Shown here one piece after another: positions 1-64,000 of a stretch of DNA of 64,000 nt; positions within the stretch are counted from its first letter, which is position 1; every line of letters begins with the position of its first letter. The DNA lies in contig JAQXGH010000048.1 of the NCBI GenBank assembly GCA_029006195.1, forward strand, positions 62,001 through 126,000, read 5' to 3'. The DNA is from Bacillota bacterium. GTDB lineage: Bacteria > Bacillota > Clostridia > Peptostreptococcales > Anaerovoracaceae. The notes below the pieces were generated by a model that saw only the letters and a list, made by a program, of their open reading frames with translations, had not been told where the DNA came from and ran no database searches. A program made the translations under genes and the position numbers.

Positions 1-1086
1 GAGTACATAAAACAGGCAATTGATAATCGCAAACTGTGCGGAGATGGTGAATTCACTAAGAAGTGCAATTCATGGATCGAAGAAAATACAGGTGTGACAA
101 GAGCACTGCTTACAACTTCATGCACACAGGCTTTGGAAATGGCAGCGATCCTTGCTGACATCAAACCAGGTGATGAAGTAATTCTTCCTTCATTCACGTT
201 TGTTTCAACAGCCAATGCATTCGTAATGCGTGGCGCAAAGCTCGTATTCGTCGATATAAGAGAAGATACTAAGAACATCGATGAAAAGCTCATCGAAAAC
301 GCAATTACAGAGAAAACTAAAGTTATCGCTCCTGTACACTATGCAGGCGTAGGATGCGAAATGGACACTATCCTTAAGATCGCTAAGGAAAATAACATCA
401 CCGTAGTTGAAGACGCAGCACAGGGCGTGATGGCATCATATAAGGGCAAGGCCCTGGGAAGCATGGGAGACTATGGCTGCTTCAGCTTCCACGAAACAAA
501 GAACTACAGCATGGGCGAAGGCGGAGCTATTCTGATCAATGATAAAATCAAAGCAGAAGAAGCTGAAATCATCAGAGAGAAGGGTACAGACAGAAGCAGA
601 TTCTTAAGAGGACAGGTAGACAAGTACTCATGGGTTTCAATGGGTTCATCATATCTGCCAAGCGATATGAACGCTGCATTCCTCCTGGCTCAGCTGGAAA
701 AAGCCGCAGAAATAAACGAAAACAGACTGACTAGCTGGAACGCTTATAAGCAAAGGCTGCAGCCTTTGGAAGACAAGGGCGTTCTGAGACTCCCTGTAAT
801 TCCAGAAGAATGCAAGCACAATGCTCATATGTTCTACCTGGTAACAGATGGAATCGAACAGAGAAGCCAGCTTATTAAGCATCTCAGAGCTAATGAAATC
901 GAAGCTGTATTCCACTATGTACCTCTGCATTCAGCAAAGGCTGGCCTCGAATTCGGCAGATTTAGTGGCGAAGATAAGAATACAACAAGAATCGCTGAGT
1001 CACTTGTTAGACTTCCTATGTACTATGGATTAAAGGAAGATGAAATCGACTACATATGTGAAAAAATAAACGCATTTTATAAATAA
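1..1086 (+). CDS. wecE: dTDP-4-amino-4,6-dideoxygalactose transaminase, 5' end outside the window
   Basis: PLP-dependent aminotransferase of the DegT/DnrJ/EryC1 family. It is expected to convert dTDP-4-keto-6-deoxy-D-glucose to dTDP-4-amino-4,6-dideoxy-D-galactose (Fuc4N) with glutamate in the cytosol. The frame is open from base 1 and the first codons already read like the WecE N-terminus (KLCGDGEFT), so the GTG at 94 is internal and only about 15 residues are missing. The whole protein follows E. coli WecE/RffA closely: PGDEVILPSFTFVSTANAF, VEDAAQGVM, and HETKN, whose Lys (codon 499-501) should bind PLP. The substrate makers RfbA (42460) and RfbB (35509) lie in this window. It starts an apparent operon with the ATP-grasp, GT2 and SMR-like genes. 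The family is certain; the exact sugar is inferred from similarity recalled to WecE. Confidence 0.93.
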   Translation, partial: EYIKQAIDNRKLCGDGEFTKKCNSWIEENTGVTRALLTTSCTQALEMAAILADIKPGDEVILPSFTFVSTANAFVMRGAKLVFVDIREDTKNIDEKLIENAITEKTKVIAPVHYAGVGCEMDTILKIAKENNITVVEDAAQGVMASYKGKALGSMGDYGCFSFHETKNYSMGEGGAILINDKIKAEEAEIIREKGTDRSRFLRGQVDKYSWVSMGSSYLPSDMNAAFLLAQLEKAAEINENRLTSWNAYKQRLQPLEDKGVLRLPVIPEECKHNAHMFYLVTDGIEQRSQLIKHLRANEIEAVFHYVPLHSAKAGLEFGRFSGEDKNTTRIAESLVRLPMYYGLKEDEIDYICEKINAFYK

Positions 1087-1113
1087 AATTTGTCAAAGGT
1101 TTAGGGGCAGACC

Positions 1114-2343
1114 ATGAAAAAAGTTATGATTTTAGGCGCAGGAATATATCAGGTGCCTATTATAAAGAAAGCGATGGAAATGGGATTCGAAACCATCGCA
1201 GTATCTCCAGATGGAAATTATCCAGGCCTTAAAATCGCGGACAAGGTATATAACATCGATGTTCGCGACGGAGAAGCTATCCTGAAAATCGCACGTGAAG
1301 AGGGCATTTGCGGCATTACAACCGACCAGACTGATATCGCTGTCAGAACAGTTGCTTACGTAGCTGAGAAGATGGGTATTCCAGGCATCGGTTTTGAATG
1401 CGCTAAGCTTTTCACGGACAAATACCTTATGCGTACAAAGACTACGCAGCTGGGACTTCCAACTATCCCGTTTAAGATGGTAGGAAGCTATGAAGAAGCA
1501 GAAAGCTTCTTTAAGGAAATTGGTGGAGACGTAATCATAAAGCCTGTGGATAACCAGGGAAGCAGAGGAATTTTTTTTATCAGCAGCATTGAAATGCTGA
1601 AGGATCATTTCGAAGAGTCAAAGGGATATTCGGCATCAGGCAACGTTATTATTGAAAAGCACATCAAAGGTCCGGAATTTGAAGTAGATTCTATCCTCGT
1701 TGATTACGAAGAGAAGACACTTATGTATGCCGATACTGACCTTTATGATATACCTGACGTTTTCGCATCGAGAACTAGGCTTTATCCATCAGTTGCTGAT
1801 GATAAGGTAGTAGAGAAGCTGTTAAAGCTTAACCATGATATTATCACAGGCTTTGGACTTAAGCAGGGCCTTACTCACAGCGAATACATTATGGACGAAG
1901 AAGACGGTGAAATTTACCTTATAGAAGCTGCAGCAAGAGGCGGCGGCTCATTCATCTCTTCTGACATAGCAAGACTTCAGACTGGCGTTGACACATCACA
2001 GTTCCTCATCGAACTGGCAACTGGAACGGCAAAGAGCATACCTGAGTTTGACAGCTGCCTCTGCCACTGCGGATACGTTACCTTCTATTTGCCTGAAGGC
2101 GTAGTAGAAGATGTGACAGGTATCGAAGAAGTTAAAGCTCTGCCATTTGTAAAGAAGCATCTGCTTGATGACATATACGTAGGCCTTGAAACTGAAAGCT
2201 TCAGCGACAAATCTGCTAGAAACGTTATAATTTCAGCAGCTGACTCTAGAGAAGGGCTGCTTGCAAACATCGAAAAAATCAAAGAACTTTTACAGATAAA
2301 AGTTAAAACAACGGAGGGAACTAAAGGACCAATATGGGAGTAG
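1114..2343 (+). CDS. ATP-grasp family ligase
   Basis: ATP-grasp enzyme of 409 residues, the fold that joins a carboxylate to an amine through an acyl-phosphate. A Rossmann-like N-terminus (MILGAGIYQVPIIKKA) resembles carbamoyl-phosphate synthase/PurK-type proteins. The ATP-grasp core follows, with VIIKPVDNQGSRGI near residue 147, EKHIKGPEFEVDS near 185, and LIEAAARGGGS as the metal-binding strand. The substrate cannot be read from sequence. Its place between the Fuc4N aminotransferase and the polyprenyl-phosphate GT2 suggests it may acylate the sugar amine with an amino acid or another acid (inference). It overlaps the next gene by 10 bases, which suggests translational coupling. A clear paralog lies at 6712-7914, also next to a GT2 gene. 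Confidence 0.85.
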   Translation: MKKVMILGAGIYQVPIIKKAMEMGFETIAVSPDGNYPGLKIADKVYNIDVRDGEAILKIAREEGICGITTDQTDIAVRTVAYVAEKMGIPGIGFECAKLFTDKYLMRTKTTQLGLPTIPFKMVGSYEEAESFFKEIGGDVIIKPVDNQGSRGIFFISSIEMLKDHFEESKGYSASGNVIIEKHIKGPEFEVDSILVDYEEKTLMYADTDLYDIPDVFASRTRLYPSVADDKVVEKLLKLNHDIITGFGLKQGLTHSEYIMDEEDGEIYLIEAAARGGGSFISSDIARLQTGVDTSQFLIELATGTAKSIPEFDSCLCHCGYVTFYLPEGVVEDVTGIEEVKALPFVKKHLLDDIYVGLETESFSDKSARNVIISAADSREGLLANIEKIKELLQIKVKTTEGTKGPIWE

Positions 2344-3296
2344 ATAATAAAATTATCTCAGTGGTTGTACCCTGCTATAAAGCAGAGCACCTTTTAAGAC
2401 CATTAACTGAGAGAATTACATCGACTATTAATGCGAGAGAGGGCTATGACTACGAAATAATCTATGTAAATGATAGTCCGTTTGACCAGGGAACAACTGA
2501 TATTATCGATCAGCTTTGCGCTGAAGATAAGAAAATAATTGGAGTACATCAGCTTAAGAACTTTGGTCAGGATATAGCTAGAATCACAGGTATGCATTAT
2601 GCGACAGGTGATGTTGTAATCAACATGGATGATGATGGTGAACATCCACCTGAAGAAATGTTTAAGCTCATCGAGAAAGTCGAAGAAGGATATGATGTGG
2701 TTTATGCAGAATTCGTTCAGAAAAAGCATCCATTCCTCAAGAGAATGACAAGCAGAATCAATGCTAAGGTAATGGATTTTCTGGATAACAAGATGAAGGG
2801 CGTTGATACAACAGCTTATGTTGCATACAGCAAAATCTGCGCACAGAAGATCACTGAATACAAGAGCCCGTTCCCTGTAATCAGTTCATATGTATATCAG
2901 ATAACTGATAAGATGGTGATGGTTCCTATCGTTCACAACGAACGTATCGCTGGCGAAACAGGATACACAACTCTTAAGAGAATTATGCTTGAACTGTCAG
3001 TAATGACTAGCTTCTCAATTAAGCCGCTGAGAGCTTCTGCTTTTATGGGAGTATTAATAGCTTTACTCGGATTTATTTGGGCAATCGTAACTATCATACG
3101 TCACTTCGTAGATCCAGAACTGACTATGGGATACGCATCAATGCTTTCTGTAATGCTTATCCTTGGCGGTCTTATTTTATGTATCCTGGGTCTGATAGGT
3201 GAATACCTGGGAAGAATCTATATGATTATCAATGATAAACCACAGTTTGTTGTAAGGAGAGTAGAGAACAGTGCAGGAACAGAAAAAGAAAAGTAG
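2334..3296 (+). CDS. GT2 polyprenyl-phosphate glycosyltransferase (ArnC/GtrB/DPM1-like)
   Basis: Family 2 glycosyltransferase of 320 residues. The catalytic domain starts with ISVVVPCYKAE and carries the nucleotide/metal motif NMDDDGEHPP near residue 100. Two C-terminal membrane helices (about residues 233-258 and 267-295) end in the GEYLGRIYMIINDKPQFVVRR tail region typical of ArnC, GtrB and dolichol-phosphate-mannose-synthase-like enzymes. Such enzymes move a sugar from a nucleotide donor to undecaprenyl phosphate on the inner membrane face. Because the gene follows wecE and an ATP-grasp gene and precedes two SMR-like genes, the sugar may be Fuc4N or its acylated form (inference). The ATG at 2334 lies inside the end of the ATP-grasp gene behind an ACGGAGGGA ribosome site. 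Confidence 0.88.
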   Translation: MGVDNKIISVVVPCYKAEHLLRPLTERITSTINAREGYDYEIIYVNDSPFDQGTTDIIDQLCAEDKKIIGVHQLKNFGQDIARITGMHYATGDVVINMDDDGEHPPEEMFKLIEKVEEGYDVVYAEFVQKKHPFLKRMTSRINAKVMDFLDNKMKGVDTTAYVAYSKICAQKITEYKSPFPVISSYVYQITDKMVMVPIVHNERIAGETGYTTLKRIMLELSVMTSFSIKPLRASAFMGVLIALLGFIWAIVTIIRHFVDPELTMGYASMLSVMLILGGLILCILGLIGEYLGRIYMIINDKPQFVVRRVENSAGTEKEK

Positions 3297-3657
3297 AGTA
3301 AAGTATTTTATTCTGATGCACTGCGTTCTTCTGTTTTTATCAATAAATGCAGTGTGTTCAAAACAGGCAGCACAGTATGAATGGCTTTCTTTTAAGTGGT
3401 GTTTCTTCTATGCACTGGTAATCTTTTGTCTGGGAGTATATGCCATCGCATGGCAGCTTATTCTAAAGGGGCTTCCTCTGACAGTAGCTTTCTCCAATAA
3501 GGCAGTAGCCATATTCTGGGGAATGTTCTGGGGTGCAGTGCTGTTCCACGAGAAAATAACGATTAAAATGATAATTGCAGCGGCGATAATCCTTACCGGC
3601 ATAATCATAATATCGACGGAAAAGGAGCCTGAAAGCGAGGTGGAGACACATGAATAG
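3271..3657 (+). CDS. Small EamA/SMR-like membrane protein, ArnE-like
   Basis: Protein of 128 residues with four predicted membrane helices, in the drug/metabolite transporter superfamily. The segment LPLTVAFSNKAVAIFWGMFWGAVLFHEKI is typical of a half-size EamA/SMR protein, with the conserved short E-K turn before the last helix (MIIAAAIILTGIIIIS). It starts at a GTG inside the end of the GT2 gene (26-base overlap) and overlaps the next SMR-like gene by 8 bases. The pair therefore resembles ArnE and ArnF, which together flip undecaprenyl-phosphate-aminoarabinose. Its role as half of a lipid-linked-sugar flippase is inferred from that arrangement. An ATG at 3316 is a less likely start because it would remove part of helix 1. 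Confidence 0.75.
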   Translation: MQEQKKKSRVKYFILMHCVLLFLSINAVCSKQAAQYEWLSFKWCFFYALVIFCLGVYAIAWQLILKGLPLTVAFSNKAVAIFWGMFWGAVLFHEKITIKMIIAAAIILTGIIIISTEKEPESEVETHE

Positions 3658-4000
3658 CAGCATGGTCATCTACTCAGGCATATTCATCGCAGGTGTAGTC
3701 ATCTCATCATTCGCACAGATCGCACTGAAGAAACAGGCAATGAAACATTATGATTCATTCCTCCAGCAGTACCTCAATTTCCCGGTAATTGCTGCGTATA
3801 CAGTTTTCTTCGGAGCTACACTTCTGTCAATCGTAGCATACAAGGTAATCCCACTTTCGCTGGGACCGGTACTTGAGTCGACTCAATATTTCTTTATAGC
3901 AGTTCTCAGCTATATCTTCCTTAAAGAGAAGATCAGCAAGAGAAAAATTCTGGGAATATGCCTTATCATATTTGGCATACTTCTCTACGCAATATGGTAA
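3650..4000 (+). CDS. Small SMR/EamA-like membrane protein, ArnF-like
   Basis: Protein of 116 residues with four membrane helices of SMR/EamA type: an N-terminal helix, then QIALKKQAMKHY, a long middle hairpin, and the characteristic LGPVLESTQYFFIAVLSYIFLKEKIS segment before the last helix. Its length and topology match ArnF-like subunits. It is translationally linked to the preceding half-transporter by an 8-base overlap, so a heterodimer is likely. It would act in the cytoplasmic membrane, most plausibly turning over an undecaprenyl-phosphate-linked sugar made by the upstream GT2. A multidrug-exporter role cannot be excluded by sequence, but the gene order argues against it. Confidence 0.77.
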   Translation: MNSSMVIYSGIFIAGVVISSFAQIALKKQAMKHYDSFLQQYLNFPVIAAYTVFFGATLLSIVAYKVIPLSLGPVLESTQYFFIAVLSYIFLKEKISKRKILGICLIIFGILLYAIW

Positions 4001-4017
4001 ATAAGAGAGGTTAATAA

Positions 4018-5340
4018 ATGGGCTTTATAAGAAAAGAATTCAAAAATGTAATGACACTGTATTATCTGCTGAAATTCGATAAGAAGGTTCCTGCAGACAA
4101 TGCTGCAAATAAAAGACGCCAGGACAAAAAGGTCCACAAGATGATGAAGAAGGCGTACGAAATCCCGTTCTATCGTAAGAGATTTGACGATAACGGACTC
4201 ACTCCAGACGATTTCCACTCTGCTGAAGACCTGAATAAGTTCCCGCTCTTAACAAGAACAGAGCTGAGAGAGTGGATGCAGGAAGTTATGGAAGCAAATC
4301 CAGAAAAGATGAAGAACTGGATTCCATACAGCACAAGTGGTTCATCAGGCGTACCTCTCAAGTTTGTAATTTCACAGAGAGAAGGCGCTGCATATAATGC
4401 TAACTGGATTAGAGTCCTCATGTTTGCTGGTCATAAGCCATTCACAGGTAAGATGCTGACATTCCTGACAACTCACTCAAAGGTTGACCCTAAGAAGGGT
4501 GACTCATGGATCCAGAAGCTGGGTATTTTAAGAAGAAAAATCGTTCCTGAACATCTCTATGTTGGCGAGGGAATGAGAGACCTCATTGAATTAGTAAATG
4601 ACTACAAGCCTGACGTTATCTGCTTCAGAAAGAACGTACTGGTTAGAATGGCTGTATATGCCAAGAAGCATAACATGAAGATTCATCAGCCTATCGCATA
4701 CACTCCAGTAAGCGAAATGGTAGATGAAATCACTAGAAAGCTTCTGTTTGAAACATTCGGACCTAATATGTTCGATGCTTATGGATGTAATGAAATCGGT
4801 AGCTGCGCAGTTAAACTGCCTGGCTCAGATTTGTTCTACATCTACAGCGATACACACGTACTGAACATCATCGATGATGAAGGTAATCTGGCAGAAGAAG
4901 GCAGACTCATAGGAACAACTCTCTATAAGTATGACTTCCCTATCATCAATTATATCATCGGAGATACAGCAACATCAGTTCATAAGGATGGACTCCGCTA
5001 TATTAAGAGCATCAAAGGCCGTACAAATGACCTGGTTCAGCATGCTAACGGAACAGAAACATCAGCTACTGAACTCATGAAGATACCTAACGGAATCACT
5101 GGTATCGCTCAGTTCAGATATATCCAGGAATCGATCGATGAAATCAGCATTCTTCTGGTTAAGGACCCTAACGTAAAGAACATTACAACAGAAGAAATCG
5201 AAAACTTCTTCTTAAAGAAGGTAGAAGATCTCTACGGATATCCAGAATACAAGCTCAACTTCCAGTGGCTTGATGAAATTCCACCTGATGAAAACGGCAA
5301 GATGAGATGCTTCATTTGCAAAGTCCCTAAGCAGGCTTAA
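4018..5340 (+). CDS. Phenylacetate-CoA ligase-like / CapK family adenylate-forming protein
   Basis: Protein of 440 residues from the PaaK/CapK branch of adenylate-forming enzymes, often found in capsule and polysaccharide clusters. The ATP P-loop reads YSTSGSSGVPLKF near residue 107. The acceptor region FDAYGCNEIGS near residue 255 corresponds to the conserved YG.TE block, and the end (RTNDLVQHANGTETSATEL onward) to the C-terminal lid. Such proteins activate a carboxylic acid as an acyl-adenylate; the acid and acceptor are unknown here. Lying 18 bases after the SMR pair in the same operon, it may activate an acid that decorates the amino sugar (inference). No signal peptide or membrane helix is seen. 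Confidence 0.8.
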   Translation: MGFIRKEFKNVMTLYYLLKFDKKVPADNAANKRRQDKKVHKMMKKAYEIPFYRKRFDDNGLTPDDFHSAEDLNKFPLLTRTELREWMQEVMEANPEKMKNWIPYSTSGSSGVPLKFVISQREGAAYNANWIRVLMFAGHKPFTGKMLTFLTTHSKVDPKKGDSWIQKLGILRRKIVPEHLYVGEGMRDLIELVNDYKPDVICFRKNVLVRMAVYAKKHNMKIHQPIAYTPVSEMVDEITRKLLFETFGPNMFDAYGCNEIGSCAVKLPGSDLFYIYSDTHVLNIIDDEGNLAEEGRLIGTTLYKYDFPIINYIIGDTATSVHKDGLRYIKSIKGRTNDLVQHANGTETSATELMKIPNGITGIAQFRYIQESIDEISILLVKDPNVKNITTEEIENFFLKKVEDLYGYPEYKLNFQWLDEIPPDENGKMRCFICKVPKQA

Positions 5341-5364
5341 TTAAAGCAAGTAAGGAAAAAAACA

Positions 5365-6612
5365 ATGAGATATAAACGTTTAATATCAGCAATAATAATT
5401 GCGACTCTGTTTGTATGTACATTTGGAACAAACTTATCCTATGGAAAAACTGTCAAAGCAACAGAAGTAACAAAGCATGTTGTGAACGGAACTACACTTT
5501 CTGTTAGATGGAAGTCGGTAAGTGACGTAGACGGATATCAGATACAGTATGCAAATAACAGGTTCTTTAACAAAGCCGAAAGCGTAACTGTTAATGATGG
5601 CGAAAAGACTTCAAAAGAAATAAAGAAGGTTTCAATCAAATCTCCTTACGTTAGAATAAGAGCTTACACTGAAGATGAAGATGGAAACAAAACCTATTCA
5701 CAGTGGGCGCATTCATCTAACTGCAGGATGAATAAGAAAGCAAGCCTGACTTCAATAAAGAAGACCTCAAGCAAGAATTCCAAGAAGCTGGAGCTCAGAA
5801 AGCTGTCTGGCCAGAAGATGGAAAATTTCGACACAATGCAGGGCGGCGTTGCTTATGGCAATACAGGCTGGTACATAATGTATGACAGAAACAAGTCTAA
5901 ATGCAAAATCGCCAAAATCAACCTGAAGACGAAGAAGCTCATTAAGGTATCACCTGAGCTCAATATCTCTCACGGAAACGATATAGCGTACAATTCAAAT
6001 AGAAAGCAGCTGGTAGTTGCTCACGGAGCACCAAACTACAAGCTGGTATCATTTGTTGATCCGGATTCACTTGTGATTCAGAAGACAGTAACGCTGACAC
6101 TTCCAAAGGGAACTCCAGGTGCATCCAACTCAAATTGCAGTAACTTCTCCGGCATTACAGCTATAGCGTACAACACAAACCATAAAATGTACGTGGCAAG
6201 ACTCAAATCACAGGGTCATATAGTGCAGTATGATGAAAACCTCAATGCTGTTAAATATGTAAGATTGGATAAAAAAGATAATTATCTCTTCCAGTGCATG
6301 GACTCATACAGCGAATATATGCTGGTAGGGCAGAGCCCGGGAAATGGCGGCAAAGAAAACATCATTTCTGTCTATAATTGGGACGGCAAATACATGAGCA
6401 GGGTAAGCCTGGGCAGCACATATGAACTTGAAAACGTATATCACAAAAACGGAAACTTCTATGCAGGTTTCTATAGATCCTACTATAAGACCGTTTATGT
6501 GGATGGATTCACGATCAAAGTTACGTATGGTAAGAAGAATAAGGTTAAAACGAAACTTAAAAAAACGAAGCTGCTGCGCGATAATTACATATACAAGATA
6601 ACGAATCTTTAG
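5365..6612 (+). CDS. Secreted protein with FN3-like domain and propeller-like repeats
   Basis: A 415-residue exported protein. Residues 1-28 form a signal peptide (RLISAIIIATLFVCTFGTNL, cleavage near SYG-K). Residues 35-125 resemble a fibronectin type III domain (TTLSVRWKSVSDVDGYQIQY). The remainder contains repeated units of the kind GGVAYGNTGWYIMYD, NDIAYNSNRKQLVVAHG and GITAIAYNTNHKMYVAR, which look like blades of a beta-propeller. No catalytic residues are recognised and no LPxTG or binding repeat is seen. It closes the first operon and is followed by a strong terminator. The secreted protein at 37430-39061 has the same layout, so the two are probably paralogs. Function is unknown; polymer binding or surface assembly is a guess. 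Confidence 0.7.
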   Translation: MRYKRLISAIIIATLFVCTFGTNLSYGKTVKATEVTKHVVNGTTLSVRWKSVSDVDGYQIQYANNRFFNKAESVTVNDGEKTSKEIKKVSIKSPYVRIRAYTEDEDGNKTYSQWAHSSNCRMNKKASLTSIKKTSSKNSKKLELRKLSGQKMENFDTMQGGVAYGNTGWYIMYDRNKSKCKIAKINLKTKKLIKVSPELNISHGNDIAYNSNRKQLVVAHGAPNYKLVSFVDPDSLVIQKTVTLTLPKGTPGASNSNCSNFSGITAIAYNTNHKMYVARLKSQGHIVQYDENLNAVKYVRLDKKDNYLFQCMDSYSEYMLVGQSPGNGGKENIISVYNWDGKYMSRVSLGSTYELENVYHKNGNFYAGFYRSYYKTVYVDGFTIKVTYGKKNKVKTKLKKTKLLRDNYIYKITNL

Positions 6613-6623
6613 GATGAATTTAA

Positions 6624-6663
6624 GAGCGTTGTATCAAATGATGATGCAACGCTCCTTTTATTT
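6624..6663 (+). terminator. Rho-independent terminator after the wecE operon
   Basis: The 13-base arms 6624-6636 and 6642-6654 pair with one G-U wobble around a five-base loop and are followed by CTTTTATTTT. It ends the plus-strand operon before the convergent ATP-grasp gene. Confidence 0.88.
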
Positions 6664-6711
6664 TATATTTAACCTTTGCAGGGTGTGGTGTCTTCTTGTC
6701 ACATCCTAGCT

Positions 6712-7914
6712 TTATTCGACAATGATCTCAATCTGTTCAAGCGCCTTATTAAGACTATCAACAGCATCATCCAGAGTCTTACCTTCAGTAATTACATGTC
6801 CGATTCTATGAGGTCCAACCTTAAACTTATGGACTTCTTCTCCAATTGCATGGTCGAACTGTACTTCAACGACGCCTTCGATGCCTTCAGTACTGTCTGT
6901 CTGTGACTTGATCTTGCCGTCCTTATCGCTCATGAGAAGCATACTTGCGTTTGGAACGCCGATGCAGTCTTCAGGAGCTGATCCGTCACCAGCTGAGAAA
7001 TCTACTTCTTCGCCGAGTGCAGTTAAGAGGATCTTTTCGTAGTAGTTGTATCCGTAGTAGATAGATACCAGTTCAGCCAGGCATGTTGCGCCTGAACGTC
7101 CGCCGATTTCCAGAACATAGCACTTGCCGTCCTTCATGATGAAGTCAGCGTTGATAGCGCAGTTGTTAAGGCCCATAGCGTCGATTGCGCGCTTTAACTG
7201 AACTCTTGTGTCCTCAACTACTTCTGGTGCCAGATCATATGGTGCGAAGTGGCCGATAGGAACGCCTGTGTCGCCTTTGAACACGTAATCTCCATGTGGG
7301 AGGATGAACTTTATCTCTCCGTCCTTTACGAAGGCCTGAGCGCCGTATTCTTCGCCTTCAACGTATTCTTCAACGATGAAGTAATCTGATCTTGTATTTT
7401 CGAGAACATAATTTCTGGCTCTTTCGAAATCATCTGTTGATGATACCTTAGTGATGCCTCTGCTTCCTGATGAGTCAACTGACTTGAACATTACAGGAAG
7501 TTCAAGATCTGCGATGATCTTAGTGTAATCCTCATCATCAAATGAAATTTTACGGAACTTAGCTGTTCTAACACCGTATTCTTCATACTTTGACTTCATG
7601 AGAAGTTTGTCTGTTGCAATCTGTGCTGCTTCAAATGATAAACCTGTAAGGCCTAAAGTATCGCATACACGACCTATTGTAATAACTGCAACGTCTGTTC
7701 CTGTGGTGATGATGCCATCGATGTTTTCACGTCTGGCGATACTAAGGATCTTGCCGTAGTCAGTTGTATTTTCGTAATATATTTTATCAGCGAGCTCAAA
7801 GCCGGGATAGTTTCCAGGAATGCTGGCTACGATAGTGTAGAGCCCCATCTTTTTAGCCGTATTAATAAGGGGAACCTGATAGATGCCTGCTCCCAGTATT
7901 AATATTTTTTTCAT
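6712..7914 (-). CDS. ATP-grasp family ligase, paralog of 1114-2343
   Basis: ATP-grasp protein of 400 residues, clearly related to the one at 1114-2343. Both start MKK-LILGAGIYQVP and share the GNYPG, DK-LM and GSRGI blocks. Core motifs are MFKSVDSSGSRGI near residue 147, EEYVEGEEYGAQAF near 184, and CYVLEIGGRSGA near 280, which gives the metal-binding Glu. It probably joins an amino group to a carboxylate during surface-sugar synthesis; the substrate is unknown. It is the last gene of the minus-strand operon that begins at 12421, and its ATG overlaps the stop of the GT2 gene by one base (TAATG), so translation is probably coupled. Confidence 0.84.
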   Translation of the reverse strand: MKKILILGAGIYQVPLINTAKKMGLYTIVASIPGNYPGFELADKIYYENTTDYGKILSIARRENIDGIITTGTDVAVITIGRVCDTLGLTGLSFEAAQIATDKLLMKSKYEEYGVRTAKFRKISFDDEDYTKIIADLELPVMFKSVDSSGSRGITKVSSTDDFERARNYVLENTRSDYFIVEEYVEGEEYGAQAFVKDGEIKFILPHGDYVFKGDTGVPIGHFAPYDLAPEVVEDTRVQLKRAIDAMGLNNCAINADFIMKDGKCYVLEIGGRSGATCLAELVSIYYGYNYYEKILLTALGEEVDFSAGDGSAPEDCIGVPNASMLLMSDKDGKIKSQTDSTEGIEGVVEVQFDHAIGEEVHKFKVGPHRIGHVITEGKTLDDAVDSLNKALEQIEIIVE

Positions 7915-8852
7915 TAGGAGTCACCTTTCCTTTCATAAATATTGCGGACAACGAATTGAGGGTTGTTGGTCATTCCCAGATACATTCGTCCGAGATATTC
8001 ACCGATGAGACCCAGGAACAGCATAATCAGTCCTGAGAAGAAGCAAATTGCAACCATCATGGAATACCAACCAACGGCACTTGTAGGTGCCAAGAGCTTT
8101 TTGAGTACAACTGCGACTGCTCCCAGAAGACTAAGAAATGATAAAAACAGTCCCAGATTTCTAGCAACTCTAAGTGGAACGATAGAAAATCCCATAACGT
8201 TCGACCAAAGTCCTAAAAGCTTCTTAAATGTATAGCCTGATTGGCCTTCCATTCTGCTATAGTGCTTGATAGGAACACTAGCTATGTTACGAGTAGTTCT
8301 GAGGAAGATGCCCTGAAGATGAGTGTAATGACTCTTATACTGGATAGCATAATCCCTAACGAACTTTCTGATGATCCAGAAACTTGATGTCTTAAGATCC
8401 TTTGGTTTGCCGATTAAGACTCTGAATGCCATGTAGTTCATCCAGCTGCCGAAATTTCTGAAAGCACTGTGTTTTTTGTCCTGATAGTAACCGTAAACGA
8501 TGTCATATCCTTTCTCGAATTCCTCAAACATAACAGGAAGCTGAGAAGGGTGAGTCTGTCCATCGTCATCCATTGCGATGAGCACATCTCCTTTAGCATA
8601 ATTAAGTCCAGCCATTACTGCGTTATGCTGACCTGCGTTTTGTGCCAGTTCAACAACAGTAACGAAATCGTAATCATCAGCTACAGCTCTGAGTTCGCGG
8701 ATAGTCTCGCCACCATCAGGTGAGAAGTCATCCACTAATACAAACTCATAGGGGACTCTGTTCATCTTGTCAAATTCCTTGCTTGTCATCTCGACAACGC
8801 TTCTGATTGTCTTAGCTGATTTATAACATGGAATTATAATTGAATAAAGCAT
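7914..8852 (-). CDS. GT2 polyprenyl-phosphate glycosyltransferase
   Basis: Family 2 glycosyltransferase of 312 residues with the same design as 2334-3296: YSIIIPCYKSAKTI at the start, AMDDDGQTHPSQLP as the metal motif near residue 93, and two C-terminal membrane helices followed by LGLIGEYLGRMYLGMTNNPQFVVRN. It should transfer a sugar to undecaprenyl phosphate or a similar lipid at the inner membrane face. It sits between the TagH-like ATPase gene and the ATP-grasp gene. With the first operon this makes two GT2/ATP-grasp pairs in one locus. The donor sugar is not determinable from sequence. Confidence 0.88.
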   Translation of the reverse strand: MLYSIIIPCYKSAKTIRSVVEMTSKEFDKMNRVPYEFVLVDDFSPDGGETIRELRAVADDYDFVTVVELAQNAGQHNAVMAGLNYAKGDVLIAMDDDGQTHPSQLPVMFEEFEKGYDIVYGYYQDKKHSAFRNFGSWMNYMAFRVLIGKPKDLKTSSFWIIRKFVRDYAIQYKSHYTHLQGIFLRTTRNIASVPIKHYSRMEGQSGYTFKKLLGLWSNVMGFSIVPLRVARNLGLFLSFLSLLGAVAVVLKKLLAPTSAVGWYSMMVAICFFSGLIMLFLGLIGEYLGRMYLGMTNNPQFVVRNIYERKGDS

Positions 8853-8866
8853 ATGTTAAATTACCT

Positions 8867-9601
8867 CTACTTGCACTTTTCTGTGAACTCAGCAATTGAT
8901 TCCTCAACTGATCCTTCGAATACAACCTTGCCTTTTTCTAATACAATGGCTCTATCGCACATTGAACCTGCGAATGTAAACTGCTGATTACTTGTAATTA
9001 TCATTGTAGCGTCAGGTCTTGCTTCCACCTGCTGCTTAATGAGATCGCGGCACTGATCTCTGGATTCGAGGGTGCCAGTAGAAAAATTAAGGTCTATAAG
9101 CATTATATCCTTTTCCTGAAGAAAATACATTATTAATGCCATTTTATTGGCCAGTCCCTTAGGCGCCTGCTTGAGAGGAACTCTGAGGAACTTTTTAAGA
9201 CCTGCAAATTCTACGATCTCGTCAAAGTGTTCTTTAATAATATCTCGCTTGATGCCGAAAACATTGGCTTTAAGGTAGATATTTTCTTCTGCATTCTGTT
9301 CAACATCGAGACCAGCGTTTGGCGCGATGAGTTCCATAATGCTGCCGTTAACATTTACAGTTCCTGACGTAGGATTTGACAATCCGCAAATCACTCTGAG
9401 GAGTGTAGTGCATCCGGCTTCTGCTCCGCCTAGAACAAGGATTTTCTCGCCTTTTTTTACTTCCATGGATACGTCCTTAAGAGCATGTTTCCTGGATGGA
9501 TTGCCAAGGCCGAATACTAAGCCTGCGAAGCGGCGCATATTGGTTTTGTATAATAAAAAGTCCTTTGAGACTTTATCTAACTTGATGATAGGTTTATCCA
9601 T
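8867..9601 (-). CDS. ABC exporter ATPase subunit (TagH/Wzt type) with degenerate catalytic motifs
   Basis: 244 residues with the layout of a Wzt/TagH nucleotide-binding domain. It has ALKDVSMEVKKGEKILVLGG, then AENIYLKANVFGIKRDII (the Wzt-typical block), then a normal C-terminal half. Every catalytic motif is altered. The Walker A segment reads GGAEAGCTT, with Cys where Lys is required and Glu at the middle Gly. The signature reads APKGLANK instead of YSSGM. Walker B ends IMLIDLNF, with Leu in place of the catalytic Glu. The D-loop reads STGT, and the switch His is Asn (ITSNQQ). The reading frame is intact and the altered codons were checked on the complementary strand. It lies 26 bases after the TagG-like permease gene. 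It may be a structural pseudo-ATPase or may pair with an active ATPase encoded elsewhere. Confidence 0.85.
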   Translation of the reverse strand: MDKPIIKLDKVSKDFLLYKTNMRRFAGLVFGLGNPSRKHALKDVSMEVKKGEKILVLGGAEAGCTTLLRVICGLSNPTSGTVNVNGSIMELIAPNAGLDVEQNAEENIYLKANVFGIKRDIIKEHFDEIVEFAGLKKFLRVPLKQAPKGLANKMALIMYFLQEKDIMLIDLNFSTGTLESRDQCRDLIKQQVEARPDATMIITSNQQFTFAGSMCDRAIVLEKGKVVFEGSVEESIAEFTEKCK

Positions 9602-9627
9602 AAAATGCCTCTAATTATAAATTCTTA

Positions 9628-10440
9628 TTACAGGATATCTGGGATATGTTTGATAAATTTCTTATACATGACGATTGATGAGATGATCATTAATACCATC
9701 ATGATCATGTAACAACCCAGCTTCTCAGGTTCCTGGAAGAACCAGATATGTCTGCAGAATGCATTTCTGTATCCCTCTACAATGAATGTGATAGGGTTAA
9801 ACATAAGTACAGTTTTAGCTGTGTGGCTGCTGATGCTGTTCACATCAAACAGGATGGCTGAGAGCCAGAAAAGAGCCTGATTGAGTACCTGAAGCAGGTT
9901 GTAGAAATCTCTGTATATAACAGAGAATATTCCCGTGGCAATACTCCAGAATATCGAAAATACGACCATTAGAATCGAATAAAATGGAATCTGAAGCCAG
10001 TAGATGCTAGGGTAGCAGCCAAATATCAGCGAAATTATGATTCCTATGCCCATCATAATAACGTGAACAAATAAGAAAGATAAAGCTACCGAAGTAGGTA
10101 TTGTAATGATAGGATAGCTTGCCTTGGAAACGATAGGTTTATACCTTCTGAAGCAAGATGCTCCACCAAGTACCATATCCCGCATGTAGAAGAATGCGAT
10201 CATTCCTATGGTAAGCCATACGAAATAAGGGCATATCAGGCCCGGAATATCCTTCGAACTCTTAAATCCGATCGTAATAGCAAAGTAGAATACGAAGATA
10301 TACATAGTAGGCTTAGCAAAAGCCCACACAAAACCAAGGTCAGAACCTCTATAAGTTTTATTGAGGTTTGACTTGGCGAGTTCAAGTGTTTGCTGCCTAT
10401 ATTTGATGTTTGCTTTAACTATTTCTAATAAAGAATGCAT
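9628..10440 (-). CDS. ABC-2 type polysaccharide/teichoic acid export permease (TagG/Wzm-like)
   Basis: Membrane protein of 270 residues with about six helices and the TagG/Wzm/RfbA layout. A basic N-terminal amphipathic part (LAKSNLNKTYRGSDLGFVWAFAKPT) contains the conserved Y-RGS-LG-W segment, followed by the ABC2_membrane core and the NPITFIVEGYRNAF motif near the end. It should form the channel that exports a lipid-linked teichoic acid or polysaccharide. Its natural ATPase partner is the next gene, whose catalytic residues are missing. It follows the M14 peptidase gene by 37 bases in the same operon. Confidence 0.9.
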   Translation of the reverse strand: MHSLLEIVKANIKYRQQTLELAKSNLNKTYRGSDLGFVWAFAKPTMYIFVFYFAITIGFKSSKDIPGLICPYFVWLTIGMIAFFYMRDMVLGGASCFRRYKPIVSKASYPIITIPTSVALSFLFVHVIMMGIGIIISLIFGCYPSIYWLQIPFYSILMVVFSIFWSIATGIFSVIYRDFYNLLQVLNQALFWLSAILFDVNSISSHTAKTVLMFNPITFIVEGYRNAFCRHIWFFQEPEKLGCYMIMMVLMIISSIVMYKKFIKHIPDIL

Positions 10441-10477
10441 TTAATTATTGCTCCATTAACTTATTTGGCGATTCAAA

Positions 10478-12421
10478 TTACTGAACAAAGTATTCGCTCA
10501 GGTCGAATTCGCCGATTCCCTCTGAAGGATTGTCTTTTGTGAATCTCTTTATCTGGGCGAGTGTAAGGTACTTTCTCTGTGCCAGTGAGATTTTGTATCC
10601 ATAATTGTCACCGTAATCAGGTTCCATGATTGTACTGATGATGTTGTAGCTTGGCTGATTCATAGGGATCACGTAGCCACCGTAAGTAAATTTGTAAGTA
10701 GCTTCATCGCTTACTGTTGCATTAGCAATTTTACCGCCATACTTGTTTACATCGAGCTTAGTGCCCTTAGGAATCTGGAAATACGTGATGCCAGCCCTAT
10801 CTAATGTCTTGATTGCATTTTTAATAGTGCTTGCCTTCTTAGGTGTAGCGATTATGTATGCAGTAGGTCTGTTTCTTTCTTTTGTTTTGATAGCTCCGTA
10901 AAGGTGCTGGAGGCTTGTTTCATGAATTGTACCATCGAAGTTATATGATGATCTCTCATATGCTATATCGCCCTGATTTCTTACATGCTTATAAGTGAAT
11001 GTGTTATCGTCTGAATAATGGTGGTTGGCGTTAATGCCGTTTTCTCTAGCTAATGCCACTGTTTTCTTGATAACAGATGCGTTTTCTGAGATAAATCTGC
11101 AGGCACTGCTCATTGAGAAGTACTGTGAGTAAACACGTCTTTCGAGATGAGATTTACCTGACTTGATACCAGGAGTTTCAATAGTGAATGCCATAGCATT
11201 CATCATGCCTGCATACATTGTCAGCTTGGCATTGTTCTGCTGAGGCGTTTCTTCTGAATTATTTGTGTATTCAAACGGTCTGAGACCTTCGCTAAAGCAG
11301 TCATTGAATAAAGAATCACGCAGAGCTACAACCAGTTCATGAACAGAATCATCCTGGTTTGCATTCTGGTTATCGCCGAATTCGATATCATCGAGATTCT
11401 TGATGATATTAGCACTTGTATCGACTGAGTCTATTTTAGTGGTACATTCATGGCAGTCAGCGAAAACTTCAGGGTTAAGAGTTCTGATGATACCTTCGAT
11501 GAAGCGAGTTTCGGCATACTTAAATGTGAATGCGTCACGATTAGGGTCGTCGCCGGATTTGTTGAGTCGTGAGAACTTCTGAGCTCCATAGAGGTTAACG
11601 CATGGGATAACGCAGAGGTTCATGTTTTCAGTAAGAGCCTGACCTTCTTCGCCGGCGAACTTAGTGAGTGTATATACAGCACCTTCTGATGCGGCTGGCT
11701 CACTTCCGTGGATCTGTGCCTGATACAACATGTTTACTTTATCTGATGCAGCCAGAATATTCAGAGCGTCTTCCAGGCTTGATGCTGATGAAATATCTTC
11801 TTTAGTAAGAAGAACTACAGGTACTAAGCCATCTGTGAAAACGTGGAAGTTATCGTTTCCTGCTGCCAGATTGTTTATATAGTTCAGACGAGCTGTGTTT
11901 GATGCGAACTGATGCTTTGCCAGACCTTCAGCCATTGAAGGTGTTTCGATTCTTTCATAGTTAGGGAGATATTCTGTAGTAAGCAGAGCTTCGATTTCGT
12001 CATTCCAAAGATATACAGTACTTGTAGGTTCGTAGTTTTTACCGCCAAGTTTTGACATTGTAACGTTTATAGCCTTTGATTCATTAGTCAGATCTTCTGC
12101 GGTTACGCGAAAAACATATGATTCTGTGTAGTAACCCTTAGCCTTGACTTTATAACTGTAAACACCCTCTGACAGATTATATGTTCCTTTAGTAGTGCTG
12201 GATTTCTTCTTCTTAGTGTTCTTGAGAACAGTGCCAGATGCATCCGCCTTGGAGTTAACAGAGATCGTCGCTTTCTTATCTGTCTTAATAGTAACTGCAC
12301 ACTTGGTAGCGGCAAATGTGTATTCAGTTGTTATGCCTATTGCAGTGCAAATCATAGCGATGAAAAGCAATGTGACAAGGGGTCTTATAAAAACTCTGTT
12401 AATATGCATTATTATCTCCAT
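10478..12421 (-). CDS. Secreted M14-family zinc carboxypeptidase with N-terminal PEGA-like domain
   Basis: Exported protein of 647 residues. An N-terminal signal segment (about residues 8-36) is followed by a small beta domain like PEGA (CAVTIKTDKKATISVNSKAD, about 38-125). The catalytic domain has the M14 zinc site: QIHGSEPAASEGAV (HxxE, about residue 235), VNLYGAQKFSRLNKSGDDPNRD, and the third ligand in FADCHECTTK. The likely catalytic Glu is in FTIETPGIKSG. M14 enzymes cut C-terminal residues from peptides, and some hydrolyse peptidoglycan stem peptides. Its location beside an L,D-transpeptidase and polymer export genes suggests cell-wall peptide trimming (inference). It is the first gene of its operon, with a good promoter upstream. 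Confidence 0.85.
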   Translation of the reverse strand: MEIIMHINRVFIRPLVTLLFIAMICTAIGITTEYTFAATKCAVTIKTDKKATISVNSKADASGTVLKNTKKKKSSTTKGTYNLSEGVYSYKVKAKGYYTESYVFRVTAEDLTNESKAINVTMSKLGGKNYEPTSTVYLWNDEIEALLTTEYLPNYERIETPSMAEGLAKHQFASNTARLNYINNLAAGNDNFHVFTDGLVPVVLLTKEDISSASSLEDALNILAASDKVNMLYQAQIHGSEPAASEGAVYTLTKFAGEEGQALTENMNLCVIPCVNLYGAQKFSRLNKSGDDPNRDAFTFKYAETRFIEGIIRTLNPEVFADCHECTTKIDSVDTSANIIKNLDDIEFGDNQNANQDDSVHELVVALRDSLFNDCFSEGLRPFEYTNNSEETPQQNNAKLTMYAGMMNAMAFTIETPGIKSGKSHLERRVYSQYFSMSSACRFISENASVIKKTVALARENGINANHHYSDDNTFTYKHVRNQGDIAYERSSYNFDGTIHETSLQHLYGAIKTKERNRPTAYIIATPKKASTIKNAIKTLDRAGITYFQIPKGTKLDVNKYGGKIANATVSDEATYKFTYGGYVIPMNQPSYNIISTIMEPDYGDNYGYKISLAQRKYLTLAQIKRFTKDNPSEGIGEFDLSEYFVQ

Positions 12422-12445
12422 AATATATATTTTAGCTATCTATTC

Positions 12446-12474
12446 ATTATAAAATCTCATCAAGATAGGGTCAA
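12446..12474 (-). promoter_or_regulatory. Sigma-A type promoter for the M14 peptidase/TagGH operon
   Basis: On the minus strand TTGACC (12469-12474) and TATAAT (12446-12451) are separated by 17 bases, about 25 bases ahead of the ATG at 12421. It would drive the five-gene minus-strand operon 12421-6712. Confidence 0.75.
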
Positions 12475-12547
12475 GATGGATTGAATTAGAAATTGTTTAT
12501 CAATTCTTAATGTGTGTTAATATGCAATAAAATCAGCCTGGCGGACA

Positions 12548-12576
12548 TTGAAAATAATGAGGAGTAATGGTATAAT
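12548..12576 (+). promoter_or_regulatory. Sigma-A type promoter for the L,D-transpeptidase gene
   Basis: TTGAAA (12548-12553) and TATAAT (12571-12576) with a 17-base spacer lie 54 bases ahead of the ATG at 12630. With the minus-strand promoter at 12446-12474 it makes a divergent promoter region; the two -35 boxes are about 70 bases apart. Confidence 0.8.
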
Positions 12577-12629
12577 TAATCGAAATGTTAGTATTGTTAT
12601 TGATTTTATAAAACACAAGGTGAAAAAAG

Positions 12630-13790
12630 ATGAACAAGAAAAAATTATTTAGCATAGTTCTCGCTGTAATGGTTATGATGTCAATGTCATTCTCTAGCGT
12701 ATATGCTTTAGAGGAAATGGGTACTCCATCAGATGAACCTGTTTTAACAGATGATGCAGTAACTGACAGCGAAAAAATTGAAGGTACTGGCGAAGAAGAC
12801 CCGTCAGTAGAAGCAGAAGATCCTGCAGCAGAAGATCCTGAAGAAGTAGGCTCCGCTCCAATCGGGAAGCTAGAAACTGTTTCAGGTTACAAGGAAATTA
12901 AGGTTAAGTGGATTCCTAACGGCGCAGATAATGCACAGTATGTTGTTGAAAGAGAAGGCAACGGTGCAGATTGGACTGAAATCGCTACAGTTACTGGACC
13001 TGCTGATGCTAATGGTTACATGAGCTATGTGGATAACACTGGCTTAGTTAAGGAAACTGATTTCAGCTACAGAGTTTATGTTAAGGGCGCTAAGGAAGCA
13101 ACTCTTTCAGAGGTTGCAACTGATCAGTATGTTAGAACTGCTCACGTAAACATCACAACTAAGGTTAAGAAGACTCTGACTTGCCACTGCTCAGAGCATA
13201 CAAAGAAGGCAACTATCACAGTTAAGTCAGGAACAAACATCTGCACAACTGGTTATGGTAGCGGTAAGTATCGCTTCTATAAGACTGTAAATGGCGAAGA
13301 ACATATTTTCTACCTCATGAGAGTAGCTGCTAAGAATCAGAAGACTGACTACACTAAGGAATGGGATTACAGCCCTGAAGAAGCTGAATTCTTCGTTTCA
13401 GGAAGATTCGGTTGCACAGTAAACGACAAGGCTCATATGGTATGGGTTAACGAATATTGTCAGCACCTTTACTGGTTCGACAAGAAGTATGATGAAGCTA
13501 ACAATACATACTACTGGGCTTGCACAGACAACTGGAAGATCTCAACAGGTAAGGCATCAACTCCTTCACCTACAGGTGTTAAGGCTGTAGTAAAGAAGAT
13601 CTCAAAGAGACATGGAATCAAGTACTGGACTTGCTATTCATCATACAATGCACTTCACGGTGTTAAGTCAAACTGGGGACAGAAGCTTGGCACTCCACAG
13701 TCAAGTGGATGCATCAGAAATGCTACATCAACAAGTGCGTATAAGATCTACAAGAACTTACTCAAGGGACAGAGAGTGTACGTTTACTAA
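12630..13790 (+). CDS. Secreted L,D-transpeptidase (YkuD) with FN3-like domain
   Basis: Exported 386-residue protein. The signal peptide is residues 1-27 (SIVLAVMVMMSMSFSSVYA). An acidic, Asp/Glu/Pro-rich linker (about 28-75) is followed by an FN3-like domain (GKLETVSGYKEIKVKWIPN, about 77-160). The C-terminal half carries the YkuD site: HGVKSNWGQKLG and then SSGCIRNATS near residues 362-371, where the Cys should be the nucleophile. The usual His of SHGC is Ser here, a variant I believe also occurs in other Firmicute proteins of this family. It would form 3-3 peptide cross-links or attach proteins to DAP-containing peptidoglycan, consistent with the DAP-type MurE at 54102. A hairpin terminator follows. 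Confidence 0.85.
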   Translation: MNKKKLFSIVLAVMVMMSMSFSSVYALEEMGTPSDEPVLTDDAVTDSEKIEGTGEEDPSVEAEDPAAEDPEEVGSAPIGKLETVSGYKEIKVKWIPNGADNAQYVVEREGNGADWTEIATVTGPADANGYMSYVDNTGLVKETDFSYRVYVKGAKEATLSEVATDQYVRTAHVNITTKVKKTLTCHCSEHTKKATITVKSGTNICTTGYGSGKYRFYKTVNGEEHIFYLMRVAAKNQKTDYTKEWDYSPEEAEFFVSGRFGCTVNDKAHMVWVNEYCQHLYWFDKKYDEANNTYYWACTDNWKISTGKASTPSPTGVKAVVKKISKRHGIKYWTCYSSYNALHGVKSNWGQKLGTPQSSGCIRNATSTSAYKIYKNLLKGQRVYVY

Positions 13791-13828
13791 GCTCCAGAGT
13801 GTGATGAATTAATAACTATAATAATACG

Positions 13829-13852
13829 TGGGAGGCTAAAACTAGTCTCCCA
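13829..13852 (+). terminator. Hairpin after the L,D-transpeptidase gene
   Basis: The ten-base arms 13829-13838 and 13843-13852 pair with one G-U wobble around AAAC. The tail TAATTTAT is weak, so read-through into the ATP-grasp gene at 13884 is plausible. No separate promoter was found in the 30-base gap. Confidence 0.6.
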
Positions 13853-13883
13853 TAATTTATGTATTGAAGGGATTTAATGGTTT

Positions 13884-16085
13884 ATGGCTGGCAAATCAAG
13901 TTTTATACAGAGAAGACTGACAGGATGGTACGCATTAAAGCTCACATCAGAAGGGTTTACTAAGGTAAGAAGCAGGGTCTGGGCAAAGAAGGCTATAGAC
14001 AGCTACTTAAACGATAACAAGTATTCCAAGTCGCAGAAGAAGTGGGCTCTTGATAACGGCTTTATGCCGGGTTATGTTAAGAAATTTGATATTACAGAGA
14101 GCAATAAGAATGAATTTCTTTCAGAGAAGGAATATCAGTATGTACAGCCTGTTAACGGACTTTATGACAAGTGGCTTTATAATAATGTTATTGCTAAAAT
14201 GGTTCTGTTTAATATCAAGGACTATTTCCCTAAGCACTATTATCAGATCCACAATGCTGAAGGTCAGGTTAAGATTTTCGCACTTGATGATTGCCCTGAT
14301 GTATATACAGAGGATAAGGCCGGCATCATTTCCCTCATAAAAGACGAAAAGAAAGTTCTGGTAAGCTATGTTACAGGTAGAGAAATGTCTGTACTATCTT
14401 ATGAAGACGGAGAATATAGCTTTCTCGGTAAAACTACAAAGAGCGATGATGATGTCATTAAAATGATATCTAAGTACGCGGAAAATCCTATTATTACAGA
14501 ACTTCCTGCAGATAAGGCGCAGGGAATAAGAAATGTTGTTAAGGTTACATGCGTTAATAAGGATATGGTTAAGCCAATCGTTTGCGACGCTTTTTATACA
14601 GAGCTTCAGTATGAGAAGGATCCTGATAAGATGCATGTTATCGATATCGAAAGGGGTACTTATAATACAGAGAGTGGCCAATGCAGCATTAAGTACTGGG
14701 ATGAGATAAAGGCTCTTCTTTGCGACACTATCAGGTTCGCACCTCAGCTGGTTTGCCTGGAAGCTGAAATCATTATAAATGAAGATGGCTTTAGGATCAT
14801 AAATATGGAGAATATGCCTGCGTATTCAAATAGCAGACCGTTCTCGGCTGAATTCACAGCATTTATTAAGAAAAAAATAAGCATTAAGGAGAGAATATAC
14901 GCTACTTCTAAGGCGAGAAGACAGGAACTGGCTACACGTTTCAGAAGACTCGTGAGAATGAGGTTTACTGCGAAATTCTTCCCTAAGGGGCTTGAAGCTG
15001 ACCGTTCAACAGTGTGGATTGCTGCTCTTTGGCAGGATATAAGATCAAAGAACGGAATGAGCCTTAAAGAAAAGCTTTGGGCTTATAAGAGAGGCTTCCT
15101 GTCATACAGAATTCCTCAGTATGGAATTACTGACAAAAATATCAAAACAAATATCTCAGACTTTGAATATATCTGGCTGAGACACATTAACAAGGAATAT
15201 AAGACTATCTTTGAAGATAAGATAAGTATTAAATATGTAATGCATGATTTCAGAGAGTGCTTCCCTGAATACTACTATCATGTAATAACATACGGAAACG
15301 ATAAGGTAATCCTGCCAATGATGGATATCGACAAGAAGGTGGATGCGTGTTACGACGATATTTTCAAACTTGTTGAAGAGAAGGGCATAATTGCGCTTAA
15401 GCCAGAAAGCGGTTCGCACGGAAACGGATTCTTTAGATTCGCTTATTCAGATGGCAAGTATTATCTGAATGATAAGGAAGCTACTCGCGATGAAGTAATT
15501 GCTATCCTTGAAGATAAAGATAATCAGTACCTTATCACTGAATACATAAATAACCATCCTGATTTTAAGAAGATTTACAGCGGATCAGTTAATACACTGA
15601 GAATTATGGTCTTCAAGAAGGATGGCAAAACACCGCAAATCGGTAATACGTATATGAGATTTGGTTCAAAGGCTACAGGCGCTGTTGATAACATGAGTGC
15701 TGGAGGCATGTTTGTTGAAGTAGATGAAGTTACCGGAAAGTATGGTGATGCTAAGATTATAACAAATCAGGCCATAAAGCCTTGTCCTTGTCATCCTGAC
15801 AGTGGCGTTCTTATCGAAGGCGTTATTCCTAACTGGGACTACGTTAAGGATGTTGTAATAAAGATGGCTAAGGTTGTTAGACAGATAGAATGGTTTGGCT
15901 TCGATATAGCCATAACAGAAGAGGGAATCAAGATCCCTGAAATCAACAGAAGCCCTGAGTATCCTAAGATCGAAAACCTCAATCAGGAAACGATAGACTA
16001 TCTGCTCATGAAGCTTGATGAGAAGAAAAAGCTTGTTGGATACGAGAAGTCAAAGAAGACTTTAGTTAAACTGCCAAAAAGATAA
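13884..16085 (+). CDS. Double sugar-transfer-associated ATP-grasp protein (N-terminal copy degenerate)
   Basis: Protein of 733 residues made of two related halves. The C-terminal half (about 370-715) looks like an ATPgrasp_ST domain. It has IALKPESGSHGNGFFRF near residue 500, YLITEYINNHPDFKKIYSGSVNTLRI near 552, and FGFDIAITEEGIKIPEINRSPEYP near 672, which gives the metal ligands. The N-terminal half repeats the layout: NGFMPGYVKKFDITE, VLFNIKDYFPKHYYQI and LVCLEAEIIINEDGFRIINMENMP match VMHDFRECFPEYYYHV and the later blocks. It lacks the glycine-rich Lys loop and so is probably inactive. Such domains occur in polysaccharide loci; the reaction is unknown. There is no signal peptide. It converges on the LicD gene across a shared terminator. 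Confidence 0.78.
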   Translation: MAGKSSFIQRRLTGWYALKLTSEGFTKVRSRVWAKKAIDSYLNDNKYSKSQKKWALDNGFMPGYVKKFDITESNKNEFLSEKEYQYVQPVNGLYDKWLYNNVIAKMVLFNIKDYFPKHYYQIHNAEGQVKIFALDDCPDVYTEDKAGIISLIKDEKKVLVSYVTGREMSVLSYEDGEYSFLGKTTKSDDDVIKMISKYAENPIITELPADKAQGIRNVVKVTCVNKDMVKPIVCDAFYTELQYEKDPDKMHVIDIERGTYNTESGQCSIKYWDEIKALLCDTIRFAPQLVCLEAEIIINEDGFRIINMENMPAYSNSRPFSAEFTAFIKKKISIKERIYATSKARRQELATRFRRLVRMRFTAKFFPKGLEADRSTVWIAALWQDIRSKNGMSLKEKLWAYKRGFLSYRIPQYGITDKNIKTNISDFEYIWLRHINKEYKTIFEDKISIKYVMHDFRECFPEYYYHVITYGNDKVILPMMDIDKKVDACYDDIFKLVEEKGIIALKPESGSHGNGFFRFAYSDGKYYLNDKEATRDEVIAILEDKDNQYLITEYINNHPDFKKIYSGSVNTLRIMVFKKDGKTPQIGNTYMRFGSKATGAVDNMSAGGMFVEVDEVTGKYGDAKIITNQAIKPCPCHPDSGVLIEGVIPNWDYVKDVVIKMAKVVRQIEWFGFDIAITEEGIKIPEINRSPEYPKIENLNQETIDYLLMKLDEKKKLVGYEKSKKTLVKLPKR

Positions 16086-16095
16086 TAAATAAAAG

Positions 16096-16130
16096 GGCCT
16101 TGCCGATTTTGAAACGGCAGGGCCTTATTT
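16096..16130. terminator. Bidirectional terminator between the double ATP-grasp and LicD genes
   Basis: Arms 16096-16105 and 16115-16124 form a ten-base stem with one wobble. T-rich tracts lie on both sides (TTATTTTT on plus, CTTTTATTT on minus), so it can end both convergent units. Confidence 0.85.
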
Positions 16131-16139
16131 TTAATTGTT

Positions 16140-18554
16140 TTACCCTTTAATAGCGAGTATATCAAGTCCGTTTCTGCTGGTAGCCAGAACTTCGTCATAA
16201 AGCTTCTTGGCTTCCTCAGCATTGCCTTCTGAAGATAATATATCTCCAAGAATCTTCTTGATTTCGCAGTTTGAAGGGAATGTCTTAAGGTAGTTAATAC
16301 ATATTTCCTTAAGGCCTTCAGTTTCGCCAAGTTTAGCTCTGGCAATGAGGCAGTCGGCGCAAGACTTCTGATACTCAGGTGAGATTGCTGATAGACGATT
16401 TGATATTTCGTTTTTGTTGTCATCCTGTACAGCAACTGCTAGAGCTGTGATCTTATCAAGAAGATTATCAAGTTCAGGCTGTATGCAGGACTTGTCAAAA
16501 ATCTTGCGAACTTTGATGGCACTGTAGTATTTGCCTGAAAGAAAAAGAGCCTTTATCCAGTGCATCGCAAATTCATTTAATGCAGCAAGCTGAGGTGATG
16601 ATGAAGCTGCAATAGCAGGAGCCTTTTGTGTCAACGGAGCCATAGCTTCGAGGAAGCGTTCATATGATCCTTCGTCCAGAATTTCATTAAGTGAATCTCT
16701 TTTTGAGTCCATATTGTATTCCAGAAGGAGTCTGCGAGTATCAAAATCTTCAGCGAAAGCATCCAGCGCCTTTTTTGAAGCCAGCCTCTTCATTCCGGCC
16801 AGTTTCTTGTTGCTGAGCGTATTCTCAACTTCGTTCCAGTCGATACGCTCGTTGATATAATCCATATATTCGCTAGCGCTGACATCGAAGTCTATGTAGA
16901 AATCATGGGTCCTCTGTTCCTGTGATACCGGTAATATATACCAGTCGTAGCCATACTGGTTACGGAGGCAAGCTTCTGGTTTCGCTGGGATAGGAATCTT
17001 CATATCCTCGAAATCAACATAGCTTGGTTCGCCGATTTCATAAGTCTTATATTTTCTGATTTTTCTTGCCCAAAGTCTAACCACCATAGTATCGCATTCT
17101 TCACGTGGATACTGTTCAAGCTTTTGTGCGAGCTCTGCTATAAGCTCAGCCTTAGGCGTAGTCTTTTCACGTTCCTTAAGAGCGAAATAATCGTCCTTAA
17201 ATTCCAATATCTGTTCATTATTGATATATACGTTGGTCATAAGTTCCTGATAGAGGAGGGCATTCTTAACGTATTCATCAAGATGTGCGCTTGGAACATA
17301 GTCCATAATAAAAATGTCTATGCCTGTTCCTAAAGCTGCGCCTTTCATGAACATACGGCTCTTAACGAATCTGGTATCTGTCGTATATGTGAACTGAGCA
17401 AATGGGCGAGTATAGTCAGGGTTATTTTCGTAACAGTTGAATTCTATATTATCCCAAGGAAGCTGATCTGAAACCGCAAGCAGCTTCTTATAGTTATCGA
17501 TATCCATTACCAGGTCGATGTCATCGTCCCATGGGATAAAGCCCTTGTGGCGGAGAGCACCAATAGTAGTGCCGCCAAAGGCATAGTATGTAATGTCGTT
17601 TTCTTCAAGGAAAGCTGCAACCTCTTTAAGGAGATCCAGAAGAATTACCTGGCCTCTCATAAGTCCGCCTTCCTGTGCAAAGGCTACAGGCTCTGCCTCT
17701 TTCTTACCTTTCTGAATGTTTTCGTGAGCATCAGAAAGAATCTTGTAATACTTGATTACATTCTTATGGTATTTCTGATATTCCTTATCAAACTTGTCGA
17801 ATTCTGCCACTGAAGCCATTAAGTTATCAGTATTTACATCAGAAATGGATTCTTTATAATCCTTCCAAGGAATTTCGCTTGCCTTAAATACGCCAGGGAC
17901 AGGTTTGAATTCATAAATCTTTTTTGTCTTCCAGCCGGCACCATAAAGAGTTTCGAAATACTTCTCGATATTCGATGGCGCATAGAAAGCTTCTCCTTCG
18001 ATAGTAAGTTTCTCTGGAGAAGCGAAATGTGAGAAACTGAAATTCTTTGATCCGATTTTTATCTTATGTGAGTTATTGCTGTAGCTTCTGGTGAGTTTCT
18101 GGAAAATGTCAGCGGTCATAATGAGATTTCGTTTTTGTACAGGTGTCTCAGTATATTCTGACATAATTTTCTTAGCGTTATAACCCTGAACCAGCTTTAT
18201 ATGGCGAATCATCTTAACATCGATATGGATGCAATTGTTTTCGTACTTTGTGTAGTCTTTGAAATTGAAGTCCGTTGTAGTAGGGTTATATATTCTGAGT
18301 TCCACTGTATTGAACTGGACATTGTTCAGCATGCTTTCCTGAGCGATAAGACCAGATGTGTCTGCGTCAAGTGCGGCAATGAGTTTACTGGCATCTGATA
18401 TGTCGATGCATACACTGGCGCGATCAGACAGCATACCGCTTCTGTAGCTTAAAAGTGCAGTTTCTGCATGCAGAAACATAGCGATGCCATTAGCATCGCA
18501 TATGTCACGTAATCTTTTTAATAATTCAAATTGAGCTGTTTTCCAGTTATTCAT
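16140..18554 (-). CDS. Double LicD-family phosphotransferase with C-terminal TPR-like region
   Basis: Protein of 804 residues in three parts. The middle domain (about residues 310-545) is a canonical LicD unit: YYAFGGTTIGALRHKGFIPW followed by DDDIDLVMDIDNYKKLL carries the nucleotidyltransferase-type Gly and Asp residues. Residues 1-240 look like a second, worn LicD unit: FLHAETALLSYRSGMLSDR sits where the Gly/Asp motif should be, and YAPSNIEKYFETLYGAGWKT matches the LicD closing block. Residues about 640-800 form helical repeats like TPRs (LNEFAMHWIKALFLSGKYY, IKKILGDILSSEGNAEEAKK). LicD proteins move phosphocholine or similar groups from CDP donors to surface glycans; a cytidylyltransferase gene is two genes upstream. 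Last gene of its operon. Confidence 0.83.
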   Translation of the reverse strand: MNNWKTAQFELLKRLRDICDANGIAMFLHAETALLSYRSGMLSDRASVCIDISDASKLIAALDADTSGLIAQESMLNNVQFNTVELRIYNPTTTDFNFKDYTKYENNCIHIDVKMIRHIKLVQGYNAKKIMSEYTETPVQKRNLIMTADIFQKLTRSYSNNSHKIKIGSKNFSFSHFASPEKLTIEGEAFYAPSNIEKYFETLYGAGWKTKKIYEFKPVPGVFKASEIPWKDYKESISDVNTDNLMASVAEFDKFDKEYQKYHKNVIKYYKILSDAHENIQKGKKEAEPVAFAQEGGLMRGQVILLDLLKEVAAFLEENDITYYAFGGTTIGALRHKGFIPWDDDIDLVMDIDNYKKLLAVSDQLPWDNIEFNCYENNPDYTRPFAQFTYTTDTRFVKSRMFMKGAALGTGIDIFIMDYVPSAHLDEYVKNALLYQELMTNVYINNEQILEFKDDYFALKEREKTTPKAELIAELAQKLEQYPREECDTMVVRLWARKIRKYKTYEIGEPSYVDFEDMKIPIPAKPEACLRNQYGYDWYILPVSQEQRTHDFYIDFDVSASEYMDYINERIDWNEVENTLSNKKLAGMKRLASKKALDAFAEDFDTRRLLLEYNMDSKRDSLNEILDEGSYERFLEAMAPLTQKAPAIAASSSPQLAALNEFAMHWIKALFLSGKYYSAIKVRKIFDKSCIQPELDNLLDKITALAVAVQDDNKNEISNRLSAISPEYQKSCADCLIARAKLGETEGLKEICINYLKTFPSNCEIKKILGDILSSEGNAEEAKKLYDEVLATSRNGLDILAIKG

Positions 18555-18559
18555 TATAG

Positions 18560-19621
18560 TTACTCTTTCTCGTCAATAATATTAAGGAATTTCTCCAGGC
18601 TGTATACCAGCCATTTCTGGTCAGCAGTCATAGTATCTGTACAGTGAGGCCAGAATTCCGGTCTTGTAGGGCCGTTCCATACTGAAAGCCACTGATCCAT
18701 TGGCCTTGGCATCGGTGTCTTAGGTGGTATTTCGAAACCTTCATAAAGTTTAGAGAATACTTCACGTACAAGATATTTATTTTCGCCACGGCGAACTCTC
18801 TCGAGGTCGAGAGGAACGTCCATGATAGTAGTTGCATATGGTGTGAAGAAATCTATGCCAGCAAGATCGCATGCGTTTCTATATGAATTCCATGAAGCAG
18901 GAGCTTCGTATATTGAGAGGAACGGAAGTACGTCGATGTATCCGTCCTGTTCGTAATCCATGATAGGCTGAAGGTCCATTTCTGGATCTTTCAGTGCCTT
19001 GTGAGGCATTACAAATGACCATCTGTCGATAAAGTCGCCAACAGTCCAGTCCTGAGCCAGAAGGTTACTGTGCCCTCCATATACACAGTCAGCGTTCTCA
19101 CCAAAGATGAAGAGGTCGCATCCGTCTGCCTTTGCCTGCATTGCTGCCTTGTAAATCTGAACTTCAATGGAGTGAATAGGAGCACCCTTTTGCTTCATGA
19201 GAAGTGTGCTCATCTCTTCCATGTCCTCCCAGTATATAGGGACGATCTTATGTTCAAACTTCACGTCTTCGCGTGCTGCCAGATATGCAGCTGCACGTGG
19301 GCTCTCATCAGTTACTTCGATTCCTGGAACGACACACTTGAAAGTGTAGACAATAGTGTCTTCGGGAACCAGCTTGAGAAGGATGGCTGAATCGATGCCG
19401 CCGCTTAAAGCCAGGGCGCACTTGCGTCCTTTTGTCACTTCCTTTATCTGTCTCTTTAAGGATTCAAAGAGCTCATCGCTATTGTGAATCTTCTCGCGAC
19501 TTTCTGTTGCGGGATATTCATCCCACTTAGGTAAATATTTTTCTGAAAAGCACTTGTCTCGTTCAGAAATGATTCTGTACATGAGAAAAGAGCTCATGCA
19601 GTATTTCTTATCAACTTGCAT
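18560..19621 (-). CDS. Asparagine-synthase-like PP-loop protein
   Basis: Protein of 353 residues with the ATP pyrophosphatase loop CALALSGGIDSAILLK near residue 69, the synthetase domain of class B asparagine synthases. The N-terminal glutaminase domain is absent: the region ahead of the PP-loop is only about 65 residues and has no Cys nucleophile at residue 2. The LFIFGENADCVYGG block follows near residue 185, and a C-terminal part with RRGENKYLVREVF. It may aminate or amidate a sugar or other carboxylate using ammonia from another source (inference). It sits 18 bases downstream of a cytidylyltransferase and 5 bases upstream of the LicD gene, so a joint role in making or modifying a CDP-linked substituent is likely. 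Confidence 0.8.
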   Translation of the reverse strand: MQVDKKYCMSSFLMYRIISERDKCFSEKYLPKWDEYPATESREKIHNSDELFESLKRQIKEVTKGRKCALALSGGIDSAILLKLVPEDTIVYTFKCVVPGIEVTDESPRAAAYLAAREDVKFEHKIVPIYWEDMEEMSTLLMKQKGAPIHSIEVQIYKAAMQAKADGCDLFIFGENADCVYGGHSNLLAQDWTVGDFIDRWSFVMPHKALKDPEMDLQPIMDYEQDGYIDVLPFLSIYEAPASWNSYRNACDLAGIDFFTPYATTIMDVPLDLERVRRGENKYLVREVFSKLYEGFEIPPKTPMPRPMDQWLSVWNGPTRPEFWPHCTDTMTADQKWLVYSLEKFLNIIDEKE

Positions 19622-19639
19622 AAATTTCCTCGCTAAATC

Positions 19640-20053
19640 TTATTTGCGTACTGCGTTCAGGGCCTTGGTTATCTGTGTTGATGAAATGCCCTTAGTGTAA
19701 GGGAAGTAAACGATCTGGATACCTTCCTTATTAAATTCTTCTTCATATTTCTGCCACTTCTCTGTACCATACCAGTCATCACCTACGAAGAGTATCTTGG
19801 CACCAAGCTTCTTACACATTGTGAGCTTGTCCATGTCATACTGAGGTACTGCAGCGTCAACATACTTAATGCTGCGGACGATTTCGATACGATCTTCGAA
19901 TGGAATCATGGCGTGCTTGCCCTTGTAAGTAACAAGATCGTCAGTTGTAACGCCAACTATAAGCTTATCGCACATGCCCTTGGCATTCTTAAGAAGATTA
20001 AGATGACCTACATGAAAAAGATCATAAACGCCAGCAGTGTATCCAATTAACAT
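19640..20053 (-). CDS. Cytidylyltransferase-family nucleotidyltransferase (TagD-like, divergent)
   Basis: Protein of 137 residues with the HxGH nucleotidyltransferase fold: GVYDLFHVGHLNLLKNAK at the start, FVGDDWYGTEKW near residue 93 and TKGISSTQI near 120. It belongs to the glycerol-3-phosphate cytidylyltransferase family but differs clearly from the second copy at 24540, which matches TagD much better. A substrate other than glycerol-3-phosphate is therefore likely, such as another alcohol phosphate. Together with the LicD gene downstream it suggests production of a CDP-activated group that LicD transfers (inference from context). Confidence 0.85.
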   Translation of the reverse strand: MLIGYTAGVYDLFHVGHLNLLKNAKGMCDKLIVGVTTDDLVTYKGKHAMIPFEDRIEIVRSIKYVDAAVPQYDMDKLTMCKKLGAKILFVGDDWYGTEKWQKYEEEFNKEGIQIVYFPYTKGISSTQITKALNAVRK

Positions 20054-20107
20054 ATTGCTCTCCCTTCAATTGTAAATGAGTAATATCTTTAAGTAATATC
20101 AGTTTAA

Positions 20108-20545
20108 TTAGTTCTTCTTAGTTAGAACTACAGGTGTTGCTTCGTCTTCATAAATTACGAGGTTGCACTTTTCACCGAAATACATCTTTCCTGTGATGTA
20201 AATGCTATCGATTTCGATACCATCTTCAACCTTTTCCCAAGTTCCACCGAAATCTTCGCCAGTTACATTGCCCTTGAAAGTGCCGTCTTCAAGGATAGTG
20301 ATTTCCAGATTGCCGTAGAGTTCTTCAACGTGGCCTGAACCATCACCTGACCATGTACCGTAGAAGTTGTCCTGTGTTTTATTGAGTTCTTCCTGAGTTT
20401 TACCTTCAGCATTTGTATATGTTTGAAGCTGATTAACCTGAGACTGATCTTCGTCTTCTGCCTTATCGCTGCCACATGCAGTGAATGCGAACATAACCGT
20501 AAGTGATAAAACGGCAATTAATAAAATCTTTAATGTGTTCTTCAT
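20108..20545 (-). CDS. Small lipoprotein of unknown function
   Basis: Protein of 145 residues with a lipoprotein signal peptide. A hydrophobic stretch (LLIAVLSLTVMFAF) leads to the lipobox FTAC with Cys24, followed by an acidic linker. The remainder (about 55-145) is a compact beta-rich domain (YGTWSGDGSGHVEELYGNLEI, FKGNVTGEDFGGTWEKVEDG). This resembles small lipocalin-like or DUF-type lipoproteins, but I do not recognise the family. It should be anchored on the outer membrane face. It is co-transcribed with the GT-C-like membrane gene and the cytidylyltransferase/LicD set. Confidence 0.8.
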   Translation of the reverse strand: MKNTLKILLIAVLSLTVMFAFTACGSDKAEDEDQSQVNQLQTYTNAEGKTQEELNKTQDNFYGTWSGDGSGHVEELYGNLEITILEDGTFKGNVTGEDFGGTWEKVEDGIEIDSIYITGKMYFGEKCNLVIYEDEATPVVLTKKN

Positions 20546-20563
20546 TGTCTTTTCCTTTCTTAG

Positions 20564-22648
20564 CTATTTAACTTCGTATACGTCTACATCATTATTTGTG
20601 AAACAGAGTTCATAATCTTTGTTTTCGAGATTAGGAAGTTTCGTGAAACGCTTTGATACAACAACGTAGTCAACACCGAGCTTGTGTGCATCTTCGCCGC
20701 GATCAGCATTATTCACGTCATAAAGTTCCATATTCTTCCCAACCATATATTTACGAACCTCTTCAGCTTCACTGACAGGAACGTTATATCCGGATCCTGA
20801 AATGTAAGTGAATCGATTAGCATAATCTGAGTAGAGGAAGAATCTGTTATCCCAGCGGTTGCCGAAACTGTATTTATCAAGAGGAACACTGTAATATCTA
20901 TCCACTGCCAGGAGTGAATCATATGGAGTGTTCTTACTGATCCATATCATGGCTTCATATTCACCGTGGTTCATGGATTGGTAAATGCTATGCTTGGATT
21001 CCATATTAGCTTCCTTGACCGCATCTGTTTCCTGGTCTACATAATACCATCCTAATGTGAACGTAGTGAGGAGAAGTGAAATAATAAAGAATCCTGCCAG
21101 AGGTTTTAATAAAACTGACTTCTTCTCTTCCAGATCCTCAAAGAGCCAGAACGAAATGAGCGGTGCCAGGAATACGCAAACATATCCGAAGTATACCTGG
21201 CTGTGTCCGCTGTAATTAAGAACGAACACCGCTACAAGTCCTGCGAGACTGGCTGCATAAACCAGAACGCGAGGAACGTCGTAATCCTTCTTCTTAGAGA
21301 AGACAAGGAATAATTCTCGTACATATCCGATGGCGAACGGAAGGAAAAACGCCGTCAGCATAAATACCATAAAAGCGATAAACATGGCGCCAAGGCGCAC
21401 TATCTTAGGAAGGCCCATGCTCTTAAGTGCAGCAGTGAGGCCTGACTTAAAGTACATTACATCTGTGATTTTCGCAAAGGCTATAATCGATGTGCCTCCG
21501 CCATTGCTCTGACCCTTGCTGCCAAGGATCGTAACATATATTATTATGAATCCCACAGTCATTATTATCAGAGGGAGGAATGTCTTAAACTTAACGCCCC
21601 GTCTCAGGATGAATCCCAGGAAAACAGTAGCCCAGATAGCCATGATAACAACCATGCCCATAGGTCCCTTAATACCTGTTGCCAGCATAATAAGTGCTGT
21701 AAGCACCAGAAGGTGAGGTAAGGATCTGTCGCCCTTGTCAAAACGTTCATACCAGTACTTGAACATAATGAGGCATACCATCATGCAGCTGACGCCGTAA
21801 CCTGTAGCATTCTCATTTCTGAAGATGAAGAAAAATGCCAGTGAGCTGAATTCAGTCTTAGCGATGAATATATTTGACAGCATCAGAGCCAGACAGTAGA
21901 GTCCTGCTCTCTGTGACTTAACAGTCATTTCTCTGAAGAGCGAATAGAGAGAAAGTCCGAATGCATAAATTGTAAGGTAAGGTCCACAGCTAAGGAGGAC
22001 TGAGTACGATGTGAGGCCGAATAATCTCACAGGAATAGCAAAGAGCATTTCTGTGAAAACGTGATAGTTAACAGTATATCCTTGAACCCATGGCAGCTGA
22101 AGCGGCCATCCGTGTGCCAGTGAGTTGATCAGGCCCAGATGGTAGGCCTTGTCAGGGTTCATGTAGATTTCATTATCGATATCTGCTGATATGTAAAGGT
22201 ACTGAGTATTCAGCATTGCGTATGCAAAGGCTAAAACCAGGAAAATGAATAATGCTGTCGATAATTTGGAGAATGAGAAATTGATCTTAGGATCGCAGGT
22301 TCTGTTCAGGTATCGAGCAAGCACATAAAGGAATGAAAGTACAGGACCAGCTGCATAAAGAAGCAGGTTAGTATGGATCAGTTCCGTAATGAAGTACATT
22401 GCCAGCGAAAAAGCCCAGCCTGTGAAGAAGCTCATGATAAGTGTTGTACTTATATGATTGAGCTTTATTCTCAGCATCCTCAGAATCAGATGACCAGGAA
22501 GCTGGACATAGAACAGAATGAAAAGCGCGAATATGATGAGCTGAGGAACGTCTGCATGGTAAACAAATATGCCTATCCCTCCCAGCACAATAATCGCTAT
22601 TATCGAAAGTATTTTTATTGAATTTTGTAATGAATTACTTTTTAACAT
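20564..22648 (-). CDS. Large polytopic membrane protein, probable GT-C-type glycosyltransferase
   Basis: Protein of 694 residues with about 12-13 membrane helices and a C-terminal extracytoplasmic domain (about 570-694, AMIWISKNTPYDSLLAVDRY). Between helices 4 and 5 is a large outside loop containing ISADIDNEIYMNPDKAYHLG and YTVNYHVFTEMLFAIP. Acidic and His residues there look like the donor-binding loop of GT-C enzymes, which use polyprenyl-phosphate sugars. It is the first gene of the five-gene LicD operon. It could be the transferase that uses the undecaprenyl-phosphate sugars made by the GT2 enzymes in this locus (inference); no specific family is recognised with certainty. Confidence 0.7.
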   Translation of the reverse strand: MLKSNSLQNSIKILSIIAIIVLGGIGIFVYHADVPQLIIFALFILFYVQLPGHLILRMLRIKLNHISTTLIMSFFTGWAFSLAMYFITELIHTNLLLYAAGPVLSFLYVLARYLNRTCDPKINFSFSKLSTALFIFLVLAFAYAMLNTQYLYISADIDNEIYMNPDKAYHLGLINSLAHGWPLQLPWVQGYTVNYHVFTEMLFAIPVRLFGLTSYSVLLSCGPYLTIYAFGLSLYSLFREMTVKSQRAGLYCLALMLSNIFIAKTEFSSLAFFFIFRNENATGYGVSCMMVCLIMFKYWYERFDKGDRSLPHLLVLTALIMLATGIKGPMGMVVIMAIWATVFLGFILRRGVKFKTFLPLIIMTVGFIIIYVTILGSKGQSNGGGTSIIAFAKITDVMYFKSGLTAALKSMGLPKIVRLGAMFIAFMVFMLTAFFLPFAIGYVRELFLVFSKKKDYDVPRVLVYAASLAGLVAVFVLNYSGHSQVYFGYVCVFLAPLISFWLFEDLEEKKSVLLKPLAGFFIISLLLTTFTLGWYYVDQETDAVKEANMESKHSIYQSMNHGEYEAMIWISKNTPYDSLLAVDRYYSVPLDKYSFGNRWDNRFFLYSDYANRFTYISGSGYNVPVSEAEEVRKYMVGKNMELYDVNNADRGEDAHKLGVDYVVVSKRFTKLPNLENKDYELCFTNNDVDVYEVK

Positions 22649-22692
22649 TTTCCTTTGATTTTCCTTAAGTTTTGAATATATGTTTACATTTA

Positions 22693-22721
22693 ATTTTACA
22701 ATATCGCAAATTGTAGGGCAA
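22693..22721 (-). promoter_or_regulatory. Promoter for the GT-C/LicD operon
   Basis: On the minus strand TTGCCC (22716-22721) and TAAAAT (22693-22698) have a 17-base spacer, 45 bases ahead of the ATG at 22648. It faces the promoter for the plus-strand TagD operon. Confidence 0.6.
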
Positions 22722-22747
22722 CATTATTTAAATGTGTTAAGAATAGC

Positions 22748-22835
22748 CCGTCTTCTCCTCTCTTAGGGGTTGAGTTTGTTGAAATTCAGCCATTCTTTTG
22801 ATATACTTTTTTGAAATAGTGACAAGAGAAGACGG
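22748..22835. repeat. Ten-base inverted repeat flanking a promoter
   Basis: CCGTCTTCTC at 22748-22757 and its exact reverse complement GAGAAGACGG at 22826-22835 lie on either side of the promoter at 22779-22807. The right arm falls in the predicted 5' leader. It could bind a regulator by looping, or the arms may have another role. Confidence 0.6.
22779..22807 (+). promoter_or_regulatory. Sigma-A type promoter for the TagD/TagF operon
   Basis: TTGAAA (22779-22784) and TATACT (22802-22807) with a 17-base spacer, about 50 bases ahead of the ATG at 22858. No other promoter was noticed before the teichoic-acid genes that follow, so it probably drives the run to 31256. Confidence 0.78.
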
Positions 22836-22857
22836 TAAAGCGCTAAGGAGCAAGTGA

Positions 22858-24516
22858 ATGAAGAAAATAAATAGAATTGCTAAAACCATGCTGGCTTTCA
22901 TGCTGGCTATAGCTGTGTGTGCAGCTTTTGCACCAGTTAGTGCCAATGCTGCGACAAAAACATCTTTGTCAAAATGCAAGATAACTCTAAAATACAGCAT
23001 TTACACATACACAGGTAAGGCTCGTAAACCTGCTGTAACTATAAAATATAAGGATAAGACTCTGACTAAGGGTAAGAGCTATAAGACTTCATATTCTAAC
23101 TGTAAGTACCCAGGTACAGCTACAATTAAAATCACAGGAATGGGCAAGTACAAGGGAACTGTTAAGAAGACTTTTAAAATCAGGGTCGGATCTGTTGATA
23201 ATCTTACGGCTAAATATGTGGGCGGCGAGAATACAGATAAGGATGCATACATCAAGCTGGACTGGGATCCGCCAAAGAAGTGCAGCTATTACAAGGTAAC
23301 TGTGACGAAGGATGGCAAATCCTTTGGCAAAGGCACATATAACAAGATCAAGGACAGTAATTTCACGCTGAAGAATCTGGGTGAAAAGGGTCAATTTGAT
23401 TTTGATGTTGTGGCATATGGCGGAGGATCTAAGAAGAAGGCCTCAAAAACAGAAAGTATTTCTGTTTATGCAGGTAAGACAAATCAGAATATCGAAACAG
23501 GAAGCTCAAGCTACACATGTAAAATTGGAGGAAGTTCATTTAATGTGAAAGCAAAGGCTAAGACAAGTCTGACATATTCATCCAGCAATACATCTATAAT
23601 AAAAGTAGATGATGATGGCAATGTAACTCCTGTATCAACAGGCTCAGCGGATGTTAAGATAAAAGCCGCTTCAAATAGTTCATATAACAGTGCAACAAAA
23701 AATGTCACAGTTAAGGTAGAGAATATTGATAAGCCTAGCGCAAGTTCAGAGGCTAACAGCTGCAGAAGAAATACAGTAAAATGGAATTCTGTTGAAGGCG
23801 CAGATGGTTATTATGTATACGAAACGCTTTCGGGTTCAACAAAGACATACACAATTAAGGACGGAGACGCTACAGAATATGATATAATAGATAGAGCTGT
23901 AGGAAGCAAATACTCATATACTGTTGAAGCTTATGTCAAAGTTGGAGACACAACTTTCAAAAGCGGCAAATCATCATCAACATCCTGCACAGCTAAGCCG
24001 TCTAAGATAGGGCATGCCATGTCAAACAGAGGCAACCCTGCTGCAGGCGACCAGGATGGCAAGGAAGTCACAACAAGTAACTGGGTATACAGTTCAAGTA
24101 GTGACAGCTGGAAGAAGTGGGGATATGTTATCCGCTTCAAAGATAGCGGCAATGCCGAGAAGCTTGCTCAAACTATGGAAGCTGCATGCAGCAATAATAA
24201 GATAGGTTACGATAATAAGAAGGAACCGCCTCTTAACGACTACATTGCAGCAGCAGGATATGATATGTCTAAGGTAAAGACTAACTGCGAAACTGACTGT
24301 AACTGTCTCGTAGCCACATGTGTAAACTGCGTATTTGCATCTAAAAAAGTTACACAGTACGGTGACTGGTCAAAGAACGTAAATGCATTTGTTAAAACAA
24401 ATTCGTTTACCGTTTATACAGACAAAGAATATGTTTCAAGCGATAAGTATTTAAGACGTGGAGATATTCTGATGACAAACAATCCATCACGTAACCACGC
24501 ATGCATAGTACTTTAG
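22858..24516 (+). CDS. Secreted protein with Ig/FN3-like repeats and NlpC/P60-like C-terminus
   Basis: Exported protein of 552 residues. The signal peptide is residues 1-31 (MLAFMLAIAVCAAFAPVSANA). Residues 33-105 resemble a bacterial beta domain (ITLKYSIYTYTGKARKP). FN3-like stretches lie near 115-205 and 290-380, and an Ig-like Big_2 stretch near 230-290 (SSSNTSIIKVDDDGNVTPVS). The C-terminal 150 residues look like an NlpC/P60-type papain-fold hydrolase: CNCLVATCVNC with a candidate nucleophile Cys, then LRRGDILMTNN and the closing NHACIVL. It stops directly after the His strand, a short end for such a domain. A role in peptidoglycan hydrolysis at the surface is likely but not certain. First gene of the TagD/TagF operon. 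Confidence 0.72.
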   Translation: MKKINRIAKTMLAFMLAIAVCAAFAPVSANAATKTSLSKCKITLKYSIYTYTGKARKPAVTIKYKDKTLTKGKSYKTSYSNCKYPGTATIKITGMGKYKGTVKKTFKIRVGSVDNLTAKYVGGENTDKDAYIKLDWDPPKKCSYYKVTVTKDGKSFGKGTYNKIKDSNFTLKNLGEKGQFDFDVVAYGGGSKKKASKTESISVYAGKTNQNIETGSSSYTCKIGGSSFNVKAKAKTSLTYSSSNTSIIKVDDDGNVTPVSTGSADVKIKAASNSSYNSATKNVTVKVENIDKPSASSEANSCRRNTVKWNSVEGADGYYVYETLSGSTKTYTIKDGDATEYDIIDRAVGSKYSYTVEAYVKVGDTTFKSGKSSSTSCTAKPSKIGHAMSNRGNPAAGDQDGKEVTTSNWVYSSSSDSWKKWGYVIRFKDSGNAEKLAQTMEAACSNNKIGYDNKKEPPLNDYIAAAGYDMSKVKTNCETDCNCLVATCVNCVFASKKVTQYGDWSKNVNAFVKTNSFTVYTDKEYVSSDKYLRRGDILMTNNPSRNHACIVL

Positions 24517-24539
24517 CCTATAAACAACGGAGGGATATA

Positions 24540-24929
24540 ATGAAAAAAGTTATTACATATGGAACATTCGACCTTTTGCACTATGGACACGTAAATCTTC
24601 TTCAGAGAGCTAAAGAACTGGGCGATTATCTTATCGTTGCCATTTCAACAGATGAATTCAACTGGAATATGAAGCAGAAGAAGTGCTACTTCACATATGA
24701 AGAAAGAAAGCGTCTTGTTGAAGCTATAAGATACGTTGATCTGGTAATCCCTGAAGAAAGCTGGGAACAGAAGGTTGAGGACGTTAAGGAATTTAAGGTT
24801 GATACATTCGTAATCGGTGATGACTGGGAAGGCAAGTTTGACTTCTTAAAGGAACACTGCGAAGTTGTATATCTTCCTAGAACGCCAGAAATTTCAACTA
24901 CTCAGATCAAGAAGGATTTACAGAAATAG
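24540..24929 (+). CDS. tagD: Glycerol-3-phosphate cytidylyltransferase
   Basis: Makes CDP-glycerol from CTP and sn-glycerol-3-phosphate, the donor for glycerol-phosphate teichoic acid. The 129-residue protein follows Bacillus TagD along its length: MKKVITYGTFDLLHYGH (HxGH site), YLIVAISTDEFNW, IRYVDLVIPEESWEQK, GDDWEGKFDFLKEHCEVVYL and the closing RTPEISTTQIK. The start is the ATG at 24540 behind ACGGAGGGA. An in-frame codon at 24501 would add 13 residues that overlap the previous gene, so it is rejected. It directly precedes four CDP-alditol phosphotransferase genes that can use its product. Confidence 0.95.
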   Translation: MKKVITYGTFDLLHYGHVNLLQRAKELGDYLIVAISTDEFNWNMKQKKCYFTYEERKRLVEAIRYVDLVIPEESWEQKVEDVKEFKVDTFVIGDDWEGKFDFLKEHCEVVYLPRTPEISTTQIKKDLQK

Positions 24930-24957
24930 TTAATTTTAACGTTCAGACGGAGAAATT

Positions 24958-27627
24958 ATGGGAATTAAACGATTAAAGAATGCGTTAAGGGCGGCAAAGA
25001 CTAACAAAAATTACTTGAATTGTCTTAATGATAAAATTGGCGCTAATACAATAGTTCTTGAGTCAAATCAGGGCAGAGGAGCGGGAAAAGAGCTTTCTGC
25101 CCTTTTAACATGTAAAGAATTGCAGGATGTAAGTGAAGACTCCAAGGTGTATATTTCATATGCAGGAAAGGCCAAGAAGGAAATCGAAGCTTTTCTTGAG
25201 GAGCTTGAAGTATCAAATGTAACTCTGGTAAAGAGGAATGGTGAAAAGTATAGACAGCTCCTGGCAACCGCAGGCAGGATCATAACTGATAATGCGCTTC
25301 CGGCATACTTCATAAAAAGAGAAGGGCAGAGACTGGTAGTGCTCGATACTGTAATGGGATACCCTGAAGGAAGATCACATTTAAGCGAGTCACTTTCACT
25401 GGGTCTTATACAAAAGACTATTCTTTCTGCTGATGAAATAGAAGGCGATAGAGATGCTGTGCTTAGAGAATATATGGTAGGCAGTCTGCTTGATGGCTCC
25501 GCCAAACTCTATTATGCAGGGGACCTTACAAGAGCTGATATCAGAGCACTTGTGGGCAATGTAATAAAGGGTGACGATGCAGAAAAAATCGCTGTAGCCT
25601 TTGAAAATGAAATGAAGCCGGCTGCAGTCCAGTTCTTAGGAGAACTTGGAGATAATGTGGATTTCGTGCAGATCATTCAGGACGGTGCAATAACTTTCGA
25701 AGAAACTGTTAGCCAGTATATGTATAAGAGCCGCGGTATGATGGCTGCTAAAGCTAAGGCTTATTATCAGCGTGAGGGTAAGAGGCTGTTTAGTGGCATA
25801 AATGTCAGCGAGATCCATTTCCTTTCAACAGAACTCTACGAAAGAATCGAGATGATTCTTCTTAGCGGGTACAAAACTGTATTTCATAAAATACCTATGC
25901 TGTTTTACAGAAGGCTTATCGATGTGTTCTTAGACCATCCTAAGAAAATCGATGAAGTTATTTCAAGGTTTGACAGTGTAGTGGAATACGATCAGGATTT
26001 TGCTAAAGAAACCTGGGGATCAAATATTTGCTGCGGTGTTTTAGCTAGATTCAAGGGCCTTAACTTAAGTTCAGATGATGAATTCCTGACAATCAATACA
26101 GGGCTTATCATCAAGGCACATAAAATCGATGCGAAGTTAGAAAATAAATTCGTAATAGGATCAATGACATACGATAAGCGTTTTGAATACGATGCAGAGG
26201 TTAAAGAAACTGGCAGCAGCGTTCAAAACGGCGTGGTATGCACAAATTATTCAGTATCAGTTAAGATACCGTGTGATGATGTTAATGGCTGGTTCATTAA
26301 GAATCTGCCGCTGGCTTATCTGAAATTCGGAGATGTAACTCTGTCAGTTCCTGTTATCACTTCAGGATCAATCGGAGCACTTAAGAAAAAAGTATATAAC
26401 ATCGGAAAGACAGGCTGCGCACTTGAACTTAGAGACGACCGCAGGCATGTGAGATTTGGTATCAAGGAACAGAAGGTGTCTGACCAGACAGGGCAGAGAA
26501 TACTTCAGTGGCTTGCCTTCATATGCCACATCATTACATTCTGGAATAAACCGGTAGTCTTATGCGAAAAATACTGCAAGAACTATGAAGAGAGTGCATC
26601 AATACTCTTCGAAAGACTTGTTGATGACGGTTATAAGAACGTAAGATATATTCTTAATAAAGACTCCTTTGCCGGACAGGGGATAGATCCTAAATACAGG
26701 AAATATATTGTTGATCAGTTCTCGTTTAAGCATTACTATAACCTTTTCGCGGCCAAGAGTATTATCTCTTCAGAAGCGATAGGACATTCCCTGGAAAAGG
26801 GCACATCAAGCTGGCTTTTCAAAAACTTCGTAGAGGACGGCAGCAAGAACTACATATTCCTTCAGCATGGCGTAATGTATATGGTAGCCTTAAGTTCCGA
26901 GCAGAGAAGTTTCTTCAGGAAGGGTAAAGGTAAGGGTAAGCAGCGTGTAGTATGTTCATCAAAACTTGAAGCTAATCATTTCACTGATTATACAAACTAC
27001 GAACAGGAAGATTTATACATATGCGGACTCATCAAATTTGACAGGAGCATCCTCAGTGAAGGTGCTGATAAGATCCTGGTAATGCTCACATGGAGACCAT
27101 GGGAATTCGTTACAGGAATTAGCGGAATGAAGGAAACCGCTTACTACAAAATGCTCCAGAGAATAGTAAGGAGCATCCCGGATGACTTAAAGGATAAGCT
27201 CATAGTCATGCCGCATCCGCTCCTCTCATCTCAGGCTAAGCTCGAAACTGATGATGAAGTGTGGAAATATTACGTTCACGGCAGAAAGTATGATGATATA
27301 CTAAAAGAAACTAAACTTCTGATAACAGATTATTCGTCAATTGCATATGACGCATTCTTTAGAGGAACAAGCGTTATCTTTGACTGGGAAGAAAAGGATG
27401 CCTGCATGAAGGAATACGGATCAAACGGCAGACTTATGCTTACAGAAGACTTGGCATTTGGCGATGTATGTTACGATAGCGACAAGCTTACAGAGTCAGT
27501 AATCTATGGATATAATAATCCGCAGAAGGAAGAACACATAAATAATTACAGAAGGATCGTTGAATTCAGCGACAGAGATAACTGTGGCAGATTCATCGAA
27601 ATGGCCAAGGCGGACGGCATTCTTTAG
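24958..27627 (+). CDS. CDP-glycerol glycerophosphotransferase family protein with long N-terminal region
   Basis: Protein of 889 residues. The C-terminal part (about 520-880) is a TagB/TagF-type domain, with YIFLQHGVMYMVAL near residue 645 giving the catalytic His-Gly, LIVMPHPLL near 758, and LLITDYSSIAYDAFFRGTS near 785. Residues 1-500 are unusual. The first 200 resemble a worn copy of the N-terminal Rossmann half of such enzymes (RAAKTNKNYLNCLNDKIGAN, IITDNALPAYFIKREGQRLV). The middle (about 200-500) is not recognised. It should polymerise or prime alditol-phosphate units from CDP donors at the inner membrane face. It is the longest of four family members in tandem. Confidence 0.85.
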   Translation: MGIKRLKNALRAAKTNKNYLNCLNDKIGANTIVLESNQGRGAGKELSALLTCKELQDVSEDSKVYISYAGKAKKEIEAFLEELEVSNVTLVKRNGEKYRQLLATAGRIITDNALPAYFIKREGQRLVVLDTVMGYPEGRSHLSESLSLGLIQKTILSADEIEGDRDAVLREYMVGSLLDGSAKLYYAGDLTRADIRALVGNVIKGDDAEKIAVAFENEMKPAAVQFLGELGDNVDFVQIIQDGAITFEETVSQYMYKSRGMMAAKAKAYYQREGKRLFSGINVSEIHFLSTELYERIEMILLSGYKTVFHKIPMLFYRRLIDVFLDHPKKIDEVISRFDSVVEYDQDFAKETWGSNICCGVLARFKGLNLSSDDEFLTINTGLIIKAHKIDAKLENKFVIGSMTYDKRFEYDAEVKETGSSVQNGVVCTNYSVSVKIPCDDVNGWFIKNLPLAYLKFGDVTLSVPVITSGSIGALKKKVYNIGKTGCALELRDDRRHVRFGIKEQKVSDQTGQRILQWLAFICHIITFWNKPVVLCEKYCKNYEESASILFERLVDDGYKNVRYILNKDSFAGQGIDPKYRKYIVDQFSFKHYYNLFAAKSIISSEAIGHSLEKGTSSWLFKNFVEDGSKNYIFLQHGVMYMVALSSEQRSFFRKGKGKGKQRVVCSSKLEANHFTDYTNYEQEDLYICGLIKFDRSILSEGADKILVMLTWRPWEFVTGISGMKETAYYKMLQRIVRSIPDDLKDKLIVMPHPLLSSQAKLETDDEVWKYYVHGRKYDDILKETKLLITDYSSIAYDAFFRGTSVIFDWEEKDACMKEYGSNGRLMLTEDLAFGDVCYDSDKLTESVIYGYNNPQKEEHINNYRRIVEFSDRDNCGRFIEMAKADGIL

Positions 27628-27666
27628 CAAAGGCTATAGGCTTTGGACAAAAATAAAGGGAAATAA

Positions 27667-28794
27667 ATGAGCATTAAGTATTCAATTGTTAAAATTGGAA
27701 TAGGCGCTCTTCGTGCATTATATGCACCGATGAAGCTTCAGAAAACCAGAAATAAGGTGGTTTTTATCTCGAGACAGAGTGAGAAACCATCGGTGGACCT
27801 GTTAAAGCTTAGAGACTATCTTGAGAAGAACCATCCTGAGGTAGAAGTTAAGCTTATGGTCAGAATGCTTGAGGGTCACAGCAAGGTAGGATATGCATTT
27901 CACATGATATCCCAGATGATGAATATAGCTTCATCGAAGCTTGTTGTACTTGATGGATACTGCATTGCAGCCTGCATTCTTAACCATAAACCCGAAACGA
28001 AAATCATACAGATGTGGCACGCTACAGCTGCCATAAAGAATTTCGGATATCAGGTGATAAATAAACCTTCAGGCAGAAGCGCAGAAGTTGCGGAGACTAT
28101 GTGCATGCACAGAAACTATGACTATATCATAGCGCCTTCGGAAGTCACTGGTGAGCATTTCTGTCAGGCTTTTAGAGCTGACAGGGATAAACTGAGATTT
28201 TACTGCCTGCCTAGGATCGATGATATTATGGCAGAAGACAGCCAGTTAAATGAGAAAATAAGAAAAGAATATGGACTAGGCGATGATAAGGAGGTAGTGG
28301 TATACGTTCCTACTTTCAGGAGAAATGCTGTGGTTGAAACAAAACCGCTTATCGAAAGCCTTGACCCTGAGAAATATGTTCTTGTGATAAAGCTGCATCC
28401 GCTTGATGAAACAGAGGTGGATACTGAGGGTACTGACCTCAGGGTTATCGCAGACAGAAAGTATAGTTCATACGAATGGCTTAAGGCTGCTGACAGGATC
28501 ATAACTGACTATTCAGCGTTGGGAGTGGAAGCGGCTCTGGTTATGAAGCCTCTTTATTATTACGTATACGATATAGATGAATATAAGGAAGATGTCGGCC
28601 TTAATGTGGACCCACTGGTTGAGCTTCCGCAGATGTCATCGAAGGATGCAGGAGAGCTTGCCAAGATGATGGAAAGGCCTTATGACTTTGATGCCCTCAG
28701 GGCATTCAGAAACCGTTTTGTTTCAGTAGATACAGATAACAGTACAGGGAAACTAGGAGAATTTATCCATGGAATTATTAAAGAAATATCTTAG
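27667..28794 (+). CDS. CDP-glycerol glycerophosphotransferase family protein (TagB-like)
   Basis: Protein of 375 residues with one TagB/F-type domain: VVFISRQSEKPSVDLLKLRD near the start, KIIQMWHATAAIKNFGYQ near residue 112 (the His of the WHxT site), VVYVPTFR near 213, VIKLHPLDETE near 240 and RIITDYSALGVEAALV near 272. Where most members have SSV after DYS it has SAL. Its size suits a priming enzyme such as TagB, which adds one glycerol phosphate to the lipid-linked disaccharide, but that assignment is inferred. Its end overlaps the next gene by 26 bases. Confidence 0.88.
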   Translation: MSIKYSIVKIGIGALRALYAPMKLQKTRNKVVFISRQSEKPSVDLLKLRDYLEKNHPEVEVKLMVRMLEGHSKVGYAFHMISQMMNIASSKLVVLDGYCIAACILNHKPETKIIQMWHATAAIKNFGYQVINKPSGRSAEVAETMCMHRNYDYIIAPSEVTGEHFCQAFRADRDKLRFYCLPRIDDIMAEDSQLNEKIRKEYGLGDDKEVVVYVPTFRRNAVVETKPLIESLDPEKYVLVIKLHPLDETEVDTEGTDLRVIADRKYSSYEWLKAADRIITDYSALGVEAALVMKPLYYYVYDIDEYKEDVGLNVDPLVELPQMSSKDAGELAKMMERPYDFDALRAFRNRFVSVDTDNSTGKLGEFIHGIIKEIS

Positions 28795-30013
28795 GAAATT
28801 TTTGATGAATCACGCAAGTCTGCGAGTTTTCGTGAGAAAGATTCATGTTGCACTTAAGAAAAAGAAATTTGAGATGGCAGCATCTGGCGCAGAAATAGAT
28901 AAGAAGCTGGTGATTTTTGAAACTTTTATGGGAAGACAGTACGGCTGCAATCCTAGAGCTATATACGAATATATGCTTAGCGACGAAAGATTCGATGATT
29001 TCACTTTCGTGTGGGTGCTTAATGACGAAGGTAAAGTCAAGGAATTCCCTCAGCTTGAAAGAGCTAAGGTAGTTAAGCTTAGATCAGACGAATACTATAA
29101 GTACTATGCAACCGCAGGTTATGTTATTACAAATTCAAATCTTGACTACGGTATCGCTAAGCGTGATGGTCAGAAATTCCTGCAGACATGGCATGGAACT
29201 CCGCTTAAGAGACTCAGATGCGATATCGAAGCCGAAGAAGGCAATGCTCTGAATTCACTTGAAGAAATCAACCAGAAGAATGATCTGGACGTTAAGAGAT
29301 ATGATTATTTCATCTCACCATCTGCCTTCAGTACAGAGAAGTTCCGCAGCGCTTTTAACTTAACTAATCTGGGACTTGAAGATATCATAATCGAAACAGG
29401 CTATCCTAGAAATGACCTGCTCTTTAAGTTCGATGAAGAGTATGCTGCGAAAATAAAAAGTGATCTGGGAATTCCTGATGACAAGAAGGTTATTCTTTAT
29501 GCGCCTACTTTCAGAGACAACCAGCATGACGGAAGCGGCTACACATATAAGACAGAAGTTGATTTTGATAAGCTTAGAAGAGAGCTTTCTGATGAATATG
29601 TAATTCTCTTTAGAGCTCATTACTTTGTTGCCAGTCAGTTTGATTTCGCAAGCTACAAGGGCTTCGTAATAGACGCATCAGGACTTGATGACATCACACC
29701 GCTTTATACAGTAGCTGATCTTCTGATTACAGACTACTCCAGCGTATTCTTTGATTACGCTAACCTTAAGAGACCTATGTATTTCTATATGTATGACCTT
29801 GAGGATTATGCTGATAATATCAGAGGTTTCTATATCGATATAAACGAACTTCCTGGACCTATCATTCAGGAAGAGGATGAGCTTATCAAGGCAATAAAGG
29901 CAGGAGACTGGTCATATGATGATAAGTATAAGGCCTTCAACGAAAAGTACAATTATCTTGATGATGCCTTTGCCAGCAAGAGAGTTGTGGATATTCTGAT
30001 AGGAGAAGAATAG
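28769..30013 (+). CDS. CDP-alditol phosphotransferase (TagF/TarL-like), tandem copy 1
   Basis: Protein of 414 residues. Family motifs are FETFMGRQYGCNPRAIYEYM near residue 50, FLQTWHGTPLKRLRCDIE near 133, VILYAPTFRDNQ near 234 and LITDYSSVFFDYANLKRP near 318. WHGTPLKRL and DYSSVFFD are the usual donor-binding and catalytic blocks of glycerol- or ribitol-phosphate polymerases. It is very close in layout to the next gene, so the two arose by tandem duplication. It starts inside the previous gene and ends one base before the next ATG, which points to coupled translation. Glycerol versus ribitol preference cannot be read. Confidence 0.9.
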   Translation: MELLKKYLRKFLMNHASLRVFVRKIHVALKKKKFEMAASGAEIDKKLVIFETFMGRQYGCNPRAIYEYMLSDERFDDFTFVWVLNDEGKVKEFPQLERAKVVKLRSDEYYKYYATAGYVITNSNLDYGIAKRDGQKFLQTWHGTPLKRLRCDIEAEEGNALNSLEEINQKNDLDVKRYDYFISPSAFSTEKFRSAFNLTNLGLEDIIIETGYPRNDLLFKFDEEYAAKIKSDLGIPDDKKVILYAPTFRDNQHDGSGYTYKTEVDFDKLRRELSDEYVILFRAHYFVASQFDFASYKGFVIDASGLDDITPLYTVADLLITDYSSVFFDYANLKRPMYFYMYDLEDYADNIRGFYIDINELPGPIIQEEDELIKAIKAGDWSYDDKYKAFNEKYNYLDDAFASKRVVDILIGEE

Positions 30014-30014
30014 G

Positions 30015-31256
30015 ATGAAGCTCAGCACAAAGATCAAAAATACATTAACAACTAAAGTGCCGTTCATGAAGAATACTGTTCAGGGAATGGCTGATGCTAA
30101 AAACCACAGAAGATATCTGAAGGCAGCGGTAGATCCTGTTGACGATAAGCTTATTCTTTTCATGTCATTTATGGGCAAGAAATACGCAGACAGCCCTAGA
30201 GCTATCTACGAATACATGCTCTCAAGTGACGAGTATAGGGACTATAAGTTCGTATGGGCTTTTGTTCATCCTGACAGATATCCACAGGTTGCAGCAAATC
30301 CTCAAACTAAGGTAGTTAAACTGAATTCGGACGAACATTACAAAATCTATGCAACATCAAAGTACTGGGTCACTAATTCCAGAGTTCCAGATGTTATAGA
30401 TAAGAGGGAAGAACAGGTTTATCTTCAGTGCTGGCACGGCACGCCTCTAAAGAGGCTTGGCCTTGATATCGAAGTCAAGGGAGCTAATGCCAGACATTCT
30501 GCCAGCGATATGGGTGAAAAGTACAGAATAGATGCCAGGAAATATACATACATGGTATCTCCGTCACCATACTGCACAGAGAAATTCACTTCCGCATTCG
30601 GTCTTGACGAGGTAGGAAGGGAAGACATAATCGTGGAAACTGGCTACCCTAGAAACGATGAACTGGCAGAAGTATACGACAGCCAGATCGAAAGCTTAAA
30701 GGATAAACTGGGAATCCCGCAGGATAAGAAGGTTATATTATACGCTCCGACTTGGCGCGATAACCAGTACGATGCTACTGTAGGCTATACATATAAAGAA
30801 GAAGTGGATTTCACTAGACTACGGGAGAGTCTGGGAGACGATTTCATAATCCTTTTCAGAGCTCACTACTTCGTTTCAAACGCATTCGATTTCGAGAAGT
30901 ATAAGGGTTTCGTATATAACGTTTCTGATTATGATGAAATCAATGATCTGTACATCGTTTCAGATGTGCTTATGACAGACTATTCGAGCGTATTCTTTGA
31001 CTATGCTAACCTGAGAAGGCCGATAATCTTCTTCATGTATGACCTCAAAGAATATCGCGATACAATAAGAGGCTTTTACATCTCACTGGATGAACTTCCA
31101 GGACATGTAATCGAAACAGAGGACGAACTTATCGAAGAGCTTAGGGCTCTTGATGGCTGGCAGCCTGATGATAAGTACAAGGCCTTCAATAAAAAATTCA
31201 ACCCTCTCGATGACGGTAGCGCCAGCGAAAGGGTTGTGAAAAGATGCATTGGTTAG
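30015..31256 (+). CDS. CDP-alditol phosphotransferase (TagF/TarL-like), tandem copy 2
   Basis: Protein of 413 residues and a sister of the preceding gene: LFMSFMGKKYADSPRAIYEYM near residue 49, YLQCWHGTPLKRLGLDIE near 135, VILYAPTWRDNQYDA near 236 and VLMTDYSSVFFDYANLRRP near 320. It should elongate or cap an alditol-phosphate chain. It is the last gene of the TagD operon. Its stop codon overlaps the stop of the convergent YfhO-TagF gene by three to four bases, and no terminator hairpin lies between them. Confidence 0.9.
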   Translation: MKLSTKIKNTLTTKVPFMKNTVQGMADAKNHRRYLKAAVDPVDDKLILFMSFMGKKYADSPRAIYEYMLSSDEYRDYKFVWAFVHPDRYPQVAANPQTKVVKLNSDEHYKIYATSKYWVTNSRVPDVIDKREEQVYLQCWHGTPLKRLGLDIEVKGANARHSASDMGEKYRIDARKYTYMVSPSPYCTEKFTSAFGLDEVGREDIIVETGYPRNDELAEVYDSQIESLKDKLGIPQDKKVILYAPTWRDNQYDATVGYTYKEEVDFTRLRESLGDDFIILFRAHYFVSNAFDFEKYKGFVYNVSDYDEINDLYIVSDVLMTDYSSVFFDYANLRRPIIFFMYDLKEYRDTIRGFYISLDELPGHVIETEDELIEELRALDGWQPDDKYKAFNKKFNPLDDGSASERVVKRCIG

Positions 31257-34200
31257 TGTTTCTTTAATAATTTCTCAAGCGGTGTTTGCGGCTGATCAGG
31301 AAGTCCGATTATCTTGTCGACCTTCATATTGCCGAAACATCTTTTCCACTCGAGTATCCAGTCAGCAGGCTTCTTGCCTGCTGTTTGCATTTTACCAGCT
31401 CTAGGGAAGTAGCTGATTCCTTCAGGAAGATCAAGAAGCGACTTAAGATCATCCTTCATATCATTCTTATTGAATACGAGGAAATAGTTAGCTTCGTCAG
31501 GGTCAAGATCCTTTACCAGAGCGCTGATATCAGCGCCTTTAGCTGCGTAAATCATAACGTTTGGCTTGCCGTTTGACGGCATATCATATTCTTTACCGCA
31601 TGGTGTGCCAAAGAATACTCTCTCGCAAAGGCTGGAAGCTGCGTCTTTTGAATCATAATTACAGTACTTCTTAATGAATTCACTATCATCATAATTTTTA
31701 GGGCTTCTCGCTTCTTTAATAGCTTCAGCTGCTGTCTTAACCTGAGGGAAAGGCAGAGTGTCTATTGGACTGTAAAGTCCTCTAGTGCTGAGATAGTCAT
31801 CAGCATCATATGTATAAAGAACGATCTTTCTTCCTGTAACTGCATAATCATAGAATACACTTGAGTAGTCTGTAATCAGACAATCAGCAGCGTTAAGGAA
31901 TTCATAAGTTTCGTATGTCTTAGGAAATGCCTTAATGTTTTTGAACTGGCTGTAGTCGACCTGGTCTGCTGCCAGAGGGTGAACCTTAGCAAACAGAACT
32001 TCGCCTTCGCTTAGACTATCATCCATCTGTTTCAGAACATTTACCAGAGTCTGTCCCATAAGTGCAGGTCTATGAGTAGGCATGTAAACATATATTTTCT
32101 TGCCTTCAAGGCCCTGTTCTTTTATTATTTCTTCTCTTCTTTCGTCATCAAAGAATGCTGAGTTTCTAGGGTACCCAGAAAGAATAATCTTAGCTGAGCT
32201 GGCGTTTTCAAGCATGTAGTCGTTTACCATATGCTCCATCATATATTCGTTAGGGTAGAGGAGATAATCAGCTATTACAAAGTTCTTCTGAACGTTGCCT
32301 GTAGCATGAGGTTCGTGCTTTACCTTTCTGCCCATAACCTTGAATGGAGTACCATGCCAGAGGTTAAGATAAATCTGTTTATTCTTCTTGATAAAGAAGT
32401 TCTTAAGTGATGCGTCGCAGATAATATACTTGGCAGTTGAAAGTGCTCTGTAGTATTTATCTGTATCTACAATAAGTATTTCAGGCTTTCTTGGCATTGC
32501 ATCTAGCTTCTGTCTGATTACCGCTGCTGTTTTCTCGTCTTCTGCTGATACTTTGATATTAAAGTCCTTATACTTATCGTTTGTTAACAGCTCCTTTGCC
32601 ATATAGAAGACATTGCCATCGATTTCCTTGCCATTTCTGGCTTCAAGGAATACTGCAGATTTATCTACCGGCAGGTTCATGTAATCTGCAAAATTTTTTT
32701 TTCTTCTTCTGTGCTGGATGGCAATGAGTATTGTAAGAATGATGCCGATAATAGTTGCGATTATTCCCAGCTTAAGTGATACGTTGTTATACTTAAGCTC
32801 AACATCATGCTGTCCCTTTGTAACCTGAACGCCAAGGAATGCCATATTGAGGTTCTCGATCTTATCTACCTTTTCGCCATCAATGTAAACATCCCAGTTA
32901 GTGTACTGAGGTATTGAGAAGTAGATGATTCCGTCATCAGTTGCATTAACTGTACCTGATACATGCTTGTCATCATATTCTGCGATTTCATACTTCTCGA
33001 GCATTCTCTGCTGTGCGTACTTGTCGTAGTTATCTACAGACATTGCTGTGATGTACATGTCGCCAAGTTCATATTCGCCTTCGTGGTTGATATCGAATGT
33101 GAGTGTGCCATCAAAGTTTTCGTAGTATCCCATATTCATATCGAAGTCTTTGATTCCTGGGATGCACTGGTTGCTGTGTCCTGTATGAATTACCTCTTCA
33201 AGTCTGCCGTCATTACATGTAACAGAGAATGACTTGTCATTTGTCTTTATGAGTCCGTCAAATGATACTATCAGCTGGCAGTCATGTACAGGATTAACCT
33301 TAACTGTGAATGTTGAATGTTCCTTGCTTGTAATGATCTTGCCATCCTTGAATTCGAGACCGTCCTGATCGATGATTTCGAATGGTACATTCTTTGTATC
33401 TGTCTCTATGTCAGCTGCTGTTACCTGAGTGATGTTTTCGCTTATTTCAGAAACCATATCGTCAGGAACTACTGCAGCCTGGAGCAGAGCCTGTTCTCGT
33501 TCGTGCTTAGTGAGCTTCATGAATTCGCTTTCTGACATGAATTTGTCATAAGCGAATCCGAGCCCTGGATCGTACTTGTTCTTATAAACGTTTACGCCGT
33601 CGATGGTATCCATATATGAGAAGCCGTATCCTGCATAAGCGTCTGAACCGGTGATTCCAGCCTTTGCATCATCGCCCATAAAGTACTTGACGCCATAGAG
33701 GAAGTCGAGGCCCATACGGTTGTCGTTTGAAATGAGATATACTCTCATGAGGTAACCGTAGTTGTTACCCAGCGCCTTGTTGAATTCCAGCTGCTTGGAT
33801 GAAGTAAATGAATCGTATACGTAAATGCTCTTTGACTGCCACCAGAGGTTTTCACTGACTGGCATTTCCATTCCGTGATGGAAGTTGATCCAGTCTACCT
33901 GGTCAGTTCTATAGAAACCGTCATCCTCCAGCATTGGGTTTACTCTCTGACATGATTTTGAAAGCTGGTCATCAACTTCGCCTATATCGATGAACTTGTT
34001 CTGATAAAGGTAGAAACTTACTGACCAGTTGAGTGCCAGTGTACAGCCAATGATGACAAAGCAGGCAATCTGCCTGTAGATGACTTTGATCTTATCGTTT
34101 TTGAATCCGATTACGATAAGGAGTGCCAGACCAGCCATGAGGTTGAGTGTAATGAAGAGTGCACCTCTGTTTGAAAGGCCTGTAATATTAATAAAGTCGA

Positions 34201-35383
34201 ATCCCAAAGTCCATACAGCTAGGATTACAAGCCATATGAACATTACAATGAGGTTTTTCTTGTTTCTCAGTTCTTCCACGTCCAGTACTTCTGCAGAAGC
34301 CCAGATTGCGAAGAATACCAGCATTACATACCATCTGCCTGTTCCGTAACTGAATCCGTTGAACATTCTGCTGAAGAATGGGAAGAATGTCATTAAAATG
34401 AGGATCGCTGTCATGAGAACGCTGGTGTTCTTAAGTGAGAATTTCTTAAAGGCTATTGGCAGTGCCATAAGGGCGAAGATAGGAATACCGAAATATGTAT
34501 ATCCTGTTGTGAGTCCCCATGTCAGGAGCATCTTGCCGTAACGGATGAAGAAATGAACATCATTTACAAGATCCAGAGGACCTGCTGATGAAGAATCTGT
34601 TGATGCTCTCATTGTTGCCAGAATGAACTGGATGCAGAACATTGCAGATATCATACCGGCAATGAGGCCATAAATTACGAATTTACCTATAGTTCCCAGA
34701 TACTCTTTGATCTTGAAATCATCGTGATATGCGAAGTATCTGAGCAGCATAAACAGGATTGCCACGATAGCAGCCATATATGCTAAATATGTATCTCTAA
34801 TGAGGAAGTAAGCAACTGTAACGATAAAAAGAACCGGTGATTTGCCTCTGTATATCCAGTCGATTGAGAGGAATACAAGAGGGAACATAAATGAAATGAA
34901 GATGAATGAACTCTGAATCATCGTTACATTTATGAACCATGTTGAGAAGATGTAGCAAATTGTTCCGGCGAGGCACTTGAAGTTTGAAAGCTTCATTTCA
35001 AACAGGAAGTACAGGAATGCCAGTCCTCCAAAGTACAGCTTAAGCAGCAGTGAAAGAGTGATGCCCAGTTCCAGCTTGCTCATAGGGAACAGAGCAGCAA
35101 ACAGGTTGAATGGGTCTAATCTGTAAAGGTACTGCATGCCCAGGCCTCTTGACCAGTTCCACTGCGGCAGTCCGTTTCCGCTCATTACAGATTCTATAAT
35201 GTGCTTAATTTCAGCTGTCCAGAAATAACCCTGTCTGAAACCGTCACCATGCTGTATAAATGACTTTCCCAGTAAAATAAATACCGAAAAAACACCTAGT
35301 GCTATCACTGCGAATAGTATTGTGTAGTAGAGCGTTAAAACTCTAAATTTCAATGGTTTATCGTTTAAGTTTGTTATCCTCAT
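31253..35383 (-). CDS. YfhO-like membrane protein fused to a CDP-glycerol glycerophosphotransferase domain
   Basis: Giant protein of 1376 residues. Residues 1-460 hold about a dozen membrane helices of YfhO type (SVMSGNGLPQWNWSRGLGMQ, then RLDPFNLFAALFPMSK). Residues 460-880 form a large outside beta-rich domain with a closing helix (about 860-885), also as in YfhO. YfhO-family proteins are implicated in decorating lipoteichoic acid with sugars. Residues about 900-1290 are a TagF-type domain facing the cytosol: YLNLWHGTPFKVMGRKVKHE, IYVYMPTHRP and CLITDYSSVFYDYAVTGRK. The last 90 residues (NVMIYAAKGADISALVKDL onward) look like the start of a further Rossmann domain that ends early. It may couple inside polymer synthesis with outside glycosylation (inference). 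Confidence 0.85.
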   Translation of the reverse strand: MRITNLNDKPLKFRVLTLYYTILFAVIALGVFSVFILLGKSFIQHGDGFRQGYFWTAEIKHIIESVMSGNGLPQWNWSRGLGMQYLYRLDPFNLFAALFPMSKLELGITLSLLLKLYFGGLAFLYFLFEMKLSNFKCLAGTICYIFSTWFINVTMIQSSFIFISFMFPLVFLSIDWIYRGKSPVLFIVTVAYFLIRDTYLAYMAAIVAILFMLLRYFAYHDDFKIKEYLGTIGKFVIYGLIAGMISAMFCIQFILATMRASTDSSSAGPLDLVNDVHFFIRYGKMLLTWGLTTGYTYFGIPIFALMALPIAFKKFSLKNTSVLMTAILILMTFFPFFSRMFNGFSYGTGRWYVMLVFFAIWASAEVLDVEELRNKKNLIVMFIWLVILAVWTLGFDFINITGLSNRGALFITLNLMAGLALLIVIGFKNDKIKVIYRQIACFVIIGCTLALNWSVSFYLYQNKFIDIGEVDDQLSKSCQRVNPMLEDDGFYRTDQVDWINFHHGMEMPVSENLWWQSKSIYVYDSFTSSKQLEFNKALGNNYGYLMRVYLISNDNRMGLDFLYGVKYFMGDDAKAGITGSDAYAGYGFSYMDTIDGVNVYKNKYDPGLGFAYDKFMSESEFMKLTKHEREQALLQAAVVPDDMVSEISENITQVTAADIETDTKNVPFEIIDQDGLEFKDGKIITSKEHSTFTVKVNPVHDCQLIVSFDGLIKTNDKSFSVTCNDGRLEEVIHTGHSNQCIPGIKDFDMNMGYYENFDGTLTFDINHEGEYELGDMYITAMSVDNYDKYAQQRMLEKYEIAEYDDKHVSGTVNATDDGIIYFSIPQYTNWDVYIDGEKVDKIENLNMAFLGVQVTKGQHDVELKYNNVSLKLGIIATIIGIILTILIAIQHRRRKKNFADYMNLPVDKSAVFLEARNGKEIDGNVFYMAKELLTNDKYKDFNIKVSAEDEKTAAVIRQKLDAMPRKPEILIVDTDKYYRALSTAKYIICDASLKNFFIKKNKQIYLNLWHGTPFKVMGRKVKHEPHATGNVQKNFVIADYLLYPNEYMMEHMVNDYMLENASSAKIILSGYPRNSAFFDDERREEIIKEQGLEGKKIYVYMPTHRPALMGQTLVNVLKQMDDSLSEGEVLFAKVHPLAADQVDYSQFKNIKAFPKTYETYEFLNAADCLITDYSSVFYDYAVTGRKIVLYTYDADDYLSTRGLYSPIDTLPFPQVKTAAEAIKEARSPKNYDDSEFIKKYCNYDSKDAASSLCERVFFGTPCGKEYDMPSNGKPNVMIYAAKGADISALVKDLDPDEANYFLVFNKNDMKDDLKSLLDLPEGISYFPRAGKMQTAGKKPADWILEWKRCFGNMKVDKIIGLPDQPQTPLEKLLKKH

Positions 35384-35405
35384 TTATATTTACCTCCGGA
35401 AAAAT

Positions 35406-35434
35406 ATTCTAATATATTGGGCATCTATTATCAA
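35406..35434 (-). promoter_or_regulatory. Promoter for the YfhO-TagF fusion gene
   Basis: On the minus strand TTGATA (35429-35434) and TAGAAT (35406-35411) have a 17-base spacer, with a TCCGGAGG ribosome site and ATG shortly downstream at 35383. Confidence 0.65.
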
Positions 35435-35508
35435 CCTGTGAATAGACTGGAAATTTTGCCTTTTGAATGTTAAAATGTAGAAAATATTGCAATTAACTGG
35501 AGGATGCT

Positions 35509-36528
35509 ATGAAAATTTTAGTAACTGGAGGCGCAGGCTTCATTGGCGCCAATTTCATTTTTCACATGATGGAAGCACATCCTGATTATGATATAGTTTG
35601 TCTCGACGCTCTGACCTATGCAGGAAATTTAGCAACACTTGAATCGGTAATGGATAAGCCAAACTTCAAGTTTGTCAAGGGAGACATCGCTGACAGAAAG
35701 ACTGTTTTTGAGTTATTCGAAGCTGAGAAGTTTAATATTGTAGTTAACTTCGCTGCTGAATCACATGTAGATAGATCAATTGAAGATCCTGGTATCTTCC
35801 TTAGAACTAATGTACTGGGTACTCAGGTACTTATGGACGCATGTAATGAATATGGAATCGACAGATTCCATCAGGTTGGTACTGACGAAGTATATGGCGA
35901 CCTGCCGCTTGACAGACCTGACCTCTTCTTCACAGAAGATATGCCGCTTACAGCTTCAAGTCCATACTCAGCATCTAAGGCTTCAGCTGACCTTCTGGTA
36001 ATGGCTTATCACAGAACATATGGACTGCCTGTAACAATCAGCAGATGTTCAAACAACTATGGCCCTTATCAGTTCCCAGAAAAGCTGATCCCGCTCATGA
36101 TCGCCAATGCACTGGCTGATAAGAATCTGCCTGTATACGGTACTGGTGAAAATGTTAGAGACTGGCTCTATGTTGAAGATCACTGCAGAGCAATCGATCT
36201 CATCATACATGATGGCGAAGTTGGACAGGTTTATAACATTGGCGGACACAACGAAAAGTCAAACCTTGATGTTGTTAAAATCATCTTAAATCAGGTTGGC
36301 AAGCCTGAAGAACTGATTACATTCGTAGGCGACAGGAAGGGCCATGACCTTAGATATGCGATCGACCCTAAGAAGATCCACGAAGAATTAGGATGGCTTC
36401 CTGAAACTATGTTTGTTGACGGAATCAAGCTTACAATCGATTGGTATCTCGAAAACGAAAGCTGGTGGAAGAATATCATCAGCGGCGAATACCAGGATTA
36501 CTATGACAAGATGTACAGCAACAGATAG
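35509..36528 (+). CDS. rfbB: dTDP-glucose 4,6-dehydratase
   Basis: Converts dTDP-D-glucose to dTDP-4-keto-6-deoxy-D-glucose with bound NAD+. The 339-residue protein shows the extended SDR pattern: GGAGFIGANF at the N-terminus for NAD+, NFAAESHVDRSIEDP, the catalytic threonine region HQVGTDEVYGDL near residue 125, and YSASKASAD with the active Tyr and Lys near 158-162. NNYGPYQFPEKLIP and GTGENVRDWLYVEDH are typical of RfbB/RmlB. No RfbC or RfbD is in this window, but WecE at 1-1086 uses this product, so the flux here probably goes to Fuc4N rather than rhamnose. It overlaps no neighbour and lies eight bases before the TarI-like gene. Confidence 0.95.
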   Translation: MKILVTGGAGFIGANFIFHMMEAHPDYDIVCLDALTYAGNLATLESVMDKPNFKFVKGDIADRKTVFELFEAEKFNIVVNFAAESHVDRSIEDPGIFLRTNVLGTQVLMDACNEYGIDRFHQVGTDEVYGDLPLDRPDLFFTEDMPLTASSPYSASKASADLLVMAYHRTYGLPVTISRCSNNYGPYQFPEKLIPLMIANALADKNLPVYGTGENVRDWLYVEDHCRAIDLIIHDGEVGQVYNIGGHNEKSNLDVVKIILNQVGKPEELITFVGDRKGHDLRYAIDPKKIHEELGWLPETMFVDGIKLTIDWYLENESWWKNIISGEYQDYYDKMYSNR

Positions 36529-36536
36529 GAATTAAT

Positions 36537-37229
36537 ATGATATTCGGTGTAATTGTAGCGGGGGGAATAGGCTCCAGAATGGGAGCTGAGATCCCTAAGC
36601 AGTACATAGAGGTTGGAAGCAAACCCATTATCATACACACTATGCTGAGCTTTCTCAGATGTAAGGATGTTGATAAACTTATTGTCCTTACGCCAGCAGA
36701 CTGGATTGATTATACTAGAGAGCTTTGTGATAAGCATCTTGATGATCCGGATAAAGTTTGTGTGATCAGTGGCGGTGCTACAAGGAATGATACTGTTGAA
36801 AATGCGCTTAAATTCATAGATGAAACCTATGGCTTAGACGAAGATACTATAGTGCTTACTCATGATGCAGTAAGGCCTATGGTAACTGAGAGGATTATTC
36901 AGGATAATATTGAAGCGGTGAGAAAGCACGGTGCATGTACCACTGCAATTCCTGCAACTGATACTATTCTGGAAGCAGAGGATGGGTTTGCCAGAAGCAT
37001 ACCTGACAGATCCAGGTTATTTAATGTACAGACGCCTCAGTCGTTTTGGGCTAAGGAGTTAAAGGAAACTTACGATTCGCTTTCATCAGAAGAGAGATTG
37101 TCGCTTACAGATGCTGCTAAAATTTACGTAATGAGAAATAAACCTGTAAGCATAGTTGATGGAGAAGTTTACAATATTAAAATAACTTACCCAAGTGACT
37201 TGGTTCTTGCTGAAAATATGTTACAATAA
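36537..37229 (+). CDS. tarI: TarI-type D-ribitol-5-phosphate cytidylyltransferase (IspD family)
   Basis: Nucleotidyltransferase of 230 residues from the IspD/TarI family. The CTP loop reads VAGGIGSRMGAEIPKQYIEV. HDAVRPMVTERIIQDNI and the ending SIVDGEVYNIKITYPSDL follow TarI rather than IspD, whose usual text is HDAARP. It should make CDP-ribitol from CTP and ribitol-5-phosphate for ribitol-type teichoic acid. The partner dehydrogenase TarJ, which makes ribitol-5-phosphate, is not next to it nor elsewhere in the window. If the activity is really IspD (isoprenoid synthesis), the operon link to rfbB would be hard to explain. A terminator follows. Confidence 0.82.
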   Translation: MIFGVIVAGGIGSRMGAEIPKQYIEVGSKPIIIHTMLSFLRCKDVDKLIVLTPADWIDYTRELCDKHLDDPDKVCVISGGATRNDTVENALKFIDETYGLDEDTIVLTHDAVRPMVTERIIQDNIEAVRKHGACTTAIPATDTILEAEDGFARSIPDRSRLFNVQTPQSFWAKELKETYDSLSSEERLSLTDAAKIYVMRNKPVSIVDGEVYNIKITYPSDLVLAENMLQ

Positions 37230-37264
37230 CATAACGTAAGCGATATAGACATAATAAATAATAT

Positions 37265-37286
37265 CGGGCTTATTGCCCGGATTTTT
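37265..37286 (+). terminator. Terminator after the TarI-like gene
   Basis: CGGGC (37265-37269) and GCCCG (37275-37279) pair around TTATT and are followed by GATTTTT, three bases ahead of the tRNA. Confidence 0.75.
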
Positions 37287-37288
37287 AT

Positions 37289-37364
37289 GGGGCACTAGCT
37301 CAATGGATAGAGTACCAGACTTCGAATCTGTCTGTTCTGGGTTCGAGTCCCAGGTGCCTCGCCA
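37289..37364 (+). tRNA. tRNA-Arg (anticodon TCG)
   Basis: A 76-base cloverleaf with encoded CCA. Acceptor GGGGCAC pairs with GTGCCTC, D-stem GCTC with GAGT, and T-stem CTGGG with CCCAG around TTCGAGT. The anticodon loop CTTCGAA gives TCG, which reads the Arg codon CGA. One base pair at the top of the anticodon stem (C-T) is mismatched. The gene is framed by terminator hairpins on both sides, so it is transcribed apart from tarI or processed from read-through. Confidence 0.93.
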
Positions 37365-37373
37365 ATAATTACT

Positions 37374-37399
37374 GAACCCATTGGATACCCAATGGGTTC
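37374..37399 (+). terminator. Hairpin after tRNA-Arg
   Basis: Arms 37374-37384 and 37389-37399 form a perfect 11-base stem around ATAC, followed by GATTTCCATTT. It is a likely terminator for the tRNA with a modest T tract. Confidence 0.7.
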
Positions 37400-37429
37400 G
37401 ATTTCCATTTATAATCATGAGGAAATAAT

Positions 37430-39061
37430 TTGAAGAAAAATAGTAACATCACAACGCTTAAACTGGCATTAGCGATAATAGTTATGTTAGTACTCGTATT
37501 CTTAGGAATACAGGTCCTGGGCATTTTCGCGTTCACAGGTAGTGATAGCGATAATGTTAGAAATCTTAAGATGGAGCAGGATGGCTTCAAGCTTAACATT
37601 TCCTGGGATGAGAGCAAGTACGACAATTACAATGTTATGCTGTTTAGCGGAATCGGCAGACCTTATCATTTCCAGACAAGTGATAATGAATGCACCATTG
37701 GAAACATCAAAATAGGTGAACAATACAGAGTTATCGTATCGGCAATAGACGATAACGGTAATATGGTGGGCACAGTTCAGAAAAAGCTTAAGGCCAAGAA
37801 GCTTGTACAGGAAATAGGTACTAAATACGACGAGCTTGAAGGTTTTGCGAAAGATAAAGTGAAACTTGGAGTGAAGTGTCACGGTGATGTTACATACAAG
37901 TCTAATAACGAGAAGGTAGTTACTGTAAATGAGAAGGGAAGAGTCAGAATGATAGGCGAAGGTAAAGCGTTTATCACTATTAAGACGTCAGGCACCGACA
38001 ATTACAGAGCTGCCAAGAAGGTTGTCGATGTGTTTGTTTACCCTGGACAATTGGACGCTGCTAAACTGACCATTATGGATAAGACTAATACCACTTGGAC
38101 TTTGAGCTGGACAGATGTTAAATATGCTGATGGCTATAAGCTTATGAAGTATGACGTTGCCAAGCAGAGGTTTGAAGAGTATAAGAACTTCGACAAAGAT
38201 AAGACATCGGTGGAACTTGTAAGAAATCAGGCTAAATATCAAATAAGAGCTACTGCAGATGTAAACGGTAAGGCTGTCAAGGGTAAGGCATCTAATATTG
38301 TAGAGATTGATTCAACTGTAAAGACTGCTAAGAGTTATTCATCAAATCACATCCTGGCAACACTTGACCATTCTAATCTTGAAACTGTAGCAAACATTTC
38401 AGGGACAGGCAGCATGAGCGTTCCTCAGTCCATGTGCTGGAATGGCTCTGAGCTTATTGTGTCCTATGTTACAACCAGCGGATCCGCCGGTGCTTTCTTG
38501 TCTTACTCTAAGAAGGGCAATTACAAAAGAGGAGAAAGAGCTTCCGGAATGGGTTATGCCAACGGATGTACATATAATCCTAACACTGGCAAAATCTATG
38601 TGGTTAAAACTCACAAAGGCTACAAGACCAACTCCTGCAGCACCTATAACGAGAGTGACTTTTCGAGCAAGGGATCCTTTAATCTGCCTAAAGTTACTTC
38701 AGGAATTGCATATGACGCAAGCAATAACAAGTACTACCTGTCAAAGGGTAACGAAATATATGTCACAGATGAAGACTTCAATGTTAAGAAATTCATCTGG
38801 AAGAAAATCAGATACAACCATGCACAGGATATTGGCGCTTATAACGGAGCGGTGCTGGTATGTACATGGGTAAGTGGAAACACAAGCTATATAGACGTTT
38901 ACAGAACGTGTGATGGTGCATATCTGGGAAGTTATTCTGTACCGATCGGAGAAATAGAGAGTGTTGTTTCTATTGATGGATATCTCTATATTCTGATGAA
39001 CACCAAGGGTTCAAGAAACGATCATATATATAAGACAAAAAACAGAATATATTTCGATTGA
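37430..39061 (+). CDS. Surface protein with Ig/FN3-like domains and propeller-like repeats
   Basis: Protein of 543 residues starting at TTG behind a GAGG ribosome site. A membrane segment (about residues 9-33, LALAIIVMLVLVFLGIQVLG) anchors or exports it. Residues 40-120 resemble FN3, 130-200 a Big_2-like Ig fold (YKSNNEKVVTVNEKGRVRMI), and 210-290 another FN3 (NTTWTLSWTDVKYADGYKLM). The C-terminal 230 residues carry propeller-like units (MGYANGCTYNPNTGKIYVV, SGIAYDASNNKYYLSKG). The layout matches the secreted protein at 5365-6612, so they are probably paralogs. No catalytic motif was found. It sits between the tRNA and the carrier-protein/MBOAT operon; function unknown. Confidence 0.68.
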   Translation: MKKNSNITTLKLALAIIVMLVLVFLGIQVLGIFAFTGSDSDNVRNLKMEQDGFKLNISWDESKYDNYNVMLFSGIGRPYHFQTSDNECTIGNIKIGEQYRVIVSAIDDNGNMVGTVQKKLKAKKLVQEIGTKYDELEGFAKDKVKLGVKCHGDVTYKSNNEKVVTVNEKGRVRMIGEGKAFITIKTSGTDNYRAAKKVVDVFVYPGQLDAAKLTIMDKTNTTWTLSWTDVKYADGYKLMKYDVAKQRFEEYKNFDKDKTSVELVRNQAKYQIRATADVNGKAVKGKASNIVEIDSTVKTAKSYSSNHILATLDHSNLETVANISGTGSMSVPQSMCWNGSELIVSYVTTSGSAGAFLSYSKKGNYKRGERASGMGYANGCTYNPNTGKIYVVKTHKGYKTNSCSTYNESDFSSKGSFNLPKVTSGIAYDASNNKYYLSKGNEIYVTDEDFNVKKFIWKKIRYNHAQDIGAYNGAVLVCTWVSGNTSYIDVYRTCDGAYLGSYSVPIGEIESVVSIDGYLYILMNTKGSRNDHIYKTKNRIYFD

Positions 39062-39087
39062 TATAGTACCTAGTAATGGAGTATAAT
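39058..39087 (+). promoter_or_regulatory. Possible promoter for the carrier protein/MBOAT/LCP operon
   Basis: TTGATA (39058-39063) and TATAAT (39082-39087) with an 18-base spacer, overlapping the stop codon of the previous gene and 60 bases ahead of the carrier-protein ATG. Confidence 0.55.
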
Positions 39088-39146
39088 TATTAAAAGTGTG
39101 TCTAAAAGTGGGCACATGAATTTTTAATGCAAGAAAGGGTAAGAAA

Positions 39147-39374
39147 ATGAGAGAACAGGTTCTTGATATTTTAACAGAAATTAGAGGCGACGTGGATTTT
39201 GAAAACGAAACTAAGCTTATCGATGATGATATTCTCGCATCTCTTGATATCGTTGCTATCGTTGGAGAATTCAATGACGAATTCGATGTTGAAATTTCAG
39301 TAGAAGATTTAGTTCCAGAAAACTTCAATTCAGTTGACGCTATGGTGGAACTCATCACAAAGGCACAGGAATAG
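39147..39374 (+). CDS. Acyl carrier protein-like (DltC-like) carrier
   Basis: Carrier protein of 75 residues. The phosphopantetheine attachment site is read as DDDILASLDIVAIV with Ser32. It has Ala ahead of the Ser where many carriers have Asp. The helical pattern EFNDEFDVEISVEDLVPENF fits the ACP/DltC family. It would hold an acyl or aminoacyl group as a thioester for the MBOAT protein encoded 11 bases downstream. No adenylate ligase is in this operon, but one lies at 44778-46298. A DltC-like role in esterifying a teichoic acid or glycan is inferred from the MBOAT neighbour. Confidence 0.85.
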   Translation: MREQVLDILTEIRGDVDFENETKLIDDDILASLDIVAIVGEFNDEFDVEISVEDLVPENFNSVDAMVELITKAQE

Positions 39375-39385
39375 TATAGTAACAA

Positions 39386-40957
39386 ATGGCATTTACATCA
39401 TTTAATTTTTTGATATTTGCCTTAATTACAGTCTGTGTATATTATGCGACACCTAAGGGTTGGAAATGGCTGGCACTATTAGTTGCCAGTTATGCTTTTT
39501 ATTTGCTGTCCAGCCCTAAGACTTTCGTATTTATATTACTGACTACTATAGTTACTTTTTTCGGGGGCAAGGGCATTGGCAAGATAAATGCCGAACATAA
39601 GGCATATCTTGACGCGAATAAGACTAATCTTTCAAAAGACGAAAAGAAGGCACTTAAGGTTGAAACTCAAAAAAGAAAGAAAAAGATCGTTGCAGTCACA
39701 CTCATATTTGATTTTGGCATTTTAGCTATACTCAAATATTTCAGAGTGTATATTGAAACGCTGGGATTTGGGGATACATTTAATCTGGGAATCCTTATTC
39801 CTTTAGGCATTTCATTCTACACTTTTCAGTCTGCAGCGTACATAATGGATATTTACAGGAGCAAGATAGAACCGGATAAAAATCTGGCGAAGTTTGCTCT
39901 ATTTACTGCGTTCTTTCCTCAGATCATACAGGGACCTATCAGCAGATATGATCAGTTGGCGCATCAGCTGTATGCTAATCACAAGTTATCATATGTAAAC
40001 CTGCAAAGAGGTGCTCAGCTTATGATGTGGGGTTTCTTTAAGAAACTCATAGTAGCTGATAGAATCGCAATTCCATGTTCACAGATTTTTGATAACTACC
40101 ATGATTATCATGGCGGTATCATTTTCATGGGAATGCTTTTCTACACTATTCAGATTTATGCGGATTTCAGTGGAGGAATCGACATCGCGCGTGGCGTTGC
40201 TAGATGTATGGGCATAACAATGACTCATAACTTCAGAAGGCCGTATTTCTCAGTCAGTCTATCTGAATTCTGGAACAGATGGCACATTTCATTAAGCCAC
40301 TGGTGTAGAGACTATATATTCTATTCAATAGCAATGTCAAAGTTCTTTGGCAAGCTGGGAAAGAATTTGAGAAGCGTTCTTGGCGATAGAGTTGGCAAAC
40401 TGTTCCCTGTTATCGTGGCTCAGTTTGCGACATTCCTGACTATCGGTATCTGGCATGGCGCGGAATTCAAGTACATAGCTTATGGCCTTTACAACGGCAT
40501 TGTAATCGTATCGGGGCTTCTGCTTGAACCATATATTGAGAAGCTGCAGGATAAACTTCATATTGATGTTCAGTCAAAATGGTGGAAGGGGTTCAGCATC
40601 ATCAGAACTTTCTTCATCGTGCTTTTCGGCAGAATTTTTCCAAAGGCTACATCCTTCACAGCTGCAATTGCTATGTTAGTATCGATGTTTAAGCCAATGG
40701 GATTTGGCGCATTCTACGATACGCTGATGGATCTCGGCATAAATGGTGTCGATTACATTATTCTTATAGTGGCATGTGTGATCTGGTTTATCATAAGTCT
40801 TAACGAAGAACTTGAGGGCAAGGTATATGGTCAGCTTGCACGTAAGCCTAGAGGTGTCAGATGGGCAGTTTATCTGCTGGCTTTAGCGGCAATAATGATA
40901 TTCGGAATATATGGTCCAGGCTATGACGCTAGTGCATTCATATATAGAGGATTCTAA
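39386..40957 (+). CDS. MBOAT family O-acyltransferase (DltB-like)
   Basis: Polytopic membrane protein of 523 residues. The MBOAT core has PLGISFYTFQSAAYIMDIYR near residue 135, FPQIIQGPISRYDQL near 175, FSVSLSEFWNRWHISLSHW near 285 and TIGIWHGAEFKYI near 350, where the His is the conserved catalytic residue. Such proteins move an acyl group from a cytosolic carrier across the membrane to a surface polymer hydroxyl (D-alanine in the DltB case, acetyl in AlgI/PatA types). The carrier-protein gene directly upstream favours DltB-like chemistry. The acyl group is not known. Confidence 0.92.
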   Translation: MAFTSFNFLIFALITVCVYYATPKGWKWLALLVASYAFYLLSSPKTFVFILLTTIVTFFGGKGIGKINAEHKAYLDANKTNLSKDEKKALKVETQKRKKKIVAVTLIFDFGILAILKYFRVYIETLGFGDTFNLGILIPLGISFYTFQSAAYIMDIYRSKIEPDKNLAKFALFTAFFPQIIQGPISRYDQLAHQLYANHKLSYVNLQRGAQLMMWGFFKKLIVADRIAIPCSQIFDNYHDYHGGIIFMGMLFYTIQIYADFSGGIDIARGVARCMGITMTHNFRRPYFSVSLSEFWNRWHISLSHWCRDYIFYSIAMSKFFGKLGKNLRSVLGDRVGKLFPVIVAQFATFLTIGIWHGAEFKYIAYGLYNGIVIVSGLLLEPYIEKLQDKLHIDVQSKWWKGFSIIRTFFIVLFGRIFPKATSFTAAIAMLVSMFKPMGFGAFYDTLMDLGINGVDYIILIVACVIWFIISLNEELEGKVYGQLARKPRGVRWAVYLLALAAIMIFGIYGPGYDASAFIYRGF

Positions 40958-40984
40958 AAATAAAAGTTTGAGGTAATAAATAAA

Positions 40985-42442
40985 ATGAGTGAAAACACTA
41001 CAAAAAAGAAGTCAATAGGATTAATAATCGGATTGATCCTGATGCTGGCAGCAGAAGTAGTATTTCTGTTTTCATTAATGAGTCTGGATGTACTTCCAGG
41101 GAAATATGTGGCACTTGTAGTAACACTGCTTGTTGTCATTGATGCAATCGTAGTAGTACTGCTCCTTAAGGGAAGCGGCAAGAAAAGCTTCAGTATAATA
41201 GGTATTGTAATTTGCCTGATAATGATTCTGGGAATGGCCTTTGGAACATATTACGCATACAACACTTATGTAACTTTGGCTAAGATAAGTGAATATAAGG
41301 CTCATTGGGAAGATTACGATGTAATCGTTGCCAAAGACAGTATCTACAAAGACGCTTCAGATATAAAGGGAATGACTGTTTATGCATTCGATAACCAGTC
41401 AAAAATGTATACTGAAGCTAAAGAGAAGCTCATCACAAAATCAGATGTAAATTACGAACTTCTGGAAGACTGCGACAAGGTTGGCCAGATGATCGTAGGA
41501 AACGACGGTAAAATCACAGATAATGTTATTTTCATTAGTGATAATAATTATCAGATGCTTTGTGATGCTGATAAAGTGTGGAAAAAGGAAACACAACCTC
41601 TCTTTACAATTAGGGTAGCAAAGAGAGATAATGATAATAGGGAACAGATTGATGTTACTAAGGATCCGTTCAATATCTGTATTTCAGGTATCGACATGTG
41701 GGGAAGCATCGATCAGGTGTCACGTAGTGACGTTAACATGATCGTAACTGTTAACCCTCAGACACATGAAATCCTGCTTTCATCAGTTCCTCGTGACTCA
41801 TATGTTACACTTCATTCATTCCAGCAGCTTGATAAGCTGACTCACTCAGGTGTATATGGAATTGATGAAACAGTTACAACAATGGAAGACTGGCTTGATA
41901 TAGACATTTCAAGATATGTCAGAGTAGACTTCTCAATGCTTGTTGATATCGTAAATGCAATCGGTGGAGTTGATGTATATTCAGATTATGAATTCAAGTC
42001 ATCAATTTCACATTGGAAGTATAAGAAGGGATGGAACTATCTGACTGGTAAGAAGGCGCTTTACTTCGTTAGAGAGAGACATGCCTTTGAAGACGAAGAC
42101 CAGCAGCGTATTAAGAACCAGCAGAAGGTAATGAAGGCTTGCATCAAGAAAATGACTACCAGCAAGGCTCTCCTTACTAAATACACTGACATCCTTAAGG
42201 CTGTTGACGGTGAAATGGAAACTAACATCAGCGAAAAGGAAATGGCAGCACTGGTTAAGATGCAGCTGAATGAAATGCCTAAGTGGAAAATCAGAACACA
42301 GTCAGTTCAGGGCGACCTCACAATGAAGGGCACATATAGCATGGGCTTTGGCAGAGACCTTCTCGTTTCAATTCCTAGAGAAGAATCTGTTCAGGAGGTA
42401 AGCGATAACATTCATAAGACTTTATATCCTATCGATAAGTAA
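40985..42442 (+). CDS. LytR-CpsA-Psr (LCP) family glycopolymer ligase
   Basis: Membrane protein of 485 residues. Three helices (about residues 10-30, 38-60, 68-92) are followed by an accessory domain (95-200) and the catalytic LCP domain (about 225-420). LCP landmarks are [54 protein letters not shown] and the Arg-rich [20 protein letters not shown] enzymes transfer undecaprenyl-linked teichoic acid or capsule to peptidoglycan MurNAc on the outer membrane face. Its place in this cluster makes it the likely attachment enzyme for the exported polymer. Confidence 0.93.
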
Positions 42443-42459
42443 TCTTAAGGAGGGTAAAC

Positions 42460-43338
42460 ATGAAAGGTATAATATTAGCAGGAGGCAAGGGTACACGTCT
42501 TTACCCAATGACTAGAGTTGTATCAAAGCAGTTATTACCTATTTATGATAAACCGCTGGTTTATTATCCTATTTCAGTACTGATGCTGGCAGGAATTAGA
42601 GAAATACTTGTTATTTCAACACCTGACGACATCGATAATTACAGAGCTTTACTTGGAGATGGAAGTGACTGGGGTGTATCATTCCAGTACAAGATTCAGG
42701 ACAAGCCTCGTGGCCTGGCTGACGCATTTATCCTGGGTGAAGAATTCATCGGCGATGATAGCGTATGCCTGGTTCTGGGAGATAACGTATTCTTCGGACA
42801 GGATCTTCAGGGTTCACTTAAGAAGGCTATTGCCAGAGTTGAATTAGGCGAAGGCGCAACAGTGTTCGGATATCCTGTTAAGGATGCCAGAGCTTTCGGC
42901 GTAGTTGAATTTGATGATGAAAGAAACGTTGTATCTATCGAAGAAAAGCCTGAACATCCTAAGTCAAACTATGCTGTTCCAGGACTTTACTTCTATGATA
43001 ACGATGTAATCGAAATTGCTAAGAACGTTAAGCCATCAGCAAGAGGTGAAATCGAAATCACTTCAGTAAACAATGCATACCTTGAAAAAGGAAGACTTAA
43101 GGTCGTTCTTATGGGTAGAGGAATGGCTTGGCTTGATACAGGAACTCCTGACGGAATGCTTAAGGCTGCTGAATTCGTTGAAGCAGTTCAGGCTAGACAG
43201 GGATTCTATATTTCATGCCCAGAAGAAATAGCATGGAGAAAAGGCTTCATAAGCGATGAACAGCTTAAGTCACTGGGCGAAAGCCTTAAGATGACTGACT
43301 ATGGACAGTACTTATTATCACTTTTAGACAGAATATAA
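42460..43338 (+). CDS. rfbA: Glucose-1-phosphate thymidylyltransferase
   Basis: Makes dTDP-glucose from dTTP and glucose-1-phosphate, the first step of the dTDP-sugar route continued by RfbB and WecE in this window. The 292-residue protein has the RmlA signature [20 protein letters not shown] at its start, [17 protein letters not shown], the LGDNVFFG metal site, and [20 protein letters not shown]. The length is standard. It follows the LCP gene by 18 bases behind a strong AAGGAGGG ribosome site. Confidence 0.96.
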
Positions 43339-43369
43339 CAGCAAACAAGAAGGAGACCTACGTAACAAA

Positions 43370-44749
43370 ATGAAAAAAATAGCTAGTATGTGTTTGACAT
43401 TATTAATTTTTTCGGTTTTACTGGTGCAGGCTCCAGCATTTGCAGAAACTATTGAAGAAGACAATATTTCAGAAATCTCTCTCATTAATGTGGGGGATTT
43501 CTTTACTTTAAAAAAGGGAGAATTAAAAAATTTAGAATGTGATTCTTCTGAAGTTACATGGACAACAAGTAACCGTAAAGTTGCAATTGTTGATAGTGAA
43601 GGCAATGTGAAAGCATTAAAAAATGGTAAGGCTGTAATTACATGTGCTCTTGAATCTGATCCGTTAATTAAGGATACTGTGAGCATCAGTGTTGGTACTA
43701 AAGTTACAAGCATTGCCATTAAAGAAAAAAACGAATTCATTAAAGTGGGGACTGTGAAGAAGGTATCTTATTCAGTTTATCCAAAAAAGGCCAGCAATAA
43801 ATCTCTAGTATGGGAATCATCTAACCCTGACGTCCTGGTAACAGGACCAGGGAATACTATCACTGCCTTATCTGTTGGAACAGCCACAGTAACCTGTAAG
43901 TCAACAGATGGGACAGAGGTTTCAGCATCATACGAATACACAGTGTATGATATTCCGACTAATGAAGAGTGCACATTCTTGGCGCATAGAGGAGACATGC
44001 AGTCCGCACCTGAAAATTCAATTCCAGCTTTCCAGTCTGCCATTGACAGAGGATACAAGTATATCGAATTTGACATACAGCAGTCATCTGCAGACCTCAC
44101 AGATCCTGAAGATCCATTGATTATCGTAATGCACGATACAACGCTTAAGAGGATGACAGGTAAAAAGGGAAATGTATGTAGACTGACTAGAGCGAATATT
44201 TCCAAATACAAAATAACAAAAGGCAAGAATATCAAGAAGCTTGGCAAAAGACTGCCGATACCTACTGTAGAGGACGCATTAGATGTTATGTTCAGCGCGG
44301 ATAGAGAAGTGGTTCCTTGCATTCATTTTAAGGAACCACTAAGTAATCATCCGGGATTCACGAGGGAAGGCATACAGAAGGTACTTAACTTATGCAAAGG
44401 CCACAAAATCAAGATTCTCTGCAGAAACATAGATGACCTTAGAACCATATCTGAGTTAAACGATTCGGAAGACGTTGAGCTTTGGGTATCATCTATGGCG
44501 CTGGGTCAAGTAAATGTAGAACATGTACTGGACGAATGCCAGGACCTTGATATTAAGGGCATAACATTCAGTCAGAAAAACCTTTTAGCTCACCCTGAAT
44601 TTATTAAGCAGGCGCATGATAGAGGTTGCCAGGTGGACGTTTTTGGTATTGCCAATATGTCTCAATACCTTAAATTCAAGAAGATGGGCGTAGATAGAAT
44701 GACTTGTAATGTTAAGATTTTCCAGGATGCCAAAGTACTTCGGCATTAA
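43370..44749 (+). CDS. Secreted glycerophosphodiester phosphodiesterase with Big_2-like Ig domains
   Basis: Exported protein of 459 residues. The signal peptide is residues 1-25 (MCLTLLIFSVLLVQAPAFA). Two Big_2-like stretches follow (about 35-110, VTWTTSNRKVAIVDSEGNVK; 115-195, LVWESSNPDVLVTG). The C-terminal GDPD domain (about 200-459) has FLAHRGDMQSAPENSIPAF, YIEFDIQQSS, and the His of IIVMHDTTLKRMTG. GDPD enzymes cut glycerol-phosphate diesters; secreted ones such as GlpQ can trim glycerol teichoic acids. It ends the rfbA operon and could remodel or recycle the polymer made here (inference). Confidence 0.87.
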   Translation: MKKIASMCLTLLIFSVLLVQAPAFAETIEEDNISEISLINVGDFFTLKKGELKNLECDSSEVTWTTSNRKVAIVDSEGNVKALKNGKAVITCALESDPLIKDTVSISVGTKVTSIAIKEKNEFIKVGTVKKVSYSVYPKKASNKSLVWESSNPDVLVTGPGNTITALSVGTATVTCKSTDGTEVSASYEYTVYDIPTNEECTFLAHRGDMQSAPENSIPAFQSAIDRGYKYIEFDIQQSSADLTDPEDPLIIVMHDTTLKRMTGKKGNVCRLTRANISKYKITKGKNIKKLGKRLPIPTVEDALDVMFSADREVVPCIHFKEPLSNHPGFTREGIQKVLNLCKGHKIKILCRNIDDLRTISELNDSEDVELWVSSMALGQVNVEHVLDECQDLDIKGITFSQKNLLAHPEFIKQAHDRGCQVDVFGIANMSQYLKFKKMGVDRMTCNVKIFQDAKVLRH

Positions 44750-44777
44750 CCAAAGGACACAATCCAGAAATCACAAA

Positions 44778-46298
44778 TTACTTATTCAGAGCTATCAGCT
44801 GCTTTCTGATGATCTTACCATTGAATGTACGCGGTATTTCTGCGATTTCTTCAATGAACTTCGGCTGCTTATTAGCGTCGATAACTTCTGAGAGGAACTT
44901 CTTAAATTCCTTCAGGTCATAGCCGTTTGCTACAGCATCTTCTGAGAGAGTTATGTAGAGCTTAGGAGCCTGACCGGTGAGGGGATCGTCTACAGGAATG
45001 CAAGCACAGTCTGCGATCCAATCGTTCTTGATGATTTGGCTTTCGATTTCTTCTGGTGAAATCTTAACTCCACCGAAGTTGATAACGTCATCCTTACGTC
45101 CGAGCATATATACGTAACCGTCTTCATCGATGTATCCCAGGTCCTTAGTGTAGATATAGTCGCCATTTGGCATTGCTTCCTTAGTAAGTTCAGGAGCATT
45201 AAAATATTCCTTCATGTTTATGGAGCCTTTGCTTGCCAGGAATCCCAGATTGTCAATTGACGATTCGATTTCATTTCTGTCTTCGTCAACAACGATAAAG
45301 TGTGCATTTACAGCTGGTTTGCCTATGCAGCCAGGAGCCTTCTGAGCTTCGTTAAAGTCCATGAGGCATGAGCAGCCAGCTTCAGTACTTCCATAGAAAT
45401 TGTAAAGTCTTGTCTTAGGAAGAATTCTTGAAAGGTGCTCCTTATCTTCTTCTGACAGAGGAGCTGAGCCCAGCTGGATGTAGTCCATAACATCTGCATA
45501 TTCGCCGATCTTATCCTTACTAAGCTTGAATATAATTGAAAGCATGCTCGGTGAAAGGTCCATTGAGGTAACGCCAAATTCGTTCATCATCTTGAACACC
45601 TTCTTGAGGAGCATGATACCGTCTACAAATACTACTGAAGAGCCGTTTGCCATGTTGGCATATGTTCTTCTGAGGCCGTGTGAGTGGCTTGTAGGCATAG
45701 GAATCATTTCGATGTTGTCAGGCTTCATTTTAACGCCTGTGCAAACGTTCTCGGCGATAGCAACGTCGTTACCGTGTGTCAGAACGATGCCTTTGCTCTT
45801 TCCTGTAGTTCCAGTTGAGAACAGGATTTCTGAAACGTCTTCTGCCTTAGGGAAGTCGATAACTTCCAGGTCGTCTATTGAGCCGTAATATACACCGTTT
45901 CTTTCGCATCCAAGTGAGAAATCTACAGCGCTGTTAATGTCCATATGTGGAATGTCCAGACCTTCTGCCGGTTTCTTGGCAACGTGAAGGCATGCTTTAG
46001 TATCTTCTGCGATTTCCAGAACTCTGCTTAAGGCTGCATTCTTCTCGAGCGGAACGAATATGCCCTTGAGGAGCTGAATAGCAAATTCAAAAATCATATA
46101 GTTAACACTCTGGTCACACTCTACTACTACGCAGCTGCCCTTTGAAACTCCTCTTTTGTCAAGTTCCATGCTGAGTCCGCAAACTGCATCCCATATTTCT
46201 TTATAGCTAAGCGCCTGCTTCTCATCAGCCAGACAAAGCTTGTCAGGATTATTCTGAGCGTTACGCGCCAGATTCTCTATTATTGATGGGTAAAACAT
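44778..46298 (-). CDS. AMP-dependent adenylate-forming ligase (acyl/aminoacyl activating)
   Basis: ANL-superfamily enzyme of 506 residues with the P-loop EILFSTGTTGKSKGIVLTHG near residue 167, YNFYGSTEAG near 300, the TKDLGYIDEDGYVYMLGRKD hinge near 385, and the terminal NGKIIRKQL with the catalytic Lys. It activates a carboxylic acid as an adenylate and passes it to CoA or a carrier. It may load the carrier protein at 39147, with the MBOAT and SGNH genes nearby completing a Dlt-like set (inference). The sequence alone is equally consistent with a general acyl-CoA ligase. It runs opposite to its neighbours, with about 30 bases to the convergent GDPD gene and no terminator seen between. Confidence 0.8.
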   Translation of the reverse strand: MFYPSIIENLARNAQNNPDKLCLADEKQALSYKEIWDAVCGLSMELDKRGVSKGSCVVVECDQSVNYMIFEFAIQLLKGIFVPLEKNAALSRVLEIAEDTKACLHVAKKPAEGLDIPHMDINSAVDFSLGCERNGVYYGSIDDLEVIDFPKAEDVSEILFSTGTTGKSKGIVLTHGNDVAIAENVCTGVKMKPDNIEMIPMPTSHSHGLRRTYANMANGSSVVFVDGIMLLKKVFKMMNEFGVTSMDLSPSMLSIIFKLSKDKIGEYADVMDYIQLGSAPLSEEDKEHLSRILPKTRLYNFYGSTEAGCSCLMDFNEAQKAPGCIGKPAVNAHFIVVDEDRNEIESSIDNLGFLASKGSINMKEYFNAPELTKEAMPNGDYIYTKDLGYIDEDGYVYMLGRKDDVINFGGVKISPEEIESQIIKNDWIADCACIPVDDPLTGQAPKLYITLSEDAVANGYDLKEFKKFLSEVIDANKQPKFIEEIAEIPRTFNGKIIRKQLIALNK

Positions 46299-46400
46299 TG
46301 ATTCCTCCCTTTAATATCGGCTGATTTACAGCCTAATATTTATTTATGCCGCATTATTATACTATAAATTAATAATTATGAGAAGGAATAAAAAATACAC

Positions 46401-46429
46401 TTTACAAGAAAAAGTTCCATATATATAAT
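46401..46429 (+). promoter_or_regulatory. Promoter for the DASS transporter gene
   Basis: TTTACA (46401-46406) and TATAAT (46424-46429) with a 17-base spacer, about 70 bases ahead of the ATG at 46499. A second TATAAT lies at about 46437. The divergent adenylate ligase starts 102 bases to the left of the -35 box. Confidence 0.65.
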
Positions 46430-46498
46430 GTGTTAGATATAATCAAAAAGTTATATATTAATAAATGATTATAAATATTATAGGCGAGGAAAATAATA

Positions 46499-47947
46499 AT
46501 GAACACAAAAGTAAATCCTTTTAACCCGGCAAGCAGAATGAGAGTAATACACCTTTTAATAGGGCCTGCTCTGTTTTTTATCTGTTACTTTTTGCTGCCA
46601 GAGACATTCTTTGCTACGGCAGCTGCTAGAGGTGCTATAGGTACAATTGCATGGATGGCATACTGGTGGATAACTGGGCCTGTAGATTTTGCAGTAACAG
46701 GATTCCTGCCTATCGCACTCAATGCGATTTTCCAGATGTGCGATATGTCTCTAGTAATTTCAAATTATGCAGATGAAATCATTTTACTTCTTCTGGGTGC
46801 ATCAATTATTACAGCAACATGGGAAGTAACAGGACTCGATAAGAGAATCGCATCCATGTTTCTGATGCTCATAGGAAGTAATCTCAGAAGTCAGATAGTA
46901 TTCTGGTTCCTGCTTACTACGATCCTTTCCAGCGTACTTCCGAATGCGGTTGTATGTGCAGCAATCACTCCAATTGCCGTATCAATGCTTAAGTACATCG
47001 GAATTCATGAAATTGGCGAGGATAAAATCAGTTCCATGATTCTTATGACTATAGCTTATGGCGCTGGTGTTGGCGGTTTGGCTTCACCACTTGGAGGAGC
47101 TATGAATCTGGTTACAGTACAGTATCTGCAGCAGATCACTGGACAGGAATTCATTTACTGGCACTGGGTTATTAGATTCCTGCCTATTATGCTGGTTCTC
47201 GTATTAAGTAATATTCTTTACCTGATTTTCTGTGTTAAGAAGGGTGAAAATCTGGGTGGCTCAAAGGAATATTTCGAGCAGCAGTACAAGTCAATGGGTA
47301 AGATGTCATTTGAAGAAAAGTGGGCTCTGGGACTCTTCGCAGTTGCAACTATTCTGGCGTTCACAAGACAGCTTTATCAGGCATATCTCCCTGGACTTAA
47401 GCCTGCATACGTTTTCATCGCATGCGCTATTATATGCTTCATAGTAATGAAGCCTGATGGAAACAGACTCATTAACTGGAAGTCAGCTCAGCAGAAGGTT
47501 ATCTGGGATCTGCTCTATATCTTTGCCGGCGGTCTGGCTGCAGGAACTCTTATCAATGAGAGTGGTGCAGCTGATGCTATCGGAAAGGCTATGGACTCAA
47601 TGGGTCTTACTGGCGGCTTCTTCACAATTTTCATTATAATAACAATCACATTACTGATGTCAGATATGACAAGTAATACAGCTACAGCAGCTGTTGCAAT
47701 GCCTATCGTAATCAGTATCGTTCAGGGAATCGGCCTTAATCCTATTCCGTTCATCTACGTTGCTACGATCGGCGTTAACGTATCATACATGCTGCCTACA
47801 TCGATCAGAGCTATTCCGGTTGGATACGGACTTAAGCCAAGCTTCATGATGAAGAAGGGTATAGGAATGACTGTAATGGTAATTATACTCATGTCAGTTC
47901 TGGCTTGGGCAATGGTTAAATACTGGCCAGCATTTAGCACTATCTAA
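46499..47947 (+). CDS. DASS/SLC13 family Na+-coupled carboxylate transporter
   Basis: Membrane protein of 482 residues with about 12 helices and the two-fold repeat of the divalent anion:Na+ symporter family. The first repeat has TTILSSVLPNAVVCAAITPI near residue 140 and the second ITLLMSDMTSNTATAAVAMP near 382, matching the paired SNT-type substrate/sodium motifs. Likely substrates are di- or tricarboxylates such as succinate, malate or citrate. A LysR regulator gene follows 92 bases downstream with its own promoter. There is no clear link to glycan synthesis, so this may be a catabolic insertion between surface genes. Confidence 0.9.
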   Translation: MNTKVNPFNPASRMRVIHLLIGPALFFICYFLLPETFFATAAARGAIGTIAWMAYWWITGPVDFAVTGFLPIALNAIFQMCDMSLVISNYADEIILLLLGASIITATWEVTGLDKRIASMFLMLIGSNLRSQIVFWFLLTTILSSVLPNAVVCAAITPIAVSMLKYIGIHEIGEDKISSMILMTIAYGAGVGGLASPLGGAMNLVTVQYLQQITGQEFIYWHWVIRFLPIMLVLVLSNILYLIFCVKKGENLGGSKEYFEQQYKSMGKMSFEEKWALGLFAVATILAFTRQLYQAYLPGLKPAYVFIACAIICFIVMKPDGNRLINWKSAQQKVIWDLLYIFAGGLAAGTLINESGAADAIGKAMDSMGLTGGFFTIFIIITITLLMSDMTSNTATAAVAMPIVISIVQGIGLNPIPFIYVATIGVNVSYMLPTSIRAIPVGYGLKPSFMMKKGIGMTVMVIILMSVLAWAMVKYWPAFSTI

Positions 47948-47962
47948 AATCGCGATCTAATG

Positions 47963-47991
47963 TTGACAGTTTATTGACATAACAATATACT
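47963..47991 (+). promoter_or_regulatory. Strong sigma-A type promoter for the LysR gene
   Basis: TTGACA (47963-47968) and TATACT (47986-47991) with a 17-base spacer, 48 bases ahead of the ATG at 48040. It would also serve the SGNH gene that follows 11 bases after the regulator. Confidence 0.8.
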
Positions 47992-48039
47992 TATGAATGT
48001 CGGATAATTATAAAGACAAGTTTATGAAAAGGCATACTT

Positions 48040-48948
48040 ATGGACAATAAATCATCAGGCGAATATTTCAAAGCTATAGCTGAAGTTAAGAGTATTTCGA
48101 TTGCTGCAGAAAATCTGGGGATTTCTCAGCCTGCGCTAAGTGCTTATCTCAAGAAAAAGGAGAAGGAGCTGGACGCTAAGCTTTTTGATAGAAGTAAGCA
48201 GCCGATCGAACTTACAGAGGTAGGACAGGCATATCTTGATTACCTCAATAAGCTTCAGGGCCTTCAGTCTGAACTGAATCAGAACATTGCAGATATTGAA
48301 GGGTTAAAGAAGGGAAAGCTGCGTGTAGGTGGAGCCAGCTTCTTTAATGTTGCCTATATTCCTAGAGCTGTTGCAGAGTTTGCTAAGCTTTATCAGGGGG
48401 TAGAAATCGAAATAGTCGATGGCACAGTACCAGAACTGACCACAGCTGCCCATAATGGTATTCTCGATCTCTTTATAACGCCTATAGCGGATGAGGATGA
48501 TAGATTTGAATACGAGAAATTGCTTGATGAGAAGATTTATATCGCTGTTCCTAAAGAATGGGATATAAATAAGAAGATTAAAGGTCAGAAGCTTACTAAG
48601 AGTGAGTTTGAGGAACTTTGCGAAAACACATTTGTTGTCCTTAAGAATAGTCAGCACATTGGCAAGAAGATGGAAGCTATATTTAATTATTATGGATGCA
48701 GACCAGCGCATACAATAACAGCAGAGCAGACAATGACGACTTTGGCTCTGACACAATCAGGCGTTGGCGTATCTCTCATTACCGAGAGCAGTATCAATAA
48801 TGTTAAACTTAAGGAACTTCCGGCTCTCTATATTGCTAACGAAGAAATCTGTACAAGAGCCATGTTCATAGCACGTCCGATGAATAAGTATCTGTCTAAA
48901 GCCGCAGCGGAATTTATAAGGATTCTTAAGGCGGTCAACAAGAAATAG
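48040..48948 (+). CDS. LysR family transcriptional regulator
   Basis: DNA-binding regulator of 302 residues. The N-terminal winged helix-turn-helix shows SISIAAENLGISQPALSAYLKKKEKELDAKLFDRS (about residues 18-52), the standard LysR pattern. The C-terminal effector domain has two lobes (from KGKLRVGGASFFNVAYIPR). LysR proteins typically control an adjacent gene; here that would be the DASS transporter upstream or the SGNH protein downstream. The effector might be the transported carboxylate (inference). Confidence 0.92.
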   Translation: MDNKSSGEYFKAIAEVKSISIAAENLGISQPALSAYLKKKEKELDAKLFDRSKQPIELTEVGQAYLDYLNKLQGLQSELNQNIADIEGLKKGKLRVGGASFFNVAYIPRAVAEFAKLYQGVEIEIVDGTVPELTTAAHNGILDLFITPIADEDDRFEYEKLLDEKIYIAVPKEWDINKKIKGQKLTKSEFEELCENTFVVLKNSQHIGKKMEAIFNYYGCRPAHTITAEQTMTTLALTQSGVGVSLITESSINNVKLKELPALYIANEEICTRAMFIARPMNKYLSKAAAEFIRILKAVNKK

Positions 48949-48959
48949 AGGACTATGTT

Positions 48960-50132
48960 ATGTCAGAAGATAAAAAAGCTAAATTAAAAAAGAGAAGAAT
49001 CAGGAAGACGCTACTGGCTGTATTGTTCCTGGTCTTAACATTCGGAATGTTTACATATTTGAATCATGTTTTCTCAATAGGAGAATCGGATTCAAATAAG
49101 CAGATATTTAACGCATTCTATGATGAAGAAAAAGATACGATAGATGCGATTTATCTGGGAACAAGTGCGGCAAACAGATATTTCATAAATCCTTTGGCTT
49201 ATGAAGAAGAGGGAATGTCTGTATTCACAGTTGCTACGATGGGCATGCCGATGTTCTATATGCCTGAACTTATGGATGAAGTTCAGAAGACCCAGGACCC
49301 TGATTTATATATAATAGAAATGCGATGGCTCCTTAAGGACCGGGATATGATCACAGATGCTCACATAAGGCGTGTTACGGATAGTCTTAAGTTATCATCT
49401 AATAAGAAGAAAATTATCGACAAGACATTTGATTATATGGACGGCAGTAAGGGTATGCTAGGTGATATAAGTGATAACAAGCTTGATTACTATGTGCCGA
49501 TAATAAAGTATCACAGCAAGCTTTCACAGGGCGAGATGGCAAAGGCTGATTTCATCCCTTGGAACGTGAATAATAAGACTAAGGGATATGTTATGTCTGC
49601 AAGTACCGTTAAGAGGGTAAATCAGTTTCCGGCAAGGCTTTCTGATGAGAAGGCGCCTCTGTCAGATATAGCGCAGAGAGCGCTTAATGAAGTTCTGGAC
49701 TACTGTGATAATAATGGTAAAGATGTGTTGTTCGTTCTTTCACCATATTCTGTTCAGAAAGGCCAGATGCCTAAATTCAACACTGCTATAGAAATAGTAA
49801 GTGAGAGAGGTTATCCGGTAGTAAACTTCAATTCAGAAGAAATGTATGAAGAACTTGGTATCAACTGGGACGAAGATTTCTATAACAGTAAGCACGTTAA
49901 TTACTGCGGAGCTGAGAAATACACAAAGTGGCTTACAGCATACTTAGCAGAACATTATGACCTTACAGATCACAGAGGAGATGCCAAGTATGAAAGCTGG
50001 GAAGAAAGCTATAAGACATACAAGGCATATGTCAAAGACGGTATTCAGGTTCTTGGCCACAAGGATAAGCCGGGTGGAGAAGTGAAGGTTATTTATAACA
50101 ACCTGGCAGAAGATGACGACGAAGAAGAATAA
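48960..50132 (+). CDS. Membrane-anchored SGNH hydrolase-like protein (DltD/AlgJ-like)
   Basis: Protein of 390 residues with a basic N-terminus, one membrane helix (about 14-34), and an outside domain of SGNH type. The block DAIYLGTSAANRYFINP near residue 62 holds the candidate nucleophile Ser. FYNSKHVNYCGAEKYTKWL near 298 holds the candidate His, with an Asp/Asn ahead of it. DltD and the AlgX/AlgJ proteins work with MBOAT transferases on O-acylation of surface polymers. Here the MBOAT and carrier genes are 8-9 kb upstream. It follows the LysR gene by 11 bases, so it may be co-regulated with it. The C-terminus is highly acidic. Confidence 0.75.
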   Translation: MSEDKKAKLKKRRIRKTLLAVLFLVLTFGMFTYLNHVFSIGESDSNKQIFNAFYDEEKDTIDAIYLGTSAANRYFINPLAYEEEGMSVFTVATMGMPMFYMPELMDEVQKTQDPDLYIIEMRWLLKDRDMITDAHIRRVTDSLKLSSNKKKIIDKTFDYMDGSKGMLGDISDNKLDYYVPIIKYHSKLSQGEMAKADFIPWNVNNKTKGYVMSASTVKRVNQFPARLSDEKAPLSDIAQRALNEVLDYCDNNGKDVLFVLSPYSVQKGQMPKFNTAIEIVSERGYPVVNFNSEEMYEELGINWDEDFYNSKHVNYCGAEKYTKWLTAYLAEHYDLTDHRGDAKYESWEESYKTYKAYVKDGIQVLGHKDKPGGEVKVIYNNLAEDDDEEE

Positions 50133-50141
50133 TTAATATAA

Positions 50142-50180
50142 CTAAAAAGCGCTTTCCGAAAATGGAAAGCGTTTTTTAGT
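50142..50180. terminator. Bidirectional terminator between the SGNH and Na+/solute symporter genes
   Basis: CGCTTTCC (50150-50157) and GGAAAGCG (50164-50171) pair, flanked by AAAAA on the left and TTTTTT on the right, so both convergent units can end here. Confidence 0.88.
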
Positions 50181-50223
50181 TTCTGAAATTTTGTATTTTG
50201 TAGCTTTTGTTATAATTTCTATA

Positions 50224-51810
50224 TTAGTCGAGAGCTTCCTTAACTGATACTTCAACCTTCTTGTCATAGCATGCGAAAGTCTGTTCAACTTCCTTAGCAT
50301 CTGACTTAGGAGTGATAAGGCTGATGATTGGAACTATGATAAGTCCGCCTACCATAGCCAGTACGCCTGATCTGATTGATGAAGCGAAGAGGTAGCTAAG
50401 AACTGGACCCCAGCCTGAAATGTCAACTGCGAAGAATGAGATGTACAGCTGAAGGATTTCTACTGCGCAGCCCCAGATGAAGCATACGAGAGTTGCTGTC
50501 TTAGTAACGCCCTTCCAGTAGAGACCATAGAGGAATGGAGCCAGGAATGCACCTGCCAGAGCACCCCATGAAACACCCATCATCTGAGCGATGAATGTGA
50601 TTTCAGGATGTGCATCCTTAACTACAGCGATGATAGCTGAAATCAGGATAAAGAACAGGATGAATATTCTCATTACTGTAACCTTGCTCTTTTCGTTCAT
50701 TGTACCCTTAGTAGCTGGGTCGATAACGTCCAGAGTGAATGTTGAACTTGATGTCAGTACCAGTGATGAAAGTGTTGACATTGATGCTGAAAGTACCAGA
50801 ACGATTACAACTGCGATTACGATTGAAGGCAGTGTAGCCAGCATTGAAGGTACGATTGTATCGAACAGTGGAGTTACGCCGTCTGCCTGATACTTGATCT
50901 GGTCAGCATAGAGTCTGCCGAATCCACCGAGGAAGTAACATCCGCCAGCAACGATGATAGCGAATATAGTTGAGATAACTGTTCCTTTATGAATGTCGTC
51001 TTCGTGCTTGATAGCGTAGAACTTGTTAACCATCTGTGGAAGTCCCCAAGTACCCAGTGAAGTAAGGAGTACTACGAAGAGCAGAGCCAGTGGGTCTGGG
51101 CCGAGGAATGCTGTGAAAGCACCGCCTGTTTCCCAACCGTCACGTGGAATTGCTGACAGAGTCTGAGTTGCCTGTACCAGACCGCCATTAGCCATGATAA
51201 CTGATCCGATTACTGCAGCAATACCGAAGAGCATGATGATACCCTGAATGAAGTCGTTGATTGCTGTAGCCATATATCCGCCGAATACTACATACATACC
51301 AGTCAGTACAGCCATCAGAGCGATTACTACCCAGTAAGGAATATCGAATACAAGGCCGAACAGTGATGAAAGACCATTGTACAGTGATGCAGTATAAGGA
51401 ATAAGGAAAATAAATACGATAACTGATGAGATAACCTTCAGTGGAGTTGAGTTGAATCTCTTGCCGAAGAAATCAGGCATTGTCTTAGCATCCAGATGCT
51501 GAGTCATGATTCTTGTTCTTCTGCCCAGGATGTTCCATGCCAGAAGTGATCCGATAAATGCGTTACCAAGACCAGCCCATGTTGCTGACATACCGAAGTT
51601 CCAACCGAACTGTCCAGCATATCCAACGAAGATTACTGCTGAGAAGTATGATGTACCGAATGCGAATGCTGTGATCCAAGGACCAGCTTCACGTCCACCG
51701 AGTACAAAACCTTCAACATTTCTTGCTCTCTTTCTTGTCTGAAGACCTACGTAGATCATTACAGCGAAGAAGATCACGAGCATTACTACACTTAATGCTT
51801 TTGTTCCCAT
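50224..51810 (-). CDS. Sodium:solute symporter (SSS/PutP family)
   Basis: Membrane protein of 528 residues with about 13 helices and the SSS fold. TSYFSAVIFVGYAGQFGWNFG near residue 54, GGYMATAINDFIQGIIMLFG near 185, and STLSSLVLTSSSTFTLDV near 345 with its Ser/Thr-rich sodium-site helix resemble PutP (Na+/proline) and PanF. The T-box leader upstream shows that expression responds to an uncharged tRNA, so the substrate is very probably an amino acid. Proline fits the family and one reading of the specifier loop, but that is not settled. A strong AGGAGGT ribosome site precedes the ATG at 51810. Confidence 0.88.
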   Translation of the reverse strand: MGTKALSVVMLVIFFAVMIYVGLQTRKRARNVEGFVLGGREAGPWITAFAFGTSYFSAVIFVGYAGQFGWNFGMSATWAGLGNAFIGSLLAWNILGRRTRIMTQHLDAKTMPDFFGKRFNSTPLKVISSVIVFIFLIPYTASLYNGLSSLFGLVFDIPYWVVIALMAVLTGMYVVFGGYMATAINDFIQGIIMLFGIAAVIGSVIMANGGLVQATQTLSAIPRDGWETGGAFTAFLGPDPLALLFVVLLTSLGTWGLPQMVNKFYAIKHEDDIHKGTVISTIFAIIVAGGCYFLGGFGRLYADQIKYQADGVTPLFDTIVPSMLATLPSIVIAVVIVLVLSASMSTLSSLVLTSSSTFTLDVIDPATKGTMNEKSKVTVMRIFILFFILISAIIAVVKDAHPEITFIAQMMGVSWGALAGAFLAPFLYGLYWKGVTKTATLVCFIWGCAVEILQLYISFFAVDISGWGPVLSYLFASSIRSGVLAMVGGLIIVPIISLITPKSDAKEVEQTFACYDKKVEVSVKEALD

Positions 51811-51860
51811 TTTTGAAAAAACCTCCTAAAAAATAATGATAAAAAATAATGGGTTTGCAG

Positions 51861-51895
51861 AGGAATAAAAAAGCCCTCTGCAAATTGCAGAGGGC
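51861..51895 (-). terminator. T-box terminator
   Basis: GCCCTCTGC and GCAGAGGGC pair (51873-51881 with 51887-51895), followed on the minus strand by TTTTTTATT. It is the off-state hairpin of the T-box. Confidence 0.92.
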
Positions 51896-52165
51896 GGAAT
51901 AACTATACCGCGGTACCACCTCAGTTCACTGACATCTCGCGATGACAGCCTTATCAGGTACGTTCAATTGAAGATACCCTTTCGCTATATCGGGCGAACC
52001 CGTCGTAGCCTACGCACTCCTCATAGAAGTTTCGGTACGCAGCTCCAGGAGGTATTCGCCAAAAGTAACTATGCGCCTCTCACCAACCGGCAACTCTCTG
52101 ATCAGTCTTCTAATGGTTACTATTTCCCTTCTCAGCTTTAGCATATTAAAATGTTCTGTAATGGC
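51866..52165 (-). promoter_or_regulatory. T-box riboswitch leader
   Basis: On the minus strand the leader carries the T-box block AGGTGGTACCGCG (rc of about 51908-51920). It also has the Stem I marks AGAGAG and CCGGTTGGTGAGAG, and the AGTAAC/GTTACT stem that brackets the specifier region GCGAATACCTCC (rc of about 52049-52060). Codons TAC, ACC and CCT are all possible in that region; I could not fix the specifier. An intrinsic terminator (51873-51895) follows. The leader should let the symporter gene be read only when the matching tRNA is uncharged. Confidence 0.93.
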
Positions 52166-52168
52166 TCA

Positions 52169-52197
52169 ATTTTATATTGAGATGTTTTCTTTGTCAA
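52169..52197 (-). promoter_or_regulatory. Promoter for the T-box/symporter unit
   Basis: On the minus strand TTGACA (52192-52197) and TAAAAT (52169-52174) with a 17-base spacer. Transcription would start near 52162, just ahead of Stem I. Confidence 0.78.
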
Positions 52198-52209
52198 TGA
52201 TAAAAATCA

Positions 52210-52247
52210 TTTTTTTTAAGAAAAACCGAACTCCTCATTAAAGAGTT
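52210..52247 (-). terminator. Probable terminator after dapB
   Basis: On the minus strand AACTCT and GGAGTT (52229-52247) form a short six-base stem with a seven-base loop, followed by CGGTTTTTCTT. It lies between the dapB stop and the promoter of the T-box unit. Confidence 0.6.
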
Positions 52248-52266
52248 TGTTTAGTATTTTGTAGGG

Positions 52267-52980
52267 TTAGGCGAAGAGAATATCTTCCATTGTGTAGTAT
52301 CCAGGAGCCTTGTCAACCAGCTTAGCTGCTGTTACACATACGCCATCAACGAAAATCTGTCTGCTTGAAGCCTTGTGAGTGATTTCAAAAATTTCGTCAT
52401 TTCCGAAATATGAAACTGTGTGTTCACCAGCAACAGTGCCGCCTCTAAGTGCATGCATACCGATTTCTTTCTTTGTTCTAGCTCCGCAGTTGCCTTCACG
52501 ACCATAAACTCTTTCGTATTCGCCGTTAGGGTCGATAGCATCGATAAGGCTCTTAGCAGTTCCGCTTGGTGCATCAACCTTCTTGTTGTGGTGTGTTTCT
52601 GTTAATTCGATGTCCCAGCCTTCCAGGATTCTAGTGATTTCAGGAAGAATGTGCATGAAGAGGTTAACGCCAAGTGAGAAGTTTGAAGCCCACATGCAAG
52701 GTACGTCTGAAGCAAGTGCCTTAATTGAGTTAAGCTGATCTTCTGAGATGTTTGTTGTACCTGAAACAAGGGCAGTACCAGTGCGCTTAGCGTAAGCAAC
52801 AACAGCGTCAACAAGTGAAGGATTACTGAAATCGATGATGATATCAGCAGTCTTTTCAGTGCCGTTCAGATAATCAGCGTTGTCTAAATCAACACATGTA
52901 ACAACTTCGTGTCCGTTAGCGATAATAGTCTTCTCGATAAGCTGGCCCATTCTGCCGTGGCCTGTAATAATTACTTTCAT
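52267..52980 (-). CDS. dapB: 4-Hydroxy-tetrahydrodipicolinate reductase
   Basis: Reduces the DapA product with NAD(P)H in the lysine/diaminopimelate pathway. The 237-residue protein has the nucleotide-binding start MKVIITGHGRMGQLIEK, the IIDFSNPSLVDAVV and GTALVSGTTNISEDQ blocks, ASNFSLGVNLF, and the catalytic ELTETHHNKKVDAPSGTA with the His pair and Lys. The length is near the short Firmicute form. It lies 37 bases downstream of dapA and divergent from murE, so DAP synthesis and its insertion into peptidoglycan sit side by side. Confidence 0.96.
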   Translation of the reverse strand: MKVIITGHGRMGQLIEKTIIANGHEVVTCVDLDNADYLNGTEKTADIIIDFSNPSLVDAVVAYAKRTGTALVSGTTNISEDQLNSIKALASDVPCMWASNFSLGVNLFMHILPEITRILEGWDIELTETHHNKKVDAPSGTAKSLIDAIDPNGEYERVYGREGNCGARTKKEIGMHALRGGTVAGEHTVSYFGNDEIFEITHKASSRQIFVDGVCVTAAKLVDKAPGYYTMEDILFA

Positions 52981-53017
52981 TAAAAATCTCCTTAATACTA
53001 TTTTTTATTAAACAGGA

Positions 53018-53911
53018 TTATATTAATCCCAGTTTCTTCATTTCTGCTGCCAGGATAGCCTTGTTTTCATCAGTCATGCCGCAAAGTGGCTTTCTGTAAC
53101 CGCCTACGTTCATGCCTGCCAGATTCATGGCTTCCTTGATAGGAATAGGGTTAACTTCGATAAAGAAGTCGTTGATAAGGTTCAGATATTCCAGCTGAAT
53201 CTTAGCTGCCAGATCAGTGTTTCCGTCTAAGAAAGCGTGAGTCATTTCTCTAACCTTAGCAGGCATTAGGTTAGCCCATACTGAGATAGTACCAGCGCCA
53301 CCGATGGACATTATAGGTACTGTAACATCGTCATTGCCGCTCCAGATAAGGAAATCTTCGTTTTCTGTAGCCTTACGGATTTTGGCAACGTAACCTAAAT
53401 CGCCTGTAGCTTCCTTAACGCCGCAAACATTCTTTATTTTAGCGAGCTCAGACATTACATCGATAGGAATGTTAACGCCTGTTCTGCCAGGAATATTGTA
53501 AATGATGATAGGTGTATCAACACAAGCAGCCGCATCTGCAATATGAGTGTAAAGTCCGCGCTTGTTTGCTTTGTTGTAATAAGGTGAAATACAAAGCAGC
53601 GCATCAACGCCCATATCAGAGTACTTGCGACTCTTATCGCATGAGAACTGCGTGCAGTTGGAACCGCCGTTTGCGATTACAGGCACGCGGCCTTTGCAGA
53701 CTTCAACTGCTATCTCAACCAGTTTATCTTCTTCTGCTTCAGTAAAAGTAGGTGCTTCGCTTGTAGTTCCTAAAGCGAGAATAGCATCGGTCTTATTCTC
53801 AATCTGGAATTCGAGCAGGTCAACATATTTGTCGTAATTAATGCTGCCGTCTTCATTGAATGGAGTAATCAGGGCAACCATAGAGCCTTTAACGTGAAAT
53901 TCCTTTGCCAT
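53018..53911 (-). CDS. dapA: 4-Hydroxy-tetrahydrodipicolinate synthase
   Basis: Condenses pyruvate with aspartate semialdehyde. The 297-residue TIM-barrel protein has ALITPFNEDGSINYD, ILALGTTSEAPTFTEAE (the substrate loop; the usual G-T-T-G-E-S text reads GTTSEA), DALLCISPYYNKANKRGLY with the active Tyr, IPGRTGVNIP, and CGVKEATGDL with the Schiff-base Lys. The C-terminal half is standard. It starts the dapA-dapB operon; the upstream region shared with murE holds repeats that look like operators. Confidence 0.94.
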   Translation of the reverse strand: MAKEFHVKGSMVALITPFNEDGSINYDKYVDLLEFQIENKTDAILALGTTSEAPTFTEAEEDKLVEIAVEVCKGRVPVIANGGSNCTQFSCDKSRKYSDMGVDALLCISPYYNKANKRGLYTHIADAAACVDTPIIIYNIPGRTGVNIPIDVMSELAKIKNVCGVKEATGDLGYVAKIRKATENEDFLIWSGNDDVTVPIMSIGGAGTISVWANLMPAKVREMTHAFLDGNTDLAAKIQLEYLNLINDFFIEVNPIPIKEAMNLAGMNVGGYRKPLCGMTDENKAILAAEMKKLGLI

Positions 53912-54011
53912 TTGGCACTCCTTTCTTATATATGCAAAAGCTGCAATCTCTTTTTTACTTCCCTATATTATACTACATTTAGCTACCTAATTATATCTAA
54001 AAAACATCATA

Positions 54012-54049
54012 TTGTGCATTTTGTGCATTTTGTTGAATGTTCAACAAAA
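54012..54049. promoter_or_regulatory. Operator-like repeats between dapA and murE
   Basis: TTTTGTTGAA (54028-54037) and TTCAACAAAA (54040-54049) form a perfect ten-base inverted repeat around TG. Directly before it TTGTGCATT occurs twice in tandem (54012-54020, 54021-54029). The inverted repeat overlaps the -35 box of the candidate murE promoter TTGAAT-17-TATCAT. The direct repeats lie where a dapA promoter could be on the other strand. Confidence 0.55.
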
Positions 54050-54101
54050 ATAAAGTATCATTAAAATGTATAACTAATGAATTTTTTAACTGGAGGTAAT
54101 T

Positions 54102-55604
54102 ATGAAATTAGCAGAATTACTTAAAGAATTAGAGTTTAATATAGTAAGCGAAGGTAAGTCTGGTCTCGAAACAGAAGTAAGTGAAATCGTTCTGGATTCA
54201 AGAAAGGCTACTCCTGGGTGTCTTTTTACATGCATTAAGGGTGCAGTTTCAGACGGTCATGCGTATGCTCCCGATGTTGCAGCTAAAGGGGCTTCAGTAA
54301 TCGTTGTCCAGGACGATGTTGATTTAGGAGAAGCAGGAGAAGGCGTAACTGTCGTTAAGGTTACTGACAGCAGACTGGCACTGGCGTGCATCAGTGCAGC
54401 ATGGTTCGGACATCCTGCCAGAGAACTTAAGACTATAGGTATCACAGGTACTAAGGGTAAGACAACTACAACATATATGGTTAAGTCCATCCTGGAAAAG
54501 ACTGGTCACAAGGTTGGCCTTATCGGTACTATTGAAACAATTATCGGTGATACTAAGATCCCTTCATCAAATACAACCCCTGAATCATATTTCGTTCAGA
54601 AGTATTTCAGAGAAATGGCAGATGCTGGATGTGATGCAGTTGTAATGGAGGCATCATCACAGGGGTTCATGCTCCACAGAACTGCAGGTTTTGTATTTGA
54701 TTACGGTATTTTCACAAATATTGAACCTGACCATATTGGACCAAATGAACATAAGGATTTTGATCATTATCTTTCATGTAAGAAGATGCTCCTTAACCAG
54801 TGTAAGGTGGGTATCATCAATAGAGACAGCGAATTTTTCGATAAAATCATTGAAGGCGCTGGATGCAGCATTGAAACTTATGGTATCGGAGAAAGCAAGC
54901 ACCTTGATGTATGCAGCGAAGATTTGAGAGCAGAGGATATGGAACTGGTAACAGGCGCTGGATATCTGGGCATCAAATATGATGTTAAGGGCCTTATGGA
55001 ATTCCCTGTTGAAATCGATATTCCTGGTAAGTTCAGTGTTTATAACTCACTTACTGCAATTGCCATTTGCAGACATTTCGGAGCAGATCAGGAAAATATT
55101 ATTTCAGCACTTAAGGATATTAGAGTAAAGGGAAGAGTGGAACTCATTAAGGTAAGTGATGAATTTACTCTGATGATCGACTATGCACACAATGCTATGT
55201 CTCTTGAAAGTCTGCTTACAACTCTTAGAGAATATAAGCCTAATAGACTGGTTTCACTCTTTGGCTGTGGCGGCAACAGATCTAGAGACAGAAGATTCGA
55301 GATGGGCGAAGTTTCGGGAAGACTTGCTGATCTGACTATCATAACTTCAGATAACCCTAGAAACGAAGATCCGCAGGCTATTATCGAAGATATCAAGACA
55401 GGCATAGGCAAGACTAACGGTGAATATGTTGAAATCATCAACAGAAAGGACGCTATCAAGTATGCTATCGAGCATGGACAGCCTGGAGATATCATTATCT
55501 GTGCAGGCAAGGGTCACGAAACATATCAGGAAATTAAGGGCGTTAAGTACGATATGGATGAAAGAGTACTCATTAAAGAAGTGCTGGAAGAACTGAAAAA
55601 ATAG
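54102..55604 (+). CDS. murE: UDP-MurNAc-tripeptide synthetase, DAP-adding type
   Basis: Adds the third stem residue to UDP-MurNAc-L-Ala-D-Glu. The 500-residue Mur ligase has the ATP loop G116-T-K-G-K-T-T-T123, SSNTTPES, EASSQGFMLHR with the Glu for Mg2+, and the IDYAHNAMSLESLL block. The specificity motif D417-N-P-R420 is the meso-diaminopimelate form; lysine-adding enzymes change the Arg. The dapA-dapB operon runs divergently from its upstream region, matching that specificity. It is the first gene of its unit; no terminator was noticed before the next promoter. Confidence 0.95.
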   Translation: MKLAELLKELEFNIVSEGKSGLETEVSEIVLDSRKATPGCLFTCIKGAVSDGHAYAPDVAAKGASVIVVQDDVDLGEAGEGVTVVKVTDSRLALACISAAWFGHPARELKTIGITGTKGKTTTTYMVKSILEKTGHKVGLIGTIETIIGDTKIPSSNTTPESYFVQKYFREMADAGCDAVVMEASSQGFMLHRTAGFVFDYGIFTNIEPDHIGPNEHKDFDHYLSCKKMLLNQCKVGIINRDSEFFDKIIEGAGCSIETYGIGESKHLDVCSEDLRAEDMELVTGAGYLGIKYDVKGLMEFPVEIDIPGKFSVYNSLTAIAICRHFGADQENIISALKDIRVKGRVELIKVSDEFTLMIDYAHNAMSLESLLTTLREYKPNRLVSLFGCGGNRSRDRRFEMGEVSGRLADLTIITSDNPRNEDPQAIIEDIKTGIGKTNGEYVEIINRKDAIKYAIEHGQPGDIIICAGKGHETYQEIKGVKYDMDERVLIKEVLEELKK

Positions 55605-55641
55605 ACAATGGTCGCGCATTACAGAATTTTCTAAATTTAAA

Positions 55642-55670
55642 TTGATAAGTGAAATATATTTAGTTATAAT
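55642..55670 (+). promoter_or_regulatory. Promoter abutting the ribosome site of the next gene
   Basis: TTGATA (55642-55647) and TATAAT (55665-55670) with a 17-base spacer. The ribosome site GAGGAGG starts at 55671, directly after the -10 box, so transcription starting 6-8 bases downstream would leave little or none of it in the RNA. Confidence 0.6.
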
Positions 55671-55686
55671 GAGGAGGTAAATAGTT

Positions 55687-56100
55687 ATGAGTGAAAAAAT
55701 GAAGAAGGCAATTGAACTTCACGATAAAGGTTATAACTGTGCACAGGCAACAGCATGTGTATTTGCAGAAGATCTCGGAAAAAGCGAGAAAGAAATTTAT
55801 GAAATAATGGAAGCTTTCGGTTTCGGTATGGGACACATGGGAACATGCGGCGCTGTTTCAGGAATGGTTGCTGTAGTTGGCATGAATGAGTCAGATGGCA
55901 ATCTGGATGCTCCCGGAAAAACAAAGAAAGTTTCATATAAGGCAATTAAGGAACTAATTAAGAAGTTCGAAGATAAGAACACTTCAATTATTTGCAAGGA
56001 AATAAAGGGTGTAGATACTGGAGTTGTCCTTAGGAGTTGCCCTGGATGTATCGAAGATGCAGTTGAGCTACTCGAAGGATACTTTGCAGATAAGGCCTAA
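55687..56100 (+). CDS. C_GCAxxG_C_C family redox-type protein
   Basis: Protein of 137 residues from the small C_GCAxxG_C_C family, named for spaced Cys residues. Here the cysteines are in GYNCAQATACVFAE near residue 18, MGTCGAVSGM near 56, SIICKEI near 100 and SCPGCIEDAV near 118-121. The family is common in anaerobes and often encoded beside redox or selenium genes, but its biochemical role is not established. The spacing suggests metal or Fe-S binding. It is followed 28 bases later by the acyl-CoA ligase gene. Confidence 0.85.
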   Translation: MSEKMKKAIELHDKGYNCAQATACVFAEDLGKSEKEIYEIMEAFGFGMGHMGTCGAVSGMVAVVGMNESDGNLDAPGKTKKVSYKAIKELIKKFEDKNTSIICKEIKGVDTGVVLRSCPGCIEDAVELLEGYFADKA

Positions 56101-56128
56101 GAGATAGTTGAAATTTAAGGAGAGTAAC

Positions 56129-57934
56129 ATGGCAGAAAATATAGCAGAAATGAGAAAAGAAGCGATGGAATGGGCTAATGGCATTATCGAGGCTATCGAT
56201 AATGATAGTAGACCGTATGTTCAGTACAAAGAAAGCCGTCCTATTTACAGCCTTAAAAATATGGTTCAGACAACGGTTGAAATGTACCCTGATAATATCG
56301 CGTATAAAGAGAAATTTAACCCTAAGGGTGAATTTGAAGAAATTACTTATGCGCAGACTTATGAGGACGTAAACGGTCTCGGTACTTGGATGATGTCAAA
56401 GGGACTTGGCGGCAAGCGTGTTGCAGTAATCGGTGCCAATGGATATCGCTGGTGTTCATCATATCTCGCAGTAGTATGCGGTATTGGATGCGTTGTTCCT
56501 CTTGATAAAGAACTTAATGCAGCAGAATTAAAACAGCAGATCATCAGATCTGAAGTATCATGCGTAGTTTTCGCTAAGAAGCACCTTAAGGTATTTAAGG
56601 AAATCTTCGATGCCGGGGATACAGAACTTGAAATCCTGATCAATATGGATTCAGAAGAAGAAATCGATGGCGTATACAGTTGGAAGAAGTGCGTTGAAGA
56701 AGGTAAGCAGCTTATCGCTGATGGCAATAATGAATTCCTGGAAGCTGAACTGGATGTTGATGCTATGGGAGTTCTGCTCTTCACATCAGGAACAACAGGC
56801 GTTCCTAAGGGTGTAATGCTCAGCCAGAAGAATATTTGTGCTGACATTATGATCATGCCTACACTTCTGCACCTGGGACCAGAAGATACATACATGTCAT
56901 TCCTGCCTTTGCATCATACATTTGAATGTACATGCTGCTTCCTTGAAGGTTTCTACAAGGGTGCAACAGTTGCATTCTGCCAGGGTCTTAAGTATATAAC
57001 AAAGAACATGCAGGAACTTCGTCCAACTATCCTGCTGGGTGTACCTGCTCTGTTCGATAAGCTCTATAAGACTATCATGAAGAATGTTAAGAGTCAGGGT
57101 AAAGAAAAGAAGCTGGCAACAGGCATTAAGATCAATTCATTTACAAAGAAAATCGGTATCGATTTAAGTGATAAACTGTTTAAAGACATCCATGATGTAT
57201 TCGGCGGCAGAATGAAGACTCTCATCTGCGGTGGCGCTAAGGTAGACCCTGATGTAATGAAGGGACTTGAAAACTTCGGATTTATTTCAGTTCAGGGGTA
57301 CGGCCTCACTGAAGCTGCTCCTGTAGGAGCACTTAATCCGCACCACTTCGCTAATCCTAGTGCGCTGGGAGTTCCTCTTCCATGCCAGGAACATAAGATC
57401 ATCAATCCTGACGAAGATGGAATCGGCGAACTTTGCATCAAGGGACCTAACATTATGATGGGATACTATGATGACCCTGAAGAAACTGCTAAGGTTATCG
57501 ACGATGAAGGTTGGTTCCATACTGGTGACGTTGGATATATTGACGAAAATGGATATGCTATCCTCACAGGAAGAGCAAAGAACGTTATCATCACAAAGAA
57601 TGGTAAGAACGTATATCCAGAAGAAATCGAATACTACATCGACATGAACGAATTTGTTGAAGAATCAATGGTATACGAAGACTCAAATACTGCAGGCGAT
57701 GACACTATTATCGTAGCTGCAATCAAATGCAACGATGAAGAAGTTGCTGCAATTCTCGGTGAAAATTACACAGACGAGGATGTTAAGAAGCTCGTATGGG
57801 ATGCTGTTGATAAAATCAATGATGAGGCTCCAGCATACAGAAAGATCAAGAGAGTTATAGTGAGAAAGACAAACTTTGTCAGAAACTCAACTGCTAAGAT
57901 CATCAGAAGCCATGCTGATAATAAAACAGAATAA
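56129..57934 (+). CDS. Long-chain-fatty-acid-CoA ligase-like AMP-binding protein
   Basis: Adenylate-forming enzyme of 601 residues. The P-loop is LLFTSGTTGVPKGVMLSQ near residue 220, the fatty-acyl-ligase block QGYGLTEAAPVG lies near 392, the hinge GWFHTGDVGYIDENGYAILTGR near 462, and KNVYPEEIEYYI with the C-terminal domain end. It should activate a fatty or similar acid to its CoA thioester. The start is the ATG at 56129 behind TAAGGAGAG; an in-frame TTG at 56108 would begin before that ribosome site and is rejected. It could recycle exogenous fatty acids; the substrate is unproven. A terminator follows. Confidence 0.9.
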   Translation: MAENIAEMRKEAMEWANGIIEAIDNDSRPYVQYKESRPIYSLKNMVQTTVEMYPDNIAYKEKFNPKGEFEEITYAQTYEDVNGLGTWMMSKGLGGKRVAVIGANGYRWCSSYLAVVCGIGCVVPLDKELNAAELKQQIIRSEVSCVVFAKKHLKVFKEIFDAGDTELEILINMDSEEEIDGVYSWKKCVEEGKQLIADGNNEFLEAELDVDAMGVLLFTSGTTGVPKGVMLSQKNICADIMIMPTLLHLGPEDTYMSFLPLHHTFECTCCFLEGFYKGATVAFCQGLKYITKNMQELRPTILLGVPALFDKLYKTIMKNVKSQGKEKKLATGIKINSFTKKIGIDLSDKLFKDIHDVFGGRMKTLICGGAKVDPDVMKGLENFGFISVQGYGLTEAAPVGALNPHHFANPSALGVPLPCQEHKIINPDEDGIGELCIKGPNIMMGYYDDPEETAKVIDDEGWFHTGDVGYIDENGYAILTGRAKNVIITKNGKNVYPEEIEYYIDMNEFVEESMVYEDSNTAGDDTIIVAAIKCNDEEVAAILGENYTDEDVKKLVWDAVDKINDEAPAYRKIKRVIVRKTNFVRNSTAKIIRSHADNKTE

Positions 57935-57953
57935 ACACTAAACAAATTCTCAG

Positions 57954-57990
57954 ACCGGTGTTATCATAGTGATAATGCCGGTATTTTTTT
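57954..57990 (+). terminator. Terminator after the acyl-CoA ligase gene
   Basis: ACCGGTGTTATCA (57954-57966) pairs with TGATAATGCCGGT (57970-57982) with one wobble and a three-base loop, followed by ATTTTTTT. Confidence 0.9.
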
Positions 57991-58008
57991 GACTTAAGGG
58001 AGGTAAAA

Positions 58009-59112
58009 GTGTACAAGAGATCAAGCTATCCTAAACTTGAAATTAACCTTAGCAAACTTAAACATAATATAGAACAGGTTACTAAGAAGTGCGGAGAACA
58101 AGGCATTGCGGTTGCAGGTGTAATCAAAGGCTGCACAGGCCTTTTCCCATGTGTTCAGCAGTTTGAAGCTGCAGGTGTAAGCTTTATAGCATCATCAAGG
58201 CTGGAGCAGCTGGCTGAACTCAAAGAGAAGGGGATCAAAACACCGCTTCTCATGATAAGAATCCCTCTTCTTTCGGAGGTTTACGACCTGGTAAGATATT
58301 GCGACGCCAGCTTAAACAGCGAAATTGAAGTGTTAAAAGCACTTAATGAAGCAGCTTTAAGTCAAGGTAAAATACATGAAGTAATCCTTATGGCCGATTG
58401 CGGAGATCTTAGAGAAGGATTCTGGGATAAAGAAGAGATGGCACAGGCTGCTTTAATGGTCGAAAACGAAATGGATGGCCTTAAGCTGATCGGTACAGGA
58501 TTTAATATCGGATGCTATGGATCGATTATGGCAACTCCTGAGAAACTTCAGGAACTTGTCGATGTTACAGAAATGATCGAAGACAGGATCGGTAGAAAAC
58601 TCGAGTTCATTTCAGGTGGTGCTTCAACATCATATTTCAGAGTGTTAGAAGGTAATATGCCTGAGAGAATAAATATGCTAAGAATTGGAGAAGTTCTGCT
58701 TCTGCCCGATTTTATGTATGGCGAATTTGGATTTGACTCCAGTGACCTTTATAGTGATGTGTTCACTCTTAAGGCTGAGGTTATTGAAGTTAAGGATAAG
58801 CCTACTCATCCTGTAGGCGATATAGGGTTTGATGCTTTTGGCCACAGAATAGAATATGTGGACAGGGGAATTAGAAAAAGAGCCCTCTTAGGACTTGGCA
58901 AATGTGATTTTGGGGATTACAATGAACTAATTCTGAATAATAGTGATATGGAAGTCATAGGGGCTTCTTCCGATCATACTATTGTTGATGTTCAGGATGC
59001 TTTTGATAAGGGGATTGAAGTAAAGGTTGGAGATGTTCTAAGTTTTAGTCTGAACTACGCAACTATCGTATATGTTTCAAATTCACGAAATATAACAGTT
59101 GAGTACGTTTAA
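58009..59112 (+). CDS. orr: Ornithine racemase-like PLP enzyme (alanine racemase fold)
   Basis: PLP-dependent fold-type III racemase of 367 residues. It opens YPKLEINLSKLKHNIEQV, and VAGVIKGCTG near residue 37 holds the PLP Lys. The phosphate-binding and second-half elements EFISGGASTSYFRVLEG and NMLRIGEVLL lie near 198-228. This matches ornithine/alanine racemase (Orr) of amino-acid-fermenting clostridia more than standard alanine racemase, lacking the usual Alr C-terminal Tyr block. It would interconvert L- and D-ornithine, an entry step for ornithine fermentation. The start is GTG behind AGGGAGGT. The gene is coupled with an NhaC-type antiporter gene, which may move ornithine or a related amino acid (inference). 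Confidence 0.8.
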   Translation: MYKRSSYPKLEINLSKLKHNIEQVTKKCGEQGIAVAGVIKGCTGLFPCVQQFEAAGVSFIASSRLEQLAELKEKGIKTPLLMIRIPLLSEVYDLVRYCDASLNSEIEVLKALNEAALSQGKIHEVILMADCGDLREGFWDKEEMAQAALMVENEMDGLKLIGTGFNIGCYGSIMATPEKLQELVDVTEMIEDRIGRKLEFISGGASTSYFRVLEGNMPERINMLRIGEVLLLPDFMYGEFGFDSSDLYSDVFTLKAEVIEVKDKPTHPVGDIGFDAFGHRIEYVDRGIRKRALLGLGKCDFGDYNELILNNSDMEVIGASSDHTIVDVQDAFDKGIEVKVGDVLSFSLNYATIVYVSNSRNITVEYV

Positions 59113-59149
59113 GATATGTATCGAATTTTTTTGGAGGAGAAACGTTAAA

Positions 59150-60463
59150 ATGAAGAAAAAACCAAACGGATTGGCGTTACTGCCTATCGTTGCTTTCCTT
59201 ATCGTTTACCTGGGAAGCGGTATTTACTACGAGTACATTAGACCGTCAGAAGATGGAATGGGATTCTATGTAATGTCAGTAGTAGTAGCATTTATGATTG
59301 CCCTCGCAGTAGCATTCTGCCAGAATAAGGAACTGTCATTTGATGACAAGATCAAGGCTTGTGCTAGAGGTATCGGCAACGAAAACATTACTATAATGTT
59401 ATTTATATTCCTGCTTGCAGGCGCATTCAGTGGCGTTGCAAGTGAAGCTGGCGGTGCAGCAAGTACTGCGAATATGCTTCTGAATATCATTCCGGCAAGC
59501 TTCGCTATTCCCGGACTGTTTATAATCGCATGTCTTATTTCAATGGCAATGGGTACATCATGCGGTACTATCTCAGTACTGGTACCTATCGCTGCAGGAG
59601 TTGCATCATCAGCAGGACTTTCACTTCCATTCTGCGTTGCCACAGTAGTTGGTGGAGCAATGTTTGGTGATAACCTTTCATTTATCAGTGATACAACTAT
59701 CGCAGCAACAAAGACTCAGGGTGTTGAAATGAAGGATAAGTTCAGAGCGAACTTTAAGATTGCGCTTCCGGCTGCTATCGCAACACTGATTGTTATCACT
59801 ATCGTATGCGTTGCTTCAGGTGATGCATCACCTATGGATCACTTCGATTACAACTTACTGCAGGCTATTCCTTACTTCCTGGTACTCATCGCAGCAATCT
59901 GCGGTGTTAACGTATTCATCGTACTGGGATGCGGATCGATCCTGTTCGTTATCGTAGGCCTTATCACTGGTTCACTTACAATGAGTACTGCTTTCAGTTC
60001 AATGGGCAACGGCACATCAGGTATGTTCGAAACAATGGTAGTTGCAATTCTGGTTGCTGCTATTGGTGAACTTATGAAGGAATTTGGCGGATTCGAATAC
60101 ATCCTTTCAGTTATCAGAAAGATGTTTAAGAGCAAGAGAGGCGGCGAACTTGGAATCGGTATCCTTACTTCAATCATGGATATAGCTACTGCTAACAATA
60201 CTGTTGCTATCGTTATGGCTGGTCCTATCGCTAAGGAAGTCAGCAATGAATATGATATCTCTCCTGAAAGAACAGCATCACTTATGGATATCTTCTCATG
60301 CATCTGGCAGGGAATCATTCCTTATGGTGCACAGCTCCTTATCGCAGCTGGTCTCGCTGGAATCGGAAGTATCACTATCATTCCATTCCTATATTATCAG
60401 GGATTCCTTCTCATCGCGGTAATTATCAGCATCATTATCGGTGAAAAGAAGAAAGCTAAGTAA
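59150..60463 (+). CDS. NhaC-family Na+/H+ antiporter or amino acid transporter
   Basis: Membrane protein of 437 residues with about 11 helices of the NhaC/ion-transporter family. AMGTSCGTISVLVPIAAGVASS near residue 140 and VGGAMFGDNLSFISDTTIAAT near 170 are the conserved ion-site blocks, and MDIATANNTVAIVMAGPIAKE repeats the pattern in the second half. Members include Na+/H+ antiporters and amino-acid exchangers such as lysine or ornithine carriers. The ATG at 59150 sits behind TTGGAGGAGA; an in-frame upstream start at 59099 would overlap the racemase and is rejected. Following the racemase gene by 37 bases, it may carry its substrate (inference). Confidence 0.86.
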   Translation: MKKKPNGLALLPIVAFLIVYLGSGIYYEYIRPSEDGMGFYVMSVVVAFMIALAVAFCQNKELSFDDKIKACARGIGNENITIMLFIFLLAGAFSGVASEAGGAASTANMLLNIIPASFAIPGLFIIACLISMAMGTSCGTISVLVPIAAGVASSAGLSLPFCVATVVGGAMFGDNLSFISDTTIAATKTQGVEMKDKFRANFKIALPAAIATLIVITIVCVASGDASPMDHFDYNLLQAIPYFLVLIAAICGVNVFIVLGCGSILFVIVGLITGSLTMSTAFSSMGNGTSGMFETMVVAILVAAIGELMKEFGGFEYILSVIRKMFKSKRGGELGIGILTSIMDIATANNTVAIVMAGPIAKEVSNEYDISPERTASLMDIFSCIWQGIIPYGAQLLIAAGLAGIGSITIIPFLYYQGFLLIAVIISIIIGEKKKAK

Positions 60464-60498
60464 AAACAGTCGGATATATTGAAATTTGGATATTCTAA

Positions 60499-60531
60499 GG
60501 GCTCTGGTGCGTTGACACCAGAGCCCTTTTT
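60499..60531 (+). terminator. Terminator before greA
   Basis: GGGCTCTGGTG (60499-60509) pairs exactly with CACCAGAGCCC (60516-60526), followed by TTTTTTG. It ends the racemase/antiporter unit and rules out the in-frame TTG at 60479 as the greA start. Confidence 0.93.
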
Positions 60532-60613
60532 GTGCCATAATAGTATATTAGCACACGAGCGTCCTCTTTTAGGTGGATGCATCACTATAAATAATAAAGG
60601 AGATCAAAAGGTC

Positions 60614-61102
60614 ATGGCAGATAACATGAATGGAGTAATGCTTTTAACTCAGGAAGGATACGACAAGATCGTTAAAGAGCATGATGAGCTGGTTTCAGTA
60701 AGAAGAGCAGAAGTTGCTGAAAGAATCAAGGAAGCGATTTCATACGGCGACATTTCCGAAAATGCTGAATATGATGCAGCTAAGAATGAACAGGCAGAAC
60801 TGGAAGAAAGAATCTACGAACTGGAAGATATGCTCAAAAGAGCAAAGATCGTTTCAGATGACGAAGTAACAGGCGACGTTGTAAACGTTGGCCTCAGAGT
60901 TGATGTTAAGGACGTTGAAACAGGCGACATCGAAACATTCTCAATCGTTGGCGCTACTGAATCATCTCCTTTCGAAGGCAAGATTTCAAACGAATCAGCT
61001 ATCGGTAAAGGACTTATCGGTCACAAGACTGGCGACGTAGTTGCGATTGAAATCCCAGACGGTATGGTTACTTACGAAGTTCTTAAGATCGAAAAGAATT
61101 AA
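60614..61102 (+). CDS. greA: Transcription elongation factor GreA
   Basis: Rescues stalled RNA polymerase by stimulating cleavage of the 3' end of the transcript. The 162-residue protein has the N-terminal coiled coil with LLTQEGYDKIVKEHDELV and the tip ISYGDISENAEYDAAKNEQ, where the two acidic residues that reach the polymerase site are present. The C-terminal FKBP-like domain includes FSIVGATESSPFEGKISNES and IGHKTGDVVAIEIPDG. The start is the ATG at 60614 behind AAAGGAGATC. It lies 30 bases upstream of the lysyl-tRNA synthetase gene, an arrangement common in bacteria. Confidence 0.96.
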   Translation: MADNMNGVMLLTQEGYDKIVKEHDELVSVRRAEVAERIKEAISYGDISENAEYDAAKNEQAELEERIYELEDMLKRAKIVSDDEVTGDVVNVGLRVDVKDVETGDIETFSIVGATESSPFEGKISNESAIGKGLIGHKTGDVVAIEIPDGMVTYEVLKIEKN

Positions 61103-61132
61103 TATAAATTATTCGGGAGGTTTATTACTAAA

Positions 61133-63133
61133 ATGCATTGGTCTGATGAAATAGCACAGAGAATAATTGCGAAGAGACCTGATAAGGAAGAATATGTCTG
61201 CGCAGCAGGCATCAGCCCATCAGGTTCAATACACATTGGTAACTTCAGAGACATTGCTACATCATACTTTGTATGTAAGGCATTAGAGAGAGCTGGCAAG
61301 AAGGCTAGACTTCTCTTCTCATGGGACGAACTGGATAGACTCAGAAAGGTTCCTAAGAACGTAGCAGCAGTAACTGAAGGTTTCGAACAGTACATTGGTA
61401 AGGCATATGTTGATGTTCCTAATCCATTTGGTGAAGAAGGTACATACGCTGAATATTTCGAAAAGGAATTCCTGGAATCAATCAAGGCTTTCCACATCGA
61501 TATGGACTTCAAGTATCAGGCAGAAATGTACAGGTCAGGTAAGTACAAGGAACACATCATCACAGCACTCGACAAGAGAGCTGAAATCTTTGACATCCTG
61601 GATAGCTTCAGAACACAGGATGCTGAAGAAGGCGAAAAAGAAAGATATTATCCAACAAGCATCTACTGTCCAGAATGCGGTAAGGATACAACTACTATTA
61701 CAGCATATGATGACGAAACAAAGGTTGCTGAATACACTTGTCAGTGCGGTCACCACGGCACTTTTGATTTCAAGACAGAACATAACTGCAAGCTCGCTTG
61801 GAAGGTTGACTGGGCTATGAGATGGCTCTATGAAGGCGTTGACTTCGAACCAGGTGGTAAGGATCACGCATCACCAGGCGGCAGCTATGATACAAGTAAG
61901 GTTATCGCTAAGAAGATTTTTGGTATTGATGCTCCTGAATTCCAGGGCTATGAATTTATCGGTATCAAGGGCGTAGCAGGTAAGATGTCAGGTTCATCAG
62001 GTCTTAACATGACTCCTGAAACACTGCTGCAGTTCTATCAGCCAGAAGTTATCCTGTGGCTGTACTCAAAGAGCGAACCTACTAAGGCATTCGATTTCTG
62101 CTTCGATGACGGCATTCTCCGTCAGTACTTCGAATTCGATAAGCAGTACAACGAATATAAGGCTGGAACAGCTAGCGAATTCGTTCAGACAGTAATCGAA
62201 AACTGCATTAACGAAACAACTGATATAAAGACAGTACCTATGTCACTTCTTGCTCAGCTGGGTTCAATTGTAGACTTTAATGTTCCTATGATGGAAACAG
62301 TATTCGAGAAGATCAATCAGCCATTCAAGTTCGAAGACTTCGAACAGAGATTAAATCTCGCTAAGAACTGGCTGGAAAAGTGTGCTCCTGATCAGGCTAA
62401 CACACTGAGAGCAACTAGAGACTGGGATCTTTATGAATCACTTGATGATGATCAGAAGAAGGAACTGGAAATGCTCCACGATTACATCAAGACTCAGGAA
62501 TATGACCTTGACACTCTGAATGCGCAGCTGTATGCGATCCCTAAGAAGATCTATGGTGAAGACAGAGAAGACATCAAGAAGCTCCAGAGAGAATTCTTCA
62601 AGATCGTTTATAAGCTCCTCATTGCTAAGGAAAAGGGCCCTAGACTTTACCTCTTCCTCTATGCAATCGATAAGGAAAGATATCTTAACCTGCTTGACTT
62701 CTCAACTCCTAAGACAGAAGCTGAACTGAATCCAGTTGTTGAAGAAGAAGTAGAAGCTAAGCCAGAGAGAGTATACGGTGATCCAGATCCAGTTAAGCCT
62801 ATCGAAGATGAAATCACAATCGACGACTTCTTCAAGGTTGACCTGAGAGTTTGTAAGATCATTAAGTGCCAGGAAATCAGAAAGGCTCATAGAAACTACA
62901 AGATCACAGTAAATGATGGACTCAAAGAAAGAGTAATCGTTTCAAGCATTAAGGAAGAATATGAACCAGAAGAACTCATCGGTAAGAAGATTATCGTTGT
63001 AGCTAACCTTAAGCCAGCTAGACTAACAGGCGTTCAGTCAGAAGGTATGCTGGTTGCAGCTACAAACAATGCTTGCGGCTGCAAGGTTATCTTCGTTGAT
63101 GATATGGTTCCAGAAGGTACAAGAATCTGCTAA
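61133..63133 (+). CDS. lysK: Class I lysyl-tRNA synthetase fused to a C-terminal tRNA-binding domain
   Basis: Charges tRNA-Lys. The protein has 666 residues. The class I signature HIGH reads SIHIGN near residue 34, and KMSKS reads GKMSGSSG near 283. A four-Cys zinc-type segment (YCPECGKDTTTI, TCQCGHHG) lies near 178-205. The alpha-helical anticodon domain follows to about residue 535. This is the archaeal-type class I enzyme, found in a minority of bacteria. Residues about 560-666 (EITIDDFFKVDLRVCKIIK, then VANLKPARLTGVQSEGMLVA) form an OB-fold tRNA-binding domain of the Trbp111/MetRS C-terminal type, joined by an acidic linker (VVEEEVEAKPERVYGDPDPV). The fusion is unusual for this enzyme and should increase general tRNA affinity (inference). 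Confidence 0.93.
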   Translation: MHWSDEIAQRIIAKRPDKEEYVCAAGISPSGSIHIGNFRDIATSYFVCKALERAGKKARLLFSWDELDRLRKVPKNVAAVTEGFEQYIGKAYVDVPNPFGEEGTYAEYFEKEFLESIKAFHIDMDFKYQAEMYRSGKYKEHIITALDKRAEIFDILDSFRTQDAEEGEKERYYPTSIYCPECGKDTTTITAYDDETKVAEYTCQCGHHGTFDFKTEHNCKLAWKVDWAMRWLYEGVDFEPGGKDHASPGGSYDTSKVIAKKIFGIDAPEFQGYEFIGIKGVAGKMSGSSGLNMTPETLLQFYQPEVILWLYSKSEPTKAFDFCFDDGILRQYFEFDKQYNEYKAGTASEFVQTVIENCINETTDIKTVPMSLLAQLGSIVDFNVPMMETVFEKINQPFKFEDFEQRLNLAKNWLEKCAPDQANTLRATRDWDLYESLDDDQKKELEMLHDYIKTQEYDLDTLNAQLYAIPKKIYGEDREDIKKLQREFFKIVYKLLIAKEKGPRLYLFLYAIDKERYLNLLDFSTPKTEAELNPVVEEEVEAKPERVYGDPDPVKPIEDEITIDDFFKVDLRVCKIIKCQEIRKAHRNYKITVNDGLKERVIVSSIKEEYEPEELIGKKIIVVANLKPARLTGVQSEGMLVAATNNACGCKVIFVDDMVPEGTRIC

Positions 63134-63194
63134 TGATTTTTAGCAGTCTCTTGCAGGTTTTGCAGGAGAACAAATTAAGGAGATATAATACAAA

Positions 63195-64000
63195 ATGGAA
63201 GTTTTAATTAGACAGTTATTTAGAGAAAGCGAGAAGTACGCCGATCAGGAAATCACAATCCATGGCTGGATCAGAACTAACAGAGGTTCAAACAAGTTTG
63301 GATTCGTTGAACTGAACGACGGTACTTTCTTCAAGTCAATTCAGGTCGTTTACGAAGCTGATATTCTCGACAACTTTACAGAAATTTCAAAGGCTCCAAT
63401 CGCAGCAGCTCTTAAGGTTACAGGTACATTCGTACTTACACCAGATGCTAAGCAGCCATTTGAAATGAAGGCTAAGACAGTTGAAATCGAAGCTGACTCA
63501 GATCCTGATTATCCTCTCCAGAAGAAGAGACATTCAATGGAATTCTTAAGAGAGATCGCTCATCTGAGACCTCGTTCAAATACTTTCTCAGCTGTATTCA
63601 GAGTTCGTTCAGTAACAGCTTACGCTCTGCACAAGTTCTTCCAGGAAAAGAACTTCGTTTACGCACATACACCTATCATTACAGCAAGTGACTGTGAAGG
63701 TGCTGGCGAAATGTTCCAGATCACTACTCTGGACATGGATAATCCGCCAAGAAACGAAGACGGAAGCATCGATTATTCACAGGACTTCTTTGGTAAGCAG
63801 GCAAGCCTTACTGTAAGTGGTCAGCTGGAAGGCGAAATCTTCGCTATGGCATTCAGAAATATCTACACATTCGGACCAACATTCAGAGCTGAAAACTCAT
63901 ACACAGCTCGTCATGCTTCAGAATTCTGGATGGTTGAACCTGAGATGGCATTCTGCGATCTAAAGGGTGATATGGATGTGGCTGAAGAAATGATTAAGTA
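63195..64000 (+). CDS. asnS: Asparaginyl-tRNA synthetase, 3' end outside the window
   Basis: Class II synthetase, 268 residues visible. It starts at the ATG at 63195 behind AAGGAGATAT. The N-terminal OB-fold anticodon-binding domain has [20 protein letters not shown], followed by motif 1 in [20 protein letters not shown]. The segments [14 protein letters not shown] and [14 protein letters not shown] are characteristic of AsnRS rather than AspRS. Motif 2 appears as [20 protein letters not shown]. The frame is still open at the right edge. With the upstream lysyl-tRNA synthetase it forms a translation-related block. Confidence 0.95.

Follow-up and report, generated by a model that had tools for sequence, protein, structure and literature searches.

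The gene at 8867..9601 (minus strand) of the window, by which we mean the whole stretch of 64,000 nt analysed here (positions 62001-126000 of contig C48), encodes a degenerate TagH/Wzt-like ATPase subunit of 244 aa (P0001), as identified by sequence and fold matches. Taking the evidence jointly, our best reading, put forward tentatively, is that this gene is one member of an ancient and conserved group of ABC exporters of the teichoic-acid type (TagGH/WzmWzt kind) whose motor is dead as judged by its residues, and that this hydrolysis-dead lineage may act as a gate or scaffold within the same teichoic-acid-like pathway.

The open reading frame is intact, with an ATG start and an AGAGG ribosome-site-like stretch. 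The protein matched Pfam ABC_tran with 50.7 bits, and the TagH and Wzt models, although matched below their cut-offs, were its best named relatives (for the TagH model NF010066, 93.5 bits under a curated cut-off of 320 bits). Among solved structures its sequence matched WzmWzt, TarH and TagH. The best of these matches were to the WzmWzt O-antigen/galactan exporter, whose Wzt subunit has intact motifs and hydrolyses ATP. The AlphaFold2 model, which was built on a shallow alignment with six rows and has a mean pLDDT of 69.9 with residues 1-39 unreliable, returned the Bacillus subtilis TagH domain 7dd0 as top Foldseek match (TMq 0.80) and closest ABC fold, followed by WzmWzt folds. The intact frame and the preserved Wzt-like scaffold claimed in the initial annotation are confirmed. 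Some Wzt proteins bear a C-terminal sugar-binding domain, for which the window subunit is too short.

The catalytic motifs have changed throughout. The Walker A remnant GGAEAGCT (residues 58-65; 9407..9430, minus strand) reads G58-GAEAG-C64-T65, with Cys64 for the Lys. At the signature position (residues 145-150; 9152..9169, minus strand) the alignment placed QAPKGL instead of YSSGM, within a region reading QAPKGLANKM where relatives read YSSGMKARL. In the Walker B and D-loop segment (residues 166-177; 9071..9106, minus strand) Asp170 is kept, Leu171 replaces the Glu (LID170-L171) and Thr177 replaces the D-loop Asp (STG-T177). Asn205 stands for the switch His (8987..8989, minus strand; TS-N205-Q), in a column that was set by the aligner because one residue is inserted after Asn205. 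The protein therefore lacks the Walker A Lys, YSSGM, the Walker B Glu, the D-loop Asp and the switch His. The four losses named initially (Lys to Cys, Glu to Leu, His to Asn and the absent SSGM) are all real, and that of the D-loop Asp comes in addition. According to two papers (PMC7078476, PMC11971408), TarH possesses Walker A, Walker B, YSSGM, the D-loop Asp175 and His201; the TarH motifs are intact, whereas the window lineage is without most of them. Together with WzmWzt, the wall teichoic acid flippase TarGH/TagGH is the nearest known system; the window pair resembles it in having adjacent genes for permease and TagH-type subunit and a teichoic-acid-like neighbourhood.

A TagG/Wzm-like permease of 270 aa (9628..10440, minus strand) is indeed encoded next to the ATPase gene, as had been noted, 26 bases upstream of it; the permease belongs to a permease clade in which a degenerate ATPase lies beside all 23 members placed. 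The permeases of the window and of genome G072 had no Pfam match at E 0.01, and the one intact-type permease scanned (G265) matched ABC2_membrane with about 60 bits. The ATPase gene is followed after 14 bases by the next gene of the probable operon, a PgfS/ArnC-like family 2 glycosyltransferase gene (7914..8852, minus strand), which overlaps by one base with a gene for an ATP-grasp ligase (LAL_C2; 6712..7914, minus strand). A gene for an M14-like protein, probably secreted judging from its N-terminus (10478..12421, minus strand), precedes the permease gene at a distance of 37 bases. Since these five genes share one direction, a common operon is likely. ATP-grasp-like and glycosyltransferase-like genes occur twice in the window (1114-3296 and 6712-8852), and the copies cluster together. 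At 3271-4000 there are two small adjacent genes, the second of which covers most of the EamA profile, in an arrangement that presumably recalls ArnE/ArnF-type flippases. Further away, three genes with Glyphos_transf matches (TagB/TagF-like polymer genes; 27667..31256, plus strand) and a 1376-aa open reading frame with a fourth such match (31253-35383, minus strand) are found; the four matches lie at about 27.7-32.7 kb. The window also has a LicD gene. Judged by these matches, the segment 27667-35383 is a teichoic-acid-like polymer cluster. The initial statement that the window holds no other ABC ATPase is correct for ABC_tran matches, as the other ones on the contig (at contig positions 11927, 132031, 132955 and 139195) all lie outside 62001-126000.

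A permease query was run against 349 genomes of the family and gave matches in 140, and the ATPase frame beside each match was collected. From 176 permease open reading frames in the fetched loci, 35 repeats were dropped: 32 were genes that had been retrieved a second time, and three (the intact pair of G184, G150 and G281; all intact) equalled another genome's permease over the compared stretch. Of the 141 left, those of G141 (contig end) and G194 were dropped; for the G194 permease (L136:1301-2134) no ATPase-like open frame was found in the following 1.3 kb. Among the resulting 139 distinct permease-ATPase pairs, 113 ATPases were intact and 23 lacked two to five of the five positions scored (Walker A Lys, second signature Ser, Walker B Glu, D-loop Asp and switch His). 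The remaining three comprise G001 and one G285 row, both cut by contig ends, and G040, which has one change and was not called degenerate. Adjacency of ATPase and permease in the 22 pairs other than that of the window is given by construction, and broken copies would not be counted because open frames only were collected. The 23 degenerate pairs are spread over 22 genomes, which belong to six genera of the family: seven in g1 including the window, one in g17, two each in g18 and g20, four in g72, and seven pairs from six genomes in g82. G214 alone has two of the degenerate pairs (L160, L179), and the search for intact TagH found none in this genome. The TagH model NF010066 was matched by all 23 degenerate ATPases at E <= 1e-10 (best 8.6e-50).

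A permease tree with 85 rows separated all 23 from the rest by a single branch (SH-aLRT 99); this takes one label change, compared to a mean of 20 in shuffles. The 23-member clade was recovered in a careful permease tree of 58 rows (100/99; 100% of 200 bootstraps) and in an ATPase tree of 56 rows from which the motif columns had been removed (100/100). The trees are unrooted; we infer that intact motifs are ancestral because they are present in 113 of 116 pairs outside the clade and in all 24 ATPases examined outside the family. The latter stem from a class-wide search with the degenerate permease profile, which matched 76 of 391 genomes: the best 30 of the 76 loci include 29 besides the window, 26 of them with an ATPase in the flank, and the 24 such ATPases outside the family are all intact. 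At three class-wide loci (G827, G727, G895) no ATPase was found in the flank covered. With the A3 profile, run over 393 genomes of the order, the scores of the g72 and g82 degenerate types overlapped those of intact ones, hence the permease tree was used for separation. A contig search for relatives of the window locus yielded six loci at 22-35% identity, the best one intact, and in 2654 plasmid records all matches were below 60% identity.

Sequencing error or chance as the cause of the lost motifs is rejected, because the 23 loci form one clade; that an error was unlikely had been held from the start and is borne out. A check of homologues, as proposed there, found the losses of the switch, signature and D-loop residues to be shared by all or nearly all members of the clade.

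Compared with the 113 intact relatives, the switch His, the first signature Ser and the signature Met are present in none of the 23 degenerate ATPases, and the second signature Ser in one. The Walker A Asn is found in 0/23, the D-loop Asp in 1/23 and the Walker B Glu in 10/23, while the Walker A Lys position is occupied by Arg in 13, Lys in seven, Cys in two and Val in one. The loss is therefore not equally complete, with seven members keeping the Walker A Lys and ten the Walker B Glu. The Walker B Asp, the P-loop Gly63 and the Ser/Thr after the Lys position are kept in 23/23, and the A-loop position, tentatively assigned by comparison with Tyr14 of TarH (PMC11971408), is Tyr or Phe in all. 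Mean retention in the degenerate lineage was 10% for eight catalytic columns, 57% for 67 other conserved ATPase columns and 77% for 42 conserved permease columns, and eight columns drawn at random were as low as the catalytic ones in none of 20,000 draws. Hence the residues that serve hydrolysis and the ATP sandwich were lost in preference to others. New common states have also appeared: Asn21 in 22/23 (the window included), Ala at the position of Cys72 in 17/23 and Lys144 in 18/23, and in genus g1 the signature reads APKG in five of seven degenerate members. A strongly acidic C-terminal end, defined as nine or more Asp/Glu among the last 20 residues, occurs in 12/23 degenerate versus 0/114 other ATPases; the window ATPase has no such tail. 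Open frames of 231-297 aa were present at all 23 loci. The shortest belongs to G265 (L046:795-1487), the only g1 genome in which a degenerate pair is combined with an intact one; there the degenerate ATPase ends early, after 231 aa.

This pattern bears on the idea that nucleotide still drives the subunit as a switch, or that it is a slow ATPase of an unconventional kind, with Arg (13/23) taking the place of the Lys and other residues those of the base and switch. The complete retention of Gly63, Ser/Thr, Walker B Asp and an aromatic A-loop, a basic Arg or Lys at the Lys position in most members and the Walker B Glu in ten would agree with it, but the signature Ser, D-loop Asp and switch His have been lost together in nearly all, so that the ATP sandwich should be removed, and the Lys position can also hold Cys, as in the window, or Val. 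We consider this idea unlikely.

Whether the lineage is under selection was addressed for 11 pairs of degenerate ATPases. The NG86 values (dN over dS) were 0.172/3.80, 0.197/3.25, 0.251/2.05, 0.256/1.52 and 0.312/2.62 for five pairs from genera g72, g18 and g82, corresponding to ratios of about 0.05-0.17 that are rough because dS is 1.5-3.8; YN00 gave a dN/dS of 0.21 for one pair. For the other six pairs, including all four of g1 with the window's among them, dS was saturated. Selection on the degenerate ATPases is thus purifying where measurable, that is, in five pairs, none from the window's genus. Relative to its own permease, the ATPase has a median dN ratio of 2.0 across the 11 degenerate pairs; for 12 intact pairs the figure is 0.95 (p 0.0002 by Mann-Whitney, with pairs sharing species). 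In the ATPase tree no branch is longer than that of the window's protein (1.85). Constraint acts on the lineage, though less than on intact ATPases, and it is perhaps weakest for the window's copy.

These figures also weigh against a decaying gene or an assembly artefact, which we regard as very improbable. Intact relatives do exist, the ATPase outpaces its permease, and the long branch of the window copy and the short G265 copy might be taken for erosion. Against this stand the open frames at 23/23 loci in one clade, the dN/dS values far below 1 in the five estimable pairs, and derived residues that are conserved, such as Asn21. The initial annotation had named intact homologues in neighbouring species combined with a dN/dS near 1 as signs of decay: intact homologues were found, but as a separate clade, and dN/dS was far below 1 in the five pairs, while the window's own dS is saturated. 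Decay of the lineage is rejected on the same two grounds, the single clade and the low dN/dS.

An ATPase encoded elsewhere could join the permease, either by itself or dimerised with the degenerate subunit. Heterodimeric exporters in which one site has degenerated are familiar: PMC7756269 lists TM287/288, TAP, CFTR and Pdr5 as having one degenerate nucleotide site, and they resemble the present case in that catalytic residues were lost and fold and function kept. They differ in that these transporters keep one consensus site within a heterodimer or full transporter, whereas each locus of the window lineage has one subunit gene, so a homodimer would carry two degenerate sites. The genome of the window has 43 ABC_tran matches, and the genomes are incomplete, which leaves room for a partner.

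We queried all 22 degenerate-bearing genomes, whose completeness is given as 71-99%, with an intact TagH that G265 encodes (P0002). No intact TagH-like protein turned up in 20 of the 22; this search for a second, intact nucleotide-binding partner covers the TagH subfamily only. Intact TagH was detected solely in G265, where the query matched itself with 524 bits, and in G184, with 341 bits. The orphan intact TagH that the initial annotation had proposed to look for was not found in the window's genome. Two control genomes with intact pairs scored 357 and 421 bits, degenerate ATPases 121-196, and everything else at most 96. In nine of 10 genomes the best remaining ATPase lay beside, or was fused to, a multi-helix membrane protein (the exception being G252; by crude hydropathy). 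Both pair types occur together in two of the 22 genomes against 7.2 expected (hypergeometric P 0.0085, not corrected for kinship). The lack of an intact TagH in 20/22 and the separate membrane partner of the best remaining ATPase in 9/10 disfavour an active ATPase pairing with the permease in trans, as had been suggested initially, and we judge it quite improbable.

To our knowledge, at least one consensus ATP site remains in characterised ABC exporters. Among the literature matches listed, taken from titles and the beginnings of abstracts with most subscription journals outside this scope, no fully degenerate TagH/Wzt lineage was found.

Gene neighbourhoods were compared between the 23 degenerate and 11 intact pairs; as the stretches differ in length, all counts are lower bounds. 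Glyphos_transf genes were located near at least 14/23 degenerate and 9/11 intact pairs, LicD near at least 6/23 and 3/11, ATPgrasp_ST near at least 7/23 and 3/11, IspD/TarI-like cytidylyltransferase near at least 2/23 and 2/11, LCP ligase genes near at least 3/23 and 6/11, and the glycosyltransferase/ATP-grasp pair of the window type near at least 4/23 and 3/11, respectively. At the genome level, Glyphos_transf genes occur in 19/20 genomes with the degenerate pair only, in 14/14 congeners examined with an intact pair (of 26 such congeners) and in 7/16 congeners with neither. In the one exception, G016, no Glyphos_transf gene was found. The difference between 19/20 and 7/16 has a Fisher p of 0.0017 with genera mixed, and within g1 the comparison of 6/6 with 7/16 gives p 0.046. 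In three g72 genomes (L185:2567-7469, L182, L183), genes for an Asp/Glu racemase, a Mur-ligase-like protein and a D-Ala-D-Ala-ligase-like protein lie near the degenerate pair; the Mur-ligase-like protein carries leucine-rich repeats in the one scanned.

Genus g72 offers a direct comparison. The degenerate pair of G336 and the intact pair of G334 are located between the same flanks, where eight genes are 50-90% identical; the threonyl-tRNA synthetase (ThrRS) is 90% and LCP 59% identical, but the permease 40% and the ATPase 44%. G072, which is degenerate, also shares flank genes with G334 (58%, 65% and, for LCP, 65%). Both G072 and G130, the latter degenerate as well, carry genes that match those around the intact pair of G333, at 64-65% for Glyphos_transf, 74-77% for ATPgrasp_ST and 61-66% for a third gene, with permeases at 39-40% and ATPases at 38-43%. 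The most clear-cut instance of a shared slot, G336, has a Glyphos_transf gene with only 38% identity to its counterpart in the intact G333. The degenerate pair in g72 occupies the slot of the intact pair.

The pair might also have ceased to transport and serve as a membrane platform for polymer enzymes, the polymer leaving through a Wzx-like flippase. Polysacc_synt (Wzx/MurJ-like) matches were indeed found in 21/22 degenerate-bearing genomes, in some cases on the same contig, and may point to a second way out for the polymer; the faster evolution of the ATPase relative to its permease and the acidic tails would be in line with such a platform. Yet Polysacc_synt matches were equally present in the 18/18 intact-pair genomes examined (55/56 across all sets), the conserved permease columns are kept at a mean of 77%, and the degenerate pair replaces an intact exporter in the same slot. 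We hold this alternative to be unlikely, although it deserves some weight.

We return to the reading of a hydrolysis-dead exporter lineage. It draws on the single clade in both trees, the purifying selection in the five measurable pairs, the selective loss of residues, the lack of intact TagH in 20/22 genomes, the similar neighbourhoods and the g72 slot; it is weakened by the Walker A Lys and Walker B Glu that some members retain, by the Polysacc_synt matches in 21/22 genomes, by the lack of a Glyphos_transf match in G016 and the low identity of that gene in G336, by the lower frequency of LCP genes near degenerate pairs, by the permeases having diverged too, and by the window copy being long-branched and without an acidic tail or a usable dS. 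A scaffold or regulator role of the subunit would fit it. The degenerate subunit would fold as an ABC domain and dock on the permease, probably as a homodimer, and going by its residues ATP hydrolysis would be absent, whereas nucleotide may still be bound weakly through the retained P-loop Gly, Ser/Thr, Walker B Asp and A-loop aromatic. It may then constitute a fixed gate and a docking platform for polymer enzymes, possibly involving the acidic tail where there is one, while the permease would stay the conduit for the lipid-linked polymer and polymer movement would be coupled to synthesis or to outside attachment instead of ATP cycling. Taken to its full extent, that is, an exporter lineage moving a lipid-linked cell-wall polymer without ATP hydrolysis, with the motor as fixed gate or assembly platform and the work supplied by synthesis inside or attachment outside, the proposal is doubtful, though far from negligible.

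The annotation 'ABC transporter ATP-binding protein' can conceal inactive motors, and the lineage represents a natural experiment on what ATP hydrolysis does in polymer export. If the polymer indeed moves without ATP hydrolysis, the motor of this transporter class would be dispensable, because the degenerate pair replaces an intact exporter beside closely related polymer genes.
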